Below the pieces are notes generated by a model. It was not told the DNA's origin and did no database searches. It saw only the letters and a program-made list of their open reading frames with translations. 64,000 bases of DNA from Pseudomonas sp. S04 (lineage in GTDB: Bacteria > Pseudomonadota > Gammaproteobacteria > Pseudomonadales > Pseudomonadaceae), in assembly GCF_009834545.1 (NCBI RefSeq), contig NZ_CP019427.1, forward strand, positions 1,899,001 to 1,963,000, given 5' to 3'. A program made the position numbers and the translations under genes. This document shows positions 1 to 64,000 of this stretch, piece after piece; within the stretch, counting starts at the first letter, position 1; each line of letters begins with the position of its first letter.

Positions 1-1227
1 TTGTTCGAACAGGGGCTGCAACGTTACCTCGAAGCGGGCCTGCGCAACGACAGTGAAAACCTGCTGGTGGCCCTGGTGCGCGGCCCGCAAGGCGTGCAAC
101 TGGACGAGCGCCGCCTGTCGCCGGCTTATCAGCGGCCGTTCTCCGGGCATTATTTTCGCATCGACTTTGCCGACACCCACTGGCGTTCGCGTTCGTTGTG
201 GGACCAGGAACTGCCGTTGCTCGAGCAGCCGGGCCTGCACAGCAACCTGCAATTAGGGCCTGAGGGTCAACAGCTGCTGGTGTTGCGTTCGGACTACCGG
301 CGCCTGGGCCAGTCGATCTCCATCAGCGTGGCCCAGGACTACACCCCGGTGCAGGAGAGCTTCCGGCGCATGCGTCAGATCGGCCTCGGCCTCGGCCTGG
401 CCTGCCTGCTGCTGATTCTGCTGTTGCAGCGGATCACCGTGCGCCGCGCCCTGCGCCCGCTGGAAAGCGCGCGGGAGCAGATCGCCCAATTGCAACAGGG
501 GCAACGCTCGCAACTGGACGCCCAGGTCCCCGAAGAACTGGAACCCCTGGTGGCGCAGATCAACCATCTGCTGGCGCACACCGAAGACAGCCTCAAGCGC
601 TCGCGCAATGCCCTGGGCAACCTCGGCCATGCGCTGAAGACCCCGTTGGCGGTGTTGCTGAGCCTGGCTTCCAGCGACAAGCTGGATGCCCATCCCGAGC
701 TGCGTAAAGTCCTGCAAACGCAACTGGAGCAGGTGCAGCAGCGCTTGAACCGTGAACTGAACCGTGCGCGACTGGCCGGTGACGCCTTGCCCGGCGCGTT
801 GTTTGATTGCGATGCCGAGCTGCCGGGGTTACTGGCTACCTTGAACATGATTCACGGCGAACACCTGGACCTCAGTTACGTCGCGCCGGCCGGTCTGCAC
901 CTGCCGTGGGATCGCGAGGACTTGCTGGAATTGCTCGGCAACTTGCTGGACAACGCCTGCAAATGGGCCGACGCCGAGGTGCGCCTGAGCGTGGCGCAGG
1001 CGCCCGAGGGCTTTGTGCTGGCGGTCGAAGACGATGGCCCGGGGATTCCCGAAGCCCAGCGCGACCAGGTATTCAGCCGGGGTACACGCCTGGATGAACA
1101 GACCAACGGGCATGGCCTGGGCTTGGGCATCGTGCGCGATATCGTCGAGGCGTGGGGCGGGATATTGCGCTTGGAAGAAAGCCAGTGGGGCGGATTGCGG
1201 GTAGTGATCGAGTTACCCAGGATCTGA
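1..1227 (+). CDS. Sensor histidine kinase, 5' end cut by window edge
   Basis: Two-component sensor kinase of the PhoQ/QseC type. The visible 408 residues hold the end of a periplasmic sensor region, a membrane helix at about 127-143, a HAMP-like linker, the phospho-acceptor His in GHALKTPLA (about residue 210), the N box NLLDNACKW (about 314-322), and the G boxes DDGPGI and GHGLGLGIV. It should phosphorylate a response regulator, probably encoded upstream outside the window. The frame is open to the first base, and a first membrane helix is missing, so the true start lies upstream. It converges with the chemoreceptor gene. Confidence 0.9.
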   Translation: MFEQGLQRYLEAGLRNDSENLLVALVRGPQGVQLDERRLSPAYQRPFSGHYFRIDFADTHWRSRSLWDQELPLLEQPGLHSNLQLGPEGQQLLVLRSDYRRLGQSISISVAQDYTPVQESFRRMRQIGLGLGLACLLLILLLQRITVRRALRPLESAREQIAQLQQGQRSQLDAQVPEELEPLVAQINHLLAHTEDSLKRSRNALGNLGHALKTPLAVLLSLASSDKLDAHPELRKVLQTQLEQVQQRLNRELNRARLAGDALPGALFDCDAELPGLLATLNMIHGEHLDLSYVAPAGLHLPWDREDLLELLGNLLDNACKWADAEVRLSVAQAPEGFVLAVEDDGPGIPEAQRDQVFSRGTRLDEQTNGHGLGLGIVRDIVEAWGGILRLEESQWGGLRVVIELPRI

Positions 1228-1238
1228 TAGCCGATCAG

Positions 1239-1270
1239 GCCAGTGGGGCGTGTCTGCTCGCCCCACTGGC
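1239..1270. terminator. Inverted repeat between convergent genes
   Basis: GCCAGTGGGGCG and CGCCCCACTGGC form a perfect 12-bp stem with an 8-nt loop between the kinase stop and the chemoreceptor stop. There is no T tract, so termination is inferred from position and stem strength only. Confidence 0.5.
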
Positions 1271-1276
1271 GCTGGA

Positions 1277-3421
1277 TTACACCCGGAACTGATCCATCAG
1301 GCTCTGCTGCTGGTTTGCCAGAGTGTTGAGCGACTGGCTGACCCGGGCCGATTCATTGGCCTGGCCCGACAGCGACTCGGTCACGTCGCGGATGGTTGCC
1401 ACGTTGTTATTGATCTCTTCGGCCACCGCGCTCTGTTCTTCGGCGGCACTGGCAATCTGCAGGTTCATGTCGGTAATCACCGTCACCGCGTCGCCGATCT
1501 GGCGCAGTGCGGTCACGGCCTGGCCAACCTGCTCGACGCTGCCCTGGGCCTGGCGGTGGCTGTTGCCCATGGCGCCGACCACTTGCTGGGTGCCACTTTG
1601 CAGTTGCTCGATCACCTGGCGGGTTTCCTCCACCGACTCTTGCGTGCGGCGGGCGAGGTTGCGCACCTCGTCGGCCACCACCGCAAAACCGCGCCCGGCT
1701 TCCCCGGCGCGCGCGGCCTCAATGGCGGCGTTGAGCGCCAGCAGGTTGGTCTGCTCGGCGATGGCGCGAATCACTTCCAGCACCGAACCGATTTTCTCGC
1801 TGTTGGCCGCCAGGCCTTCGACCTGGACCATGGCCGTGCTCATGTCGGCGGCCAGGCTGTCGATGCTGGCGGTGGTGCGGTCGATCACGGTCAGGCCCTG
1901 GCGGGTTGCCTGGTCCGCGTCGCGCGCCGCTTGTGCCGCCTGCGCTGCACTGCGGGCGACGTCCTGGGCGGTGGCGCTCATTTCGTGGGAGGCGGTGGCC
2001 ACCTGATCGACCTGGCGATACTGCTGCTCCATCCCGGCGCTGGTCTGGGTGGCGATGGCCGAGGACTGGTCGGCGGTGCTGCGGGCGTCCTGCACCGAAC
2101 GTTTGACCTCGGCGATGATCGGTTGCAGCTTGTCGAGGAAGCGGTTGAACCAACCGGCCAGTTGCCCGAGTTCGTCCTGCTTGTCGTAGGCCAGGCGCCG
2201 GGTCAAGTCGCCTTCGCCGCTGGCGATGTCTTCGAGCATCTGGGCCACGCCGAGAATCGGCCGGGTCACGCTGCGGGCCATCAGCCAGACCAGCAGCAGG
2301 CCGATGACCGCGGCTATCAGGCCCAGGCCCAACTCGATCAGGGTGCCGGTGGTGTTGGTGGCGTCGAGTTCGGCCTGCAGGGCTTGCGCCGGGCCGACCA
2401 CGACCTGTTGCGGCACGTCGAGCAACACCCCCCAGGCCTTGCCGCCGGGAATCGGTTCGAACGGCGAGAGCACCTTGAGTTGCTGCTGGCTACGCAGGCT
2501 CTGGGTCTGGTTACTGGTGCCCAGCATGCGCAGCAGTTCGCTGCCGTCCTGGTCCACCGTGCCCAGGCGCTGGCTGAGTTTGCTGGCGTCCGGGCTGTAG
2601 CCGGCGAGCAGGCCGACGGGGCTGAGGATGCTGACGCTCGTCTGGCCGTCGTAGAGTTCGCGGCTCGCCTGCTGGCTGACGGCCTGCAGGCTGTTGAGGT
2701 TGATGTCCACTGACAGCGAGGCGATGACTTTGCCATCCGCCAGCAAGGGGAAGACGATGCTGGTCATCAGCACGTTCTGGCCATCGATCACATAGAAGTA
2801 GGGTTCGATCACGCAGGGCTTGAGGGTTGCGCGCGGGCAAGTGAACCAGGCATTGGCCGGTTCGCCGCTGGGGCCGGTGCTGGTGTCGGCCATGTCGCTT
2901 TCGGGCAGCGCCATCGAGTTCAACTTGCCGGCGGTCGGCTGCGACCAGTACAGGGCAAAGCGGCCCTTGTCGTTGCTGCCCAGTTCTTCCTGGCCGGCAA
3001 ACAACTCGTCCTTGCCATCCAGGGCGTTGGCTTCGAATACCAGCGACAGTCCGAGTAGTTGCGGGTTGGCCTGCAGCGCCGACTTGACCTGGCGGGTCAG
3101 GTCTTCGCGCAGGTCGAAGGCGTCGAGGAAACGTTTCTCGGCCTGTTCGCGCAGGAACAGCACCTGGCGCGAGAAGCCATGGCCATATTGATAGGCGTCC
3201 ATGAACTGCTGGCGAATCCCCAGCGCCTGGACTTCGCCCTGGGCTTCGATGCGCGACTGGGCCGCTTCATTGAGCATGCTCATGCTCGACGCCTTGACCA
3301 GTTCGGAACTGTGCTCCATGCGATACAGCGACAGGCCCACCAGCAAGGTCACGATGCCGGCCAGGCACAGCCCGGCCAGCAGGGTGATTTTCCATTGAAT
3401 CGACAGCTGTCTGAGTGACAT
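1277..3421 (-). CDS. Methyl-accepting chemotaxis protein with dCACHE-type sensor
   Basis: Transmembrane chemoreceptor of 714 residues. A first membrane helix (about 12-33) is followed by a large periplasmic region (about 40-355) with double-CACHE features such as [15 protein letters not shown] and an internal VSILSPVG segment. A second helix (about 361-381), a HAMP domain (about 382-432) and a cytoplasmic signalling hairpin with tip motif [19 protein letters not shown] follow. It would signal to the CheA/CheW array; the ligand cannot be read, but dCACHE receptors often bind amino acids or other small metabolites. The MSLRQLS start is chosen because it directly precedes the first membrane helix; a longer upstream reading adds 63 residues unlike the family. 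Confidence 0.93.
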
Positions 3422-3654
3422 GGAGGCGCCCTTAATCGATAAATATCCAAGACCTGGACCTGTAACGGCCTCATCAGCGCTTTCTTGAGTCCTGTACCAA
3501 CTGCCGCGTAGTTTTTGACAAGCGCGGCGGGCTGCGGCACAGTGCGCGCCCTCTAATAAAACCTCTATTCCATCCGGTGTCGGCCCTTGCAGCTGGCAGG
3601 CCGGACTCATCCCGTTTGCGCCGCGTTCGGCGGCGACTGTGCCTTGAGGTAACG

Positions 3655-4974
3655 ATGATTAATGCAGTAATTGCCGCGGTCGGCATCATGCTGGTACTCA
3701 GCCTGTCCCGCGTGCATGTGGTGATCGCGCTGATCATTGGCGCTCTGGTGGGTGGCCTGACCGGCGGCCTGGGTATGCAAGCGACGCTCAAGGCCTTCAA
3801 CAGTGGCTTGGGCGGCGGCGCGACCGTGGCGTTGTCCTACGCCTTGCTCGGCGCCTTTGCGGTGGCGATTGCCAAGTCTGGCCTGGCCCATGCCCTGGCA
3901 GACAAGGCCCTGGCCCTGGTGGATCGGCAGGACGCCAATGGCGGCGGCCAGGTCAAGTGGTTACTGATCGGTTTGCTCTGGGTGGTGGCGATCGCCTCGC
4001 AGAACATCCTGCCGATTCACATTGCCTTTATCCCGCTGCTGGTGCCACCGCTGCTGTATGTGCTGACCAAGTTGCAACTGGATCGCCGCTTGATCGCCTG
4101 CGTCATGACCTTCGGCTTGATCACGCCGTACATGTTCCTGCCGGTGGGGTTCGGCAATATCTTCCTTAATGAGATTCTGCTGGCCAACGTGGCCAAGAGC
4201 GGCGTCGACATCAGTGGCGTCAACGTCACCCACGCCATGGGTATTCCGGCGTTGGGCATGGTGTTCGGGTTGTTGCTGGCGTTTGTCAGCTACCGCAAGA
4301 AACGCGTGTATGACCTGGAGAAAATCGAGCGGGTCGAGCAGGTGGCAGTCCAGTACAACCCGCTGACCTTGATGGTGGCAGGGCTGGCGATTGCCGCCGC
4401 CTTCATCATCCAGTTGCTGCTGGATTCGATGATTATCGGCGCTTTGGCCGGGTTCCTGATTTTCTCGGTATCGGGGGTGGTGCGCTGGCGCGAGACCGAC
4501 GATCTGTTCACCGAAGGCATGAAGATGATGGCGATGATTGGTTTCATCATGATCGCCGCCTCTGGGTTCGCCGAGGTCATGAAGGCCACCGGCGAGGTGC
4601 AGACCCTGGTTGAGACGTCGGCGGCGTGGATCGGCCACAGCAAGGGCGTCGGTGCGTTGCTGATGCTGCTGGTCGGGCTGCTGGTGACCATGGGCATCGG
4701 CTCGTCCTTTTCCACGGTGCCGATCCTGGCGGCGATCTTCGTGCCGCTGTGCGTGCAACTGGGCTTCAGTCCGTTGGCCATCGTCTGCATCGTCGGCACT
4801 GCCGGCGCCTTGGGTGACGCCGGTTCACCAGCCTCGGACTCGACCCTGGGCCCAACCTCGGGCCTGAACATCGACGGCCAGCATCACCATATCTGGGACA
4901 CCGTGGTCCCGACGTTCCTGCACTACAACCTGCCGTTGCTGGCGTTTGGTTGGGTGGCGGCGATGGTGTTGTAA
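3655..4974 (+). CDS. Na+/H+ antiporter-family (YuiF/NhaC-like) permease
   Basis: A 439-residue inner-membrane transporter made almost entirely of hydrophobic helices, starting [17 protein letters not shown]. The repeated Gly-rich segments and the C-terminal [19 protein letters not shown] stretch are typical of the NhaC/YuiF branch of the ion transporter superfamily, some members of which move amino acids. The ATG start follows TTGAGGTAAC, a good Shine-Dalgarno; an upstream in-frame extension is arginine-rich and unlike a membrane start. It is divergent from the chemoreceptor gene. The substrate cannot be assigned. Confidence 0.85.
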
Positions 4975-5001
4975 CCCGGCAGTCAAGCTTGTTGCAGGGG
5001 C

Positions 5002-5095
5002 GGCGCTCGCTTGCGGCGCCCGCTTGCGGTGCTTGTATTCATCCTGGATGGGCGCGTTATCGTTGACGTTCTTCGCGAGCAAGCTCGCTCCTACA
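5002..5095. repeat. REP element plus short GC-rich tandem repeat
   Basis: The dyad CGCGAGCAAGCTCGCTCCTACA at 5074-5095 is a Pseudomonas REP sequence. Just before it, at 5002-5027, lie two 13-bp units, GGCGCTCGCTTGC and GGCGCCCGCTTGC, the inverse of the units found at 62291-62342. The intergenic region holds nothing else visible. Confidence 0.75.
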
Positions 5096-5146
5096 AGGGG
5101 GCTTGGGTGTGTGCCTAGAGGGATTGTGTAGGCGCGAGGGCCACGA

Positions 5147-6472
5147 TCAGCCCTTGTTCACGTCTCGCATCAACAGCCCATATTGCAAGTCCACCGCATC
5201 CGGAATCGGCAGGTAGACGATGTGGCCGTCCCCCGGTGCCACTTCCAGCGGCTCGCCCTTGGCGTTCTGCAACTGCTGCAGATCGAAGTGGAAATTGCCT
5301 TTGGGGGTCATCAGCTCCATGTGGTCGCCCAGGGCAAAGCGGTTTTTCACCTTGACCTCGGCCAGGCGCTCACGGCGCTCGCCGGTCAGCTCGCCGACGA
5401 ACTGCTGGCGGTCGCAGACCGAACTGCCGTTCTGGTAGTTCTGGTATTCGTCATGGACGTGGCGGCGCAGGAAACCCTCGGTGTAGCCGCGCTGGGCCAG
5501 GGATTCCAGGTCAGTCATCAGGCTGCGGTCGAACGGGCGGCCGGCGACGGCGTCGTCGATTGCTCGGCGGTAGACCTGGGTGGTGCGCGCGCAATAGAAG
5601 TGCGACTTGGTCCGGCCTTCGATCTTCAGCGAATGCACGCCCATGTGCGTCAGACGCTCCACGTGCTGCACGGCACGCAGGTCCTTGGCGTTCATGATGT
5701 AGGTGCCGTGCTCATCTTCAAAGGCCGGCAGCAGTTCGTCCGGGCGATTGGCTTCCTGCAACAGGAACACCTGGTCGGTCGGTGTGCCGAGGCCCAGGGT
5801 CGGTTGCGGCGCAAACTGCTGGACGATCTGGCCCACGTGGTTTTCCGTCGCCGGCTGGGCTGCGTACTTCCAGCGGCAGGCGTTGGTGCAGGATCCCTGG
5901 TTGGCATCGCGCTTGTTCATGTAGCCCGACAGCAGGCAGCGCCCGGAATAGGCCATGCACAGTGCGCCGTGGACAAACACTTCCAGCTCCATGGCCGGTA
6001 CCTGCTGGCGGATCTCGGCGATTTCCTCCAGGGATAACTCGCGCGAGAGGATGATCCGGCTCAGCCCTTGCTGTTGCCAGAACTCGACACTGGCCCAGTT
6101 GACGGTATTGGCTTGCACCGAGAGGTGGATCGGCATCTGCGGGAAATGCCGGCGCACCAGCATGATCAAGCCCGGGTCGGACATGATCAGCGCGTCCGGG
6201 GCCATGGCAATCACCGGTTCGAGGTCCTTGAGAAAGGTCTTGAGCTTGGCGTTGTGCGGGGCGATGTTGATCACCACGTAAAAGCGCTTGCCCTGGGCCT
6301 GGGCCTCGCTGATCCCGAGGGCCAGGTTGGCGTGATCGAACTCATTGTTGCGCACCCGCAGGCTGTAGCGCGGCTGGCCGGCATACACCGCATCGGCACC
6401 ATAGGCGAAGGCATAACGCATGTTTTTCAGGGTGCCGGCAGGGGCAAGCAGTTCGGGCGTGGCGAGAGTCAT
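5147..6472 (-). CDS. trhP: tRNA 5-hydroxyuridine synthase component TrhP (YegQ, U32 family)
   Basis: A 441-residue member of the U32 'peptidase' family. In E. coli the orthologue TrhP (YegQ) makes 5-hydroxyuridine at tRNA position 34 from a prephenate-dependent pathway; the family is not a true peptidase in this branch. Visible features are the start PELLAPAGTLKNMRYAFAYGADAVYAG, the conserved central EVFVHGALCMAYSGRCLLSGY, and the cysteine cluster GSCTNACRW (about 193-201) that can hold an Fe-S cluster. Length fits TrhP rather than the shorter UbiU/UbiV. It is divergent from the AI-2E family gene. Confidence 0.9.
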   Translation of the reverse strand: MTLATPELLAPAGTLKNMRYAFAYGADAVYAGQPRYSLRVRNNEFDHANLALGISEAQAQGKRFYVVINIAPHNAKLKTFLKDLEPVIAMAPDALIMSDPGLIMLVRRHFPQMPIHLSVQANTVNWASVEFWQQQGLSRIILSRELSLEEIAEIRQQVPAMELEVFVHGALCMAYSGRCLLSGYMNKRDANQGSCTNACRWKYAAQPATENHVGQIVQQFAPQPTLGLGTPTDQVFLLQEANRPDELLPAFEDEHGTYIMNAKDLRAVQHVERLTHMGVHSLKIEGRTKSHFYCARTTQVYRRAIDDAVAGRPFDRSLMTDLESLAQRGYTEGFLRRHVHDEYQNYQNGSSVCDRQQFVGELTGERRERLAEVKVKNRFALGDHMELMTPKGNFHFDLQQLQNAKGEPLEVAPGDGHIVYLPIPDAVDLQYGLLMRDVNKG

Positions 6473-6628
6473 GGCAGCGTCGATCGCAAAAGGGCGCGAG
6501 GGTAGGGCAGGTGCGCCGGACGTTTATTGATCTGGATCTATGCTCGATGAAGAAATCACGGCACTCGCGCGTTACGTGGCTGACTAACCTGTAAGGCGCA
6601 GTCGGCGTTTTTCAGACATGGATCGGAC

Positions 6629-7690
6629 ATGAACCACTCCTCGATACAGAACAAATCCCTGATGGTCCTGCTGGTCCTGGTCACCCTGGCGTTTATCTGG
6701 ATTCTCCTGCCGTTCTACGGTGCGGTGTTCTGGGCGGTGATCCTGGGCATCGTGTTTGCCCCGTTGCAGCATCGGCTGCAATTGAAGTTTGGCTGGCAAC
6801 GCAACCTGGTCTCGCTGTTTACCCTTAGCGTGTGCCTGGTGATCGCGATCTTGCCGGTGATCATCATTAGCGCCTTGCTGGTGCAGGAGGGAGCCACGCT
6901 CTACAAGAACATCGAGAGCGGCGAACTGGACATTGCCGGCTACCTGGCGCAGTTCAAACACAGCCTGCCGCCGTACTTCCAGCACCTGCTGGATCGTTTC
7001 GGCATGGGCGACTTGAGTGGCTTGCGGGAAAAAATCGTCAAGGGGGCGATGCAGGGCAGCGAGTTTTTTGCCACCCAGGCGTTCAGCTTCGGTCAGGGCA
7101 CGTTCGAGTTCCTGGTGAGTTTTTTCATCATGCTGTACCTGCTGTTCTTCTTTTTACGCGACGGCCCGGAGCTGGCGCGCAAGCTGCGCACGGCAGTGCC
7201 TTTGGAAGAGCATCAAAAACGCCGCCTGCAGCTCAAGTTCAACCGCGTGGTGCGGGCCACGGTCAAAGGCAACCTGCTGGTGGCCGTCACGCAGGGCGCG
7301 CTGGGTGGGCTGATCTTCTGGTTCCTGGACATTCCCAGTGCGCTGCTCTGGGCGGTGTTGATGGCGTTTCTGTCGCTGTTGCCGGCGGTGGGGGCGGGGA
7401 TTGTCTGGGCGCCCGTCGCAGCCTGGTTCCTGCTCAGTGGTGCGGTCTGGCAGGGGGTGGTCCTGGGGTTGTACGGGGTGTTCGTGATCGGCCTGGTGGA
7501 TAACGTGTTGCGCCCGATCCTGGTAGGCAAGGACACCAAGATGCCGGATTACCTGATCCTGATCTCGACCCTGGGCGGCCTGGCGGTTTTCGGGCTCAAT
7601 GGTTTTGTCATTGGTCCGTTGATCGCCGCACTGTTCATCTCCAGCTGGGCGCTGTACGTCGAAACCAAGCCGCGGGTGCAGTTGCCTTAA
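6629..7690 (+). CDS. AI-2E family transporter (YdiK/TqsA-like)
   Basis: A 353-residue polytopic inner-membrane protein of the AI-2E transporter family. Paired N-terminal helices (about 10-35 and 55-85), a central soluble stretch, then helices with FFLRDGPEL, GALGGLIFWFLDIPSALLWAVLMAFLSLLPAVGAG and VDNVLRPILVG, all family signatures. Family members export autoinducer-2 or other small molecules, or act in ion transport; which applies here is not visible. Its TAA stop overlaps the convergent small gene by four bases. Confidence 0.88.
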   Translation: MNHSSIQNKSLMVLLVLVTLAFIWILLPFYGAVFWAVILGIVFAPLQHRLQLKFGWQRNLVSLFTLSVCLVIAILPVIIISALLVQEGATLYKNIESGELDIAGYLAQFKHSLPPYFQHLLDRFGMGDLSGLREKIVKGAMQGSEFFATQAFSFGQGTFEFLVSFFIMLYLLFFFLRDGPELARKLRTAVPLEEHQKRRLQLKFNRVVRATVKGNLLVAVTQGALGGLIFWFLDIPSALLWAVLMAFLSLLPAVGAGIVWAPVAAWFLLSGAVWQGVVLGLYGVFVIGLVDNVLRPILVGKDTKMPDYLILISTLGGLAVFGLNGFVIGPLIAALFISSWALYVETKPRVQLP

Positions 7691-7869
7691 GCGCTCAGGG
7701 TAAAACTGCCGATGCGTTGCGACAGGGCCTGGGCGGCGGGCAGCGAGGTCAGCGGGCCACTGATGGTCTCGCCGTCCTGCACCACATACCAACAGGCGAG
7801 CAATCCCAGCTCTCTGAGGGGCGCGGGGACGGCGCTACCAATCACGGACATGATCTGAACCTTGGGCAT
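7687..7869 (-). CDS. Small conserved-looking hypothetical protein (60 aa)
   Basis: A 60-residue ORF starting MPKVQIMSVIGSAVPAPL. The ATG is preceded by a strong GGAGGT Shine-Dalgarno, which is the main evidence that it is a gene. The sequence reads as a compact single domain (LLACWYVVQDGETISGPLTS, then SLPAAQALSQRIGSF) with no signal peptide or membrane helix. No family recognised. Its stop overlaps the end of the convergent transporter gene. Confidence 0.7.
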   Translation of the reverse strand: MPKVQIMSVIGSAVPAPLRELGLLACWYVVQDGETISGPLTSLPAAQALSQRIGSFTLSA

Positions 7870-7965
7870 AAGTACCTCCATCAATCGATGGAGCTACCTT
7901 ACCGGCGCGCTGATTCCTGGGACAATCAACGCGCTCGATAGTGGACATTGACGGCGTTGGGGCGG

Positions 7966-8160
7966 TCAGTCGACGACCTGGTCGAGCATGTTCATGACTT
8001 CGTGTTCATTGAGCAGGCCTTTGCGCACCAGGTTCTCGGCCAGTAGCGAAAGAAACTTGGCACTGCGATGGCCCTCAAGGTGCTTGAGTTCGGTCAGTGC
8101 GCTATAGACCTTGCTGGAGGTGCAGAGTCCGACAATGCGGTGCGGGTTTTGCGTGGGCAT
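7966..8160 (-). CDS. Small hypothetical protein (64 aa), possible Pho-box gene
   Basis: A 64-residue basic helical protein, MPTQNPHRIVGLCTSSKVYS, with a C-terminal segment LVRKGLLNEHEVMNMLDQVVD. The ATG follows an AAGGAC ribosome-binding-like stretch. No family recognised. A direct repeat resembling a PhoB box lies 64-81 bases upstream (8224-8241) on the same strand, which would suggest phosphate-starvation expression; this is inference from the motif. Confidence 0.65.
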   Translation of the reverse strand: MPTQNPHRIVGLCTSSKVYSALTELKHLEGHRSAKFLSLLAENLVRKGLLNEHEVMNMLDQVVD

Positions 8161-8223
8161 AGAGGGTCGTCCTTGTTTTTATTAACCGTTTGTGACGGAC
8201 AGAATAGAGATTGCGGTCCTGTC

Positions 8224-8241
8224 ATGACATAAATATGACAC
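8224..8241 (-). promoter_or_regulatory. Candidate Pho box
   Basis: On the minus strand the sequence is GTGTCAT-ATTT-ATGTCAT, two 7-bp direct repeats each matching the CTGTCAT half-site at 6 of 7 positions with an AT-rich 4-bp spacer. It points toward the 64-residue gene, with TATTCT (8216-8211) as a possible -10, slightly closer than usual. Confidence 0.5.
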
Positions 8242-8407
8242 CTGGGCGACGCAAGCCAGGCTATTCGTCGGATCCATCATGCGCCATCTTGCCGCAGGCA
8301 TTGTCCCGGCAGCGACCTTGGCGAGATTTATTCAGACATGCAATCGGCTGCAAAACGGCAACAGGCCCCGCAGCGATGCGAGGCCTGGGGTTTTTATCGG
8401 CCAGCGC

Positions 8408-8761
8408 TTACCAGCGTGGACCGTAGTAGCGGGGCGGGCCGTAATAACCATGGGGCGGGCCGTAGTACACCGGTGCCGGGCGGTAGTAGACCGGTTGTTG
8501 CACATACACCGGCTGCGGCTGGTAGTAGACCGGCGGCGGTTGCTGGATGTACACCGGTTGCGGCTGGAGGTAGACCGGTTGCTGGACATACACGGGGCGT
8601 TGCGAGTTGGCGATCACCGAGCCTGCGACCACGGCACCGACAACCGCGCCGACTGCCGCCGGCGCACCCCATCCGTAGTAACCACCACCGTGGGCCTGGG
8701 CCTGTCCTGCGACAGCGAAGGCTCCGATCAGCAAGGCAATTGCAGGGAGTTTACGGAGCAT
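8408..8761 (-). CDS. Secreted Tyr/Pro/Gln-rich repeat protein
   Basis: A 117-residue protein with a clear Sec signal peptide (MLRKLPAIALLIGAFAVAGQAQA, cleavage after AQA). A short Gly/Ala-rich segment with glycine-zipper character (AAVGAVVGAVVAGSVI) follows, then a low-complexity tail of PVYVQQP, PVYIQQP and YYGPP repeats. It is probably periplasmic or outer-membrane associated. The ATG with GAGGAA Shine-Dalgarno was chosen over a longer reading because it starts the signal peptide. Function unknown; similar small glycine-zipper proteins are common in Pseudomonas. Confidence 0.82.
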   Translation of the reverse strand: MLRKLPAIALLIGAFAVAGQAQAHGGGYYGWGAPAAVGAVVGAVVAGSVIANSQRPVYVQQPVYLQPQPVYIQQPPPVYYQPQPVYVQQPVYYRPAPVYYGPPHGYYGPPRYYGPRW

Positions 8762-9006
8762 GATGGTTCCTCGTTGTGTCTCCCCGGCGCCTGGTTCTGC
8801 GATAGAGCCAGCAAGTGTCGCGGGGATATCTCTCAGACAGCGTTTTTTGGCGATTTCACGAGGCGCCTGGGTAAATTTTGTGTAAGGTCTGTAGCGCCGT
8901 CCGGACCCGGCTACGCCAACAGGGCCGGGCACCTTGTCATGATTGATCAACGTTTGCGGGCTGGCTAATCCCGTTGGTCTGAAAGTGCTTAGCGAAGGAG
9001 TTCCAC

Positions 9007-9825
9007 ATGCTGATGAACCCGAACAAAGACACCCAACTGTGCATGTCGTTGTCGGGGCGCCCCGGAAATTTCGGCCTGCGTTTCCACAACCATCTGTACG
9101 AGCAACTGGGCCTGAACTTCTACTACAAAGCGTTCAGCAGCCAGGACCTGCCGGGGGCGGTGGCGGGGATTCGCGCCCTGGGTATCCGCGGTTGTGGGGT
9201 GTCAATGCCGTTCAAGGAAGCCTGCATCGCCCTGGTCGATGAGCTGGACGCATCGGCGGCGGCCATCGCCTCGATCAACACCATCGTCAACACCAACGGT
9301 CATCTCAAGGCCTACAACACCGACTACATCGCGATCGCGCAATTACTCAAGAGCCACGCCGTGCCGCAGGCTTCAAGCTTCGCCTTGCGCGGCAGCGGTG
9401 GCATGGCCAAGGCGGTTGCCAGTGCCCTGCGCGATGGCGGCTACAGCAACGGCCTGATCGTGGCCCGCAATGCAAGTGCCGGACGCGCCCTGGCCGACTC
9501 GCTGGGGTATCGCTGGCAAGCGGAACTGGGCGAGGAGCGCCCGCAGATGCTGATCAACGTCACGCCCATTGGCATGGCCGGTGGCAGCGAGGCCGAGCAA
9601 CTGGCGTTCCCGGCCGAGGTGATCGATCAGGCGCAGATCGTCTTCGATGTGGTGGCGATTCCCTCGCAAACTCCGCTGATCGTGCAGGCCCAGGCGGCTG
9701 GCAAGCAGGTGATCACCGGCCTTGAAGTCATCGCCATCCAGGCGCTGGAGCAGTTTGTGTTGTACACCGGCGTGCGCCCCAGCGAGGCGCAATTCCAGCA
9801 AGCGGTGGCGTTTGCCCGCGCCTGA
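9007..9825 (+). CDS. Shikimate 5-dehydrogenase-like protein (SdhL/AroE paralogue)
   Basis: A 272-residue protein with the shikimate dehydrogenase fold. Substrate-site features are present: SLSGRPGNFG near the N-terminus, GCGVSMPFKEA with the catalytic Lys, SINTIVN, and YNTDY with the catalytic Asp. The nucleotide-binding loop is GSGGMAKA, a variant of GAGGA. The serine motif lacks the SPxxHN spacing of canonical AroE, so this looks like the SdhL branch, whose natural substrate is uncertain. AAGGAG precedes the ATG. The biosynthetic aroE is expected elsewhere. Confidence 0.82.
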   Translation: MLMNPNKDTQLCMSLSGRPGNFGLRFHNHLYEQLGLNFYYKAFSSQDLPGAVAGIRALGIRGCGVSMPFKEACIALVDELDASAAAIASINTIVNTNGHLKAYNTDYIAIAQLLKSHAVPQASSFALRGSGGMAKAVASALRDGGYSNGLIVARNASAGRALADSLGYRWQAELGEERPQMLINVTPIGMAGGSEAEQLAFPAEVIDQAQIVFDVVAIPSQTPLIVQAQAAGKQVITGLEVIAIQALEQFVLYTGVRPSEAQFQQAVAFARA

Positions 9826-9861
9826 TCAGGCGGCGGGGCAGGGTAGACGGGCCTGGCAGGG

Positions 9862-10509
9862 TTACTCGAGTCGGGCCAGGCGCTCTTCAAGCGCGGCAAT
9901 TCGCGCTTCCAGCTCTTCAATGCGCTCCAGTGACACACCGCTGACGCTGCCGCGCTCCACCGGGTTCTGGCGCGCCGCGAGGATCGCTTCGATATCCGCC
10001 GGGTCGCCCAAGGCGTGCATGTAGCGGTCTTCACGCTGGCCCGCCTGGCGCGGGATGAGCAGCGCCAGGCCACGGGCGATCAGGCGTTCCAGTTGATGCA
10101 CGACTTGCTCGGCATCTTCGAAGTCGTGCATGCGGCCGCTGCGGGTCAGCAGTTCGTTGACCGTCTGCGGACCTCTTAAAAACAACAGCCCGGTCAGGAT
10201 CACCTGCGCCGGCACCAACTCCAGCGCCTTGTCCAGGCGATGCTCCCAGCGATCGGCGCGGCTGCCCATCACCAATCGGGTAAAACCGCGCCCTTCAAGT
10301 GCGCGCAGGCTTTGCCCGACCTGACCCTGGCTCAGGTTCATCACCGGTTCGCGGCTGGTTTTCTGGTTGCAGGCGATAACCACGGCATTGAGGGTCAGCG
10401 GGTAGGTTTCCGGGCTGGTGGCCTGCTTCTCGATCAAGCAACCGAGGATGCGCAGCTCGGTGCTGCTCAGGCGCAAGTCTTCGGTGGAGGTCTCTTGTTC
10501 TGTGCTCAT
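9862..10509 (-). CDS. YceH family (DUF480) protein
   Basis: A 215-residue cytoplasmic protein with the DUF480 tandem winged-helix signature: [25 protein letters not shown] in the first winged helix, [19 protein letters not shown] in the second, and a C-terminal leucine/glutamate coiled coil (about 190-215). The function of YceH is not established; the fold suggests nucleic-acid or protein binding. It is convergent with the shikimate-dehydrogenase-like gene. Confidence 0.9.
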
Positions 10510-10638
10510 CGCGCTTTCCCTATGCAGTCGAAGCCGTCTAGCCTAATCCTTGCACAGTAAAAGACAAGCCGCACGGCGCCTCAGGCATGGCTATAATCGC
10601 GCCATCCTTCACAGCCCCCACTCTCCAGCGAGACTGCC

Positions 10639-11148
10639 ATGACTATTTCTCTGTACGCTGCATCCGTTCCGGTCTTCAAGCAAATGCTCAACGCCCTAAG
10701 CGATGTGCTGAACAAGGCCGAGGCCCATGCCACGGCCAAGAACATCGACCCTAATGCCCTGCTGCAGGCGCGCCTGTTCCCGGACATGTTCCCGCTGGTG
10801 CGTCAGGTGCAGATCGCCGTCGATTTCGCCAAGGGCGTTTCGGCCCGCCTGGCTGAAGTCGAGCTGCCGAAGTACGACGACAGCGAAGTGACCTTCGCCG
10901 AGCTGCAGGCGTTGATCGCCAAGGTCCTGGCCTTCATCGACGGCATCCAGCCTGCGCAGATCGATGGCAAGGAAGGTATCGAGATCGTTACCCGTCCAGG
11001 CACGCCTAAAGAGAAGCGCTTCAGCGGCCAGTCCTACCTGCTGACCTACGGCCTGCCGCAGTTCTTCTTCCACGTCACCACCACCTACGCGATCCTGCGT
11101 CACAACGGTGTGGAAGTCGGCAAGCGCGATTACATGGGCGCGTTCTAA
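10639..11148 (+). CDS. DUF1993 family protein
   Basis: A 169-residue helical protein starting MTISLYAASVPVFKQMLNALSDVL. DUF1993 features include DPNALLQARLFPDMFPLVRQVQIA and the C-terminal YLLTYGLPQFFFHVTTTYAILRHNGVEVGKRDYMG. The fold resembles DinB-like four-helix bundles. Biochemical role unknown. It stands alone and converges on sstT, sharing the following bidirectional terminator. Confidence 0.88.
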   Translation: MTISLYAASVPVFKQMLNALSDVLNKAEAHATAKNIDPNALLQARLFPDMFPLVRQVQIAVDFAKGVSARLAEVELPKYDDSEVTFAELQALIAKVLAFIDGIQPAQIDGKEGIEIVTRPGTPKEKRFSGQSYLLTYGLPQFFFHVTTTYAILRHNGVEVGKRDYMGAF

Positions 11149-11162
11149 ACCCCAGCGCTACA

Positions 11163-11200
11163 AAAAAGCCCGCCCCGGTGTGAACCTGGGCGGGCTTTTT
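11163..11200. terminator. Bidirectional Rho-independent terminator
   Basis: AAAAAGCCCGCCC and GGGCGGGCTTTTT form a perfect 13-bp stem with T runs on both strands, between the DUF1993 gene and sstT. Confidence 0.9.
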
Positions 11201-11213
11201 GTTGCGGCGGATT

Positions 11214-12446
11214 TTACACGGTCTGCTCGCTGTTGGTTTCCTCGGCCATACAGGCCGCAGCGGTGAAGAGCACGTCGGTGGAGGAGTTCAGCGCGGTTTC
11301 CGCCGAGTCCTGCAATACGCCGATGATGAAACCGACCGCTACCACTTGCATGGCGATTTCGCTGGGGATGCCGAACAGGCTGCAGGCCAGGGGAATCAGC
11401 AGCAGCGAGCCGCCGGCGACACCCGAGGCGCCACAGGCGCAAATGGCCGCGACAATGCTCAGCAGGATGGCAGTGGGGATGTCCACGGCAATGCCCAGGG
11501 TGTGCACAGCCGCCAGGGTCAGCACGGTGATGGTGATTGCCGCGCCGGCCATGTTGATGGTGGCGCCCAGCGGGATGGAGACCGAGTAGGTGTCTTCATG
11601 CAGGCCCAGGCGCTTGCTCAACTCCAGGTTGACTGGAATGTTGGCCGCCGAGCTGCGGGTAAAGAAGGCGGTGATCCCGCTTTCGCGCAGGCAGGTCAAT
11701 ACCAGCGGGTAAGGGTTGCGGCGCAGTTTCCAGTAGACGATGGCTGGGTTCATCACCAGTGCCACGAACAGCATGCAGCCTAGCAGCACGGCCAGCAGGT
11801 GCAGGTAGCCGACCAGCGCGCCGAAGCCCGAGGTGGCCAGGGTCGAGGCCACCAGGCCAAAAATCCCCAGCGGCGCAAATCGGATCACCAGGCGCACGAT
11901 CAGGGTCACCCCGTTGGACAGGTCGCCCAGCACGGTGCGGGTGGTTTCGCCGGCGTGGCGGATAGCCACGCCCATGCCAATGGCCCAGGCCAGGATGCCG
12001 ATGAAGTTGGCGTTCATCAGAGCGCTGACCGGGTTGTCGACCACGCTCAGCAGCAGGCTTTGCAGGACCTCGGTGATCCCGCCGGGGGCGGTGATCGCCA
12101 CATCATGGGTCGCCAGTACCAGGTTCGACGGGAACAGGGTGCTGGCCACCACCGCAACCACGGCCGCGGCAAAGGTGCCCAGCAGGTAGAGGAAGAGGAT
12201 CGGGCGGATGTGGGTTTCCTGGCCGTGCTTGTGGTTGGCAATCGAGGCCATGACCAGCACGAACACCAGGATTGGGGCGACGGCCTTGAGCGCCGAGACA
12301 AACACCTTGCCGATGAACGCGGTGGACTTCGCCGCATCAGGCGCAAGCAGGGCCAGGGCAATCCCGGCGATCAGGCCGATGACAATCTGGGTGACCAGGC
12401 TGGTGCGTTTGAGTCTTTGCAAAAGAGTAGGCGGGGCAGCAGTCAT
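11214..12446 (-). CDS. sstT: Serine/threonine:Na+ symporter SstT
   Basis: A 410-residue dicarboxylate/amino acid:cation symporter. Landmarks are [24 protein letters not shown] at the first helix, the re-entrant [16 protein letters not shown] serine-rich hairpin, and [20 protein letters not shown], the transport-site motif of the family. These closely resemble E. coli SstT, which imports L-serine and L-threonine with sodium. The [12 protein letters not shown] start is preferred; an upstream in-frame extension is Cys/Trp-rich and not family-like. Confidence 0.93.
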
Positions 12447-12747
12447 AGCGGTATCTCTGATTTTTTTAGGGTGCCGTGAATCCATGTGGGGCCACCAGCA
12501 ACAAACGGGCAGGCTGGCGGAACCGGCAGGCAACGCGAACTGTCCAGTCTTTCGCGGGCGCGGACTTTAGCACAGCGTAGGCCGTATCCCGCAGACCTGT
12601 GACGATCTGACGCCAGCCTGGAAGGCGGTTCTGCACGTGTTGCTGCGGTACGGGGACGCATTCTGTTAAGATTCGCCATCCTTTTTTTCATCTCTGTGCA
12701 GTGGGCCCTCGGGCTATCGCTGGCGTTGTCGTTTTCTGGAGTTTTCC
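12447..12747. other. Divergent intergenic region, sstT / MFS gene
   Basis: About 300 bases between two divergent genes. It presumably carries both promoters. A TGTTAAGAT at 12664-12672 could be an extended -10 for the MFS gene, but no well-spaced -35 is seen. No ORF or repeat noted. Confidence 0.4.
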
Positions 12748-13902
12748 ATGCTGTTGCCCATCCTGCTGTTGTCAGCCGCCGGATTTACCGTGCTGACCAC
12801 GGAATTTGTCATTGTCGGGCTGTTGCCCTCGATTGCCCGCGACCTTGAGGTCAGCGTTTCCCAGGCGGGGCTGCTGGTGACCCTGTTCGCATTTACCGTC
12901 GCCGCCTTTGGTCCGTTCCTGACCGCGTACTGCGCGCGGTTCGAGCGTCGTCGACTGTTTATCAGCGTGCTGATTCTGTTCGGCCTGGCCAATACCCTGG
13001 CGGCCTTGGCGCCCAACATCGGGGTGATGGCCCTGGCACGGCTGATACCGGCCCTGGGGTTGCCGGTGTTCTGGGCGCTGGCCAGCGAAACGGCGGTGGA
13101 CATTGTCGGGCCGCAGTACGCCGGCCGGGCGATTGCCAAGATCGGCTTCGGGATCGTCTGCGCCACGGTGTTCGGCATCCCCGTGGGCACGCTGATCTCG
13201 GATGCATTTGGCTGGCGCAGTGCGTTCGCTATCCTCGCGGTGATTGCCTTCGCCAAGGCCTTGCTGCTGTTTATCTACCTGCCCCGCACCGATCTGCACC
13301 AGCAACAGGTGAGCTTGCGCGCGCAGTTCAAGATCCTGCGCAGCCCGTTGATGCAAGGCCATGTGCTGTTGTCGATCCTGGTGTTCAGCGGCATGTTCAC
13401 TGCCTACACCTACCTGGCGGATATTCTTGAGCGCCTGGCCGGCTTCAACGGCACGCTGGTGGGCTGGTGCCTGATGGGCTTCGGTGCAGTCGGCCTGATC
13501 GGCAATTCGCTGGGTGGGCGCATGGTCGACCGCCATCCGTTGATCGCGTCCATGGTGTTTTGTGGCTTCATGGTCGGCGGCATGGTGGCACTGGTGCCGA
13601 GTATCCACTCGACACTCGGGCTGGCGGCGGCGATGGGCGTGTGGGGCGTGACCCAGGCGGCGTTGTTCCTGGTCAGCCATGTGCGCCTGATGAAGGCCGC
13701 ACCCCAGGCCCCAGCCTTCGCTGCGTCACTGAACATCGCCGGGGCCAACCTGGGGATCGGCCTGGGTGCGCTGGTGGGCGGGCGGGTGATCGACACTCTG
13801 GGCCTGGGTAGCCTGGGCTTTGCCGCGGCCGGGTTCATTATGTTGTCGATCGTGCTGGCCCTGCTGCTGATGAAGTTCAAGGCGCCGGTGGCCTGCGCCT
13901 GA
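12748..13902 (+). CDS. MFS transporter (AraJ/sugar-efflux-like, DHA1 family)
   Basis: A 384-residue major facilitator with 12 predicted helices. The first helix region FTVLTTEFVIVGLLPSIARDL matches DHA1 drug or sugar exporters, and GIPVGTLISDAFGWRSAFAILA is motif C of the antiporter class. It begins at an ATG after TTTCTGGAG. Export of sugars, amino acids or drugs is possible; the substrate is not visible. Its stop lies four bases from that of the convergent NhaR-like regulator. Confidence 0.87.
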   Translation: MLLPILLLSAAGFTVLTTEFVIVGLLPSIARDLEVSVSQAGLLVTLFAFTVAAFGPFLTAYCARFERRRLFISVLILFGLANTLAALAPNIGVMALARLIPALGLPVFWALASETAVDIVGPQYAGRAIAKIGFGIVCATVFGIPVGTLISDAFGWRSAFAILAVIAFAKALLLFIYLPRTDLHQQQVSLRAQFKILRSPLMQGHVLLSILVFSGMFTAYTYLADILERLAGFNGTLVGWCLMGFGAVGLIGNSLGGRMVDRHPLIASMVFCGFMVGGMVALVPSIHSTLGLAAAMGVWGVTQAALFLVSHVRLMKAAPQAPAFAASLNIAGANLGIGLGALVGGRVIDTLGLGSLGFAAAGFIMLSIVLALLLMKFKAPVACA

Positions 13903-13906
13903 AGCC

Positions 13907-14803
13907 CTAGAGACTGGTGAACAGCTCGCGCCCCCCTTCGGTGATGGCGACGATGCCCGGGTGCTTGACCTTGCGCTCCACTGAAATGGCGTAAAACGAC
14001 TCCGTCACCGCATCGGTCTGGCCGATCAACTGCACGCCGTACTGGCGCCGGACCTCATCGGCGATCACGCTGGGGCCGATAAAAATCCCGCTGCCGGATT
14101 GACCAAACGCCTGCATCAGGGCGCTGTCATCAAACTCGCCGACAATCCGCGGCTGGATTTTCTGCTCGGCGAACCAGCGTTGCAAACGACTGCGCACCAC
14201 GGTTTCCTGGCCGGGAATCAGCAACGGGGCGCCGTGCAGGCAATGGGGGAAGTCGCTGCCGTAGCGTTGCGCCAGCTCCCGGGTGGCAAAAAAACTGATG
14301 CCACATTCACCGAGTTTCTGGCTGTAGCCCTTGATGTCCAGGTGCGAGGGCATGGGGCTGTCGGAAATCACCAGGTCCAGGCGCTGGATCGCCAGGTCGG
14401 CCAGCAGACGCTCCAGCTTGTCCTCACGGCAAGTGATGCGCAGCGGCTCGGTCAACTCCATGGTGGGCGCGATCAGGCGATAGACGATGGACTTGGGCAC
14501 TACGTCCGCGACGCCGACTCGAAACACGATCTGCTGTTCATTGGGCTGGGCCCGCAGCAGGGCTTCCAGTTCACCTCCCAACTGAAACATCTGCTCGGCG
14601 TAGGGCAGGGCCTGGCGGCCGGCCTCGGTCAACTCCAGTTGACGCCCGACCCGGCGAAACAGCTCGATGCCATAGGTCTGTTCGAGCAGGCTGATCTGGC
14701 CGCTGATGGTCTGTGGCGTGAGGTTCAGTTGCTCGCACGCACGCACGATGCTGCCGGTCTTGGCCACGACCCAGAAGTAATGCAATTGCCGATAATTGAG
14801 CAT
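13907..14803 (-). CDS. LysR-type regulator, NhaR-like
   Basis: A 298-residue LysR-type regulator. The N-terminal helix-turn-helix (about 2-60: LNYRQLHYFWVVAKTGSIVRACEQLNLTPQTISGQI in overlapping pieces) and the YGIELFRRVGRQLELTEAG segment are characteristic of NhaR, which activates sodium/proton antiporter and osmotic-stress genes in enterobacteria. The effector-binding domain follows (about 90-298). It is divergent from the small lipoprotein/TerC pair; whether it controls them is untested. Confidence 0.88.
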   Translation of the reverse strand: MLNYRQLHYFWVVAKTGSIVRACEQLNLTPQTISGQISLLEQTYGIELFRRVGRQLELTEAGRQALPYAEQMFQLGGELEALLRAQPNEQQIVFRVGVADVVPKSIVYRLIAPTMELTEPLRITCREDKLERLLADLAIQRLDLVISDSPMPSHLDIKGYSQKLGECGISFFATRELAQRYGSDFPHCLHGAPLLIPGQETVVRSRLQRWFAEQKIQPRIVGEFDDSALMQAFGQSGSGIFIGPSVIADEVRRQYGVQLIGQTDAVTESFYAISVERKVKHPGIVAITEGGRELFTSL

Positions 14804-14936
14804 GACGAGCGCCGATTCGTAAAAACCGAAGTATAGACGCTAAAAATACGAATTTTCCTGAAGTGTCAGTCTCCTTAGAATGCCTCGCTATCGACGGGCC
14901 GCTGTTACGGCCGTCTCTGTTCTAACGAGGAAAACC

Positions 14937-15188
14937 ATGAAGACCTTCAAGACCCTGACGGCAGCGTCCGTACTGGCCGTTTCCGCACTGCTGTTGACGG
15001 GCTGTGACCAGGCTGAAAAAAGTGCCCAGCAATTGATGGGCAAGGCGGCCGAGTCGGCCAAGCTGGCGATCGACGAGACCCACAAGGCGGCGGAACAGGC
15101 GCTGAGCGATGCCACCGGCAATATCATCGGCAAAAAAGACAGCCCGGCCGATAGCGATAAAGAACAAAGTTCGTCGCAGGAAATCTAA
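14937..15188 (+). CDS. Small lipoprotein
   Basis: An 83-residue predicted lipoprotein. The signal peptide ends in the lipobox LLLTGC, with Cys at about residue 22. The mature part is a short alanine/lysine-rich helix (SAQQLMGKAAESAKLAIDE) and a charged, disordered tail. GAGG precedes the chosen ATG. It lies 29 bases upstream of the TerC-family gene and may be co-transcribed. Function unknown. Confidence 0.85.
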   Translation: MKTFKTLTAASVLAVSALLLTGCDQAEKSAQQLMGKAAESAKLAIDETHKAAEQALSDATGNIIGKKDSPADSDKEQSSSQEI

Positions 15189-15217
15189 TCCGTTTAACAC
15201 CGAGTCAGGACTGACCC

Positions 15218-15967
15218 ATGGAATACCTTTTACAACTTGCTGCAAGCCCCACTGCCTGGGTCGCCCTGGCTACCCTGATCGTCATGGAAATCGTACTCGG
15301 CATCGATAACCTGATCTTCATCTCGATCCTGACCAACAAACTGCCCGAGCAACATCGGGCCAAGGCGCGCCGAATCGGTATCAGCATGGCCTTGGTGCTG
15401 CGCCTGGGTCTGTTGAGCACCATCGCCTTCATCGTGCAGTTGACTGCGCCGGTGATCGAGGTGCTAGGCCACGCGTTCTCCTGGAAAGACATGATCCTGA
15501 TCGCCGGTGGCCTGTTCCTGTTGTGGAAGGCCACCACGGAAATCCACCACAGCATGGACCCGGCGCCGGATGATCCGACGTCGAAAACCTCGGGTGTGAC
15601 CTTGGGTTTTGCCGCGGCTATCGGCCAGATCCTGATGCTCGACCTGGTGTTCTCTATCGACAGCATCATCACCGCCGTCGGCATGACCGAGCATTTGCCG
15701 ATCATGATCATCGCGGTGCTGGTGTCGGTGTTGGTGATGTTGTTGGCGGCTGAGCCTCTGGCCAAGTTCATCAATGACAACCCGACCGTGGTAATGCTGG
15801 CCCTGGGCTTCCTGATCATGATCGGCATGACCCTGATCGCCGAAGGTTTTGGCGCCCACGTACCAAAAGGCTACGTCTATGCGGCAATGGCGTTCTCGGC
15901 GGCAATCGAGGTGCTGAACATGCTGTCGCGTAAAGCTCGGCAGAAGAAGCTGGCCCAACAGGCGTAA
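15218..15967 (+). CDS. TerC family integral membrane protein
   Basis: A 249-residue TerC-family protein with seven or so helices. The family signature [16 protein letters not shown] (about 22-37) carries the conserved Asp/Asn, and the second half repeats it as [16 protein letters not shown]. coli relatives take part in manganese export and possibly metalation of secreted proteins; the tellurium name is historical. Likely forms an operon with the preceding lipoprotein and ends at a strong hairpin. Confidence 0.9.
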
Positions 15968-15986
15968 CGTCTGAAGGCAACAATCA

Positions 15987-16027
15987 ACGGTCGTCTGCAC
16001 CCAGGGTACAGGCGGCCGTTTTGTTTT
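15987..16027 (+). terminator. Terminator after TerC gene
   Basis: AACGGTCGTCTG and CAGGCGGCCGTT form a 12-bp stem with two G-U pairs and are followed by TTGTTTT. Confidence 0.75.
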
Positions 16028-16041
16028 ATGGGGGGGAGCGC

Positions 16042-16212
16042 TCAATGGGCAGAGGCGTGGGGTTGCTCGGGTTTGTGCTCTGGCGTCGGGGTTTGCGGCG
16101 CACGGTAGGCGTGGTGATGCCGGCGGGTTATGCGCAATACGCCCCACAGCATGGCCGCCGCTACGGCTAGCCAGCCAATGATCAGCAGCGCAACGGTGGT
16201 GATCAGGCTCAT
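16042..16212 (-). CDS. Small single-pass membrane protein (56 aa)
   Basis: A 56-residue protein: one membrane helix (LITTVALLIIGWLAVAAAML, about 3-22) followed by a short His/Arg/Pro-rich cytoplasmic tail. A strong GAGGAGG Shine-Dalgarno sits before the ATG and decides the start. No family recognised. Convergent with the TerC gene. Confidence 0.72.
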   Translation of the reverse strand: MSLITTVALLIIGWLAVAAAMLWGVLRITRRHHHAYRAPQTPTPEHKPEQPHASAH

Positions 16213-16420
16213 CAGTGCCTCCTCTTTGCCCTGCATCGGGCACATGCTTCTCGCAGGTGTCAGTCTAGCCGCTGTGATGTTGCAGGCTATTGACCAATGG
16301 TCGTGAGTCACCAACCAGTTTGCTCTATCAGCCGCAGCCGACTGCCGTTTAAGGCTATACCGCTGCTATGATCAGGGGCGAAGCCGGGACGCTGACGCCT
16401 GGCACCTGAACAAGTGAGTG

Positions 16421-17098
16421 ATGATGTTGCCGGTACTTCCTCGATTTCGCTTTGCCTTGCTGGCTACCGCCTGCGTCTTGAGCCTGGCCGGGTGTGCCGG
16501 GAGTGTGCAGCCGGAAATCAAACGCCTGCCCGAGCGTGTCGAGCTCAGTGGCCGCTTCTATCGGGGCGACGCCTATCAGGGCGGCCCGCAGACCCTGGCC
16601 AGCCTGCTGTCGCAGCAGGGCGTGACGATTACCCCGGGATTGCTGGAAAAACCCTTGCGATTGCCCGGCGCCGAGGCGCAGTTGCAGCACAATATGCAGA
16701 AACTGGCCCGTGAATACGGGATGGTGGTCTATCCGCTGGACAGCAACCTGCCGGCACTGTTGACCCAGGTGGCCGCGGGTTACCCGGTGTGGCTGCGCTA
16801 CACCGAGGGTTCGGCATTCTGGAAAGAGCCGCGGTATGCCTTGCTTGCCGGCTACAACCAACAGAAACAAACGGTGTTGCTGCGCTCAGGCCTGGAAAAG
16901 CGCCTGTTGATGGACTTCAAGTCCTTTGAGTCGGCTTTCCAAAGTGCAGGTGGCTGGGCGGTGCTGGTACAGGCACCGACGCAGATACCGGCCAAGGTTG
17001 ATCGCCAGCGCTGGCTGCAGGCGGCCAATGAGCTCAGCCAGGCAGGGCGCGAAGAGGCGGCTGCCCAAGCGACCCAGGCATTGAATAGCCAAAAATGA
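16421..17098 (+). CDS. C39-peptidase-like lipoprotein lacking the catalytic triad
   Basis: A 225-residue lipoprotein; the lipobox LSLAGC places the acylated Cys at about residue 25. The rest aligns by motif with the C39-like peptidases of Pseudomonas lipoproteins: YQGGPQTLASLL where active members have QCGP, LPALLTQVAAGYPVWL, and EPRYALLAGYN where active members have a WHYAVVVGYD-like segment. The catalytic Cys, His and Asp positions are therefore Gly54, Arg138 and Asn146. Peptidase activity is not expected; a binding or scaffold role is more likely. Two in-frame ATGs (16421, 16424) are equally possible starts. Confidence 0.75.
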   Translation: MMLPVLPRFRFALLATACVLSLAGCAGSVQPEIKRLPERVELSGRFYRGDAYQGGPQTLASLLSQQGVTITPGLLEKPLRLPGAEAQLQHNMQKLAREYGMVVYPLDSNLPALLTQVAAGYPVWLRYTEGSAFWKEPRYALLAGYNQQKQTVLLRSGLEKRLLMDFKSFESAFQSAGGWAVLVQAPTQIPAKVDRQRWLQAANELSQAGREEAAAQATQALNSQK

Positions 17099-17101
17099 AA
17101 T

Positions 17102-17125
17102 ACGGCGCCCTTGGGCGCCGTTTTA
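17102..17125 (+). terminator. Terminator after C39-like gene
   Basis: ACGGCGCCC TT GGGCGCCGT followed by TTTA, directly after the stop codon. Confidence 0.8.
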
Positions 17126-17137
17126 CTGTGGGGCGGA

Positions 17138-18076
17138 TCAATCCGCCGTTTGTGCCACACCGCTCTGGCGGCTCTTGAGGTTCTTGTCGGCCTTGTACTG
17201 CAAGGCTACTGCAGGTACCGCGCTGCTCTTGCCGGTTTCGACCCATTGGCGGATCCGGCTGGCGTCGGCGAAGTGCGTGTACTTGCCGAAGGCATCGAGG
17301 ATCACCAGCGAAACCGGGCGACCACCCATTCGGGTAATCAGTACCAGGCAATGGCCGGCCTGGTTGGTAAACCCGGTCTTGGTCAGCTGGATGTCCCAAT
17401 TATCCTTGCGCACCAGGTGATCGGTGTTGTGAAAGCCCAGGGTGTAGTTGGGCTTGCGGAACGCCACGGTTTTTTCCTTGGTGGTGCTCAATTCGCTCAG
17501 TAGTGGGTACTTGCGTGCCGCCTGCACCAGTTTGCTCAGGTCGCGGGCGGTGGAGACGTTGCTGGTCGACAGGCCGGTGGGCTCGACATAGTGGGTGCTG
17601 GTCATGCCCAGCGCCTTGGCCTTGGCGTTCATGGCTGCGATAAAGGCCACATAGCCGCCCGGGTAGTGGTGAGCCAGGCTCGCGGCGGCGCGGTTTTCCG
17701 AGGACATCAGGGTAATCAGCAGCATTTCCCTGCGTGGCAGCTCACTACCAATCTTGACCCGCGAGAACACGCCTTTCATTTCCGGGGTGTCGCTGATCGA
17801 CACGGAAATGTATTCCTCCATGTTCTGTTTGGCTTCCAGCACCACCAGGCCGGTCATCAACTTGGTGACCGAGGCGATGGGTACCACTACGTCCGGGTTG
17901 CTGGCGTAGATCAGCTTGTTGGTCTGCAGGTCGATCAGCATCGCGCTGCCGGAGGCAATATGCAGTTTCGAGGTGTCGCGAGGTACTGCGGTGGTTTCTG
18001 CCGCGTTGACGCTCGGCGTCAAGACGGTGCCTGAAAATGCCAAAAAGAGACTCAGGATAGAAAGACGGATTTTCAC
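17138..18076 (-). CDS. pbpG: D-alanyl-D-alanine endopeptidase PbpG (PBP7)
   Basis: A 312-residue periplasmic low-molecular-weight penicillin-binding protein that cleaves D-Ala-meso-DAP cross-links in peptidoglycan. The signal peptide (about 1-26, ending SVNA) precedes the serine-peptidase core with the three active-site motifs in order: SVTK (SxxK), SSEN (SxN) and KTGFTN (KTG). The GTG at 18076 starts immediately at the signal peptide; a TTG 39 bases upstream would add 13 residues and cannot be excluded. Downstream of folD on the same strand but separated by terminators. Confidence 0.9.
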
Positions 18077-18191
18077 GCGAGTGGACTCGATAAATGTGGG
18101 TATGCCGTTGTGCAACGGGCTTTTTCCAGAAAAACGTTACATTTTATGAGCGTAGCTGAGGAACTGTCGAATGTTCTTCGCTGAGCAGCGC

Positions 18192-18226
18192 AAAGCCCTT
18201 GTTTTCGAGTAAAAAACAGGGCTTTT
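18192..18226 (-). terminator. Second hairpin downstream of folD
   Basis: AAAGCCCTTGTTTT and AAAAAACAGGGCTTT form a near-perfect stem between folD and pbpG. It would act as a backup terminator for folD. Confidence 0.55.
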
Positions 18227-18260
18227 CGACGAGTAGCCGCTGGCGGTACCCATAAACGAC

Positions 18261-18284
18261 AAACCCCGCCAAAGGGCGGGGTTT
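18261..18284 (-). terminator. folD terminator
   Basis: AAACCCCGCC and GGCGGGGTTT form a perfect 10-bp stem just after the folD stop. Confidence 0.8.
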
Positions 18285-18314
18285 GCATTTTGAAACACCA
18301 GCTCGAGCCCAGAG

Positions 18315-19169
18315 TTACCCGTGCAGGGTTTCCGCGGCATACAGGGTGTTTTCCAGCAGGCAGGCACGGGTCATCGGGCCGACGCCGCCTGGCACCGGGG
18401 TGATCCAGCCAGCGCGGGGCAGGGCGGTTTCGTAGATCACGTCGCCGACCAGCTTGCCGTCGTCCTGGCGGTTGATGCCGACGTCGATCACGATCGCCCC
18501 TTCCTTGATCCACTCGCCCTTGACCAGGCCCGGCTTGCCGGCGGCCACTACCACCAGGTCGGCGCGGCCGACGTGGCCGGCCAGGTCCTTGGTGAAGCGG
18601 TGGGTCACGGTCACGGTGCAGCCGGCCAGCAGCAGTTCCATCGCCATCGGGCGACCGACAATGTTGGATGCGCCGACAATCACCGCGTCCATCCCGTAGA
18701 GATCGGCCCCAGTGCTTTCCAGCAGGGTCATGATGCCTTTAGGAGTGCACGGGCGCAGCAGGGGGATGCGCTGGGCCAGGCGGCCGACGTTGTAAGGGTG
18801 GAAACCGTCGACGTCTTTGTCCGGGCGAATGCGCTCCAGCAGTTTGGAGGCGTCCAGGTGTTCCGGCAGGGGCAGTTGCAGCAGTACGCCGTCGATGTTC
18901 GGGTCTTCATTGAGACGGTCGATCAGGTCGGTCAGGGCTTGCTGGGTGGTGTCAGCGGGCAGGTCGTAGGCTTGGGAGAGGAAGCCGACCTCTTCACAGT
19001 CTTTACGCTTGTGCGAGACATAAACTTGAGAGGCGGGATCGCTGCCGACCAGGATCACCGCGAGGCCTGGCGTGCGCAGACCTTGCTGGCGACGCTCGGC
19101 AACACGTTTGGCGATCTGCTGGCGCAGGCTGGCGGCGATTGATTTGCCGTCGATTAGTTGTGCAGTCAT
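18315..19169 (-). CDS. folD: Methylenetetrahydrofolate dehydrogenase/cyclohydrolase FolD
   Basis: A 284-residue bifunctional enzyme interconverting 5,10-methylene-THF, 5,10-methenyl-THF and 10-formyl-THF using NADP. Family motifs: [30 protein letters not shown] with the catalytic Tyr/Lys region, [26 protein letters not shown], and the NADP loop [19 protein letters not shown] [14 protein letters not shown]. Length matches the family. It directly precedes, on the opposite strand, the tRNA cluster. Confidence 0.97.
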
Positions 19170-19301
19170 TGCGCGTGATTAACCATCGAGAGGGGGAAGA
19201 AAAGAGAGCGCATTCTCGCATGCCAGGACGTGAGGGCAAAGGCGCTTGGTCTGCAAATTCCCCTAAGCCCTTTAATTAAATGAATTTTTCTCAAAAATCA
19301 T

Positions 19302-19330
19302 TTGACGACCTGTAGGTGGCTCTATACTAT
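19302..19330 (+). promoter_or_regulatory. Promoter of the tRNA cluster
   Basis: TTGACG at 19302-19307 and TACTAT at 19325-19330 with a 17-bp spacer, followed by GC-rich sequence as in stable-RNA promoters. It lies about 115 bases before the first tRNA. Confidence 0.65.
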
Positions 19331-19445
19331 TCGTCGCACTTGTCGGGCACAGCCTAGCACTGGTTAGGAAGGTCGAGCGGAATCAACATTCTGCAAGACT
19401 GGAAAGCACTTAGTTTGTAGTCCTCCAAGAGTACAGATTAATAAG

Positions 19446-19522
19446 GCGCCCGTAGCTCAGCTGGATAGAGCATCCGCCTTCTAAGCGGATGGTCGCAGGT
19501 TCGAGTCCTGCCGGGTGCGCCA
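19446..19522 (+). tRNA. tRNA-Arg (TCT)
   Basis: 77 bases with acceptor GCGCCCG/CGGGTGC, anticodon loop CTTCTAA giving anticodon TCT, T loop TTCGAGT, and an encoded CCA. First of four tRNAs in the cluster upstream of tig. Confidence 0.96.
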
Positions 19523-19554
19523 TTAGGCAGCTTTGGCACAAGTAACGCGATATG

Positions 19555-19630
19555 GTGGGCGTAGCTCAGTTGGTAGAGCACGGGATTGTGACTCCCGTTG
19601 TCGTGGGTTCGATCCCCATCGTCCACCCCA
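19555..19630 (+). tRNA. tRNA-His (GTG), copy 1
   Basis: Acceptor GTGGGCG/CGTCCAC, anticodon GTG, encoded CCA. The preceding G (19554) can serve as the extra G-1 opposite C73 that marks tRNA-His. Followed by a hairpin AAAGGCGCC...GGCGCCTTT. Confidence 0.96.
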
Positions 19631-19636
19631 TATTTC

Positions 19637-19668
19637 GAAAGGCGCCCGATTAACAGTCTGGCGCCTTT
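19637..19668 (+). terminator. Hairpin after tRNA-His copy 1
   Basis: AAAGGCGCC and GGCGCCTTT stem followed by GCTTT. The same hairpin follows the second tRNA-His with a longer T tract, so this copy may be a weakened duplicate. Confidence 0.55.
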
Positions 19669-19687
19669 GCTTTAAAGGCTTCAACTC

Positions 19688-19772
19688 GCGGATGTGGTGG
19701 AATTGGTAGACACACTGGATTTAGGTTCCAGCGCCGCGAGGCGTAAGAGTTCGAGTCTCTTCATCCGCACCA
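19688..19772 (+). tRNA. tRNA-Leu (TAG)
   Basis: 85 bases with the long variable arm typical of leucine tRNA, acceptor GCGGATG/CATCCGC, anticodon loop TTTAGGT giving TAG, and encoded CCA. Confidence 0.96.
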
Positions 19773-19850
19773 AATAAAGCTTCATTCATGTCGGTTGGCA
19801 TGGGCGGGGTTCAACGAAGAAGTGATTTGGCTTCTTTGTTACGCAATATG

Positions 19851-19926
19851 GTGGGCGTAGCTCAGTTGGTAGAGCACGGGATTGTGACTCCCGTTGTCGT
19901 GGGTTCGATCCCCATCGTCCACCCCA
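19851..19926 (+). tRNA. tRNA-His (GTG), copy 2
   Basis: Identical in sequence to the copy at 19555-19630, including the preceding G. Upstream (ACGCAATATG) and downstream (ATATTTCGAAAGGCGCC) flanks are also duplicated. Confidence 0.96.
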
Positions 19927-19934
19927 TATTTCGA

Positions 19935-19969
19935 AAGGCGCCAGATTTAACAGTCTGGCGCCTTTTTTG
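19935..19969 (+). terminator. Terminator of the tRNA cluster
   Basis: AAAGGCGCCAGA and TCTGGCGCCTTTTTT form a strong stem with a T6 tail after the last tRNA. Confidence 0.88.
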
Positions 19970-20330
19970 TTTTTGCTGGCTAGAAAGTTCAGCGGCTGCA
20001 GGTACTGGGCCGCAGTGGCAGGGCGTTTCGTCGTATTTGTGTTTCTCGATGATGCTGCGCTGCCCGCTGTTCCTGCTCGCAGGATCGGCTGTCGGGGTCA
20101 TGCCCAGTCGCCTCTTCTATATAAAGGAAGGGTTGGCGCAGAGCCCTGGCGTGATTGGCTGTATTTGCCATGGGGGCGAGGTGCTTTGGTGTATCCGCCC
20201 TTATAAATTGCCTGCTGCTTTTTTACCCGTTCTCAGTAGGGTGACTTCTTGAGTTTGACCCACTAGAATGCATGCCCTTGATTCTGGGGTCGGAAACGGC
20301 CGGCTAACGTCTGTGCAACGAGGAATATCC
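19970..20330 (+). other. Intergenic region before tig, with likely tig promoter
   Basis: No convincing gene. GTGACT (20241-20246) and TAGAAT (20264-20269), 17 bp apart, are the best sigma-70-type promoter for tig, giving a leader of about 55 bases. The rest shows no repeat or structured element that I recognise. Confidence 0.45.
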
Positions 20331-21641
20331 ATGCAAGTTTCTGTTGAAAATACTTCTGCTCTTGAGCGCCGCATGAGCGTCACCGTGCCGGCTGAGCGCA
20401 TCGAGACTCAGGTCAACAAGCGTCTGCAGCAGACTGCCCAAAAGGCCAAGATTGCTGGCTTCCGTCCAGGCAAAGTGCCAATGAGCGAAATCAAGCGCCG
20501 TTTCGGTGCTGATGCTCGCCAGGAAGCTGTAGGCGACGTGATCCAGTCCTCCTTCTACGAAGCTGTGGTTGAGCAGAAGCTGAACCCGGCAGGTTCGCCA
20601 TCGATCGAGCCAAAATCGCTCGAAGCTGGCAAGGACCTGGAATACGTTGCTGTGTTCGAAGTGTTCCCTGAGTTCACCGTTGCCGGTTTCGAATCCATCG
20701 CAGTCGAGCGCCTGAGCGCTGACGTGGCGGACGCTGATCTGGACAAGATGCTGGACATCCTGCGCAAGCAGAACGTGCGTTACGAAGCAGTCGATCGCGC
20801 TGCCCAGAACGATGACCAACTGAACATCGATTTCGTTGGCAAGGTTGACGGCGAAGTGTTTGCCGGTGGTTCCGCCAAGGGTACTCAGCTGGTGCTGGGC
20901 TCTGGCCGCATGATCCCGGGCTTCGAAGAAGGCCTGGTAGGCGCCAAGGCGGGCGAAGAGCGCGTTCTGAACCTGACCTTCCCGGAAAACTACCAGAACC
21001 TGGACCTGGCTAACAAAGCAGCCGAGTTCACCGTGACCGTGAACACTGTTTCCGAGCCGAAACTGCCTGAATTGACCGAAGAATTCTTCGCCCAGTTCGG
21101 TATCAAAGAGTCTGGCATCGACGGTTTCCGCGCCGAAGTTCGTAAGAACATGGAGCGCGAGCTGCGTCAGGCGATCAAATCCAAGGTCAAGAATCAGGTA
21201 ATGGACGGTCTGCTGGCCGCCAACCCGATCGAAGTGCCTAAGGCCCTGCTGGAGAACGAAGTGAACCGTCTGCGCGTGCAGGCTGTTCAGCAGTTCGGTG
21301 GCAACATCAAGCCTGATCAACTGCCTGCCGAGCTGTTCGAAGAACAAGCCAAGCGTCGCGTTGTGCTGGGTCTGGTCGTGGCTGAAGTGGTCAAGCAATT
21401 CGACCTCAAGCCTGACGAAAACCGCGTACGTGAACTGATCCAGGAAATGGCTTCGGCCTACCAGGAGCCAGAAGCAGTAGTGTCCTGGTACTACAAAAAC
21501 GACGAGCAGCTGAACGAAGTTCGTTCGGTTGTGCTGGAAGAGCAAGTTGTGGATACTGTTCTGCAGAAAGCTAGCGTGACCGACAAATCGGTCTCTTACG
21601 AAGAAGCGGTCAAGCCGGTAGAAGCTCCACAAGCCGACTGA
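20331..21641 (+). CDS. tig: Trigger factor
   Basis: A 436-residue ribosome-associated chaperone and peptidyl-prolyl isomerase. The N-terminal ribosome-binding domain carries the GFRPGKVP signature (about 43-50), the FKBP-type domain occupies about 150-245 ([32 protein letters not shown]), and the C-terminal arms follow. The ATG is preceded by GAGGAATATCC; the upstream in-frame extension is rejected because the family starts MQVSVE. First gene of the conserved tig-clpP-clpX-lon block. Confidence 0.98.
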
Positions 21642-21665
21642 TTGTTTTTGCGTTAGAAGCACACA

Positions 21666-21693
21666 CATAAGCCAGCCTTCGAGCTGGCTTATG
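21666..21693 (+). terminator. Perfect hairpin between tig and clpP
   Basis: CATAAGCCAGC and GCTGGCTTATG form a perfect 11-bp stem with a 6-nt loop. There is no T run, so it may attenuate transcription or stabilise the tig mRNA end rather than stop it fully. Confidence 0.6.
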
Positions 21694-21732
21694 CGTATTC
21701 AAGACATAACTATTTGGGAGTGACTGCAGAGC

Positions 21733-22368
21733 ATGTTCCGTAATTCGTATATTCAGCAGAACTCTGATATCCAGGCCGCAGGCGGCCTGGTCCCGATGGT
21801 TGTCGAGCAGTCTGCTCGTGGCGAACGCGCCTATGACATCTACTCGCGCCTCCTCAAGGAGCGGGTGATTTTTCTGGTTGGTCCGGTAGAGGACTACATG
21901 GCCAACCTGATCTGTGCGCAGCTGCTGTTCCTTGAAGCGGAAAACCCGGACAAGGACATCCATCTCTATATCAACTCCCCGGGCGGTTCGGTGACAGCGG
22001 GCATGTCGATCTACGACACCATGCAGTTCATCAAGCCAAACGTGTCGACTACCTGTATCGGTCAAGCGTGCAGCATGGGTGCATTCCTGCTGACGGCCGG
22101 TGCTGCCGGCAAGCGTTATTGCCTGCCGAACTCGCGTGTGATGATTCACCAGCCACTGGGTGGTTTCCAGGGCCAGGCCTCGGATATCGAAATCCATGCC
22201 AAGGAAATCCTCTTCATCCGTGAGCGTCTCAATACGCTGATGGCCAAGCATAGCGGGCACACGCTGGAAGAAATCGAGCGTGACACCAACCGCGATAACT
22301 TCATGAGTGCAGAAGCCGCGCGTGAGTACGGCCTGATCGACGAAGTGATCGCCCAGCGCCCAGCTTAA
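21733..22368 (+). CDS. clpP: ATP-dependent Clp protease proteolytic subunit ClpP
   Basis: A 211-residue serine protease that forms the 14-subunit chamber and works with ClpX or ClpA. Catalytic Ser114 (GQACSMGAF), His139 (MIHQPLGG) and Asp188 (RDTNRDNF) are all present, as is the oxyanion strand [10 protein letters not shown]. The N-terminus is a processed propeptide in relatives. A GGGAG lies 12 bases before the ATG. Confidence 0.98.
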
Positions 22369-22481
22369 AAATAAGCAGCTCAAAATAGGCTTGGTGGGCT
22401 GGTCTGATCACCGGCGGGCTTGAAAAAGCCCGCAATAGCCTTCATCTTGTGTTGCAAGCCTATCGGATTTGGATCGAACGA

Positions 22482-23765
22482 ATGACTGACACCCGCAACG
22501 GCGAGGACAACGGCAAGCTGCTCTATTGCTCCTTCTGTGGCAAAAGCCAGCATGAAGTGCGCAAATTGATTGCCGGCCCCTCGGTCTTTATCTGCGACGA
22601 GTGCGTCGACCTGTGCAATGACATCATCCGTGAGGAGGTGCAGGAAGCCCAGGCCGAGAGCAGCGCGCATAAATTGCCTTCGCCTAAAGAAATCAGCGGC
22701 ATCCTTGATCAATATGTGATTGGTCAAGAACGTGCGAAAAAGGTTCTGGCCGTAGCGGTATACAACCACTACAAGCGCCTGAACCAGCGTGACAAGAAGA
22801 ATGACGACGTCGAACTCGGCAAGAGCAACATCTTGCTGATCGGCCCGACAGGCTCGGGTAAAACCCTGCTTGCCGAAACCCTGGCTCGTCTGCTGAATGT
22901 ACCGTTCACCATCGCTGACGCGACCACCCTCACCGAGGCGGGTTACGTAGGCGAAGATGTCGAGAACATCATTCAGAAGTTGCTGCAGAAGTGCGATTAC
23001 GACGTAGAGAAAGCTCAAATGGGCATCGTCTACATCGATGAAATCGACAAGATTTCGCGCAAGTCTGACAACCCGTCCATCACCCGGGATGTTTCCGGTG
23101 AAGGCGTGCAGCAAGCCTTGCTCAAGTTGATCGAAGGCACGGTCGCTTCCGTTCCACCACAAGGTGGTCGCAAGCATCCGCAGCAGGAATTCCTGCAGGT
23201 CGACACTCGTAACATCCTGTTCATCTGCGGTGGTGCGTTCTCCGGTCTGGAAAAGGTTATTCAAAACCGTTCCACCAAGGGCGGCATCGGTTTCAACGCA
23301 GAAGTTCGCAGCAAGGAAGAAGGCAAGAAGGTGGGTGAGTCCCTGCGTGAAGTCGAGCCTGACGATCTGGTCAAGTTCGGTCTGATCCCGGAATTCGTTG
23401 GCCGTCTGCCGGTGCTGGCGACGCTGGACGAGCTCGACGAGGCTGCTTTGATGCAGATTCTCACCGAGCCGAAAAATGCTCTGACCAAACAGTATGCCAA
23501 GCTGTTCGAGATGGAAGGCGTTGATCTGGAGTTCCGCTCCGACGCCCTGAAATCGGTCGCCAAACGTGCCCTGGAACGCAAGACCGGTGCCCGTGGATTG
23601 CGCTCGATCCTCGAAGGTGTACTGCTCGACACTATGTACGAAATCCCCTCGCAGTCCGAGGTGAGTAAAGTAGTGATCGATGAAAGCGTTATAGAAGGCA
23701 AGTCCAAGCCACTGTATATCTATGAAAACAGTGAGCCGGCTGCCAAGGCAGCGCCAGACGCGTAA
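22482..23765 (+). CDS. clpX: ATP-dependent Clp protease ATP-binding subunit ClpX
   Basis: A 427-residue AAA+ unfoldase that delivers substrates to ClpP. The N-terminal zinc-binding domain has four cysteines (YCSFCG and CDECVDLC), Walker A is GPTGSGKT, Walker B is IVYIDEIDK, and the ClpP-contact loop [10 protein letters not shown] follows. [10 protein letters not shown] is taken as start because it gives the usual family length; upstream codons add 11 unlikely residues. Confidence 0.98.
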
Positions 23766-23786
23766 GCGTCGCACTGCTGGATAAAG

Positions 23787-23812
23787 AAGGGGCCTTCGGG
23801 CCCCTTTGCTTT
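23787..23812 (+). terminator. clpX terminator
   Basis: AAGGGGCC TTCG GGCCCCTT stem with the stable TTCG loop, followed by TGCTTTTG. Confidence 0.85.
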
Positions 23813-23860
23813 TGTACAGGCTGTTGCCGGCTGCGATCTTTATCGAGCGCTGCTAATCAG

Positions 23861-23889
23861 CTTGTTTTTTTGCAAGGCAGCCCCCATCT
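23861..23889 (+). promoter_or_regulatory. Sigma-32 (heat-shock) type promoter of lon
   Basis: CTTGTTT at 23861-23867, a 14-bp spacer, then CCCCATCT at 23882-23889. This matches the RpoH consensus (CTTGAAA, 11-16 bp, CCCCATNT) at 4 of 7 bases in the -35 and fully in the -10. It lies about 60 bases before the lon ATG. Confidence 0.75.
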
Positions 23890-23947
23890 TGGTTTCAAGC
23901 TTACTTCCATCTGTTTACGGCCTTATGGCCGCCGTAGAGGCGAAATC

Positions 23948-26344
23948 ATGAAGACAACCATCGAATTGCCTCTCCTGCCATTGCGTGATGTCGTGGTTTA
24001 TCCGCACATGGTTATCCCGCTGTTCGTGGGGCGCGAGAAATCTATCGAAGCCCTCGAGGCCGCGATGACGGGCGACAAGCAGATCCTGCTGCTGGCCCAG
24101 AGAAACCCTGCCGACGACGATCCCGGAGAAGACGCGCTGTATCGCGTCGGGACCATCGCCACCGTGCTGCAATTGCTCAAGCTGCCTGATGGCACCGTCA
24201 AGGTGTTGGTCGAGGGTGAGCAACGTGGTGCTGTCGAGCGTTTCATTGAAGTGGACGGCCACTGCCGTGCCGAAGTTTCCCTGATCGACGAAGTCGACGC
24301 GCCAGAGCGCGAGTCGGAAGTGTTCGTTCGCAGTTTGCTGTCGCAGTTCGAACAGTACGTTCAACTGGGCAAGAAAGTCCCTGCCGAAGTCCTGTCGTCG
24401 CTCAACAGCATCGACGAGCCAGGTCGCCTGGTCGATACCATGGCCGCGCACATGGCGCTGAAAATCGAGCAGAAGCAGGAAATCCTCGAGATTCTCGACC
24501 TGTCGGCCCGTGTCGAACACGTGCTGGCGTTGCTGGATGCGGAAATCGACCTGCTGCAAGTCGAAAAACGCATTCGTGGCCGGGTCAAGAAACAAATGGA
24601 GCGCAGTCAGCGCGAGTACTACCTGAATGAGCAGATGAAGGCCATTCAGAAAGAGCTCGGCGACAGCGAAGAAGGCCACAACGAAGTCGAAGAGCTGAAA
24701 AAGCGCATCGATGCCGCCGGCCTGCCAAAAGATGCACTGGCCAAGGCCCTGGCTGAGCTGAACAAGCTCAAGCAAATGTCGCCGATGTCGGCCGAAGCGA
24801 CCGTAGTGCGCACCTACATCGACTGGCTGGTCCAGGTGCCATGGAAGGCGCAGAGCAAGGTCCGCCTGGACCTGGCGCGTGCCGAAGACATTCTCGACGC
24901 CGACCACTATGGTCTGGAAGAAGTCAAAGAGCGGATCCTCGAATACCTCGCCGTGCAAAAGCGCGTGAAGAAAATTCGTGGTCCGGTGTTGTGTCTGGTC
25001 GGTCCTCCTGGGGTCGGTAAAACTTCCCTGGCCGAGTCGATTGCCCACGCCACCAACCGTAAATTTGTCCGTATGGCCCTGGGTGGCGTGCGTGACGAAG
25101 CGGAAATCCGTGGTCATCGCCGTACTTACATCGGTTCGATGCCAGGAAGATTGATTCAAAAGATGACCAAAGTAGGGGTGCGCAACCCGCTGTTCCTGCT
25201 CGATGAAATCGACAAGATGGGCAGCGACATGCGAGGCGATCCGGCATCGGCCTTGCTGGAAGTGCTCGACCCCGAGCAGAACCACAATTTCAACGATCAC
25301 TATCTGGAAGTCGACTACGACCTGTCCGATGTGATGTTCCTGTGCACCTCGAACTCGATGAACATTCCCGCGGCGCTGCTCGACCGTATGGAAGTGATCC
25401 GCCTGCCGGGTTACACCGAAGACGAGAAGATCAACATTGCGGTCAAATACCTGTCGCCCAAACAGATCCAGGCCAACGGCCTGAAGAAGGGCGAGTTGGA
25501 ATTCGAAGCCGAAGCGATCCGCGACATCATCCGCTACTACACCCGCGAAGCCGGTGTGCGTGGGCTGGAGCGCCAGATTGCCAAGGTCTGCCGCAAGACT
25601 GTCAAAGAGCACGCGTTGGAAAAACGCTTCTCGGTGAAAGTCACGGCCGACATGCTCGAGCACTTCCTGGGCGTGCGCAAATTCCGCTACGGCCTGGCCG
25701 AGCAGCAGGACCAGGTGGGCCAAGTGACGGGCCTGGCATGGACCCAGGTGGGCGGTGAATTGCTGACCATCGAAGCGGCCGTGGTCCCGGGCAAGGGGCA
25801 ATTGATCAAGACCGGTTCGCTGGGCGATGTGATGGTCGAATCGATCACCGCAGCCCTGACGGTTGTACGCAGTCGGGCCAAGAGCCTGGGGATCCCCCTG
25901 GACTTCCATGAGAAGCGCGACACCCACATCCACATGCCGGAAGGGGCTACGCCCAAAGACGGTCCTAGTGCGGGTGTAGGCATGTGCACGGCACTGGTGT
26001 CGGCACTGACCGGGATCCCGGTACGGGCGGATGTCGCCATGACCGGCGAAATCACCCTGCGCGGTCAGGTCCTGGCCATCGGTGGCCTGAAGGAAAAACT
26101 GCTGGCGGCACATCGCGGCGGGATCAAGACGGTGATCATTCCTGAAGAGAACGTACGCGATCTGAAGGAAATTCCCGACAACATCAAGCAAGATCTTCAG
26201 ATTAAACCGGTTAAATGGATTGACGAGGTCCTGCAAATTGCGCTGCAATACGCGCCGGAGCCCTTGCCCGATGTGGCTCCCGAGATAGTTGCAAAGGATG
26301 AAAAACGCGAGTCTGACTCTAAGGAAAGAATTAGCACGCATTAG
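23948..26344 (+). CDS. lon: ATP-dependent protease Lon
   Basis: A 798-residue LonA protease that degrades misfolded and regulatory proteins. The N-terminal substrate-binding domain ([22 protein letters not shown] in pieces) is followed by a coiled coil, the AAA+ module with Walker A GPPGVGKT, and the C-terminal protease domain with catalytic Ser in [10 protein letters not shown] and catalytic Lys in [10 protein letters not shown]. The ATG at 23948 gives the family N-terminus. Transcribed from its own heat-shock-type promoter and separated from clpX by a terminator. Confidence 0.98.
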
Positions 26345-26368
26345 TACGTATTAGCCTGGGGGGCTTCC

Positions 26369-26398
26369 TTGACAGTTTTTTAGAGCCCTTGATATAAA
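26369..26398 (+). promoter_or_regulatory. Sigma-70 promoter of hupB
   Basis: TTGACA (26369-26374) and TATAAA (26393-26398) with an 18-bp spacer, about 90 bases before the hupB start codon. Near-consensus, which fits the abundance of HU. Confidence 0.8.
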
Positions 26399-26491
26399 GC
26401 GGCTCTTAAGTGTCTGTAGGCCATTCAGCACTCGTTTTTGCTTTCACCAAAAAACTTAGAATCATCTCAAATAGATATAAGGGGACTTAGA

Positions 26492-26764
26492 GTGAACAAG
26501 TCGGAACTGATTGATGCTATCGCTGCATCCGCTGATATCCCGAAAGCTGCTGCTGGCCGTGCGCTGGACGCTGTAATCGAATCCGTCACTGGTGCCCTCA
26601 AGGCCGGCGACTCTGTAGTTCTGGTAGGTTTCGGTACTTTCTCCGTGACTGACCGTCCAGCTCGTATCGGTCGTAACCCACAGACCGGTAAGACTCTGGA
26701 AATCGCTGCTGCCAAAAAGCCAGGCTTCAAAGCCGGTAAAGCACTGAAAGAAGCTGTCAACTAA
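26492..26764 (+). CDS. hupB: DNA-binding protein HU-beta
   Basis: A 90-residue nucleoid protein that bends DNA as a dimer. Starts at GTG after AAGGGGACTTAG ([20 protein letters not shown]), contains the core GFGTFSV and the beta-arm [17 protein letters not shown], and ends LKEAVN. Length exactly fits the family. No hairpin terminator follows directly, so its transcript may read into the tRNA-like element at 26818. Confidence 0.97.
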
Positions 26765-26817
26765 GCCTCACTCGGTTTTTTGCCTATCCGGGTCGGGGTC
26801 ATGCCTGACCTGGCAGC

Positions 26818-26893
26818 GGGGCGGTAGTACAGGCGATTGGAATATTGCCTGGTGCGCCGGGGATCGCGGGTTCGAGCCCCGTCCGCTCCGCCA
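26818..26893 (+). pseudogene. tRNA-Asp-like remnant (tRNA pseudogene)
   Basis: 76 bases that fold largely as a tRNA and resemble tRNA-Asp: acceptor GGGGCGG/CCGCTCC, TA at 8-9, D arm with one mismatch, T arm GCGGG-TTCGAGC-CCCGT, discriminator G and encoded CCA. The anticodon arm is decayed: a 6-nt loop (TGGTGC), two G-U pairs and a C-C mismatch in the stem, so no anticodon can be assigned. A strong terminator follows, as for a functional tRNA gene. It may be a decayed gene or a retained tRNA-like RNA. Confidence 0.7.
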
Positions 26894-26900
26894 GTTACGA

Positions 26901-26930
26901 GAAGGCGCATCCTCGGATGCGCCTTTCTTC
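26901..26930 (+). terminator. Terminator after the tRNA-like element
   Basis: AAGGCGCATCC TC GGATGCGCCTT perfect 11-bp stem followed by TCTTC. Could end both the hupB transcript and the tRNA-like RNA. Confidence 0.85.
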
Positions 26931-26995
26931 TATCCGGATTCTACCCACGCTCCACGGTTGCCTAATTTTGAAGTTCAACCGTTTCTGGGGGACGC

Positions 26996-28855
26996 ATGCT
27001 GCAAAATATCAGGGACAATTCACAAGGCTGGATTGCCAAGACTATTATCGGGGTCATCGTTGCACTGATGGCCTTGACCGGTGTCGATGCCATTTTCCAG
27101 GTCTCCAGTTCGAAAAACGAAGTGGCCAAGGTCAACGGTGAAGAAATCAGCCAGAACGAGCTGAGCCAGGCGGTTGATATGCAACGTCGCCAACTCATGC
27201 AACAGCTGGGCAAGGACTTCGACGCGTCCTTGCTGGATGAAAAAATGCTGCGCGAATCGGCCCTCAAAGGCCTGATCGATCGCAAACTGTTGCTGCAAGG
27301 CGCCCATGATTCGAAGTTCGCTTTCTCCGAAGCGGCTCTGGACCAGGTGATCCTGCTGACACCTGAATTCCAGGTCGATGGCAAGTTCAGTGCCGAGCGT
27401 TTTGACCAGGTGGTTCGTCAGCTGGGCTACAGCCGCCTGCAGTTCCGCGAGATGCTGGCTCAGGAAATGCTGATCGGCCAATTGCGTGCCGGCCTGGCAG
27501 GCAGCGGTTTTGTCACCGATGCCCAAGTGCTTGCCTTCGCCCGTCTGGAAAAACAGACCCGTGATTTCGCGACCCTGAACGTCAAGGCTGATCCTGCCTC
27601 GGTCAAGCTGACCGATGCCGAGGTCAAGGCTTACTACGACGAGCACGCCAAGGAATTCATGACACCTGATCAGGTAGTCATCGACTATCTGGAATTGAAG
27701 AAGTCGTCCTTCTTCGACCAGGTCACCGTGAAAGACGAAGCGCTGCAGGATGCGTATCAGAAAGAAATCGCCAACCTGGCCGAACAACGCCGGGCTGCGC
27801 ACATTCTGATCGAAGTCAACGACAAGGTGACCGAGGCGCAAGCCAAGGCCAAGATTGAAGAGGTGCAAGCGCGCCTGGCCAAGGGTGAAAGCTTCGAGGC
27901 CGCGGCCAAAGAGTTCTCCCAGGATCCGGGTTCGGCTGCCAATGGCGGTGACCTCGGTTACGCAGGCCCAGGTGTCTATGACCCGGACTTTGAAACAGCG
28001 CTGTACGCGTTGAACAAAGACCAGGTCTCGGCGCCGGTTCGCTCCAGCTTTGGTTACCACCTGATCAAGTTGCTGGGTGTTGAAGCGCCAGAAGTCCCGA
28101 GCTTCGCCAGCCTCAAGGACAAGCTGACGCGCGACCTGAAAACCCAACAGGTCGAACAACTGTTCGTCGAGGCGACCAAGCAACTGGAGGACTCCTCGTT
28201 CGAAGCCTCCGACCTGGCCCAGCCAGCAGCTGATCTGAAGCTGACCGTACACACTTCCGCGCCGTTTGGCCGTGAAGGTGGCGAAGGCGTTGCGGCCAAC
28301 CGTGCCGTGATCGCTGCAGCGTTCAGTCCAGAAGTGTTGGATGAGGGTGCCAACAGCACCGCCATCGAACTGGATCCGGAAACCGTGATCGTGCTGCGCG
28401 CCAAAGAGCATCGCAAACCTGAGCAAATGCCTCTGGCCAGCGTTGATACCGTGATTCGTGCGCAATTGGTCAAGGAGCACGCCAGTGCTGCGGCCAAGAC
28501 CAAGGCCGAGGAGCTGGTTACCGGCCTGCGCGACGGCAAGACCGCGATTGACAGCCTGGGCTGGAAAGTTACCGAAGCGGCCACCCGTGGTCAGGAAGGT
28601 ATCGAACCTGCTGTGCTGCAAGCCTTGTTCCGCATGCCCAAGCCTGCTGCCAAGGACAAGCCGAGCTTCGACAGCGTGACCCTGGCTGATGGCAGCCTGG
28701 TGATCGTGCGCCTCAATGGGGTGAACGAAGCTGCTGCGCCTACTGACGAGGAGAAGGCTGAGTACCGCCGCTTCCTCGCGTCCCGCGTCGGCCAGCAAGA
28801 CTTTGCCGCCTACCGCAAGCAGTTGGAAAGCGAGGCCGACGTCAAGCGTTACTGA
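26996..28855 (+). CDS. ppiD: Periplasmic folding chaperone PpiD
   Basis: A 619-residue inner-membrane-anchored chaperone at the Sec translocon. One N-terminal membrane helix (about 12-34), SurA_N-like region, and a parvulin domain (about 265-360: RRAAHILIEVND, GGDLGYAGPGVYDPDFE, SSFGYHLIKL), then a long C-terminal helical region. GGGGGA precedes the ATG. The hupB-ppiD order is conserved in gammaproteobacteria. Confidence 0.95.
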   Translation: MLQNIRDNSQGWIAKTIIGVIVALMALTGVDAIFQVSSSKNEVAKVNGEEISQNELSQAVDMQRRQLMQQLGKDFDASLLDEKMLRESALKGLIDRKLLLQGAHDSKFAFSEAALDQVILLTPEFQVDGKFSAERFDQVVRQLGYSRLQFREMLAQEMLIGQLRAGLAGSGFVTDAQVLAFARLEKQTRDFATLNVKADPASVKLTDAEVKAYYDEHAKEFMTPDQVVIDYLELKKSSFFDQVTVKDEALQDAYQKEIANLAEQRRAAHILIEVNDKVTEAQAKAKIEEVQARLAKGESFEAAAKEFSQDPGSAANGGDLGYAGPGVYDPDFETALYALNKDQVSAPVRSSFGYHLIKLLGVEAPEVPSFASLKDKLTRDLKTQQVEQLFVEATKQLEDSSFEASDLAQPAADLKLTVHTSAPFGREGGEGVAANRAVIAAAFSPEVLDEGANSTAIELDPETVIVLRAKEHRKPEQMPLASVDTVIRAQLVKEHASAAAKTKAEELVTGLRDGKTAIDSLGWKVTEAATRGQEGIEPAVLQALFRMPKPAAKDKPSFDSVTLADGSLVIVRLNGVNEAAAPTDEEKAEYRRFLASRVGQQDFAAYRKQLESEADVKRY

Positions 28856-28883
28856 TGCCTGACTGACGCGTAAAGCTGCAAAC

Positions 28884-28915
28884 AAAAAACCCCGGCCACC
28901 AGGCCGGGGTTTTTT
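28884..28915. terminator. Bidirectional terminator, ppiD / MFS
   Basis: AAAAAACCCCGGCC ACCA GGCCGGGGTTTTTT, a perfect 14-bp stem with T runs on both strands between convergent genes. Confidence 0.93.
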
Positions 28916-28927
28916 GTTGGCCGTCAA

Positions 28928-30139
28928 TCAGCTCCGGGCGGGAAACCCATGCTGGCGGGCGTTGAAAACCACCAGCAGGCACAACAGCAGTAAGGCGCTG
29001 ACCAGCCAGGGGAATGTCACTGCGCCCAGGTGCTCGAGCACCACGCCGCCGGCCAGGCCACCACCGGCCATCCCCAGGTTCCACATGGTCACCAGCATCG
29101 ACTGTGCGGTATCCGCCGAGTCGCCGGCCGCTTTCGCCAGGGCGGTTTGCAGCAGGGTGCCCAGAGCGCCAAAGCCCAGGCCCCAGATGGCCACCGCGGC
29201 ATAGATCAGCGGCGCCGACTCGGTGGCCGTCGCCATCAGCAGCGCCGCCACGATAAACAGCAAGCAACTGAGCAGCATCAGGGGGCGCAGCCAGCGGTCG
29301 ATCAGCAGGCCAGCGATCCAGATACTCAAAAGCGCCGCGAGGCCAAACACTAGCAGCACCTGATCAGTTTGCCCGGTGAGGCCGGCGGGCTCGAGGAATG
29401 GCGCAATGTACGTGTACAGGATCGTGTGGGCCAGCACGTAGGCCAAGGTCACGAACAGCACCGCCTTCAAGCCGGGCAGGGCGATGACCTGGCGGAGCGG
29501 CAGGCGCTTGTCGGCGCTTTGTCCGGGGAAGTCCGGGACCTGCCAGCGGACCCAGGCGATCAGCGCCACGGTGATGACACTGATCAGGGCGAAGCTCGTG
29601 CGCCAACCCAGCATATTTCCCACATAGGTGCCCGCTGGAACGCCTAGGGACAGGGCCAGTGGTGCCCCCAACATGGCCACGGCGATTGCCCGTCCCTGCA
29701 GGTGAGGCGCCACCATGCGGCTGGCGTAACCGGCCAGCAGCGCCCAGAGCAACCCGGCGAAGACCCCGGCAAAAAAGCGCGCTACCAGGGTCAACCCGTA
29801 ACTTTCGGACAGGGCGGTGACGCTGTTGACGATGCTGAACCCGGCAATGGCGATCAGCAGCAACGGACGGCGGCGCCAGCCGCGTGTGGCGATCACCAGC
29901 GGAATGGCTGCCAGCAACGAACCCACGGCATACAGCGTGACCAGTTGTCCGATCAGTCCGTGCGAGACATTCAGGCCCTCGCTCATGGGCAGCAGTAGAC
30001 CAGCGGGCAGGGCTTCAGTCATCACGGTGATGAAGCCGGCGATGGCCAGCGCCAGCAATCCCCCTAAGGGCAGGCGTTCGGTGCGCTCCGGCGCCACCGA
30101 GGGCAAGGGCGCGAGCAGTTCGGGTTCGTTCATGGGCAT
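28928..30139 (-). CDS. MFS transporter (DHA1 family)
   Basis: A 403-residue major facilitator with 12 helices. FITVMTEALPAGLLLPMSEGL is typical of sugar/drug efflux members of DHA1, and GVPAGTYVGNMLGWRTSF matches the antiporter motif C. Two close ATGs (30139 and 30133) are possible starts, with weak Shine-Dalgarno. It is divergent from a LysR regulator, the usual arrangement for a regulated efflux pump. Confidence 0.87.
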   Translation of the reverse strand: MPMNEPELLAPLPSVAPERTERLPLGGLLALAIAGFITVMTEALPAGLLLPMSEGLNVSHGLIGQLVTLYAVGSLLAAIPLVIATRGWRRRPLLLIAIAGFSIVNSVTALSESYGLTLVARFFAGVFAGLLWALLAGYASRMVAPHLQGRAIAVAMLGAPLALSLGVPAGTYVGNMLGWRTSFALISVITVALIAWVRWQVPDFPGQSADKRLPLRQVIALPGLKAVLFVTLAYVLAHTILYTYIAPFLEPAGLTGQTDQVLLVFGLAALLSIWIAGLLIDRWLRPLMLLSCLLFIVAALLMATATESAPLIYAAVAIWGLGFGALGTLLQTALAKAAGDSADTAQSMLVTMWNLGMAGGGLAGGVVLEHLGAVTFPWLVSALLLLCLLVVFNARQHGFPARS

Positions 30140-30258
30140 GAGGTCCGTTTCAGAGGGTGTGTAGATGGCGCCAAGGGTAGTGCGCTGCACGCTCTGGAAA
30201 AACAGGCTAAGGTTCCGAACTTATCGGACCTGGATGTCCGCAATGGGGGGATTGAAGA

Positions 30259-31158
30259 ATGGATAGCCTGGGCAGTATCTCGGTGTTTGTGCAGGTCGCC
30301 GATGTTCGCAGCTTCACTGAAGCGGGGCGGGTACTGGGGATTTCGTCATCGGCGGTGGGCAAAAGCATCGCCCGCCTCGAAGAGCGGCTGACGGTACGCC
30401 TGTTTCATCGCAGCACCCGCAGCATCACCCTGACCGCCGAAGGCGCGTTGTACCTGGAGCGCTGCCGGCGCATCCTGGCGGAAGTCGAGGCGGCCGAGTT
30501 CGAGTTGTGCAGCGCCGCCAGCGCGCCGAAGGGCAAGCTCCGTATCAGCGTGCCCCAGGTGCACAGCCTGGTGATGCCGGTGCTTACCGAATTCATGCAG
30601 CGCTACCCCGAGATCGAACTCGACATCGACCTCACGGACCGCATGGTGGACGTGGTCGAGGAGGGCTTCGACGCGGTGGTGCGCACCGGCAATCCCAAGG
30701 ATTCACGCCTGATGGCCCGGGCCCTGGGGCGGTTTCGCCAGGTGCTGGTCGGTACGCCGGAGTACTTTGCCGAGCATGGCACCCCGCATGTGCCCCAGGA
30801 CCTGGCGACCCATGGCTGCCTGCGCCATACCTTTCATGCCAGCGGCAAACTCGAACCCTGGCCGTTGCACGGCGAGGAAGATGGCAGCGACCCGGTATTG
30901 ACCACCCGCTTCATCAGCACCTCCATCGAAGCCTTGTTCCACGTCGTGCAGCAAGGCCTGGGGATTGCCTGCCTGCCGGACTTCATGGTGCGCGAGGCGG
31001 TGGCGCAGGGGCGTTTGGTGCGCGTGCTGGACGCGCACCTGGAACACCAGGGCACTTTCTGGATCCTCTGGCCGTCCAGCCGTTATGCGGCCGCCAAGGT
31101 CCGGGTGTTCATCGATCACCTGGGTGCGCGACTTTTTCCGCTAAACGATGGTCAGTAG
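30259..31158 (+). CDS. LysR-type regulator
   Basis: A 299-residue LysR-type regulator of the CrgA-like branch, with the N-terminal HTH (VADVRSFTEAGRVLGISSSAVGKSIARLEE in pieces) and an effector domain starting KGKLRISVPQVHS. GRIMARALG-like motif DSRLMARALGRFRQVLVGTP is typical of the branch. It probably controls the divergent MFS gene; the intergenic region is about 120 bases. It also lies upstream of a DUF2242 lipoprotein, with a promoter gap between. Confidence 0.9.
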   Translation: MDSLGSISVFVQVADVRSFTEAGRVLGISSSAVGKSIARLEERLTVRLFHRSTRSITLTAEGALYLERCRRILAEVEAAEFELCSAASAPKGKLRISVPQVHSLVMPVLTEFMQRYPEIELDIDLTDRMVDVVEEGFDAVVRTGNPKDSRLMARALGRFRQVLVGTPEYFAEHGTPHVPQDLATHGCLRHTFHASGKLEPWPLHGEEDGSDPVLTTRFISTSIEALFHVVQQGLGIACLPDFMVREAVAQGRLVRVLDAHLEHQGTFWILWPSSRYAAAKVRVFIDHLGARLFPLNDGQ

Positions 31159-31249
31159 AGGGGTCAGGTGTGCAACTCACTAATCCATGCGCCGTCACGG
31201 GGTGAACTGTTGCACAATACGCCCCGTACCGATTTCCTCAGGATGTTCA

Positions 31250-32149
31250 ATGTTCACATCATTCCCTATGCGTACCGCGGGACTGGCGCTGGTGCTGGCT
31301 GCCGCAGCTGGTTGCGCGAAGGACCAGGCCATTTATGAGCATGAGAACTTCGACGACTCCGGAACCTTCTCGCGCAAGTATCCGGTGACCGACACCGCTT
31401 CCTGTGAAGCTGCTCGCCGGGCCTTGTTGAGCCAGGGCTACATCATCACCAGTTCCGATCCGAAACTGATCAGTGGCCACAAGAGCTTCCAGCAGACCGG
31501 CGACACCCACATGGAGATTAGTTTCAGCGTGGTCTGCGCCGAAGACAGCAGCCATCACGCGACCATGTTTGCCAACGCCTTGCAAGACCGCTACGCGTTG
31601 AAGAAGACCAACAACTCCGCCAGCCTCGGGGTAGGGGTGCTGGGGTCGGTATCGATGCCGATCGGCTCCTCCGACGATTCGATGGTCAAGGTTGCGAGTG
31701 AAACCGTCACCTCGGGTAAGTTCTATGAGCGTTTTTTTGCCCTGGTGGAATTGTTCCTGCCACCGGATGTAAAAAAGGCCGCCCATATCACCGAAAAACC
31801 CAAGACGGACCTCGGCGTACCAGAAGCCAAGCCCGCGCCAGTCACACCGACGCCTGCCGCACAACCTGCGCCAGAACCTGTGCCAGTGCCTGCCGCCGAA
31901 CCCGTTGCCCCTGCGACGCCTGAGCCAGCGCCCACTGCGCCGGCGGCATCCGAACCGGTAGCACCACCGCCCGAAGCCGCACCGATCACGCCTGCGAATG
32001 TCATCGAGCCCGCCCCGCAACCAGCGCTGGAGCCAACACTGGAATCCATGCCGCAAGCCGTGCCGCCAGTGATCTCACCCCCGGCCAACCCAGATTCGCT
32101 GCCCGCCCCGAGCGAGCCGATCACACCTATGCCGTCCTCCGGCCAGTAA
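31250..32149 (+). CDS. DUF2242 lipoprotein with Pro/Ala-rich tail
   Basis: A 299-residue lipoprotein. The signal peptide ends AAAAGC, the lipobox Cys being about residue 22. The globular part (about 25-190) matches DUF2242: FSRKYPVTDTASCEAARRALLSQGY and HMEISFSVVCAED. The last hundred residues are Pro/Ala/Glu-rich (PAPEPVPVPAAEPVAPATP), likely an extended cell-wall-spanning tail. The ATG after CAGGATGTTCA starts the signal peptide. Function unknown. Confidence 0.83.
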   Translation: MFTSFPMRTAGLALVLAAAAGCAKDQAIYEHENFDDSGTFSRKYPVTDTASCEAARRALLSQGYIITSSDPKLISGHKSFQQTGDTHMEISFSVVCAEDSSHHATMFANALQDRYALKKTNNSASLGVGVLGSVSMPIGSSDDSMVKVASETVTSGKFYERFFALVELFLPPDVKKAAHITEKPKTDLGVPEAKPAPVTPTPAAQPAPEPVPVPAAEPVAPATPEPAPTAPAASEPVAPPPEAAPITPANVIEPAPQPALEPTLESMPQAVPPVISPPANPDSLPAPSEPITPMPSSGQ

Positions 32150-32196
32150 CCTGTCAGCCAGCGCTGCGGCCCCTGTGGGTTAGCGCAGCCGGGCGC

Positions 32197-32238
32197 TTGA
32201 CCTGCATCAAACTGCGCTATCCGGCGCCCATGATAAAT
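32197..32238 (+). promoter_or_regulatory. Candidate Anr/FNR-dependent promoter
   Basis: TTGACCTGCATCAA (32197-32210) matches the Anr/FNR box TTGAT-N4-ATCAA with one mismatch. A GATAAATT -10-like stretch at 32232-32239 places a start near 32245, so the box would be centred at about -41.5, the class II activator position. It would drive the two small ORFs that follow. Confidence 0.6.
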
Positions 32239-32276
32239 TCTTCAGGGTCTGCTACGTTTTATTGGCAGGAGCCACC

Positions 32277-32360
32277 GTGTACCCGCGTCATTTTTCTTTC
32301 ATGCGGGCACTTTATGCTGATGGCGTAGGTCATTGGTGCAACGGTTTTCGACACGACTAA
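32277..32360 (+). CDS. Micro-ORF 1, 27 aa
   Basis: A GTG-initiated 27-residue ORF (MYPRHFSFMRALYADGVG, then HWCNGFRHD) preceded by AGGAG at ideal spacing. It ends 13 bases before the next micro-ORF. No family recognised. It may be a small protein or a leader peptide; support is the ribosome-binding site and arrangement only. Confidence 0.5.
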   Translation: MYPRHFSFMRALYADGVGHWCNGFRHD

Positions 32361-32373
32361 AAGGGAATTCGCA

Positions 32374-32460
32374 ATGGACGATTATCAAGAAGAGCTGCTG
32401 GAATATCAGGCATTCGAACTCGACCCGCTGGAGCCTGCGGACGACGCTACCGAGTTGTAG
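32374..32460 (+). CDS. Micro-ORF 2, acidic 28 aa protein
   Basis: ATG-initiated 28-residue ORF with AGGGA Shine-Dalgarno. The product is strikingly acidic (MDDYQEELLEYQAFELD, then PLEPADDATEL), with about ten Asp/Glu and no Lys or Arg. No family recognised. The Anr-type box upstream suggests low-oxygen expression. Compact acidic micro-proteins of this sort occur in Pseudomonas; the role is unknown. Confidence 0.68.
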   Translation: MDDYQEELLEYQAFELDPLEPADDATEL

Positions 32461-32500
32461 GGGGGGCAGTTGCAAGCGACAAGCTACACATGCAGGCGCT

Positions 32501-33541
32501 TCAGGCCGATTGCCGATGGCTGCGGCGAAACTCGCCGGGCGTCTGGCCGTTCCAGCGTTTGAAGGCGCGTTGAAAGGCTTCGGCCGAGGCAAACCCCAGC
32601 AAGTAGGCGATTTCGCCAAAGGCCAGTTCCGTGTCGCGGATATAGGTCATGGCCAGGTCGCGACGCGTGTCGTTGAGAATCGCGCGAAACTGCGTGCCCT
32701 CTTCAGCGAGCTTGCGGCGCAAGGTCCAGGTCGGCAACTTCAAGCGTGCCGCCACTTCTTCCAGGTCGGGTTCACGACCGCCATTGAGCAACGGCCCCAG
32801 TAGCTGCGTGATGCGTTCGCGCAGGCTCCGGGTGCGGGTCAATTGCTCCAGCTCCCGCTCACACAGCTGGAGCAGCAGGCGCCAGGTGCTGGGGCAGTGC
32901 TCGGGGTTGCGTTGCGCCAGGCTGGCCTGGCTCAGGCGCAACTGGTTATGCTCGGCGCCAAACTGCAAGGCGCAGTCCCCCAGCACGGCATAGCGCTCGG
33001 CGTAGTCGGGTGCCAGGAATTCGATCTCGATGCGCTCGGCCCGCAGTGGTTGGGGGCAGAGACTTGAGAGTTGCTGCAACCAGCCGGCGATGATCGAGTC
33101 CACCACAAAACGGTTGTAGGCGTTGTACGGGCTGATGGAGTAGAACCGCAGCCAGGCCCCTTGGGTATCCTCATGGAAGCTCGACTGGCCGCGATAGTTG
33201 GAGCCATACAAGGCTTCGAAGCGAATCAGGCAGCGCGCCGCTTCGCGCACCGTCGGTGCCTGGGCGGCAGTGACCCCGGCCAGCCCCGCCTGACCCAACC
33301 GACTGAGCTGGCCCATGCGCAGGCCCAGGGCTGGGTCTCCCGTCATCTGGATGGCCGCGTGGCCCAGGCGCATGTAGCGCGGAATCGACAGCCGAGCGCC
33401 GGCCTCGGCCAGGCGCGCAGGGTCCAGGCCGTATTGCTCCAGCAGCGGTTGTGGATCGCAGCCGTGACTGCGCACGGCATCCGCCAGGCTATGGACAAAG
33501 CCGACGGACAGGTCCCCCAGGCGCATCGGCAGCGGTTTCAT
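32501..33541 (-). CDS. AraC-family regulator (arabinose_bd N-domain type)
   Basis: A 346-residue AraC-family regulator of the OruR/ArgR-like group: a large N-terminal ligand domain (about 15-200) and a C-terminal double HTH (about 245-340) with LKLPTWTLRRKLAEEGTQF and the family signature ELAFGEIAYLLGFASAEAFQRAFKRW. It lies three bases downstream of the nitrilase-fold gene on the same strand, so the two are probably one transcript divergent from fadH; it may regulate fatty-acid or related catabolism. Confidence 0.9.
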   Translation of the reverse strand: MKPLPMRLGDLSVGFVHSLADAVRSHGCDPQPLLEQYGLDPARLAEAGARLSIPRYMRLGHAAIQMTGDPALGLRMGQLSRLGQAGLAGVTAAQAPTVREAARCLIRFEALYGSNYRGQSSFHEDTQGAWLRFYSISPYNAYNRFVVDSIIAGWLQQLSSLCPQPLRAERIEIEFLAPDYAERYAVLGDCALQFGAEHNQLRLSQASLAQRNPEHCPSTWRLLLQLCERELEQLTRTRSLRERITQLLGPLLNGGREPDLEEVAARLKLPTWTLRRKLAEEGTQFRAILNDTRRDLAMTYIRDTELAFGEIAYLLGFASAEAFQRAFKRWNGQTPGEFRRSHRQSA

Positions 33542-33544
33542 GGG

Positions 33545-34675
33545 TTACAACCAGATATTCAGCAAACGGGCACCGCGGGCTTCGCCATCGGCGAAGTGCT
33601 GGCCGTTGCTGCTGAGGAAACTCTGGCCGGCGCTGCCCTGGTTCCAGAACTGGCCACGCAGGAACACGCTGACCCCGGCATTGGCCAGGCTGCTCGGCGG
33701 CTGTGCGGTCAGGGTCAGGCGGTGCCAGGCCTGGCCTTCGCTGAGTTCGCCGGGCTTGAGGCTGATTTCACTGGGAGTGGAGGGTCCCTGGTAACCGCGC
33801 CAGGGTTGATCCCAGGTACTGCGACCGGTGACGAACGCCGGTACGGCGATCAATTCGGCACCTTGGTCGTTGAGCTTGCGGTAGTTGTCCGGGTACCAGC
33901 TGTCGTTGCCGATCAGCACTCCCAGGCGTCCGGCGGGCGTCTGGATCACGTTGACGGCCCGGTCGCCACTGGGCCGGATAAACTCTTGCTCGGTGAGGGT
34001 CGGGCTCAACTGCCGCTGCGGCTGGCCGATGGGCGCACCGTCCCGGCCAAACACCAGGCTGGTGTTGTACAGCGGACCCCGGCCAATGCTCAGGGCGCCG
34101 TCTTTGACCGTCGGCTCCGGCAGCACGATGCTGCCCGCGACCAGGGTAATGTCGAATTCCCGGGCCAGGCCGCCGAACAGCGCCTGGTACTGGCGGGCCA
34201 TGATCTTGGCCTTCATGCGCAGGTGGGCATCCTCCAGGCGGCTCTCACCCTGGGCGCCGATCAGCGCCCGCAGGAACGGCAGGGGGTTGCTCACCGCCAG
34301 CCAGTTCATGGCTTCCTCGAACGTGCTGGCCTGGTACAGCTCGTCCTTCTCGCCGCTGACCATCAACCAGGTGCCGATGTGCTCAGGCAGCACGACGATG
34401 GTCTTGGCGTTGAGCAGGCCTTGATCGCGCGCTTGCTGCAAGTAGGCCGCGAGCTTGCGGTGCAGGCGTTCGGGACTTTGATAGTCGGTGGGGAACAGCT
34501 CTGGCTGGATCCCCAGCAGGTTGCCCCGGTCACCGGGTACGCCCTGATCCACTGCGAGCTGGATGCGCAGGTCGGACAGGTAATGGCCCACCGGTCGTTC
34601 GGCGGTCCACATGGCGTAGGTGGTGAGGGCGGCGAGCAGGGCCATGGCGAATGTCAGGTAAAGAAGTTTGCGCAT
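33545..34675 (-). CDS. Membrane-anchored nitrilase-fold protein without catalytic Cys
   Basis: A 376-residue protein with one N-terminal membrane helix (about 4-22) and a carbon-nitrogen hydrolase domain. The catalytic Glu is kept (LPEHIGTW, Glu98). The Lys region YNTSLVFGRDGAPIGQPQ RQLSP has Gln where Lys is expected, and the nucleophile elbow reads LGVLIGNDSWYPD, with Gly256 in place of Cys. Amidase or N-acyltransferase chemistry is therefore not expected. Upstream of and co-directional with the AraC-type regulator; divergent from fadH. Confidence 0.78.
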   Translation of the reverse strand: MRKLLYLTFAMALLAALTTYAMWTAERPVGHYLSDLRIQLAVDQGVPGDRGNLLGIQPELFPTDYQSPERLHRKLAAYLQQARDQGLLNAKTIVVLPEHIGTWLMVSGEKDELYQASTFEEAMNWLAVSNPLPFLRALIGAQGESRLEDAHLRMKAKIMARQYQALFGGLAREFDITLVAGSIVLPEPTVKDGALSIGRGPLYNTSLVFGRDGAPIGQPQRQLSPTLTEQEFIRPSGDRAVNVIQTPAGRLGVLIGNDSWYPDNYRKLNDQGAELIAVPAFVTGRSTWDQPWRGYQGPSTPSEISLKPGELSEGQAWHRLTLTAQPPSSLANAGVSVFLRGQFWNQGSAGQSFLSSNGQHFADGEARGARLLNIWL

Positions 34676-34766
34676 GAGAAAACTAAAGATCAGCCGTGTG
34701 CAGGGTTCGTCGACTAGGGTAGGCCCCATGCCGGCGAATGCCAAGGGGGGCTGCACATTTGGATCA

Positions 34767-34782
34767 GTAACTTGTCAGTTAC
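34767..34782. promoter_or_regulatory. Small dyad upstream of fadH
   Basis: GTAAC-TTGTCA-GTTAC in the divergent region between the nitrilase-fold gene and fadH. A possible operator; no regulator assigned. Confidence 0.3.
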
Positions 34783-34865
34783 GGTCATTGAGTGCAGGCG
34801 GGCCGGCTCTTAGTCTGTGACCCATAACCGATGGACGCCCAAGAGCGTTCGCACTTTTTCCGTGA

Positions 34866-36926
<2,061 letters not shown>

Positions 36927-36945
36927 GTCAACCCACGTTGGCCCT

Positions 36946-37063
36946 GTAGCAGCTGTCGAGCCCGCGAGGCTGCGTTCGAGGACGCAGTCCTCGCCGGGTT
37001 GGCGTGGGTCCTTGGCGCCTGCTTCGCAGCCGAACGCAGCCTCGCAGGCTCGGCAGCTGCTAC
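36946..37063. repeat. Long imperfect inverted repeat (33-nt arms)
   Basis: Arm 36946-36978 (starting GTAGCAGCTGTCGAGCC) and arm 37031-37063 (ending GGCTCGGCAGCTGCTAC) are inverse copies with two mismatches, 52 bases apart. The core CGAGGCTGCGTTCG is a repetitive extragenic palindrome type seen in pseudomonads. Could act as an mRNA-stabilising structure after fadH. Confidence 0.75.
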
Positions 37064-37106
37064 GAGGTGCATGGCTGGTAGACTGACGTTCCACTTCTGG
37101 TGAACG

Positions 37107-38048
37107 ATGTTGCCGATGTTTTGCGTACCTGCCGATTGGTCTCCCCGCGCTCCCCTCGAACCCCTGCACCTGGACTGGCTCGACCGTGCCGGTGTCGAGG
37201 TCGCGGTGCTGCGCCTGGACCTGATCGACCCGCTGATCTGTGGCAACAAGTGGTTCAAGCTGATGGATCACCTCCGGCTCGCCAGCGAGGCGGGAGCGCA
37301 GGGCGTCATCAGCCTGGGCGGTGCCTGGTCCAATCACCTGCACGCCCTGGCGGCGGCCGGCAAGCGATTTGGCTTTGCCACCGTCGGCCTGTTGCGCGGG
37401 CATCCCCAGTCCAATGCCACGGTGCAAGACCTGCAGGCGTTCGGCATGCACCTGCACTGGCTGGGTTACGGCGGCTATCGAGCCCGGCATGAACCTGGGT
37501 TCTGGCAGCCGTGGTTGGCGCAGTACCCGGGGTTTGCGCCAATCCCCGAGGGCGGTGGCGGCTTGGCGGGTGCGCGGGGTTGCGGGCAACTGCTGGACCT
37601 GGTCGCTGAGCAGTTGCCTGGCCTGGGGTGGACCGATCATCACGGTTGGTGGCTGGCCTGCGGGACCGGTACCACCCTGGCGGGCCTGGTACTGGCCGAG
37701 GCGGGCAAGCATGCGGTGCAGGGTGTGTTGGCGGTGCCGGACGACCACGGAGTGGCCGGGCAGGTCGCAGCGATCCTGGCGCAGGGCGGCTGGTCAGGTG
37801 GCGACTATCGGCTGATCGATGGCAGCCGTGGCGGTTTTGCCAAGGTCGACCCGGTGCTCCTGGCGTTCATCGAGGCCACCGAGCAGGCCAGCGGTCTGCC
37901 GCTGGAGCCGCTGTACACCGGCAAGGCCTTGCTGGCGCTCAAGCAACAGGTCGAGGCGGGGCACGTGGCCCCCGGCACACGCTGGATCTTTGTGCACACC
38001 GGCGGCTTGCAGGGCCGCCGGGGATTTACCTCCCAGGCAGGTGGTTAA
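37107..38048 (+). CDS. PLP-dependent D-cysteine desulfhydrase/ACC deaminase family protein
   Basis: A 313-residue fold-type II PLP enzyme. The PLP lysine is in GNKWFKL (about residue 48), the Ser/Asn substrate loop is LGGAWSNHLHALA, and the phosphate loop is ACGTGTTLAGL. These place it in the ACC deaminase/D-cysteine desulfhydrase family; lack of ACC-deaminase-specific residues cannot be judged by eye, and desulfhydration of D-cysteine or similar is the safer guess. Overlaps the convergent cytochrome b561 gene by four bases. Confidence 0.83.
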   Translation: MLPMFCVPADWSPRAPLEPLHLDWLDRAGVEVAVLRLDLIDPLICGNKWFKLMDHLRLASEAGAQGVISLGGAWSNHLHALAAAGKRFGFATVGLLRGHPQSNATVQDLQAFGMHLHWLGYGGYRARHEPGFWQPWLAQYPGFAPIPEGGGGLAGARGCGQLLDLVAEQLPGLGWTDHHGWWLACGTGTTLAGLVLAEAGKHAVQGVLAVPDDHGVAGQVAAILAQGGWSGGDYRLIDGSRGGFAKVDPVLLAFIEATEQASGLPLEPLYTGKALLALKQQVEAGHVAPGTRWIFVHTGGLQGRRGFTSQAGG

Positions 38049-38593
38049 CCGCGCTTGGGCATCATCCGTAGCAGGGTGTTGTCGCGGTAGAAATAATGGT
38101 GCGCCAGTCCGGCCACGGCATGCAGGCCGATCAGCCAGTAACCGATGGTGCCCCCCAGCACGTGCCAGCCTTCGATCTGCTTGGCCAGCTCCTTGTCTTC
38201 GCCGATCAGCATTGGCAGGTCGATGCCATAGAACATCACTTGATGGCCTGCGGCGCTGGTGATCAGCCAGCCGAGAATCGGCATGCCGATCATGAATACA
38301 TACAGCGCGACGTGCATCAGGGTCGCCAGCAGGCTTTGCCAGCGCGGTGGAGTGGGTACGATTTTCGGTGCCACCCCCAGGCTGCGGGCGAACAGGCGCA
38401 ACCAGACCAGGACGAACACGGTCAGGCCGAGCATGAAGTGCGCTTCCTTGATCAGGGTCCGACCGCCACTGCCTTTGGGAAAGATCCCCCGCAGTTCGAT
38501 GGTGGCGTATACCACGGCCAGCAGCACCAGCATCAACCAGTGCAGCGCGATCGATACGCTGCTGTAGCGTGAGACAGAGTTCTTCCAGGGCAT
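38045..38593 (-). CDS. Cytochrome b561
   Basis: A 182-residue four-helix membrane cytochrome. Haem ligands are expected from histidines in IALHWLMLVLL, EAHFMLGL, and HVLGGTIGYWLIGLHAVAGLAHHYFYRDNTLL. The family moves electrons between quinol and periplasmic or membrane acceptors, including superoxide in E. coli CybB. A second b561 gene is at 51218. Confidence 0.92.
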   Translation of the reverse strand: MPWKNSVSRYSSVSIALHWLMLVLLAVVYATIELRGIFPKGSGGRTLIKEAHFMLGLTVFVLVWLRLFARSLGVAPKIVPTPPRWQSLLATLMHVALYVFMIGMPILGWLITSAAGHQVMFYGIDLPMLIGEDKELAKQIEGWHVLGGTIGYWLIGLHAVAGLAHHYFYRDNTLLRMMPKRG

Positions 38594-38735
38594 AGGGTTT
38601 TTTCCTCACTGTTCAGGTCACAAATCTCCATTCTTGTGCGACGGAGTGCCTTCACTGTAATCCTGTTAGGAAGGAATTGCCTGAGCCAGGTCAGGCTTTT
38701 GTCCTACGTAGAGCGCTCTGTCACAGGGCTTTACC

Positions 38736-38774
38736 CAAAAAAAAGCGCCAGCCCCGGTCAAGGGCTGGCGCTTT
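38736..38774 (-). terminator. phnWX terminator
   Basis: On the minus strand AAAGCGCCAGCCC...GGGGCTGGCGCTTTTTTTT, a long GC stem with a U8 tail after phnX. Confidence 0.92.
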
Positions 38775-38791
38775 GTCGGGCGCGAGGGTGA

Positions 38792-39619
38792 TCAGCTGCT
38801 TTGTGGCATCTCACCCTGGGCCAGGCGTTTGTTGATGTCGGCGATCACCTGCGGCAGGTCGGTGATGGTGTCGATCATGTAGTGCGGGCGCGAACCTTCG
38901 AACAGGCGATGAATGCGCTCGCGCTCGATAGCCAGGGTGTCGCTGCCCAGGGCGCGATAGCCCTCGTACGTCAGGCCCAGCGCGTTGCCGGAGCAGATCA
39001 GGGCGACGGTCCACATCCCGGCGCTTCGGCCTTCGAGGATCCCGGGTACGGTGTCATCGATCTTCACGCAGGCGGCGACGTCGTTGATGCCCAGGGCGAT
39101 GACGTTGGCCAGGGCCTGGGCCGGCCATGGGCGACCGTTGGGCACTTCGTCGGTGGCGACCACGTGATCGGCGATGTAGCCGTTGGTGGCTGCCAGCTCG
39201 ACCACCTTGTCCATCACCTGTTTCGGATAGCCGGAGCAGGAACCGATCTTGATGCCTTGCTGGCGCAGGTTGGCAATGGTCTCCAGGGCGCCAGGGATCA
39301 GCGCCGAGTGCTCGGCGATCTTTTCGATCTGCAGCGGCATGAAACGTTGATAGATGGCGGTCACGTCATCGTCGGTCGGGGTGCGGCCAAACACCTTGCG
39401 ATAACGCTCGGCCACTTGTGGCTGGTCACACAGGGTGCGGATGTGGTCCCACTTGCCCATGCCCATCGGGCCACGGGCTTCTTCGATGGAGACCTGCACG
39501 TCGAATTCGGCGAACGCCTCGACAAAGATCTGGGTCGGCGCGAACGAGCCGAAGTCGACTACGGTGCCGGCCCAGTCGAGGATGGCGGCTTGCAGTTGAG
39601 TTGGGTTGTTGTAGTTCAT
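38792..39619 (-). CDS. phnX: Phosphonoacetaldehyde hydrolase
   Basis: A 275-residue HAD-superfamily enzyme that splits phosphonoacetaldehyde into acetaldehyde and phosphate. The nucleophile Asp is in [14 protein letters not shown], the Schiff-base Lys in [11 protein letters not shown], and the later HAD motifs in [11 protein letters not shown] and [19 protein letters not shown] is taken as start. It follows phnW in the 2-aminoethylphosphonate operon. Confidence 0.96.
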
Positions 39620-39698
39620 GGTTTGCGAATCCTGTATTTGGGAAATAGTGAACCCTGCAGCAGCTGGCGTAGCCTGCGTCCGGCTGAGCACTGAACAG

Positions 39699-40808
39699 TC
39701 AGATGTCGAGCACTTCCATCTCGCGCAAGACCTCGGCCACGGCGGCCACTGCGGCGCGCATCTCGGCCTGGTTGACGTGACCGATGCAGCCGACGCGGAA
39801 GGTTTCGACCTGGGTCAACTTGCCCGGGTAGAGGATGAAACCCTTGGCCTTGACCCGTTCGTAGAACTCCTTGAATTGATAGCGTGGGTCCTGCGGGGCG
39901 TGAAAGGTGACGATGATCGGCGCCTGGATGGCCGTCGGCAGGAAGCTGCGCAAGCCAAGCCTGGCCATTTCTTCGAGCAGCACCTGGCAGTTGTCGGCGT
40001 AGCGTTGGTGGCGAACCGCCAAGCCGCCTTCTTCGTTGTATTGCAGCAGGGCTTCGTGGAGCGCCGCGACCACGTGGGTCGGCGGGGTGAAGCGCCACTG
40101 GCCGGTCTTGGCCATATAGCTGTGCTGGTCGAACAGATCCATGGCCAACGAATGGGAGTTGCCGGCCGCATTGGCCAGGGCGTCCTTGTTGGCGAAGACA
40201 AAACCCATGCCGGGCACGCCTTCCAGGCACTTGCCGCTGGCGGCGATCAGCGCGTCGAAGGGCACTTGCCGGGCGTCGATCGGTAGCGCACCGAACGAAC
40301 TCATGGCGTCGATGATCAGGCGTTTGCCGTGCTCGGCAATGACCTGGGCAATCTCTGCCAGCGGGTTGAGAATCCCGGTGCTGGTTTCGCAGTGGATCAG
40401 CGCAACGTGGGTGATGCTGGTGTCGGCCCGCAGCAGGCGGTCGACGTCGGCGGCGGTGGTCGGCTCGTCTTCAGCGGTTTCGAAGGTGCTGAACGAGCGG
40501 CCCAGGTATTCACAGATTTTCGCCAGGCGCTTGCCGTACGCGCCGTTGATCAGCACCAGCACTTTACCGTCGCGGGGCACCAGGGTGCCGATCGCCGCTT
40601 CGACGGCGAAGGTCCCGCTGCCTTGCAGGGGCACGCAGTGGTGGCTGTCGGCGCCGTTGACGATGCTCAGCAGTTGTTCGCAGAGGCTGGCGGTCAGTTG
40701 GTTGAAGCGGTCATCCCATGAACCCCAGTCGACCATCATCGCCTGGCGGGTGCGGGCCGAAGTCGTCAGTGGGCCGGGGGTGAGCAGGATGGGTTCGGCA
40801 GTGCTCAT
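39699..40808 (-). CDS. phnW: 2-aminoethylphosphonate--pyruvate transaminase
   Basis: A 369-residue class V PLP aminotransferase converting 2-aminoethylphosphonate and pyruvate into phosphonoacetaldehyde and alanine. Features: [26 protein letters not shown] in the N-terminal region, [35 protein letters not shown], and the PLP Lys in [14 protein letters not shown]. First gene of the phnW-phnX operon and divergent from a LysR regulator. Confidence 0.97.
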
Positions 40809-40917
40809 TCGCGTGTCCTCGTTATCGATGGGATGAAGCTACGGGAGATAAATTGCAATTTGCCGCGCCATCAATCAAATTGTTTGTTGTTATGCCAATC
40901 ATCAGTAAGGCTTATTC

Positions 40918-41778
40918 ATGAACCTGTTCCAGCTGCGCGCATTCGATGCGGTGGCCCGTGAGGGCAGCTTTACCCGGGCCGCTGCCCGTCTGTTCATCAG
41001 CCAGCCGGCAGTCACCGGGCACATCAAGGCGCTGGAGGAGCACTACCAGATCACGCTGTTGCGGCGCACCGCACGGCGGGTCGAACTGACGGAGGAGGGC
41101 ACCAAGCTGGCGGCGATCACCCGGGCGATGTTCGGCCTGGCCGAAGAAGCCCAGGTGATGCTCGAGGCCAACCGGCAGCTGCTGACCGGGCGCCTGGAAG
41201 TGGCGGCGGACGGGCCGCACATGGTCATGCCGATGCTCGCCAGCCTGCGGGCGCGCTACCCGGGCATCACGGTCAACCTGCGCTTGGGCAACGCCCAGGA
41301 AACCCTCGCGGCGCTGCTGTCCGAGCACGCCGACGTGGCGGTCCTGACCGAAGTCGAGCCGCGCAAGGGCCTGCACCTGCAAGCCCTGAGCGAGTCGCGC
41401 ATCTGCGCACTGGTGCCCGCCGGTCACCCCTGGTCGAGCCTGGACCAGGGCATCAGCCTCGAGGCGCTGGACCAGGTGATCATGGTCCTGCGGGAGCCGA
41501 GTTCGATCACCCGCCGTACCTTTGATGAGGCCTGCAGCCAGGCGCGGATCACCCCTCGGGTGCTGCTGGAACTGGACAGCCGCGAAGCGGTGACCGAGGC
41601 GGTGGCGGCGGAACTTGGGGTCGGGGTGGTGTCGTCGGTCGAGGTCAGTCACGACCCGCGGGTGCGCGCGGTGCCGATCATCGGTGAGGGGTTGGTCAAT
41701 CGGCACTTGATCGGCTGCATGGAGCGGCGCCGGGACCTGCGTCTGATCCAGGCGTTTTTTGCCCTGGCGCCCGCCTGA
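40918..41778 (+). CDS. LysR-type regulator, likely of phnWX
   Basis: A 286-residue LysR-type regulator (HTH within FQLRAFDAVAREGSFTRAAARLFISQPAVTGHIKALEE). It is divergent from phnW across a 109-base region that contains AT-rich dyads (ATTGCAATTTG and CAAATTGTTTG at about 40853-40885) suited to LysR binding. Activation of phnWX in response to aminoethylphosphonate or phosphonoacetaldehyde is inferred from context. Confidence 0.9.
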   Translation: MNLFQLRAFDAVAREGSFTRAAARLFISQPAVTGHIKALEEHYQITLLRRTARRVELTEEGTKLAAITRAMFGLAEEAQVMLEANRQLLTGRLEVAADGPHMVMPMLASLRARYPGITVNLRLGNAQETLAALLSEHADVAVLTEVEPRKGLHLQALSESRICALVPAGHPWSSLDQGISLEALDQVIMVLREPSSITRRTFDEACSQARITPRVLLELDSREAVTEAVAAELGVGVVSSVEVSHDPRVRAVPIIGEGLVNRHLIGCMERRRDLRLIQAFFALAPA

Positions 41779-41860
41779 TGGAATGTGGCGCGTCTATCGC
41801 TAGCAGGCTCACATTGATGGAGCTGAGTGGATGTCCCCCAAATCTGCGAACACCCAGAGC

Positions 41861-41890
41861 CACTGTGGGAGCGGGCTTGCCCGCGATAGG
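41861..41890. repeat. REP element
   Basis: CTGTGGGAGCGGGCTTGCCCGCGAT-type single REP between two convergent LysR genes. Confidence 0.8.
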
Positions 41891-41901
41891 GCCGGACCTG
41901 C

Positions 41902-42774
41902 CTACTCCAGGCTCTCACGCACCATCTGCAAAAACGTCGCCACTACGCGCCGTGAACTCTGTTCGCGCAGGCACACCAGGGTTTCGGTCAGACGCCGGGT
42001 GCAGTCGATAATCGGTAAGGCGCAAACCCGTGAGTCGGCGCCGAACTCGGCGGCCGAGACCACGCCCACGCCAATCCCGACCACTACGGCTTCCCGTGCG
42101 GCCTCACGGCCTTCCACCTGGATCGCCGGGCGAATGCGCAGGCCGGCCCGGGCCATTTCTTCTTCCAGGGTCTGGCGGGTCACCGAACCGATTTCGCGTA
42201 ATACCAGCGGAGTGTCGTCCAGGTCCGCCAGGCAGATCGATTCGCGGTCGGCCCAGGGGTGGCTGCGGGAAACGAATGCCACCATCGGGTCGTTGCGCAG
42301 CGGTAGTGTCAGCAGGCGCGCATCGCTGACGTCCCGTCCGAGCAAGGCCAGGTCAGCCTGATAGTTGAACAGGCGAAACAGTGACTCGTCGGTGTTGCCG
42401 GTTTCGATCTTCACGCTGATGCCGGGATAGCGCTCGCAGAACCGGGCGATTTGCGGCAACACGTGGACCGGGGCATCCACCGCCAGGATCAGGCTGCCGG
42501 TCTGCAGTGCCTGGGAGTCGTGCAGCAGTTCCTGGGCCTCGGCTTCGATCACGAACAGGCGTTGTGTGATGCTCAACAGGCGCTCACCCAGGTCGGTCAG
42601 GCGCACTGAGCGCTTGTTGCGATGAAACAACAACACACCAAAACGCTCTTCGAGTTTGCGCACCTGGTCGGAGATTGCCGGCTGAGTCAGGAACAAGCGT
42701 TCGGCGGCTTTGGTGAAGCTGCCGTGTTTGGCCACGGCATGGAAAGCTTTGAGCTGGGCGTGGGATACCGACAT
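41902..42774 (-). CDS. LysR-type regulator
   Basis: A 290-residue LysR-type regulator starting MSVSHAQLKAFHAVAKHGSF. It resembles the preceding regulator in its HTH (FTKAAERLFLTQPAISDQVRKLEE), suggesting the two are paralogues. It is divergent from the OPA-type transporter gene, which it probably regulates. An upstream in-frame extension is rejected as atypical. Confidence 0.9.
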   Translation of the reverse strand: MSVSHAQLKAFHAVAKHGSFTKAAERLFLTQPAISDQVRKLEERFGVLLFHRNKRSVRLTDLGERLLSITQRLFVIEAEAQELLHDSQALQTGSLILAVDAPVHVLPQIARFCERYPGISVKIETGNTDESLFRLFNYQADLALLGRDVSDARLLTLPLRNDPMVAFVSRSHPWADRESICLADLDDTPLVLREIGSVTRQTLEEEMARAGLRIRPAIQVEGREAAREAVVVGIGVGVVSAAEFGADSRVCALPIIDCTRRLTETLVCLREQSSRRVVATFLQMVRESLE

Positions 42775-42797
42775 CGCGTGACCTCTTACAGGCTGAG

Positions 42798-42857
42798 CGT
42801 ATATTTGAAATACGATAAATCGATTTCTCTTATTCAACAGTAACTGTTTTTATCGTA
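42798..42857. promoter_or_regulatory. Dyads in the LysR / transporter intergenic region
   Basis: CGTATATTTGAAATACG (42798-42814) is a T-N11-A type LysR dyad. ACGATAAA (42812-42819) pairs with TTTATCGT (about 42850-42857). Both lie close to the regulator's start, consistent with autoregulation and control of the divergent transporter. Confidence 0.45.
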
Positions 42858-43065
42858 CCTAGCCCCGCAGGCCGGTCAGTCGACCCACGGCGGTGGCCAT
42901 GATCCTGGCGCGCATGGAACATCTCGAGACAGGGATGGAGCAGGACTCATCTGACCGGTAACGCCCGCCCTCCAAGGGGCCCTGGCGCAGTGCTGAACAA
43001 TAAAAATACAGGCGTTTGGCTTTCGGAATCTGCCGGCACACTCACACCCTGAGGTCAGATCCACC

Positions 43066-44376
43066 ATGCAAAAGCACATCGGCACCCTCAAGCGTTGGCG
43101 CGTGCAAATCTTCGCCATTACCTGGCTCGCCTACGCGGCCTTCTACTTCACTCGCAAAGCGTTCTCCGTGGCCAAGCTGGGGATCGGTGAAGACCCTACC
43201 TTTCACCTCGACAAAATGGCCATGGCCAACCTCGACGGGCTCTACCTGGCAGCCTATGCCGTCGGCCAGTTCACCTGGGGCATCCTCGCCGATCGCTATG
43301 GGCCGCGGGTGGTGGTGTTCGGCGGATTGTTGATCTCAGCCTTGGCGGCGTTGGTGATGGGCAACTTTGCCACCTTGCCGATCTTCGCTACCTGCATGGT
43401 TATCCAGGGCCTGGCGCAGGCCACCGGGTGGTCCGGTCTGTGCAAGAATCTCGGCAGTTTCTACCCCGCCGAACAACGCGGCCGGGTGCTGGGCCTGTGG
43501 AGTTCGTGCTACGCCTTTGGCGGCCTGGTGGCTTCGCCTTTTGTCGGCTGGTGGGCCTATACCCTGGTGGGCAGTTGGCATGCGGCGTTCATTTCCAGTG
43601 CCGCGGTGGTGGCAGTGGTGGCGCTGCTGTTTTTTATCTTTCAGCGCAACCAGCCTGAAGACGTCGGCTTGCCGGCAGTGGAGCCGCAGCCGCAACTGAC
43701 AGCTGCCGAGGCAGATGCGCAAAGCCGGATCAGTATGTGGGCGCCGCTGCGCGAAATTCTGCGCAACCGCACGGTGCTGACCCTGGGCCTGGCGTACTTC
43801 ATGCTCAAGCCAGCGCGTTACGCGATTCTGTTGTGGGGACCAGTGATCGTCTTCGAGCAAATGCCCTCCGTGGGCAAGGTGGGGGCAGCGATCATCCCTA
43901 CCGCGTTCGAGCTGGCGGGGTTGCTGGGGCCGATCATGATTGGCCTGGCCTCGGACAAACTGTTCGGTGCGCGGCGCTTGCCGGCCTGCGTCCTGAGCCT
44001 GCTGGCGCTGACCGTGTCGCTGGCGCTGTTCATGGGCGCCTTGCAGACCGGTAGCGTGTTGCTGGTAGTGGCCTTGTTGTTTGTCATGGGCCTGACCCTG
44101 TACGGACCGGACTCGATGATCAGCGGTGCGGCCGCGATTGACTTCGGCACCGCCAAGGCCGGCGCCACCGCCGCTGGTTTCGTCAACGGCTGCGGTTCGG
44201 TCGGGGCGATCCTCGGCGGCCTGCTGCCCGGCTACTTCGACACGGTCACGGTGTTCATCGTGTTTGCCGGTTGCGCGTTGTTTTCTGCCCTGGTGCTGAT
44301 CCCCCACTGGAACAGCCGCCCGGCAGGGCTGCAACCTAACCGTGCGCTTGTGCCCACGGTGCCGGTAACGATTTAG
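43066..44376 (+). CDS. OPA-family MFS transporter, likely for aminoethylphosphonate
   Basis: A 436-residue 12-helix transporter of the organophosphate:phosphate antiporter type (GlpT/UhpT-like). The start FAITWLAYAAFYFTRKAFSVAK with the conserved YFTRK, plus GQFTWGILADRYGPRVVV and QGLAQATGWSGLCKNLGSFY, are OPA signatures. Location beside phnWX and two LysR genes suggests uptake of 2-aminoethylphosphonate or a related phosphonate; this is inference from context and the organophosphate-type family. Confidence 0.85.
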   Translation: MQKHIGTLKRWRVQIFAITWLAYAAFYFTRKAFSVAKLGIGEDPTFHLDKMAMANLDGLYLAAYAVGQFTWGILADRYGPRVVVFGGLLISALAALVMGNFATLPIFATCMVIQGLAQATGWSGLCKNLGSFYPAEQRGRVLGLWSSCYAFGGLVASPFVGWWAYTLVGSWHAAFISSAAVVAVVALLFFIFQRNQPEDVGLPAVEPQPQLTAAEADAQSRISMWAPLREILRNRTVLTLGLAYFMLKPARYAILLWGPVIVFEQMPSVGKVGAAIIPTAFELAGLLGPIMIGLASDKLFGARRLPACVLSLLALTVSLALFMGALQTGSVLLVVALLFVMGLTLYGPDSMISGAAAIDFGTAKAGATAAGFVNGCGSVGAILGGLLPGYFDTVTVFIVFAGCALFSALVLIPHWNSRPAGLQPNRALVPTVPVTI

Positions 44377-44410
44377 CCACTGCACAGCTGATTGCTCCCT
44401 GCCGCCGCTC

Positions 44411-46282
44411 TTAGCCTGACCGGGGCGCCTTGCCGGCGTGGGGCAGCAACCAGTCGAACAACAGTTGGTTGTGCCCCGTGCGTGCAGACGGGCTGGTGGG
44501 CCTGGCACTCTCAATGAAGCTCAGGCGTTGCTCGCTGTTCCAGTGTTGCTGGAAGTACTCGGCCAGCGCCACGCATTGCCCCGGATAGAGCAGGCACAGT
44601 TGGTCCGGGGTGCGGGCGAACTCGCAGGCCAGCTGTTTTTTCTGCGCGGGTGAAAGCGCCAGGTTGCCCGACGCCAGGCTGGTGCCCTGCATGACCACGT
44701 CGCTGCGATCCAGGCCGCTCAACTCCTTGAGGCCGGGGCGCGGCATACGCACGATGTACCAGTTGGCGTGGGCCAGGCGGTCGGTGGTCGCTGGCGGGCG
44801 TTCGAACAGCGAGATTTCACCGCTCCAGCCGCTGTGCTGGGGCTGAGGTAGCCTGGATTGTTCGAGGGGGTCCACGCCAGGGGTGGGTGTGGGGCTGAAC
44901 AGTGGGCCGGCCAAGGTGATGCTGTCTGCAGTCAAGTGCAGCACGTTGCCATTGGCTGTGAGGCTGATGGGGTGTTCTTCAGCGTGCCGTGCCGGGCCAT
45001 TGCGCACCGCGCCGAGGTCGGTGGCATACAACACTGGTCGATCGGGATCGTCATCAAGGAAGCTGACCTGGACTTCGCTGCCGCCTGCGGGCACCTGCGT
45101 GGCGGCAGCGGCCACCTGGACCCTGGGCAACCAGAGCCCCGAGGGCGCATCACCCACGTCCTGCTCAGGCCACAACCGGACCTCCACTCGACCCAGTGCG
45201 TCGAGCACTGCTGGCTCTGCCACCCGACCGATTTGCTGGCCGTGGATGCGCGGCTTGGGGTGCTTGAGCGCCGGGCGGAATTCGCTGGACCAGGGAATGG
45301 CGGTGAATTGACTGCGGTAGTGGTTCGCTGAGCCTTGGTGCTCAACCTCGCAGAGCAACCACTGGTCATTGAACACCGCGACAGGATGGCCACTGACTTG
45401 CAGGATGCCGCCACTGCACAGACCCGGCTGGGTACTGTGCCCCTGGACTTGCCGGTGCAGGCACCGCAGCCGTTCGAGCTCGCGCCGGCTCAACTGGAGC
45501 TGGTGCTGCTGGGTCAGGGTTGCCCGGGCTGTGGCCTGGGCGATTTGATTGGCGGCGTCTGCCGGCGCGGGGCGCGACTCCTGTGGTTCGCCCCGTGGCT
45601 GAACGCTGTGGCGCGGCGCGGAGTCGAGCGGGCTGTGACATTGAAACAACTGGCTGATCACCGGCTGGTCGGCACTGGGCGCAAAGGCGGTCTCTAGCGG
45701 GTGCTGGGTGAAGCTGGCGCTGTCCTCGGCGAACACCAGTACATGTCGGTCGTGCTGGTGTTCAAAGTGAAAGTGGATGCCTTCCTCTTCACACAGCCGA
45801 TGCAGCAGGTGCAGGTCGGTTTCGTCGTACTGGATGCACAGCGCCCGCGGTGGGTACTCGCCATGGTGCAGCTCGAAGCGGTAACTGTCGGCGGGCAGGT
45901 TGTGCTCTTCGAGCAACTGGTGCAGCAGTTGTGGCACGCTCAACTCACGCCGCACACGCCGTCGTGGCGTTTGCTCCAGGGCTATCAGGCGAGGTGCCAG
46001 GGTCAGACGATAAGTGATCTGCTGTGCGCTTGCCTCGATCAGAGCGGCGCACTGGACGATCCCGTGGCGACCGCAATCCGCACCCAGGCTGAGGTAGGCC
46101 GGCTGGTGCAGCCACTGCTCCAGCCGAATCGCCGGTGCGGGGCCGAGCAATTCGATCTCCAGTTGGTACAGCTGGTTGAGTGCTTCGTGCCCTTTGAACT
46201 GACGCACCGCAAAACTCAAGGCGAGCTCGGGGAGGGTCAGGGTTGGGCTCAGGCCCGGGGGGCTTTCCATGTCGTTGTGCAT
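44411..46282 (-). CDS. vgrG: VgrG-like type VI secretion spike protein with unknown C-terminal domain
   Basis: A 623-residue VgrG-type protein. Residues about 15-340 match the gp27-like hub (FKGHEALNQLYQLEIEL, YDETDLHLLHRLCEEEGIHFHFEH), about 345-430 the gp5 OB-fold (GRVEVRLWPEQ, GSEVQVSFLDDDPDRPVLY), and the beta-helix is very short (about 435-462). Residues about 480-623 form an extra domain I do not recognise (WSGEISLFERPP, NWYIVRMPRPG, YPGQCVALAEYFQQHWNSEQ). No other T6SS gene or immunity gene is adjacent, so it is an orphan. MHNDMESPPG with AAGGGTG is the best start. Confidence 0.85.
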   Translation of the reverse strand: MHNDMESPPGLSPTLTLPELALSFAVRQFKGHEALNQLYQLEIELLGPAPAIRLEQWLHQPAYLSLGADCGRHGIVQCAALIEASAQQITYRLTLAPRLIALEQTPRRRVRRELSVPQLLHQLLEEHNLPADSYRFELHHGEYPPRALCIQYDETDLHLLHRLCEEEGIHFHFEHQHDRHVLVFAEDSASFTQHPLETAFAPSADQPVISQLFQCHSPLDSAPRHSVQPRGEPQESRPAPADAANQIAQATARATLTQQHQLQLSRRELERLRCLHRQVQGHSTQPGLCSGGILQVSGHPVAVFNDQWLLCEVEHQGSANHYRSQFTAIPWSSEFRPALKHPKPRIHGQQIGRVAEPAVLDALGRVEVRLWPEQDVGDAPSGLWLPRVQVAAAATQVPAGGSEVQVSFLDDDPDRPVLYATDLGAVRNGPARHAEEHPISLTANGNVLHLTADSITLAGPLFSPTPTPGVDPLEQSRLPQPQHSGWSGEISLFERPPATTDRLAHANWYIVRMPRPGLKELSGLDRSDVVMQGTSLASGNLALSPAQKKQLACEFARTPDQLCLLYPGQCVALAEYFQQHWNSEQRLSFIESARPTSPSARTGHNQLLFDWLLPHAGKAPRSG

Positions 46283-46501
46283 CACACACCCTTGTGCCTT
46301 GAAGTTCGGGACATCGAGGGTACGAAACACTGAGGGTTAATAGTCAGCCCCTAAGCGCATTTCAGAAAGCCCCTACAAGCGCTTGTGGTGATGTCGCTCA
46401 TCCACTGCAGTTTTTGGTCGATTGCCAACTTTTTGCCGTATAAACTTGCGCAAAGCGTCGGCCAATAGATGTCTCGGCGCCACAGATCAAGAGAGTGAGT
46501 T

Positions 46502-47206
46502 ATGGGCGCACAGTGGAAGGTTAAACACAAAGAAGCGGCAGCCAACGCCAAGGGGAAAATCTTCGGCAAGCTGGTGAAGGAAATCACCATTGCTGCGCGT
46601 AACGGTGCCGATACCGCAACCAACGCGCATTTGCGCCTGGTGGTGGAACAGGCCAAGAAGGCCTCGATGCCCCGTGAAACCCTGGAACGGGCGATCAAGA
46701 AGGGTTCGGGTCAACTGGGCGAGACCGTGCAGTACCACCGTGTGACCTACGAAGGGTTTGCCCCGCACCAGGTACCGCTGATCGTTGAGTGCGTGACCGA
46801 CAATATCAACCGCACCGTGGCGGAAATCCGCGTGGCGTTCCGTAAGGGTCAGTTGGGGGCTTCCGGTTCCGTGGCCTGGGACTTCGACCACGTGGGCATG
46901 ATCGAGGCATCGCCGGACACCCCGGACGCCGATCCGGAGATGGCTGCAATCGAAGCCGGTGCCCAGGATTTCGAACCCGCCGAAGACGGCGCGACCCTGT
47001 TCATCACCGAAGCCACCGACCTCGATTCGGTGCAGAAAGCCTTGCCGGAGCAGGGTTTCACCGTGTTGTCGGCAAAACTGGGCTACAAGCCGAAGAACCC
47101 GGTCAGCGGCTTGACTGACGCGCAGATGGAAGAAGTCGAAGCGTTCCTTGAAGGCCTGGACAACCACGATGACGTGCAGGACATGTTTGTCGGGTTGGCG
47201 GGTTGA
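46502..47206 (+). CDS. YebC/PmpR (YeeN-like) family protein
   Basis: A 234-residue member of the YebC/PmpR/TACO1 family. The N-terminal [31 protein letters not shown] differs from canonical YebC (GHSKW) and matches the YeeN branch. Later motifs include [34 protein letters not shown] and [11 protein letters not shown]. The family has been linked to transcription regulation and, more recently, to translation of proline-rich stretches; the role of the YeeN branch is open. GAGAG precedes the ATG. Confidence 0.9.
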
Positions 47207-47232
47207 TCTGATTCGCCAGTGACACCGTCATC

Positions 47233-47307
47233 GCGAGCAGGCTCGCTCCCACATTAGATCGCGTCCGACCAGGCAACTCGGTCAACTGTGGGAGCGAGCC
47301 TGCTCGC
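47233..47307. repeat. REPIN: inverted pair of REP elements
   Basis: GCGAGCAGGCTCGCTCCCACA (47233-47253) and its exact inverse (47287-47307) flank 33 bases, the classic REPIN arrangement that forms a long hairpin. Confidence 0.9.
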
Positions 47308-47324
47308 TATTGACCGCGCAGCGG

Positions 47325-48638
47325 TCACAGACTTTCCAATTGCTCCACGACTTCGTTGAACCCGGGCCGTGCCAGCACTTGGGGCTGACAGCACTGGCGC
47401 TGCAACCTCTCCAGTACCTCGCGTCGTGCGGCACTCAGGCCGGAGTCGATCCGCGCCAGTAACTCCCCCAGCAGAATCCCGAAGGCGCGCACTTCGATGC
47501 GTTGCAGTGCGCGGGTTTCCAGGGTCTCGGCGCGGGCATGGAAGGACGCTGCGCCGAAGTCCCCCAGCAGGCAGTCGCCCTGATCGTTATACAAAGTGTT
47601 GTGGCCATACAAATCGCCGTGGGTGATGCCCTGTCGATGCAGGTGCGCAGCGGCCGAGGCGATGCCACGGGCGATGTTCAATGCCACTTCGGCGCTAAAG
47701 CGCGTGTCGGGCTCATACACGTCGCGGCTGCAGGAATCCAGGCTGGGCAAGGCGGCCAGGTTGCGATAACTGCGGTCGATCAGCCCCATCACCAGGCCGG
47801 ACTGTTGCTGTGGATGGTCGACGATGCGCCCCAGCACGCTGATCAGCTGCGGATGAGTGCCGGCGCTGAGGCAGGCGTTCATCTCATGCAGGGGCGAACC
47901 GTCGCTGGTTATCGAGCCTTTGTAGAGTTTCACCGCGACCTCGCGCTCCGGCAGTGATGGCGGCTGCCACCGTGCCTGATGAATCACCCCCGAAGCGCCT
48001 TCGCCCAGGCGCTGCTGCAGCTGCAATTGCGCCCAGGGGATGTGTGCGGTGGCGGCCAGCGCGCTGGCATCGGCCTCGGTTTCCAGCGGGTTGCCGGCAT
48101 ACGCCAGCCAGGCCAGGGACGGCAAAGTCAGCAACCACTGGGGCAGTTCGCTGAGTTGGTTTTCGGCAATGCGGATCAATTCCAGCCGATGGCACTGGCC
48201 CAGGCTGGCGGGCAGGCTGCGCAGCCGGTTGCCGGCGAGCATGAGTTTTTGCAGCAGGGGGCGTTGCCCCAGTTCGCTGGGCAATTGCTCCAGTTCATTG
48301 TCGGTCAGGATCAACCAGCGCAACTGTGGCGGCAGGGCCGTGGCCGGGACCCGCTGCAGGCGATTGCTCTTGCAGCCGATCATGCTCAGTTGCTGGCATT
48401 GACCCAGGCTGGCCGGCAGTTCGCGCAAGAGATTGTTCGAGCAGAACAGCACCCGCAAGTGGCGCAGTCGGTGCAGGTCGTCCGGCAATTGGCGCAAGGC
48501 GTTGCCGCTGAGGTTGAGCACCTCGAGCGAGTCCGCCAGGCTGTAAATTTCCTCGGGAAACTCCTCCAGGCCGCACGACAGGTCCAGTCGTTTGATCCCG
48601 GCCAACTCGCCGGATCGCAGTTGTGCAAGGGTATGCAT
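47325..48638 (-). CDS. Leucine-rich-repeat / Ser-Thr protein kinase fusion
   Basis: A 437-residue cytoplasmic protein. Residues about 15-185 contain some seven LRR units (LEVLNLSGNALRQLPDDL, LQKLMLAGNRLRSLPASL). Residues about 205-437 are a eukaryotic-type kinase with Gly loop GEGASG (212-217), ATP Lys237 (VAVKLYKG), catalytic HGDLYGHN (His340, Asp342, Asn347) and DFG (360-362). All key residues are present, so it is likely active. No signal or membrane segment. The ATG at 48638 is used; a GTG six bases upstream is possible. Confidence 0.88.
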   Translation of the reverse strand: MHTLAQLRSGELAGIKRLDLSCGLEEFPEEIYSLADSLEVLNLSGNALRQLPDDLHRLRHLRVLFCSNNLLRELPASLGQCQQLSMIGCKSNRLQRVPATALPPQLRWLILTDNELEQLPSELGQRPLLQKLMLAGNRLRSLPASLGQCHRLELIRIAENQLSELPQWLLTLPSLAWLAYAGNPLETEADASALAATAHIPWAQLQLQQRLGEGASGVIHQARWQPPSLPEREVAVKLYKGSITSDGSPLHEMNACLSAGTHPQLISVLGRIVDHPQQQSGLVMGLIDRSYRNLAALPSLDSCSRDVYEPDTRFSAEVALNIARGIASAAAHLHRQGITHGDLYGHNTLYNDQGDCLLGDFGAASFHARAETLETRALQRIEVRAFGILLGELLARIDSGLSAARREVLERLQRQCCQPQVLARPGFNEVVEQLESL

Positions 48639-48721
48639 GAACACATCCAGTCAATGGAAGAGAGGGCGGCGTCGAGCCTGCAAACGTTGGAATGATAACG
48701 GTAAACGTCCGGGTCTGGCGG

Positions 48722-49474
48722 CTAGAACTTCAGCGTTTGCTGGATGACCTGGGTAGCCGGGTCGCGGGCTTCGCTGACCATCGCATAGTTGTAGCCGGCC
48801 CCTGACCAGTATTGCGCCTGCAATTCTCCGTCGCTGCGACTGCCTTTGGGGAGCAGGTAGTTCCGCGGGCCGGGCGGGCGGATGTAGAAGCTGATCTTGC
48901 GCCCGCCTTGGTCTTCATACATCACCATGGCCGCCGGGCCCTGGTCGGTGCTCAGCAATCGTGCACTGACCGGCTGGAAACCCGCGTTGGCGAGGTCCGG
49001 CAGGCGGTTGGCGCGGGCAAAATAATGATCGAGCCAGCCCTGCATGTCGCCATCATCGCTGACCCGATAGTCGGCCGGCAGCAGGCCTTGCTGGGCGAAC
49101 ATCCGATACGCCTGCATCGCGTCAGTCATCGGCAGGGTGCCACCGCTGAGCGTCATTTGCCGTGCTTGCCAGCCACCCAGGCCGCCGACACTGACTGCGA
49201 TCAGCAGCAGGGCGGCACTGGCCAGGTGGCGCCGGGACTGGCGCTTGCGGCGTTGGCGAATCAGCCCCGGGTCGAGGTCGGGGTTGTCCGGTTGTTGCAA
49301 GGCGCCGCCCAGGGCTGCCCGCAGTTGCTGGGCGTCCTGCTGCCAGGCGCGTACCTGCCCGGCCATCTGCGGATTGGCCGCCAGGTACGTCTCCACCAGG
49401 CGCCGGTCGGCATCGTTGAGCTGATGGTCGACGTAGGCGTGCAGGTCATTGACGCTGGGCGGCATGCTGATCAT
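48722..49474 (-). CDS. Anti-sigma factor (transmembrane)
   Basis: A 250-residue single-pass membrane protein: N-terminal cytoplasmic anti-sigma-like domain (PPSVNDLHAYVDHQLNDADRRLVETYLAANP), a basic stretch then a membrane helix (about 83-103), and a periplasmic domain. Its ATG overlaps the sigma gene stop (ATGA), so the two are translationally coupled, the standard arrangement for an ECF sigma and its regulator. It should hold the sigma factor inactive until a periplasmic or envelope signal arrives. Confidence 0.86.
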   Translation of the reverse strand: MISMPPSVNDLHAYVDHQLNDADRRLVETYLAANPQMAGQVRAWQQDAQQLRAALGGALQQPDNPDLDPGLIRQRRKRQSRRHLASAALLLIAVSVGGLGGWQARQMTLSGGTLPMTDAMQAYRMFAQQGLLPADYRVSDDGDMQGWLDHYFARANRLPDLANAGFQPVSARLLSTDQGPAAMVMYEDQGGRKISFYIRPPGPRNYLLPKGSRSDGELQAQYWSGAGYNYAMVSEARDPATQVIQQTLKF

Positions 49475-49977
49475 TTGAGTCTCCGCAGGGAAGGGCTACT
49501 GATTTCACCGTCGCTGAGCTGACGCAAAGCCTGGCGCGCCCGGGACAGACGAGACATTACGGTGCCGGTCGGGACGTCGAGGATCTCGGCGACCTCTTTA
49601 TAACTCAAGCCCTCCACCGCAACCCAGAGCAACAGCGCCCGCTGCTCGGTGGGTAACCGGTCGAAGGCTTCCAGGGTGTTCTGCGCAATCACCGTGCGCT
49701 CCAGCGAAGGCTGCGGCTCGTCGCGACCGGTGAAAAACTCAAGCATCCGCGCATAACGCCGGGAGCGGCGATGGGCGTCGAGAAACTGCCGGTACAGAAT
49801 CGCAAACAGCCAGGCCCGCAGATCGCCCTCCGGGTGTTTGCTGCCCCAACTCGACAGCGCGCGCTCCAGGCACGACTGCACCAGATCGTCGGCGCTGCTG
49901 GAATTGCGGGTCAGCGAGACCGCAAAGCGGCGCAGCCTGGGGATCAGTTCACGTAACTGTTCGTCGAGAGGGTTCAT
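49471..49977 (-). CDS. ECF RNA polymerase sigma factor
   Basis: A 168-residue ECF sigma factor with region 2 (RRFAVSLTRNSSSADDLVQSCLERALSSW, DLRAWLFAILYRQFLDAHRR) and region 4 (RLPTEQRALLLWVAVEGLSYKEVAEILDVPTGTVMSRLSRAR). Divergent from the catalase-like/b561 operon. A GGAAT-N16-CGTCT promoter sits just upstream on its own strand and an identical one faces the catalase operon, which implies autoregulation and control of that operon. Start could also be a GTG 18 bases upstream. Confidence 0.93.
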   Translation of the reverse strand: MNPLDEQLRELIPRLRRFAVSLTRNSSSADDLVQSCLERALSSWGSKHPEGDLRAWLFAILYRQFLDAHRRSRRYARMLEFFTGRDEPQPSLERTVIAQNTLEAFDRLPTEQRALLLWVAVEGLSYKEVAEILDVPTGTVMSRLSRARQALRQLSDGEISSPSLRRLK

Positions 49978-50012
49978 GGTGGGCGGGCCAGTCACTACGC
50001 TTGGGACTAGAG

Positions 50013-50038
50013 AGACGCTTGGCAGTGGAGGTTATTCC
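50013..50038 (-). promoter_or_regulatory. ECF-type promoter of the sigma/anti-sigma operon
   Basis: Minus-strand GGAAT (50038-50034), 16 bases, CGTCT (50017-50013), about 35 bases before the sigma start codon. The -35 context GGAATAACC matches the promoter at 50067 almost exactly. Confidence 0.75.
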
Positions 50039-50066
50039 CGTGGCGCAGAAATAAACACCGGGCCAT

Positions 50067-50092
50067 GGAATAAACGTCGAAGGGCAACGTCT
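50067..50092 (+). promoter_or_regulatory. ECF-type promoter of the catalase-like/b561 operon
   Basis: GGAAT (50067-50071), 16 bases, CGTCT (50088-50092), about 44 bases before the ATG of the catalase-like gene. -35 context GGAATAAAC. Confidence 0.77.
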
Positions 50093-50135
50093 GCCTGATC
50101 CTTGCCACACGCCGTTCCCGGCCCTGGAGTGTTAC

Positions 50136-51221
50136 ATGGTAGATCGTTCCCCCCCCCCCGACAGGCTTCCTTTAAGTCCCGTCAGCCTGGCCCTGCGCCT
50201 GGCAGCGATTGGCCTGGTGGTTGGCGCCATGGCCGTGGCCTTTGCCTACGTCAACGGTTCTCTCGACCCACAGCGCTTGACTCCCAAGGCACTGGTCAAC
50301 GTGCTTGAAACCAACAATGGCGTTCACCCAGGGTTTCGCCGCAACCACGCCAAGGGGGTGTGCGTGATCGGCTATTTCGAGAGCAGCAACGAGGTGCGTG
50401 CCTATTCCACCGCGCAGGTGTTCAACGCTGCACGAACCCCGGTGGTCGGGCGGTTTGCCTTGCCCAGCGGCAATCCTTACGCACCGGATACCAGCGTGCC
50501 GATCCGTAGCCTGGCGCTGCGCTTCACTCAGGCCGATGGGCAACAATGGCGCACGGGCATGAACAGCATGCCGGTGTTCCCGGTGGGTACACCCCAGGCG
50601 TTTTATCAGTTACAGCAGGCGCAGAGCCCGGATCCTGCAACGGGCAAACCGGACCCAGCGGCCGCCCCGGCATTTTTTGCCGCGCACCCGGAAACCGCGC
50701 CGTTCCTGCGCTGGATCAAGAGCGCCAAACCCTCGGCCAGCTACGCCACCGAGACCTATAACGGCATCAATGCGTTTTATCTGGTGAATCCGGCGGGTCA
50801 ACGCCAGGCCGTGCGTTGGGGGGTCGTTCCGCAGGCCCGGGACGGCGCAACCACCAGCGCCGCACAAGGCGCTGATGTTCTCGAACAGGACTTGCGCGAG
50901 CGCCTGCAGGCCGGGCCGTTGCGCTGGCAGTTGCTGATCACCCTGGCCGATCCGACGGACCCCACTGACGATGCCAGTCAAGCCTGGCCGGCTGAACGCA
51001 AGGTACTGAACGCCGGGACGCTGGTGCTGCAAAGCAGCCAGGCGCAAAACAGTGGCGAGTGCCGGGATATCAACTACGACCCGCTGATCCTGCCCAGTGG
51101 CATCGAGCCCTCGAAAGATCCGTTGCTGGCCGCGCGCTCGGCCGCCTACGCGAGCTCCTATCTGCGCCGGACGAGCGAAGTCGGTCAGTTGCCTGACGCT
51201 AAACAGGAGGCCGCCCAATGA
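50136..51221 (+). CDS. Catalase-family peroxidase (SrpA-like), membrane anchored
   Basis: A 361-residue haem protein of the small-subunit catalase family. An N-terminal signal anchor (about 15-40) should place it in the periplasm. The distal His is in NGVHPGFRRNHAKGVCVIGYFE and the proximal haem-ligand Tyr in RSAAYASSYLRR. Codons 5-8 lie in a run of 11 C bases (50149-50159) giving Ser-Pro-Pro-Pro. It overlaps the following cytochrome b561 gene (ATGA), so the pair is an operon; b561 could supply electrons. Expected role: peroxide detoxification at the envelope. Confidence 0.87.
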   Translation: MVDRSPPPDRLPLSPVSLALRLAAIGLVVGAMAVAFAYVNGSLDPQRLTPKALVNVLETNNGVHPGFRRNHAKGVCVIGYFESSNEVRAYSTAQVFNAARTPVVGRFALPSGNPYAPDTSVPIRSLALRFTQADGQQWRTGMNSMPVFPVGTPQAFYQLQQAQSPDPATGKPDPAAAPAFFAAHPETAPFLRWIKSAKPSASYATETYNGINAFYLVNPAGQRQAVRWGVVPQARDGATTSAAQGADVLEQDLRERLQAGPLRWQLLITLADPTDPTDDASQAWPAERKVLNAGTLVLQSSQAQNSGECRDINYDPLILPSGIEPSKDPLLAARSAAYASSYLRRTSEVGQLPDAKQEAAQ

Positions 51222-51760
51222 GCGCGCAACCGAACCACTTCGCGCCCCTGGCGCGGCTGCTGCACTGGCTGATGGCGTTGCTGGTGATCGCCATGCTGTT
51301 CATTGGCGCCGGCATGGTCGCCTCGGTGTCCGAGCGCCATGAATGGCTGATCCACCTGCACAAGCCGTTGGGCGTGGCGATCCTGTTGCTGGTGATCGTG
51401 CGCCTGTTCGTGCGCTTCTCGACGCGTCAACCGCCCTTGCCGGCGGACCTGCCCGATTGGCAGGTGCTCGCGGCCAAGGCGTCCCATGGGCTGCTGTATG
51501 CCCTGATGCTGACCTTGCCAGTGCTCGGCTGGGCGATGATTTCGGCAGCGGGTGATCCGGTCACGCTGGGCATTGGCGTGCAATTGCCAGCAATCGTGCC
51601 GGCCAATGCCGCGCTGTTCGCCTTCCTGCGCAGGGCCCATGGGTACCTGGCCTACCTGCTGTTCCTCACGGTATTGCTGCACCTGGCCGCAGCGCTGTTC
51701 CATGGCTGGATCCGGCGTGACGGCGTATTGCAGAGCATGCTGTCCGGCAAGGATCACTGA
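51218..51760 (+). CDS. Cytochrome b561, partner of the catalase-like protein
   Basis: A 180-residue four-helix cytochrome b561 with His ligands in LARLLHWLMALLVIAMLF, LIHLHKPLGVAIL, KASHGLLYALML and AHGYLAYLLFLTVLLHLAAALFHG. Translationally coupled to the catalase-like gene. Likely passes quinol electrons to the periplasmic side for that enzyme; this coupling is inferred from gene order. Confidence 0.92.
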   Translation: MSAQPNHFAPLARLLHWLMALLVIAMLFIGAGMVASVSERHEWLIHLHKPLGVAILLLVIVRLFVRFSTRQPPLPADLPDWQVLAAKASHGLLYALMLTLPVLGWAMISAAGDPVTLGIGVQLPAIVPANAALFAFLRRAHGYLAYLLFLTVLLHLAAALFHGWIRRDGVLQSMLSGKDH

Positions 51761-51826
51761 TCGGGCAGGGCGCTGCTGGCGAGGCCTGAGGGCCGCATGC
51801 GCTGTGGCATGCGGCCCGTTGAGCGA

Positions 51827-52978
51827 TCAGCGCAGGGTTTTCACCAGTGCGGCGACGGTCGACAACACATCCTTGCCCAATTGCATCGAGCGCTTGCCGG
51901 ACCAGCCGGTGTGGGGGTTCGGGGCGTCGTTGTGGTCCTTGAACGGCATCTCCAGGGTCAGTGACAGGCAGTCGAATTTCTGTCCGACGCTGTTGCAGGC
52001 CAGGGTCATGTTGGCTTTCCCCGGCAAGTCGCGGGTGTAGCCGTGGGTGGTCTGGAAGTCGCGGGTCTGGTGTTTCAGATGGCTGCGAAAGTGCTCCTCA
52101 AGCGCAGCCAGGCGTGGCGTGTAGCCAGGGTTGCCTTCGCAGCCGGCCGTGAACACGTAGGGGATTTCTTCATCGCCATGGATATCCAGGAACAGGTCAA
52201 CGCCGTATTGGTCCATGTGCTGCTGCACGAACCACACTTCCGGACTGCTTTCCTGGCTTGCGCTCTGCCAGGCACGGTTGAGGTCCTGGCCCATGGCGTT
52301 GGTGCGCAGGTGGCCGTGGAACGCCCCGTCCGGGTTCATGTTCGGCACCAGGTACAGGTCGGCACTGGCCAGCAGGCTGTTGAGCTCTGGGTCATTGTGC
52401 TGTTGCAGGCGTTCGATCACTCCCTCCATGAACCATTCGGCCATGTGTTCGCCGGGGTGTTGCTGGGCGATGATCCAGACCTTGCGCTGGCCTTCGGCGC
52501 CACTGCCTTTGCGCAACAGTTGAATGTCACGGCCCTCGACGCTCTTGCCGGTGGCCAGTAACTCGGTACCGGCCTTGCTCAGCGCCTGCTCGATCAGCCA
52601 GTCATGGCGGCCGCGACTGTAGGGCTCGAAGTAGGCGAACCAGGCGTGAGTCTCGCGGGCTTCCAGGCTGAAGCGCAAGCAGTCGCCTTCGAAAATGGTC
52701 GGCACCCGGAACCAGTTGACGTGGTCGTAGGAGGCCACCGCCTGGTAACCGTCCCAGGCCTTGTTGTAGGAGGACTTACTGGCGTTGCTCAGGCGAAACC
52801 AGTGTTCTTCGCCCACATGCAGGCCGCTGGCCTTGAAGTGGAACCACTGGAAATGCGGGCTGCGGGTGTCGGGCTTGATGGCCAGCAAGGCCTGTAGCGG
52901 ATTGCTGAGGTCCAGCACTTCGATGTTGCCGCTGTCGAAGTTGGCAGTGATATCAAAGGAGCGTTGAGCCACGGTCAT
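51827..52978 (-). CDS. M14-type zinc carboxypeptidase (cytosolic carboxypeptidase-like)
   Basis: A 383-residue metallocarboxypeptidase. Zinc ligands are in HPGE (174-177) and DIHGDEEIPY (His267); the general base is in LTLEMPF (Glu343). The N-terminal beta domain (about 10-125) with WFHFKASG and FAYFEPYSRGRHDWLI is the hallmark of the cytosolic carboxypeptidase subfamily, whose eukaryotic members remove C-terminal glutamates. The bacterial substrate is not established. No signal peptide. Confidence 0.92.
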   Translation of the reverse strand: MTVAQRSFDITANFDSGNIEVLDLSNPLQALLAIKPDTRSPHFQWFHFKASGLHVGEEHWFRLSNASKSSYNKAWDGYQAVASYDHVNWFRVPTIFEGDCLRFSLEARETHAWFAYFEPYSRGRHDWLIEQALSKAGTELLATGKSVEGRDIQLLRKGSGAEGQRKVWIIAQQHPGEHMAEWFMEGVIERLQQHNDPELNSLLASADLYLVPNMNPDGAFHGHLRTNAMGQDLNRAWQSASQESSPEVWFVQQHMDQYGVDLFLDIHGDEEIPYVFTAGCEGNPGYTPRLAALEEHFRSHLKHQTRDFQTTHGYTRDLPGKANMTLACNSVGQKFDCLSLTLEMPFKDHNDAPNPHTGWSGKRSMQLGKDVLSTVAALVKTLR

Positions 52979-53249
52979 AATCTCATCCTGGATATGATTT
53001 TTATGGCGCTACTTTACACGGGCGAGGGGTAAAGCCGAGGGCAATTTACCGGGAAAGGAGGGGGGCGTCGTCCTTGACGCTGCAGCAGCTTAGTGGCTAT
53101 GCGATTGATTCTCAAGTGCTATTTGTCAGTGTTTAATTCGGGTTTTTGTGAGTCATGTTGCAAAAAGGTGGTCTTTTGATATCATGCGCGCCATCGAATT
53201 TAGCAGTACCAGTCTTCATTAGCCTGAAGCCAAAGCCAGAATAACTGGC
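52979..53249. other. Intergenic region with a plus-strand promoter-like sequence
   Basis: TTGCAA (53158-53163) and TATCAT (53180-53185), 16 bp apart, could start a short plus-strand RNA running toward the hairpin at 53258-53278, opposite to PrrF. A tiny ORF (MRAIEFSSTSLH) starts at 53184. Otherwise nothing recognised. Confidence 0.35.
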
Positions 53250-53363
53250 AAAAAAAAGACCCGGCAAAAAGCCGGGTCAAAAACCGTGATTAGCCTGATG
53301 AGGAGATATTCCAAGAGTCCGACCTAAGGTCCCTTGGTCTATCAACTGATCTCGCGACCAGCT
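53250..53363 (-). ncRNA. prrF: Iron-responsive small RNA PrrF
   Basis: On the minus strand the RNA begins AGCTGGTCGCGAGATCAG, carries the invariant core CTCCTCATCAGGCTAATCAC (53305-53286), and ends with the terminator GACCCGGC-TTTTT-GCCGGGTC followed by U8. This is the PrrF family, the Pseudomonas counterpart of RyhB, which pairs with mRNAs of iron-containing proteins under iron starvation. A Fur box overlaps its promoter. Which paralogue (PrrF1 or PrrF2) cannot be decided here. Confidence 0.93.
53258..53278 (-). terminator. prrF terminator
   Basis: GACCCGGC and GCCGGGTC form a perfect 8-bp stem, 5-nt loop, with a run of eight U on the minus strand. Confidence 0.92.
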
Positions 53364-53366
53364 GCA

Positions 53367-53398
53367 TGCAATAATAATCATTATCATTTGCAAGTCAA
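53367..53398 (-). promoter_or_regulatory. prrF promoter with Fur box
   Basis: Bases 53367-53385 match the 19-bp Fur box GATAATGATAATCATTATC at 15 positions. On the minus strand the -10 is TATTAT (53376-53371) and the -35 TTGACT (53398-53393), 16 bp apart, giving a start near 53363. Fur binding would cover the -10, so PrrF is repressed when iron is sufficient. Confidence 0.88.
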
Positions 53399-53501
53399 CT
53401 ATTTTTACCCACCTCATAGGAAATATCTTTCCTGTCGTTTTGCCAGACGCCGCGACCTGCCTCAGGTTCCGACGTTTTACCTCGGTTTCAACCGCGTAAT
53501 C

Positions 53502-53843
53502 TCAGTAGATCCGCTCTGCGTCCAGTGACCTGTCCACCATGGCTTTTGCCATGTCGATCATGTGCACCACCGAAAACGCCAGGTCGCGGCGTGGGCCCTG
53601 CAGGTTGTCCGCTGACTCATGGGCGGAGGCGGCCGCACAGCGCAACAGGTCCGAGGCATGTGCCAGGGCCTCCTCGCGACTGACGTGAGGGCTGACATCG
53701 AAGAAGCGTTCGATGACTTGGGGATCTGAAACAGCGGGTTTCAAGTAATAGTCCAGCGCGCGTTGGGCGGCGGCGCAGTTATTGAGTGAACTGAAGTCGC
53801 TGGTGGTTTCCGGCGCGGGCAGCGTGTTATCGGTGATATCCAT
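53502..53843 (-). CDS. DUF6124-like hypothetical protein
   Basis: A 113-residue helical protein with the pattern NCAAAQRALDYYLKPAV and SREEALAHASDLLRCAAASAHESAD, found in a large paralogous set of small Pseudomonas proteins. No signal peptide. Function unknown. It is divergent from the S24-type repressor gene and downstream (same strand) is prrF's promoter region. Confidence 0.8.
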   Translation of the reverse strand: MDITDNTLPAPETTSDFSSLNNCAAAQRALDYYLKPAVSDPQVIERFFDVSPHVSREEALAHASDLLRCAAASAHESADNLQGPRRDLAFSVVHMIDMAKAMVDRSLDAERIY

Positions 53844-53973
53844 GGTGAGTACCTATTCCGAGGGTGGGGCCGTTGGTGTTGGTAGAGAATAGTACTAACT
53901 GTATTCATGACCAAAAATTAAATACTACAATGTGTGTGTTGAGGGTCAGCCAGCGCGAAGTATTGTTCCGCCC

Positions 53974-54630
53974 ATGGATAAATGGATTGAATTGGTCAAG
54001 GCCAAGATGAGTGAACTACGGATCACTCAGGAAAAACTCGCAGAGCGTCTCGCCATGTCACAGGGTGGCGTCGGGCATTGGCTGAACAAGCGCCGGCAGC
54101 CCAGCCTCGATGACATGAACCGGGTGTTGCAGGAACTCGGATTGGGTTTTCTCGAGGTGGCCATGGTGCTCAGGGAGGTCGAGCAGGCGCAGGACGAGGG
54201 TGCAGAACCGGGATCGCTGGCGCAAAAGTACAACCCATACTTTCGTTACCCGGTGAGCGATTGGCGGGTCCTGTCGCAGGTGCGCGAGGCCCAGGTGCCG
54301 GCCTACGGCAACGGGCGCTCCGAGATGACGGATTACCATGCCCAGGGCGCAGCTTTCTGGTTGGTGGTGGTGGGGGATGCGATGACCGCACCCACAGGCA
54401 TCAGCATTGCCCAGGACATGCTGATCCTGGTCGACCCGGCGGTGGAAGCGGTACCGGGCAAACTGGTGATCGCGCAATGGGTCGACAGCGCCGAAGCGAC
54501 CTTTCGCAAATTGATCGAGGAAGGCGGGCAACGTTATCTGGTGCCCTTGAATCCGACCTACCCCAAAGCCCTGTTTACCGAGCAGTGTCGGATCATCGGC
54601 GTGGTGGTACAGGCCACCGCGCGGTTTTAA
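53974..54630 (+). CDS. XRE/S24-type repressor with Ala at the catalytic serine
   Basis: A 218-residue LexA/CI-like regulator. Residues about 1-60 are an XRE helix-turn-helix (LRITQEKLAERLAMSQGGVGHWLNKRRQPS), and about 95-218 an S24 peptidase fold. The active-site motif reads VVVGDAMTAP, with Ala136 where S24 repressors have the nucleophilic Ser (GDSM); the partner Lys179 is in EATFRKL. RecA-stimulated self-cleavage is therefore not expected. The ATG at 53974 begins the HTH. No phage or pyocin gene is nearby. Confidence 0.85.
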   Translation: MDKWIELVKAKMSELRITQEKLAERLAMSQGGVGHWLNKRRQPSLDDMNRVLQELGLGFLEVAMVLREVEQAQDEGAEPGSLAQKYNPYFRYPVSDWRVLSQVREAQVPAYGNGRSEMTDYHAQGAAFWLVVVGDAMTAPTGISIAQDMLILVDPAVEAVPGKLVIAQWVDSAEATFRKLIEEGGQRYLVPLNPTYPKALFTEQCRIIGVVVQATARF

Positions 54631-54663
54631 ACCTGCAGGTCCTGGCTCACAGGACCTGCAGGT
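54631..54663. terminator. Inverted repeat between S24 gene and liuD
   Basis: ACCTGCAGGTCCTG and CAGGACCTGCAGGT form a perfect 14-bp stem with a 5-nt loop right after the stop codon. No T tract; probably still stops or slows convergent transcripts. Confidence 0.6.
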
Positions 54664-54672
54664 GACTCTCGG

Positions 54673-56622
54673 TTACTCCAGCTCGACCAGCGCGCTGCCT
54701 TCGGTGACCATCTCGCCTTCCTGGCAATACAAGGCCTTGATCACGCCATCCTGGGGCGCCCGAATGCTGTGCTCCATCTTCATCGCTTCGAGCACCACCA
54801 GCGGCGCACCGGCTTCCACAGTCTGCCCAGGTTCGACCAACACCCGGACAATGCTGCCGTTCATCGGGGCGGTCAGGCCGCCTTGATGGCTGTGGCTGGC
54901 TTCAACCGCGGCAATCGGATCGTACTCGCTGATGCAACGCAACTCGCCTGCCCACTGCAGGTACAGATGCTGGTCCTGGCGAATCGCCCGCAACTGGCGG
55001 CGCAGCCCCTGATGCTCGACACGCAACTGCTCATCCTTGAGCTCGGCGGTGTGGGCGTTGGTCGGCGCCAGGGTAGTGGCCCGGTCCTGGCCTTCACAGC
55101 ACAGGTGCAGGGTGGTTTCAGCCGGCAAGCCGGCACGAAAGCCATTGCCGTTGGCCCAAGGTGAGCTCGGGTCGTCGCCGCGCACGTTGGGGCGCCGGCT
55201 TTGGGCGAAGGCCTGGGCGGCAGCGTGCCAGAACTCATCGCTGAGTGCCTGGGGCGCCGGCAGCAATTGTTCCTGGTAGCGTGGGATAAATCCGGTGTCC
55301 AGTTCGGCTGCGGCGAATGCCGGGTGTGCGACGATTCTGCGCAAGAAGCTGATGTTGGTCTTCAAGCCGCCAATGGCGAACTCATCGAGCATGCTCAGCA
55401 AGCGCAGGCGTGCCTGTTCGCGGTCCTCGCCCCAGGCAATCAGCTTGCCGAGCATCGGGTCATAGTACGGCGAAACCACGTCGCCTTCCTCGACGCCACT
55501 GTCAACTCGACGTCCCGGGCCCGGGGCTGATTCGCGGTACAGCGCCAGGTGCCCGGTAGCCGGCAGGAAGTCGTTGCTCGGGTCTTCGGCGTACAGACGC
55601 ACTTCGATCGCATGGCCGATCAGCGGCACCTGCGCCTGGGTCATCGGCAGTTGCTCGCCCTGGGCGACGCGAATCTGCCAGGCCACCAGGTCCAGGCCGG
55701 TGATGGCTTCGGTAACCGGGTGTTCAACCTGCAGGCGGGTGTTCATTTCCATGAAGAAGAACTCGCCACGCGAGTCCAGCAGGAACTCCACGGTGCCGGC
55801 CCCGACATAACCGATGGCCTGGGCAGCCCGTACCGCCGCTTCGCCCATGGCTTTACGCAGCTCGGCGCTGAGGCCGGGGGCCGGGGCTTCTTCCACCACC
55901 TTCTGGTGGCGACGCTGAATCGAGCAGTCCCGTTCGTTGAGGTACAGGCAGTTGCCGTGTTGGTCGGCGAACACCTGGATTTCCACGTGGCGCGGCTTGA
56001 GCAGGTACTTTTCCACCAGCATCCGCGAGTCGCCGAACGATGACAGCGCTTCACGCTGGGCCGAGGCCAGGGCTTCGGCCAGTTGGCTGGTGTCCTCGAC
56101 CACTTTCATGCCCTTGCCGCCGCCACCGGCCGTGGCCTTGAGCAGCACCGGGTAGCCGATGCGCTCGGCGGCAACGCGGAAGGTTTCCAGGTCCTGGGCT
56201 TGCCCGTGATACCCCGGGACCAGCGGCACGCCGGCGGTTTCCATCAAGGCCTTGGCGGCAGACTTGCTGCCCATGGCGTCGATGGCCGAGGCCGGTGGGC
56301 CGAGGAAAATCAGCCCGGCGTTTTCGATGGCGCGGGCAAAGCCGGCGTTCTCCGAAAGGAAGCCGTAGCCGGGGTGAATCGCCTGGGCGCCACTGGCCTT
56401 GGCCGCGGCCAGCAATTTGTCGATCTGCAGGTAGCTGTCGGCCGCTTTGCTGCCGCCCAGGTCCACGCGGATATCCGCTTCGCGGCTGTGGCGTGCGTCA
56501 CGGTCAGTGGCGCTGTGCACGGCCACGGTGGTCAGGCCCAGGGCCTTGGCGGTGCGCATGACCCGGCAAGCGATTTCGCCGCGGTTGGCCACCAGCAGGG
56601 TGGTGAGTACAGGTGCGCTCAT
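54673..56622 (-). CDS. liuD: Methylcrotonyl-CoA carboxylase, biotin-carrying alpha subunit
   Basis: A 649-residue subunit with an N-terminal biotin carboxylase (LLVANRGEIACRVMRTAKALG, ATP-grasp GGGGKGMKVVED, NTRLQVEHPVTE) and a C-terminal biotinyl domain with the attachment Lys in EAMKMEHS (about residue 615). It carboxylates biotin for conversion of 3-methylcrotonyl-CoA to 3-methylglutaconyl-CoA in leucine degradation. AAGGAG precedes the ATG; it overlaps liuC at TGATG. Last gene of liuABCD. Confidence 0.96.
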   Translation of the reverse strand: MSAPVLTTLLVANRGEIACRVMRTAKALGLTTVAVHSATDRDARHSREADIRVDLGGSKAADSYLQIDKLLAAAKASGAQAIHPGYGFLSENAGFARAIENAGLIFLGPPASAIDAMGSKSAAKALMETAGVPLVPGYHGQAQDLETFRVAAERIGYPVLLKATAGGGGKGMKVVEDTSQLAEALASAQREALSSFGDSRMLVEKYLLKPRHVEIQVFADQHGNCLYLNERDCSIQRRHQKVVEEAPAPGLSAELRKAMGEAAVRAAQAIGYVGAGTVEFLLDSRGEFFFMEMNTRLQVEHPVTEAITGLDLVAWQIRVAQGEQLPMTQAQVPLIGHAIEVRLYAEDPSNDFLPATGHLALYRESAPGPGRRVDSGVEEGDVVSPYYDPMLGKLIAWGEDREQARLRLLSMLDEFAIGGLKTNISFLRRIVAHPAFAAAELDTGFIPRYQEQLLPAPQALSDEFWHAAAQAFAQSRRPNVRGDDPSSPWANGNGFRAGLPAETTLHLCCEGQDRATTLAPTNAHTAELKDEQLRVEHQGLRRQLRAIRQDQHLYLQWAGELRCISEYDPIAAVEASHSHQGGLTAPMNGSIVRVLVEPGQTVEAGAPLVVLEAMKMEHSIRAPQDGVIKALYCQEGEMVTEGSALVELE

Positions 56623-57437
56623 CAACGCGGCTCCTTGGTGGTGGATGCTGTCTGCCAGCTCGGCGGACGTTTGTGCAGGAAGGCGCGCAAGCCTTCCTGG
56701 CCTTCGGGGCTGACGCGGATCCGGGCAATGGCGTTTTCGCAGTAGCGGCGCAGGGCTGGGTTCAGTGCGCCGCTGCCGACTTCACGCAGCAATTCTTTGC
56801 TCGAGCGCATGGCTTGCGGGCTGTTGAGCAGCAGGTTGCTGATCCAGCTTTCGACCTGTGACTCCAGCTCGCTGGCCGGATAGCTTTCGCTGAGCAGGCC
56901 CAGTTCCCGGGCCCGCTGGCCACTGAAGCGCTCGGCTGTCAGCGCATAACGACGGGCTGCACGCTCACCGATGGCTTGCACGACGAAGGGGCTGATCACC
57001 GCTGGCGCGAGACCGATGCGCACTTCCGACAGGCAGAACTGCGCGTCGTCGGTGCCGATCGCCAGGTCGCAGCAACTGACCAGGCCCACCGCGCCGCCAA
57101 AGGCCGCGCCCTGGACCACGGCCAGGGTCGGCAGCTTCAGTTTGGCCAGGTTGTACATCAACTCGGCGAGCTCGCGGGCATCGTCCAGGTTGGTGTGGTA
57201 ATCGAGCTCGGCCGATTGCTGCATCCAGGCCAGGTCGGCGCCGGCACTGAAGTGCTTGCCGCGGCCGCGCACCAGCAGGAAACGCAGGCTTGGATCGGCC
57301 TGGACCTTGTCCAGCGCCAGGATCAGTTCACGAATCATCTCGGCGTTGAACGCGTTGTTCTTGGCTTCGCGGCTGAGCCAGAGCGTGGCGAAACCACGGG
57401 GATCGGTCAGCAGTTCCAGGGTATTGAAGTCGCTCAT
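56622..57437 (-). CDS. liuC: Methylglutaconyl-CoA hydratase
   Basis: A 271-residue crotonase-fold hydratase acting on 3-methylglutaconyl-CoA. Crotonase motifs: REAKNNAFNAEMI, GRGKHFSAGADLAWM (oxyanion hole) and VQGAAFGGAVGLVSCCDLAI, with SEVRIGLAPAVISPFV after. AGAGGT precedes the ATG. Third gene of the operon; neighbours decide the assignment over other crotonases. Confidence 0.94.
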   Translation of the reverse strand: MSDFNTLELLTDPRGFATLWLSREAKNNAFNAEMIRELILALDKVQADPSLRFLLVRGRGKHFSAGADLAWMQQSAELDYHTNLDDARELAELMYNLAKLKLPTLAVVQGAAFGGAVGLVSCCDLAIGTDDAQFCLSEVRIGLAPAVISPFVVQAIGERAARRYALTAERFSGQRARELGLLSESYPASELESQVESWISNLLLNSPQAMRSSKELLREVGSGALNPALRRYCENAIARIRVSPEGQEGLRAFLHKRPPSWQTASTTKEPR

Positions 57438-57542
57438 GTGTAACCTCTGCACAACTCTTCGATGCAGGCGTCGGGCTTGCCGGCGAACGTCATTGCGCTT
57501 ATCTCAAGCGCTCTTTTCGCGGGTAGCCTGGCGCCCGCGGGA

Positions 57543-59150
57543 TCACATCCGGAACACGCCAAAGCGGGTCGGTTCGACCGCTGCGTTCAGCGAAGCGGAC
57601 AACGCCAGCGCCAGCACGTCACGGGTTTGCGCCGGGTCAATGACCCCGTCGTCCCACAAACGCGCACTGGAGTAGTAGGGGTGGCCCTGTTCTTCGTACT
57701 GATCGAGGATCGGCTGCTTGATCTCGGCTTCCTGGGCTGCGCTGAAGTCCTGGCCGCTGCGTTCGGCCTGCTCGCGCTTGACCTGCACCAGCACGCCTGC
57801 GGCCTGCTCGGCCCCCATCACGCCGATGCGCGCGTTGGGCCACATCCACAGGAACCGTGGATCGTAGGCGCGCCCGCACATGCCGTAGTTACCGGCGCCG
57901 AAACTGCCGCCAATGATCACCGTGAACTTCGGCACCTTGGCACAGGCCACCGCCGTCACCAGTTTGGCGCCGTGCTTGGCGATGCCGCCGGCTTCGTACT
58001 TCTGGCCGACCATGAAACCGGTGATGTTTTGCAGGAACAGCAGGGGAATCCCGCGCTGGCAGGCCAGTTCGATGAAGTGCGCGCCTTTCTGCGCGGCTTC
58101 GGCGAAGAGGATGCCGTTGTTGGCGAGGATTGCGATCGGGTAACCGTGCAGATGGGCAAAACCGCAGACCAGGGTGGTGCCGAACAGCGCCTTGAACTCA
58201 TCGAATACCGAGCCGTCGACCAGGCGCGCGATCACTTCACGCACATCAAACGGTTGCTTGGCGTCAGCCGGAACCACGCCGTACAGCTCGTCGCTGGCAA
58301 ACAGCGGGGCAATCGGCGTGCGCTGCTGCAGCTCGCCCAGCTTGCGCCAGTTGAGGTTGGCGACGCTGCGCCGGGCCAGGGCCAGGGCGTGTTCGTCGCT
58401 GTCGGCGTAGTGGTCGGCAACCCCGGAAATCTTGCAGTGCACATCGGCCCCGCCGAGGTCTTCGGCACTCACCACTTCACCGGTCGCGGCTTTCACCAGC
58501 GGTGGCCCGGCGAGGAAAATCGTCGCCTGCTCACGCACCATGATGGCTTCGTCGGCCATGGCCGGCACATAAGCCCCACCGGCGGTGCAGGAACCCATGA
58601 CCACGGCGATCTGGGGAATGCCCATGGCGCTCATGTTGGCCTGGTTGAAGAAGATCCGGCCGAAGTGCTCACGGTCCGGGAACACCTCATCCTGGCGTGG
58701 CAGGTTGGCTCCGCCGGAGTCCACCAGGTAGATGCACGGCAGGCGATTCTGCTGGGCAATGGTCTGGGCCCGCAGGTGTTTTTTCACCGTCAGTGGGTAG
58801 TAGGAGCCGCCTTTGACCGTGGCATCGTTGGCAACGATCATGCATTCAACGCCTTCGACCCGGCCGATACCGGCAATCACACCCGCTGCCGGCACGTCTT
58901 CGCCATACACCTGGTACGCCGCCAACTGGCTGATTTCCAGGAAGGGTGAGCCGGGGTCGAGCAAGCGGTTGATCCGCTCGCGGGGCAGCAGTTTACCCCG
59001 TGAGGTATGCCGCTCCTGGGCCTTGGCGCCGCCGCCTTGCTGGACCTGGGCGAGCAGGGTGTGCAGCGCGTCGACCTGGGCAAGCATCGCCGCGCTGTTA
59101 CTGGCGAACTCCGCCGAGCGGGGGTTGAGCTGGGTGTGCAGGATGGCCAT
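57543..59150 (-). CDS. liuB: Methylcrotonyl-CoA carboxylase, beta subunit
   Basis: A 535-residue carboxyltransferase subunit. Motifs include [59 protein letters not shown] and [33 protein letters not shown] (typical of MCC beta). It transfers CO2 from biotin on LiuD to 3-methylcrotonyl-CoA. It starts 11 bases after liuA. Confidence 0.96.
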
Positions 59151-59161
59151 GGACAGCTCCG

Positions 59162-60325
59162 TTAGCGGGTTTCGTTAAACAGTTCGCGACCGATCAGCAT
59201 GCGACGGATCTCACTGGTGCCGGCACCGATTTCGTACAGCTTCGCGTCGCGCAGCAGGCGGCCGGCCGGGAATTCGTTGATGTAACCGTTGCCCCCCAGG
59301 ATCTGGATCGCGTCGAGGGCCATCTGGGTAGCACGTTCGGCGCTGTAGAGGATTACCCCGGCGGCGTCCTTGCGGGTGGTTTCGCCACGCTCGCAGGCCT
59401 GGGCCACCGCATACAGGTAGGCGCGGCTGGCGTTGAGCTGGGTGTACATGTCGGCGACCTTGCCCTGGATCAGCTGGAATTCGCCGATGCTCTGGCCGAA
59501 CTGCTTGCGGTCGTGGATGTAGGGCACGATCAGGTCCATGCAGGCTTGCATGATCCCGGTCGGGCCGCCGGACAGGACCACGCGCTCATAGTCCAGGCCG
59601 CTCATCAGGACTTTGACGCCACCGTTGAGCACGCCGAGGATGTTCTCCTGCGGGACTTCGACGTCGTCAAAGAACAGCTCGCAGGTGTTGGAGCCACGCA
59701 TGCCCAGCTTGTCGAATTTGTTGCTGCGGCTGAAGCCTTTCCAGTCACGCTCGACGATGAACGCGGTGATCCCGTGTGGACCCTTTTCCAGGTCGGTCTT
59801 GGCGTAGATCACATAGGTATTGGCGTCCGGACCGTTGGTGATCCAGGTCTTGCTGCCGTTGAGCACATAGTGGTCGCCGCGTTTATCGGCACGCAGCTTC
59901 ATCGATACCACGTCGGAACCGGCATTCGGCTCGCTCATGGCCAGCGCGCCGATGTGTTCGCCGCTGATCAGCTTGGGCAGGTACTTGGTTTTCTGCTCGT
60001 GGTTGCCGTTACGGTTGATCTGGTTGACGCACAGGTTGGAGTGGGCGCCGTAGGACAGGGCGACCGACGCCGAACCGCGGCTGATTTCTTCCATCGCGAC
60101 CACGTGGGCCAGGTAACCCAGGCCGGCACCGCCGTACTCTTCCGCGACCGTGATGCCCAGCAGCCCCATGTCGCCGAACTTGCGCCACAGGTCCGCGGGG
60201 AACAGGTTGTCGATGTCGATCTGGGCGGCGCGGGGCGCGATCTCTTTGCTGACGAATGCGCGGACCTGATCACGCAGCATGTCGATAGTTTCGCCGAGGG
60301 CAAAGTTCAGAGACGGATAGCTCAT
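59162..60325 (-). CDS. liuA: Isovaleryl-CoA dehydrogenase
   Basis: A 387-residue acyl-CoA dehydrogenase oxidising isovaleryl-CoA to 3-methylcrotonyl-CoA. Signature stretches: [47 protein letters not shown], and [33 protein letters not shown]. First gene of the operon, behind two LiuR-type palindromes. Confidence 0.96.
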
Positions 60326-60394
60326 GGGGCACCTTTAAACTTGTTTTTATCAATGGAGAATCGGCCTGCGATGCGCGCCGAGTCGACTGTCACC

Positions 60395-60410
60395 TTTACG
60401 TTAACGTAAA
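60395..60410. promoter_or_regulatory. LiuR-type operator 1
   Basis: Perfect 16-bp palindrome TTTACGTTAACGTAAA, 70 bases before the liuA ATG. TTTACGTNNACGTAAA-like sites are the operators of the MerR-family regulator LiuR. Confidence 0.82.
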
Positions 60411-60437
60411 CCTGAGACGAATGGCTGTCAATCGCCC

Positions 60438-60453
60438 TTTACGTTAACGTCAA
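60438..60453. promoter_or_regulatory. LiuR-type operator 2
   Basis: TTTACGTTAACGTCAA, one mismatch from the first site, 43 bases further from liuA (about four helical turns), closer to the divergent acyl-CoA synthetase gene, which it may control. Confidence 0.75.
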
Positions 60454-60465
60454 CTTGAGCGACTC

Positions 60466-60553
60466 TGTAGGAGCTGAGCTTGCTCGCGATGAACGATAAT
60501 GTGCACTTTCAGCCTAACTGCGGCAGGCCTATCGCGGGCAAGCCTCGCTCCTA
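60466..60553. repeat. Inverted pair of REP-like sequences
   Basis: TGTAGGAGCTGAGCTTGCTCGCGAT (60466-60490) and ATCGCGGGCAAGCCTCGCTCCTA (60531-60553) are diverged REPs in inverse orientation between the operators and the synthetase gene. Confidence 0.75.
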
Positions 60554-60576
60554 AAATAAAGACAATAGGGGTCGTC

Positions 60577-62274
60577 ATGGATCAACACAGTGCTCACCCA
60601 CAGCACAGCTACACCCGTGGCTCACAGGACAAAGCCTTGCTGGCGATGACCATTGGCCAGGCATTCGACAACACGGTCGCCCGCTACCCGCAGGGCGAAG
60701 CGTTGGTGGTCCGCCACCAGCAGTTGCGCTACAGCTGGACGCAACTGGCCGAGGCGGTGGAGCTGCACGCCAGGGCGCTGCTGGCGCTAGGCCTGCAGGC
60801 CGGGGACCGCCTCGGTGTCTGGGCGCCCAATTGTGCCCAGTGGTGCATCAGCCAGTTCGCCAGCGCGAAGATCGGGGTGATCCTGGTCAACATCAACCCG
60901 GCCTATCGCAGCTCGGAGCTGGAGTACGTGCTCAAGCAGTCCGGTTGCCAGTGGCTGGTATGTGCCGGCTCCTTCAAGACCTCCGATTACCACGCCATGC
61001 TGCAAGGCCTGGCGCCGGAGCTGGCGCAACACCCGGTCGGCCAATTGCAGTGCGAGCGCTTGCCGCAACTGCGCGGCGTCATCAGCCTCGACCCGCAGCC
61101 ACCCGCAGGCTTCCTGCCCTGGTCGCAACTGACGGAGCTGGGGGCTGGGGTGCCGCCCGAACAGCTCAAGGCGCGGCAGAACAGCCTGCATTTCGACCAG
61201 GCCGTGAACATTCAGTACACCTCCGGCACCACCGGTTTCCCCAAGGGCGCCACCCTCAGTCACTACAACATCCTCAACAATGGCTACATGGTCGGCGAAA
61301 GCCTCGGGCTGACGGCAGACGATCGCCTGGTGATCCCGGTGCCGCTGTATCACTGCTTCGGCATGGTGATGGGCAATCTGGGGTGCATCACCCATGGCAC
61401 CACCATGATCTACCCCAACGACGCTTTCGACCCCTTGCTGACCCTGGAAACCGTAGCCCAGGAACAGGCCACTGGCTTGTATGGCGTGCCGACCATGTTC
61501 ATCGCCATGCTCGATCACCCGCGGCGCAAGGAATTTGACCTGTCGTCCCTGCGCACCGGCATCATGGCCGGGGCGACCTGCCCGATCGAAGTGATGCGCC
61601 GGGTCATCAGTGAAATGCACATGAACGAAGTGCAGATTGCCTACGGCATGACGGAAACCAGTCCGGTGTCGTTGCAGACCGGTCCTGCGGACAATCTGGA
61701 GCTGCGGGTGACCACCGTCGGCCGCACCCAGCCGCAATTGGAAAGCAAGATCATTGATGAGGCCGGCAACCTCGTGCCCCGCGGCACCATTGGTGAACTG
61801 TGCACCCGCGGCTACAGCGTGATGCTCGGCTACTGGAACAACCCCGAAGGCACCGCTGAAGCCATCGACCAGGCGGGCTGGATGCACACCGGCGACCTGG
61901 CGACCATGAACGAAGAGGGCTATGTGTGCATTGCCGGGCGTAACAAGGACATGATCATTCGTGGCGGTGAGAATATTTACCCGCGCGAGCTGGAAGAGTT
62001 CTTCTTCACCCACCCGGCGGTGGCGGACGTGCAGGTAATTGGCATTCCGTGCGAGAAGTATGGCGAGGAGATTGTCGCCTGGATCAAGTTCCACCCTGGC
62101 CACAGCGCCAACGAGCTTGAACTGCAAACCTGGTGCAAGGAGCGCATTGCCCACTTCAAGACGCCACGTCACTTCAAGTTCGTCGAGGAGTTCCCGATGA
62201 CCGTGACCGGCAAGATCCAGAAGTTCAAGATGCGCGAGATCTCTATCGAGGAGCAGCGCAAGACCAAGGGCTGA
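60577..62274 (+). CDS. Acyl-CoA synthetase, AMP-binding family
   Basis: A 565-residue AMP-forming acyl-CoA ligase. P-loop [14 protein letters not shown]5-like [11 protein letters not shown]8 GYSVMLGYW...[34 protein letters not shown], and the C-terminal catalytic Lys in [11 protein letters not shown]. Its place divergent from liuABCD, sharing a region with two LiuR-type sites, suggests a branched short-chain acid (for example isovalerate) as substrate, though medium-chain fatty acids are possible. AGGGGT precedes the ATG. Confidence 0.88.
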
Positions 62275-62290
62275 CGGTGGGGGGCGGGGC

Positions 62291-62342
62291 GCAAGCGGGC
62301 GCCGCAAGCGGGCACCGCAAGCAGGCGCCGCAAGCGGGCGCC
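62291..62342. repeat. 13-bp tandem repeat, four copies
   Basis: Four head-to-tail copies of GCAAGCGGGCGCC with one change each in copies 2 and 3, just after the synthetase stop codon. The same unit is present in inverse orientation at 5002-5027. Confidence 0.85.
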
Positions 62343-62350
62343 CAAAGCCA

Positions 62351-62440
62351 CTGTAGGAGCGAGCTTGCTCGCGAAGGCGATCGTACATCCAGCATGGGTG
62401 TTGAATGCATCGACGCTATCGCGAGCAGGCTCGCTCACAC
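62351..62440. repeat. Pair of REP elements
   Basis: CTGTAGGAGCGAGCTTGCTC (62351-62370) continuing GCGAAG, and ATCGCGAGCAGGCTCGCTCAC (62418-62438), separated by about 40 bases. Confidence 0.8.
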
Positions 62441-62474
62441 GGTGGGCGATGGGCGCACCCAAACCCCAGACAGC

Positions 62475-62852
62475 ACAAAGGGGAGCCGAAGCTCCCCTTT
62501 AATTTGTCGTTGCGTGCTCTTTTTTTATTATTAAGGGGCGGTTTATTGTTGTTTTTGGCAACCGTGGCCCTTTACCGCTGTTTTGTGCGACCCCCATGCG
62601 GGGTCAAGAGCAAACGTATTTTTTTGAGCGCTGATCTGCTTTCTCGCCAAGCGATCCAACCAGTTCGGGAGCTACCTGAAGGTAGTTTTATTGTTCTCTG
62701 CCCGGTTGCGGGTCACTGCAAGCAGCACCCTGAAAAGCACACCTTCTCCAAAAAAATCTGTTAGCTGCGTCTCTGCCGTGTTGTTTTTGTTATGTCAGAG
62801 TCGTTACGTCTTATTTTTATTAGGTTTGCCGCTTTTTTTGTTCTTGTTATGC
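62475..62852 (-). ncRNA. crcY: Small RNA CrcY (Hfq/Crc-sequestering, CrcZ family)
   Basis: About 378 bases, expected to start GCATAACAAGAAC and to end with AAAGGGGAGC-TTCG-GCTCCCCTTT. It carries at least six A-rich CA motifs of the AANAANAA type (AACAAGAACAA, AATAAAAATAAG, AACAAAAACAAC, AACAATAAAA, AAAAACAACAATAA, AATAATAAAAAAA) that bind Hfq with Crc, relieving catabolite repression. A sigma-54 promoter and a CbrB-like dyad lie upstream. Position beside HMG-CoA lyase is as I recall for crcY in P. putida, so CrcY is preferred over CrcZ (which follows cbrB). Confidence 0.88.
62477..62500 (-). terminator. crcY terminator
   Basis: AAAGGGGAGC TTCG GCTCCCCTTT on the minus strand, perfect 10-bp stem with TTCG loop. 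Confidence 0.85.
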
Positions 62853-62862
62853 CATAGAGATA

Positions 62863-62877
62863 GCAGAACCCGTGCCA
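62863..62877 (-). promoter_or_regulatory. Sigma-54 promoter of crcY
   Basis: Minus-strand TGGCAC-GGGTT-CTGC: the -24 element TGGCAC is perfect and the -12 element has the invariant GC with consensus spacing (TGGCAC-N5-TTGC). A start near 62852 follows. Confidence 0.87.
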
Positions 62878-62957
62878 ACTTTTAAAATTCCTTTAAAATC
62901 AAAGATTTAGTATTTTGTCGAAAAAAACCTGGCTCAAAAACCCTGCAGGTTGTTTCC

Positions 62958-62989
62958 GTGTTACTCGTTTTGTTGCGGGGCGGTAACAC
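62958..62989. promoter_or_regulatory. CbrB-type upstream activator site
   Basis: GTGTTAC (62958-62964) and GTAACAC (62983-62989) are perfect inverse repeats 18 bases apart, about 110-135 bases upstream of the predicted crcY start. TGTTAC/GTAACA are the half-sites described for the NtrC-type activator CbrB. Confidence 0.78.
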
Positions 62990-63001
62990 CCCGCGACACA
63001 T

Positions 63002-63901
63002 TTACTGGGCGCTGCGGGCCTTGGCCACGCGCGAACCCGTTACTCGCCCCAGGACGTCGCAGATCTGCTGGCCGGCCACCAGCAACTGCTGCATATCCAC
63101 CCCCGTCTCGATCCCCAGGCCGTTGAGCAGGTACAGCACGTCTTCGGTGGCCACGTTACCGCTGGCGCCCTTGGCGTACGGGCAACCGCCCAGGCCGGCG
63201 ATGGAGCTGTCGAACACCGCGATGCCTTCCAGCAGGCTGGCATAGACGTTGGCCATGGCCTGGCCGTAGGTGTCATGGAAGTGGCCGGCCAGCTTGTCCC
63301 GTGGCACCTGCGCGCCCACTACCTCGAACATCCGGCGGGTAGCGCCGGCGGTACCGGTGCCGATGGTGTCACCCAGGGACACCTCATAGCAGCCCATGGC
63401 ATACAGCTCGCGGGCGACCAGGGCCACCTGCTCCGGGGCCACGTCACCTTCGTACGGACAGCCCAGCACACAGGACACGTAACCGCGCACGCTGACGCCG
63501 TGTTGGCGGGCGGCGTCCATGATCGGCACAAATCGCTCCAGGCTTTCGCTGATCGAGCAATTGATGTTGCGTTGCGAGAAGGCTTCGGAGGCGGCGGCGA
63601 ACACCGCGACTTCCTTGACCCCGGCGGCCATGGCGTCTTCGAACCCCCGCAGGTTGGGCGCCAGCGCGCCGTAGGTGACCCCGGGCTTGCGCTGGATTTG
63701 CGCGAACACCTCGGCGGAGCCGGCCATCTGCGGGACCCACTTGGGCGAAACGAAGCTGCCGACTTCGATGTAATCGAGGCCTGCGGCCGTCAACGCGTCG
63801 ACCAGCCGCACCTTGTCGGCGACGCTGATCGGCTGGGCTTCGTTTTGCAGGCCATCGCGCGGGCCGACTTCGATCAGGCGTACATGGGAGGGGAGGGACA
63901 T
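63002..63901 (-). CDS. liuE: Hydroxymethylglutaryl-CoA lyase
   Basis: A 299-residue TIM-barrel lyase (also called mvaB) cleaving HMG-CoA to acetyl-CoA and acetoacetate, the last step of leucine degradation. Motifs: RLIEVGPRDGLQNEAQ, the metal-binding HFHDTYGQAMANVYASL, and the active-site loop GLGGCPYAKGASGNVATEDVLY. AGGTGAAC precedes the ATG. It is apart from liuABCD and directly follows, on the same strand, the gene ending at 63919. Confidence 0.96.
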   Translation of the reverse strand: MSLPSHVRLIEVGPRDGLQNEAQPISVADKVRLVDALTAAGLDYIEVGSFVSPKWVPQMAGSAEVFAQIQRKPGVTYGALAPNLRGFEDAMAAGVKEVAVFAAASEAFSQRNINCSISESLERFVPIMDAARQHGVSVRGYVSCVLGCPYEGDVAPEQVALVARELYAMGCYEVSLGDTIGTGTAGATRRMFEVVGAQVPRDKLAGHFHDTYGQAMANVYASLLEGIAVFDSSIAGLGGCPYAKGASGNVATEDVLYLLNGLGIETGVDMQQLLVAGQQICDVLGRVTGSRVAKARSAQ

Positions 63902-63918
63902 ATCAGGTTCACCTGTGG

Positions 63919-64000
63919 TTAGGAGTGTGAAGGCGCGGCCTGCTGGCTCTTGAGGGTCTGTTCCAGCGCCTGGACGCAGCGCTCTTCGGCGGTGTCGAGT
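63919..64000 (-). CDS. 3' end of a gene upstream of HMG-CoA lyase, possibly liuR
   Basis: The minus strand reads an open frame ending LDTAEERCVQALEQTLKSQ, then QAAPSHS and TAA, 17 bases before the lyase ATG. The terminal helix with ERCxxALE pattern resembles the dimerisation end of MerR-family regulators, so LiuR, the repressor of the liu genes, is a reasonable guess. Only 26 residues are visible; the rest is outside the window. Confidence 0.5.
   Translation of the reverse strand, partial: LDTAEERCVQALEQTLKSQQAAPSHS

Follow-up and report, generated by a model that had tools for sequence, protein, structure and literature searches.

A four-gene locus of a soil Pseudomonas, arranged as two divergent transcription units with two facing promoters, probably constitutes an autoregulated two-operon ECF regulon for periplasmic oxidant defence. 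Within a known class of bacterial stress switches, it is a conserved and clear-cut case. Sequence comparison strongly supports a predicted sigma-driven rise of the sigma factor's own operon and of the peroxidase-b561 operon. Autoregulation and control of the divergent operon, both proposed in a preliminary description, are supported by the comparative footprint, by the agreement with ECF26 promoters, by the lack of other long-form sites in the genome, and by the co-occurrence of sigma factor and catalase, always divergent and on one contig, in 62 of the 64 genomes that have the sigma factor.

Gene arrangement and promoter pair

The features of the locus are as follows. Positions are those of the window, which is the whole 64-kb stretch of DNA that was analysed.

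48722..49474, minus strand: anti-sigma factor, 250 aa (ORF, hydropathy, model and fold)
49471..49977, minus strand: ECF sigma factor, 168 aa from the likely ATG at 49977 (ORF, profiles, starts of relatives)
50013..50017, minus strand: -10 element CGTCT of the sigma/anti-sigma promoter (read directly, motif scan, conserved)
50034..50038, minus strand: -35 element GGAAT, extended GGAATAACC, of the sigma/anti-sigma promoter (read directly, motif scan, conserved)
50049..50055, no strand assigned: AAATAAA box, halfway from one -35 element to the other (invariance among relatives)
50067..50071, plus strand: -35 element GGAAT, extended GGAATAAAC, of the catalase/b561 promoter (read directly, motif scan, conserved)
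50088..50092, plus strand: -10 element CGTCT of the catalase/b561 promoter (read directly, motif scan, conserved)
50126..50129, plus strand: GGAG, likely ribosome-binding site of the catalase-like gene (read directly; leader conserved)
50136..51221, plus strand: catalase-related heme peroxidase, 361 aa (PF00199, E 9e-31)
51218..51760, plus strand: cytochrome b561, 180 aa (PF01292, E 1e-31)
51790..51817, no strand assigned: hairpin with an 11-bp perfect stem, without a T tract (z -3.2)

The intergenic gap between the sigma and peroxidase genes is ~140 bp long, with promoters on both sides. Although the ORF of the sigma factor begins with GTG 49995, the conserved first residues make ATG 49977 the more likely start. 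The region originally assigned to the system (49471..51760) contains the sigma, peroxidase and b561 genes, but leaves the anti-sigma gene outside. The b561 gene starts 4 bases before the end of the catalase-like gene. The hairpin sits between the peroxidase/b561 operon and a convergent M14 peptidase gene, and a terminator scan of the region found no standard terminator. A search of the region for a sigma-70-type promoter found none, which says little because only 0.3 is expected by chance.

The motif GGAAT-N16-CGTCT is read directly at 50038-50013 on the minus strand and at 50067-50092 on the plus strand, with the coordinates and spacing previously reported. The extended -35 sequences, which had been said to agree, have GGAATAA in common and differ at the eighth base. 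The motif occurs twice in the window, whereas 100 dinucleotide shuffles of the window give a mean of 0.12 occurrences and reach two in 1 of 100. The proposed search of the whole genome, however, gives 5 matches as compared with 4 for the reversed-pattern control, so that this motif alone is weak evidence. In contrast, the 6.1 Mb genome contains the long form GGAATAA-N14-CGTCT at no other position than these two, and the control has no match. To the extent that the motif is informative, the regulon may be described as self-contained. Making the spacer one base shorter or longer adds no genome site (1 control match), and allowing one mismatch in the long form gives 7 genome sites, including these two, as compared with 10 in the control. 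Seven other genome sites were inspected, and each is covered by a mechanical ORF of at least 100 aa, which is weak evidence of a gene in a G+C-rich genome.

Conservation of the promoter pair

In 80 named Pseudomonas loci, the strict motif was found 155 times, in every case at one of the two expected places. This comparison is the decisive evidence that the motif pair does not arise by chance. A looser motif, which has 2 background matches in 2.05 Mb of strand sequence, identifies both promoters in 97 loci out of 100; in each of the other three, either the sigma or the catalase gene is missing from the DNA covered. The spacing between the promoters ranges from 7 bases to about 4 kb (3-4 kb in 8 of the 97 loci), and each promoter still accompanies its own gene. 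Two Pseudomonas loci depart from this arrangement: one (L134) has the sigma factor without catalase, and in the other (L128) a SnoaL-like gene replaces catalase and is accompanied by a weaker site, GGAATA..CGTA.

The AAATAAA box, which the preliminary description had overlooked, is invariant in all 70 distinct sequences with the 28-base spacing, and divergent Pseudomonas relatives have an AT-rich box at the same place. Across the 80-base promoter stretch, full invariance over 5 or more consecutive bases is seen in the two -35 elements, the two -10 elements and this box, and nowhere else. The peroxidase gene also has a well-conserved leader of 50 bases. The box is UP-like and perhaps common to both promoters.

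Outside Pseudomonas, the pairing of sigma factor and catalase is patchy. Seven loci with both genes were inspected, and in six of them the motif lies upstream of the gene that opens the unit. In Pantoea (L139, L145 and L136) it stands in front of single operons, the -10 element of L136 being CGTTT; in Gluconobacter (L137 and L144) both promoters are present; and in Methylobacterium (L142) it precedes a row of genes that begins with sigma. In Caballeronia (L148), the motif pattern finds neither promoter. Among five inspected plasmid loci with the sigma factor and without catalase, only two (L140 and L146) have the motif in front, and a motif-like site lies upstream of only 3 of 14 distant sigma relatives (41-49% identity). 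In another 16 catalase-related loci, all from other genera, this sigma factor does not lie alongside in the stretches covered, some of which reach a contig end; one of the 16 has a weak 28% sigma match.

Sigma factor, anti-sigma factor and the peroxidase/b561 pair

EcfG (ECF15) systems use a NepR-type soluble anti-sigma factor together with PhyR. The partner encoded with the sigma factor in the window instead has a transmembrane segment and a periplasmic domain, and a weak NepR match is found in 1 of 39 relatives. That the sigma factor is of this general-stress type, and not of the ECF26 group, is suggested by Pfam PhyR_sigma2, its best-scoring model, and by the tree, which places it with three ECF26-type rows and an ECF15-like row (labels assigned from gene context) in a 31-row clade (100/100) whose inner order is not separated. 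This clade stands apart from 9 other sigma factors of the same genome. The ECF15 assignment is nevertheless very unlikely, because the sigma factor is encoded with a membrane anti-sigma factor, because blastp gives 105-112 bits to the three ECF26-type references as compared with 90 bits to the ECF15-like row, and because the promoter is GGAAT/CGTCT rather than the GGAAC/CGTT reported for RpoE2 targets. Assignment to ECF26 agrees with the systems of this group (Sinorhizobium meliloti RpoE1, RpoE4 and RpoE6; Starkeya novella SigE) as the published accounts describe them: their promoters have GGAAT at -35 and CGTC(T) at -10, as do both sites here, and the sigma gene is followed, as here, by that of an anti-sigma factor with an N-terminal domain, one transmembrane segment and a periplasmic C-terminal domain.

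The anti-sigma factor has an N-terminal anti-sigma domain, one transmembrane segment at about 84-102 (by hydropathy) and a periplasmic domain at about 117-249. The helical N-terminal domain is that of class I anti-sigma factors (ChrR/RseA type), and the match to NCBIfam antisigma is weak, below the model cut-off. Zinc-binding anti-sigma factors (ZAS) have HxxxCxxC zinc ligands; the protein in the window contains no cysteine and is not of this kind. In the model, the periplasmic domain is similar to the C-terminal domain of RseB/MucB; the likeness is one of fold only, and sequence profiles detect no significant relation to that domain (PF17188). RseA is a membrane anti-sigma factor, and the RseA/RseB (MucA/MucB) system of sigma-E/AlgU is alike in this respect and in the modelled fold. 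It is unlike the present system in that the RseB-like domain would here be part of the anti-sigma chain itself.

The peroxidase has an N-terminal hydrophobic anchor at residues 18-36. The heme site of catalases is formed by a distal His and Asn and a proximal Arg and Tyr. These are present here, as in catalase-related (SrpA-like) proteins: H71, R334 and Y338 are conserved in 107 of 107 proteins and N143 in 106 of 107. Thus, the earlier reading of the protein as a membrane-anchored peroxidase stands, as a predicted activity. The closest solved relative, 3e4w (residues 48-347, E 9e-40), is presumably the catalase-related protein from Mycobacterium avium, from which the window peroxidase differs in having the anchor and a b561 partner gene. 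The cytochrome b561 is consistent with the CybB type (four transmembrane helices, two heme histidine pairs); by hydropathy, five windows exceed the threshold, two of them close together, with no clean four. H16 and H48 are conserved in 106 of 106 proteins and H141 and H155 in 105 of 106, and we take them to be the two pairs of heme ligands. The peroxidase and b561 genes are kept as a tight pair in Pseudomonas, Pantoea, Gluconobacter L144 and Methylobacterium. Gluconobacter L137 lacks b561 and has an IS5 transposase alongside.

Proposed mechanism and related systems

In the proposed regulon, the membrane anti-sigma factor would hold the sigma factor at the inner membrane until a periplasmic oxidant, or damage from it, inactivates the anti-sigma factor. 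The freed sigma factor would then bind GGAATAA/CGTCT on either side of the gap and raise both operons, and the central A/T box probably aids polymerase binding. The anchored catalase-related protein would reduce periplasmic peroxide with electrons that pass from the quinol pool through b561 to the peroxidase, a route suggested by the gene pairing and the conserved heme sites.

The same regulon may instead contain a b561 that is not the donor of the peroxidase but a superoxide oxidase, which would transfer electrons to quinone from superoxide; the two enzymes would then act in series, on superoxide and on peroxide. This role is possible, though doubtful. It is suggested by the conserved histidines and by the sole solved relative found for b561, 5oc0, which we take to be CybB of E. 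coli, a protein described as having superoxide oxidase activity; however, a tight pair kept across genera fits a donor and acceptor at least as well. Catalases are often under OxyR control, and OxyR or another regulator might mainly control the catalase operon, with the sigma factor incidental, or the motifs might serve another sigma factor. The genome holds 30 region-4 matches above the Pfam cut-off, and the conserved peroxidase leader may hold a further site. Such control is nevertheless most improbable, because the promoter elements and the box are the only fully invariant runs of 5 or more bases in the promoter stretch, because the genome has no further copy of the long motif, and because all 62 genomes with the cognate catalase possess this sigma factor. 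The sigma factor might also drive further genes through weaker sites, in which case the system would not be self-contained. The published work on S. meliloti describes ECF26 sigma factors whose sites depart from GGAAT/CGTCT and 40 genes raised by RpoE6 overproduction, and at one of the one-mismatch genome sites (L149) an ORF begins 113 bases further downstream. This extension is unlikely, because the one-mismatch and spacer-variant searches show no excess over the control and because strict long-form sites in the genus genomes number 53 at the locus and 4 elsewhere.

The autoregulated two-operon regulon is also favoured by S. meliloti RpoE1 and RpoE3, which are reported to raise a cytochrome b-like YceJ gene. 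In these ECF26 systems that target is located elsewhere in the genome. Several members of the group resemble the present system in autoregulation and few neighbouring targets, but RpoE3 and Starkeya SigE are described there as not activating their own promoters. The payloads described for the group comprise genes for sulfite oxidase, pseudoazurin, serine protease and lipoprotein, as compared with peroxidase and b561 here. The locus would thus extend ECF26-type promoters from sulfite oxidation to peroxide defence and provide a proposed regulator for the catalase-related peroxidase/b561 pair. It would be a minimal two-promoter ECF regulon with a clear payload in common Pseudomonas, so that sigma specificity, anti-sigma sensing and periplasmic peroxide reduction are testable in one small locus.

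We suggest, tentatively and with considerable doubt, that the system is, in design, a one-piece counterpart of the RseA/RseB sensor. An RseB-like domain in the anti-sigma chain would respond to a ligand or an oxidised component of the envelope and would need neither cysteine nor zinc to do so. The peroxidase, quinol-fed and periplasmic, would be switched on from a bidirectional promoter whose single central A/T box acts in both directions, and this promoter would travel between divergent and single-operon layouts across Proteobacteria. If this domain is real, it would illustrate how a membrane anti-sigma factor can do its own envelope sensing, with no additional sensor protein.

Peroxide is a candidate signal. 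By analogy, the Burkholderia cenocepacia pair BCAL3477-BCAL3478, adjacent genes annotated as 'putative catalase' and 'putative sigma factor', may be a counter-case. According to the available part of the report, these genes rise together, but late, after H2O2, for which its authors suggest an indirect trigger, and do not change significantly with NaOCl; that part reports no promoter or sigma dependence for the pair. Brucella BcrS/AbcS (ECF16) is an autoregulated, HOCl-induced ECF pair that, like the present one, adjoins and activates an operon for periplasmic oxidant defence, the oxidant-repair operon bcrXQP. It belongs to another ECF group with the promoter TGTAAC/GCGAAT, and bcrXQP encodes a Met-rich peptide and an MsrPQ-like pair, whereas the operon in the window encodes a peroxidase and b561.

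Gene arrangement and the paired promoters

The ECF sigma gene is separated from the divergent peroxidase gene by a short gap, and this gap contains the motif GGAAT-N16-CGTCT (-35 and -10; the strict motif) once on each strand, as the preliminary description had claimed. The features are as follows.

48722-49474, minus strand, anti-sigma gene
49471-49977 or 49995, minus strand, ECF sigma gene
50038-50013, minus strand, GGAAT-N16-CGTCT, promoter facing sigma/anti-sigma (sigma side)
50067-50092, plus strand, GGAAT-N16-CGTCT, promoter facing peroxidase/b561 (catalase side)
50136-51221, plus strand, catalase-related peroxidase gene
51218-51760, plus strand, cytochrome b561 gene

The two genes of each pair share a four-base overlap and are therefore probably transcribed as a unit. 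Among named relatives, the nearest one found is Pseudomonas kielensis (L036), the four proteins of which are 95-97% identical. A hairpin whose 11-bp stem is perfectly paired and which lacks a T tract (51790-51817) lies between the peroxidase/b561 operon and a convergent M14 carboxypeptidase gene, and a gene for a leucine-rich-repeat and kinase-domain protein (47325-48644) adjoins the anti-sigma gene.

The strict motif occurs at a mean of 0.12 per shuffled window, and two occurrences are reached in 1 of 100 shuffles. When the whole host genome was searched for it, as had been proposed, 5 sites were found versus 4 for the reversed control pattern. The long form, GGAATAA-N14-CGTCT, occurs in the host genome at the two window sites only, and a spacer one base shorter or longer gives no further sites there. 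With one mismatch it gives 7 sites, the window pair included, versus 10 for the control. Seven other host-genome sites were retrieved, and each lies within a mechanically called ORF of 100 aa or longer; their downstream gene starts were examined on the plus strand alone. At one of these seven, L149, GGCATAA-N14-CGTCT (1501-1526; one mismatch) is followed 113 bases downstream by a same-strand ORF start, and is a weak candidate for a further sigma target.

Conservation of the promoters within Pseudomonas

Eighty named loci were collected by the peroxidase protein (the best 80 of 427); being mostly close relatives, they do not amount to 80 independent tests. All four genes are matched in divergent orientation in 78 of them, the exceptions being L055, a 3.1-kb contig that lacks an anti-sigma match, and L042, which has no match for sigma or anti-sigma. 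Of these best 80, 75 have the strict motif on both sides, 3 have it on the catalase side alone and 1 on the sigma side alone, and 1 has it on neither. When the same loci were scanned entirely (1,729,086 strand bases), 155 strict sites were found at the expected places and none elsewhere; this count exceeds the per-side count by one, because a site in L053 extends beyond the estimated gene start. The -35 and -10 elements are invariant in the strict set, while the spacer is mostly variable.

Twenty loci from more divergent or oddly arranged genomes of the genus were then added. With the motif loosened to GGAATA-N14-16-CGTC, for which the background is 2 matches in 2,054,278 strand bases, both promoters are found in 97 of the 100 loci. 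Two of the exceptions, L128 and L134, have no catalase match; the third, L042, has no sigma in the DNA examined and reads GGGATTA at the catalase-side -35. Both promoters are present in all seven loci of a divergent group (L116-L122; sigma about 60% identical), which provides a better test of conservation than the 80 close relatives. L134 represents a natural catalase loss (4600-5000), in which b561 is reduced to a short remnant and the sigma/anti-sigma pair is retained together with its promoter.

The number of bases between the -35 starts is 28 in 73 loci, 7-9 in 7, 26-103 in 9 others and approximately 3-4 kb in 8 (L041, 1127-4878; L062, L075, L093, L102, L110, L129 and L130). The interval of L041 contains an AMP-binding enzyme, an enoyl-CoA hydratase and a 490-aa ORF, which has no Pfam match and, on visual inspection, resembles a membrane protein. 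Each gene keeps its own promoter in all eight wide-gap loci, which argues that both promoters are used rather than passively carried along. Within L129, a sigma relative with one internal TGA (G004:C1:71318-71830) still has the motif ahead of it.

Among 144 genomes, sigma is found in 64 (E 1e-30 or better) and the cognate peroxidase in 62 (E 1e-100 or better), all within the 64. In these 62 the two genes are on one contig, divergent and 102 to 4169 bases apart; G063 and G085 have sigma without the cognate peroxidase. A long-form search of 84 genomes gave 57 matches in genomes of the genus, of which 53 are at the locus and 4 at other places, versus 10 for the reversed control in the same genomes.

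The sequence AAATAAA (50049-50055), midway between the promoters and 10-11 bases off each -35, is invariant across 72 sequences (70 distinct, window included) in which the motif is strict and the promoters are spaced by 28 bases. Across 18 catalase-side and 20 sigma-side sites of the divergent Pseudomonas group, the region 10-20 bases upstream of GGAAT is 76-82% A+T, a figure to which the -35 of the opposing promoter, located there, contributes in part. Outside the genus, an A/T box is seen at five catalase-side sites (72-84%) and is not clear at four sigma-side sites (45-65%). AAATAAA is probably a UP-like element which, judging from its place, would be contacted by the alpha subunit of polymerase. 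The 80-base promoter stretch contains no other invariant run of at least 5 bases besides the -35s and -10s. The 50-base peroxidase leader is well conserved in close relatives, with many positions of 50093-50135 at 90% or above beyond the ribosome-binding site, and may therefore contain a further site. A sigma-70-type promoter was not found in the region (0.3 expected by chance).

Type of sigma factor and function of the enzymes

The window motif matches the promoters published for ECF26 systems of Starkeya and S. meliloti, which are -35 GGAAT and -10 CGTC (PMC6527743, PMC6180224). In a tree, the sigma groups with three ECF26-type rows and one ECF15-like row, the inner order of which the tree does not settle, and apart from nine other sigmas of the host genome. 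The sigma is therefore called ECF26-like rather than a proven member. For the ECF26 members RpoE1 and RpoE4, sulfite is reported as the stimulus (PMC3511301 and others). The S. meliloti gene SMc01022, which encodes a cytochrome b-like member of the YceJ family, is raised with both RpoE1 and RpoE3, and the promoter listed for it has CGTCT, and GCGAATA where GGAATA is expected.

The observation made in the preliminary description is correct, and its reading, an autoregulated sigma with a divergent operon, is well supported as a prediction by conservation, co-occurrence and the ECF26 promoter match. The kind of system is already known; a payload of peroxidase and b561 was not found described in the literature searched.

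H71, R334 and Y338 of the peroxidase are present in all 107 aligned proteins and N143 in 106, and we take these residues to be the catalase heme site. A hydrophobic N-terminal segment is above threshold in 105 of the 107. The closest solved chain is 3e4w, presumably from Mycobacterium avium. H16 and H48 of b561 are present in 106/106 proteins, and H141 and H155 in 105/106. A single solved relative was found for b561, namely 5oc0, which we take to be E. coli CybB, a superoxide oxidase, and hence b561 may alternatively be read as a superoxide oxidase. The module as a whole would serve oxidant defence, judging from its payload genes.

In B. cenocepacia, two neighbouring genes annotated as a putative catalase and a putative sigma factor rise 23-fold and 17-fold respectively 60 min after H2O2 (qPCR), and do not change significantly in NaOCl (PMC2830190). 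BcrS/AbcS, for which HOCl is an inducer (PMC8315932), works similarly to the module proposed here, but is an ECF pair of another group.

Distribution outside Pseudomonas

From the results of two protein searches, 13 plasmid loci of other genera were selected, and seven of them have both sigma and catalase. Pantoea L136, L139 and L145 have peroxidase, b561, sigma and anti-sigma in a single row with such a promoter ahead of peroxidase (-10 CGTTT in L136). Gluconobacter L137 and L144 have the divergent layout with both promoters; L137 is without b561 and adjoins an IS5 transposase. In Methylobacterium L142 the four genes have the same direction, in the order sigma, anti-sigma, peroxidase and b561, with the promoter ahead of sigma, and neither promoter was found with this pattern in Caballeronia L148, the sigma of which is more distant. 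Sigma without catalase occurs in five of the 13, with the motif in front at L140 and L146 and not found by that pattern at L138, L141 and L143. In Variovorax L147 the enzymes are present and the sigma is absent.

Of 14 distantly related sigmas from other genera, only 3 have a motif-like site. At E 1e-30 in the class sample, the 13 other genomes matched by sigma and the 14 matched by peroxidase do not overlap. Of 16 catalase-related loci outside the genus, none was found to have a close-by sigma of this type, one weak 28% match apart, in a set that left out the class-sample match G311 and in which contig ends cut some stretches short. Thus, the module is patchy outside the genus.

A SnoaL/NTF2-like gene replaces catalase beside the same kind of sigma in L128 (4973-5389) and L140 (3521-3943), and is perhaps an alternative payload. 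In L205, L206 and L148, a catalase-related gene is located near a different, distantly related ECF sigma and anti-sigma, and so more than one ECF system may have recruited this peroxidase family.
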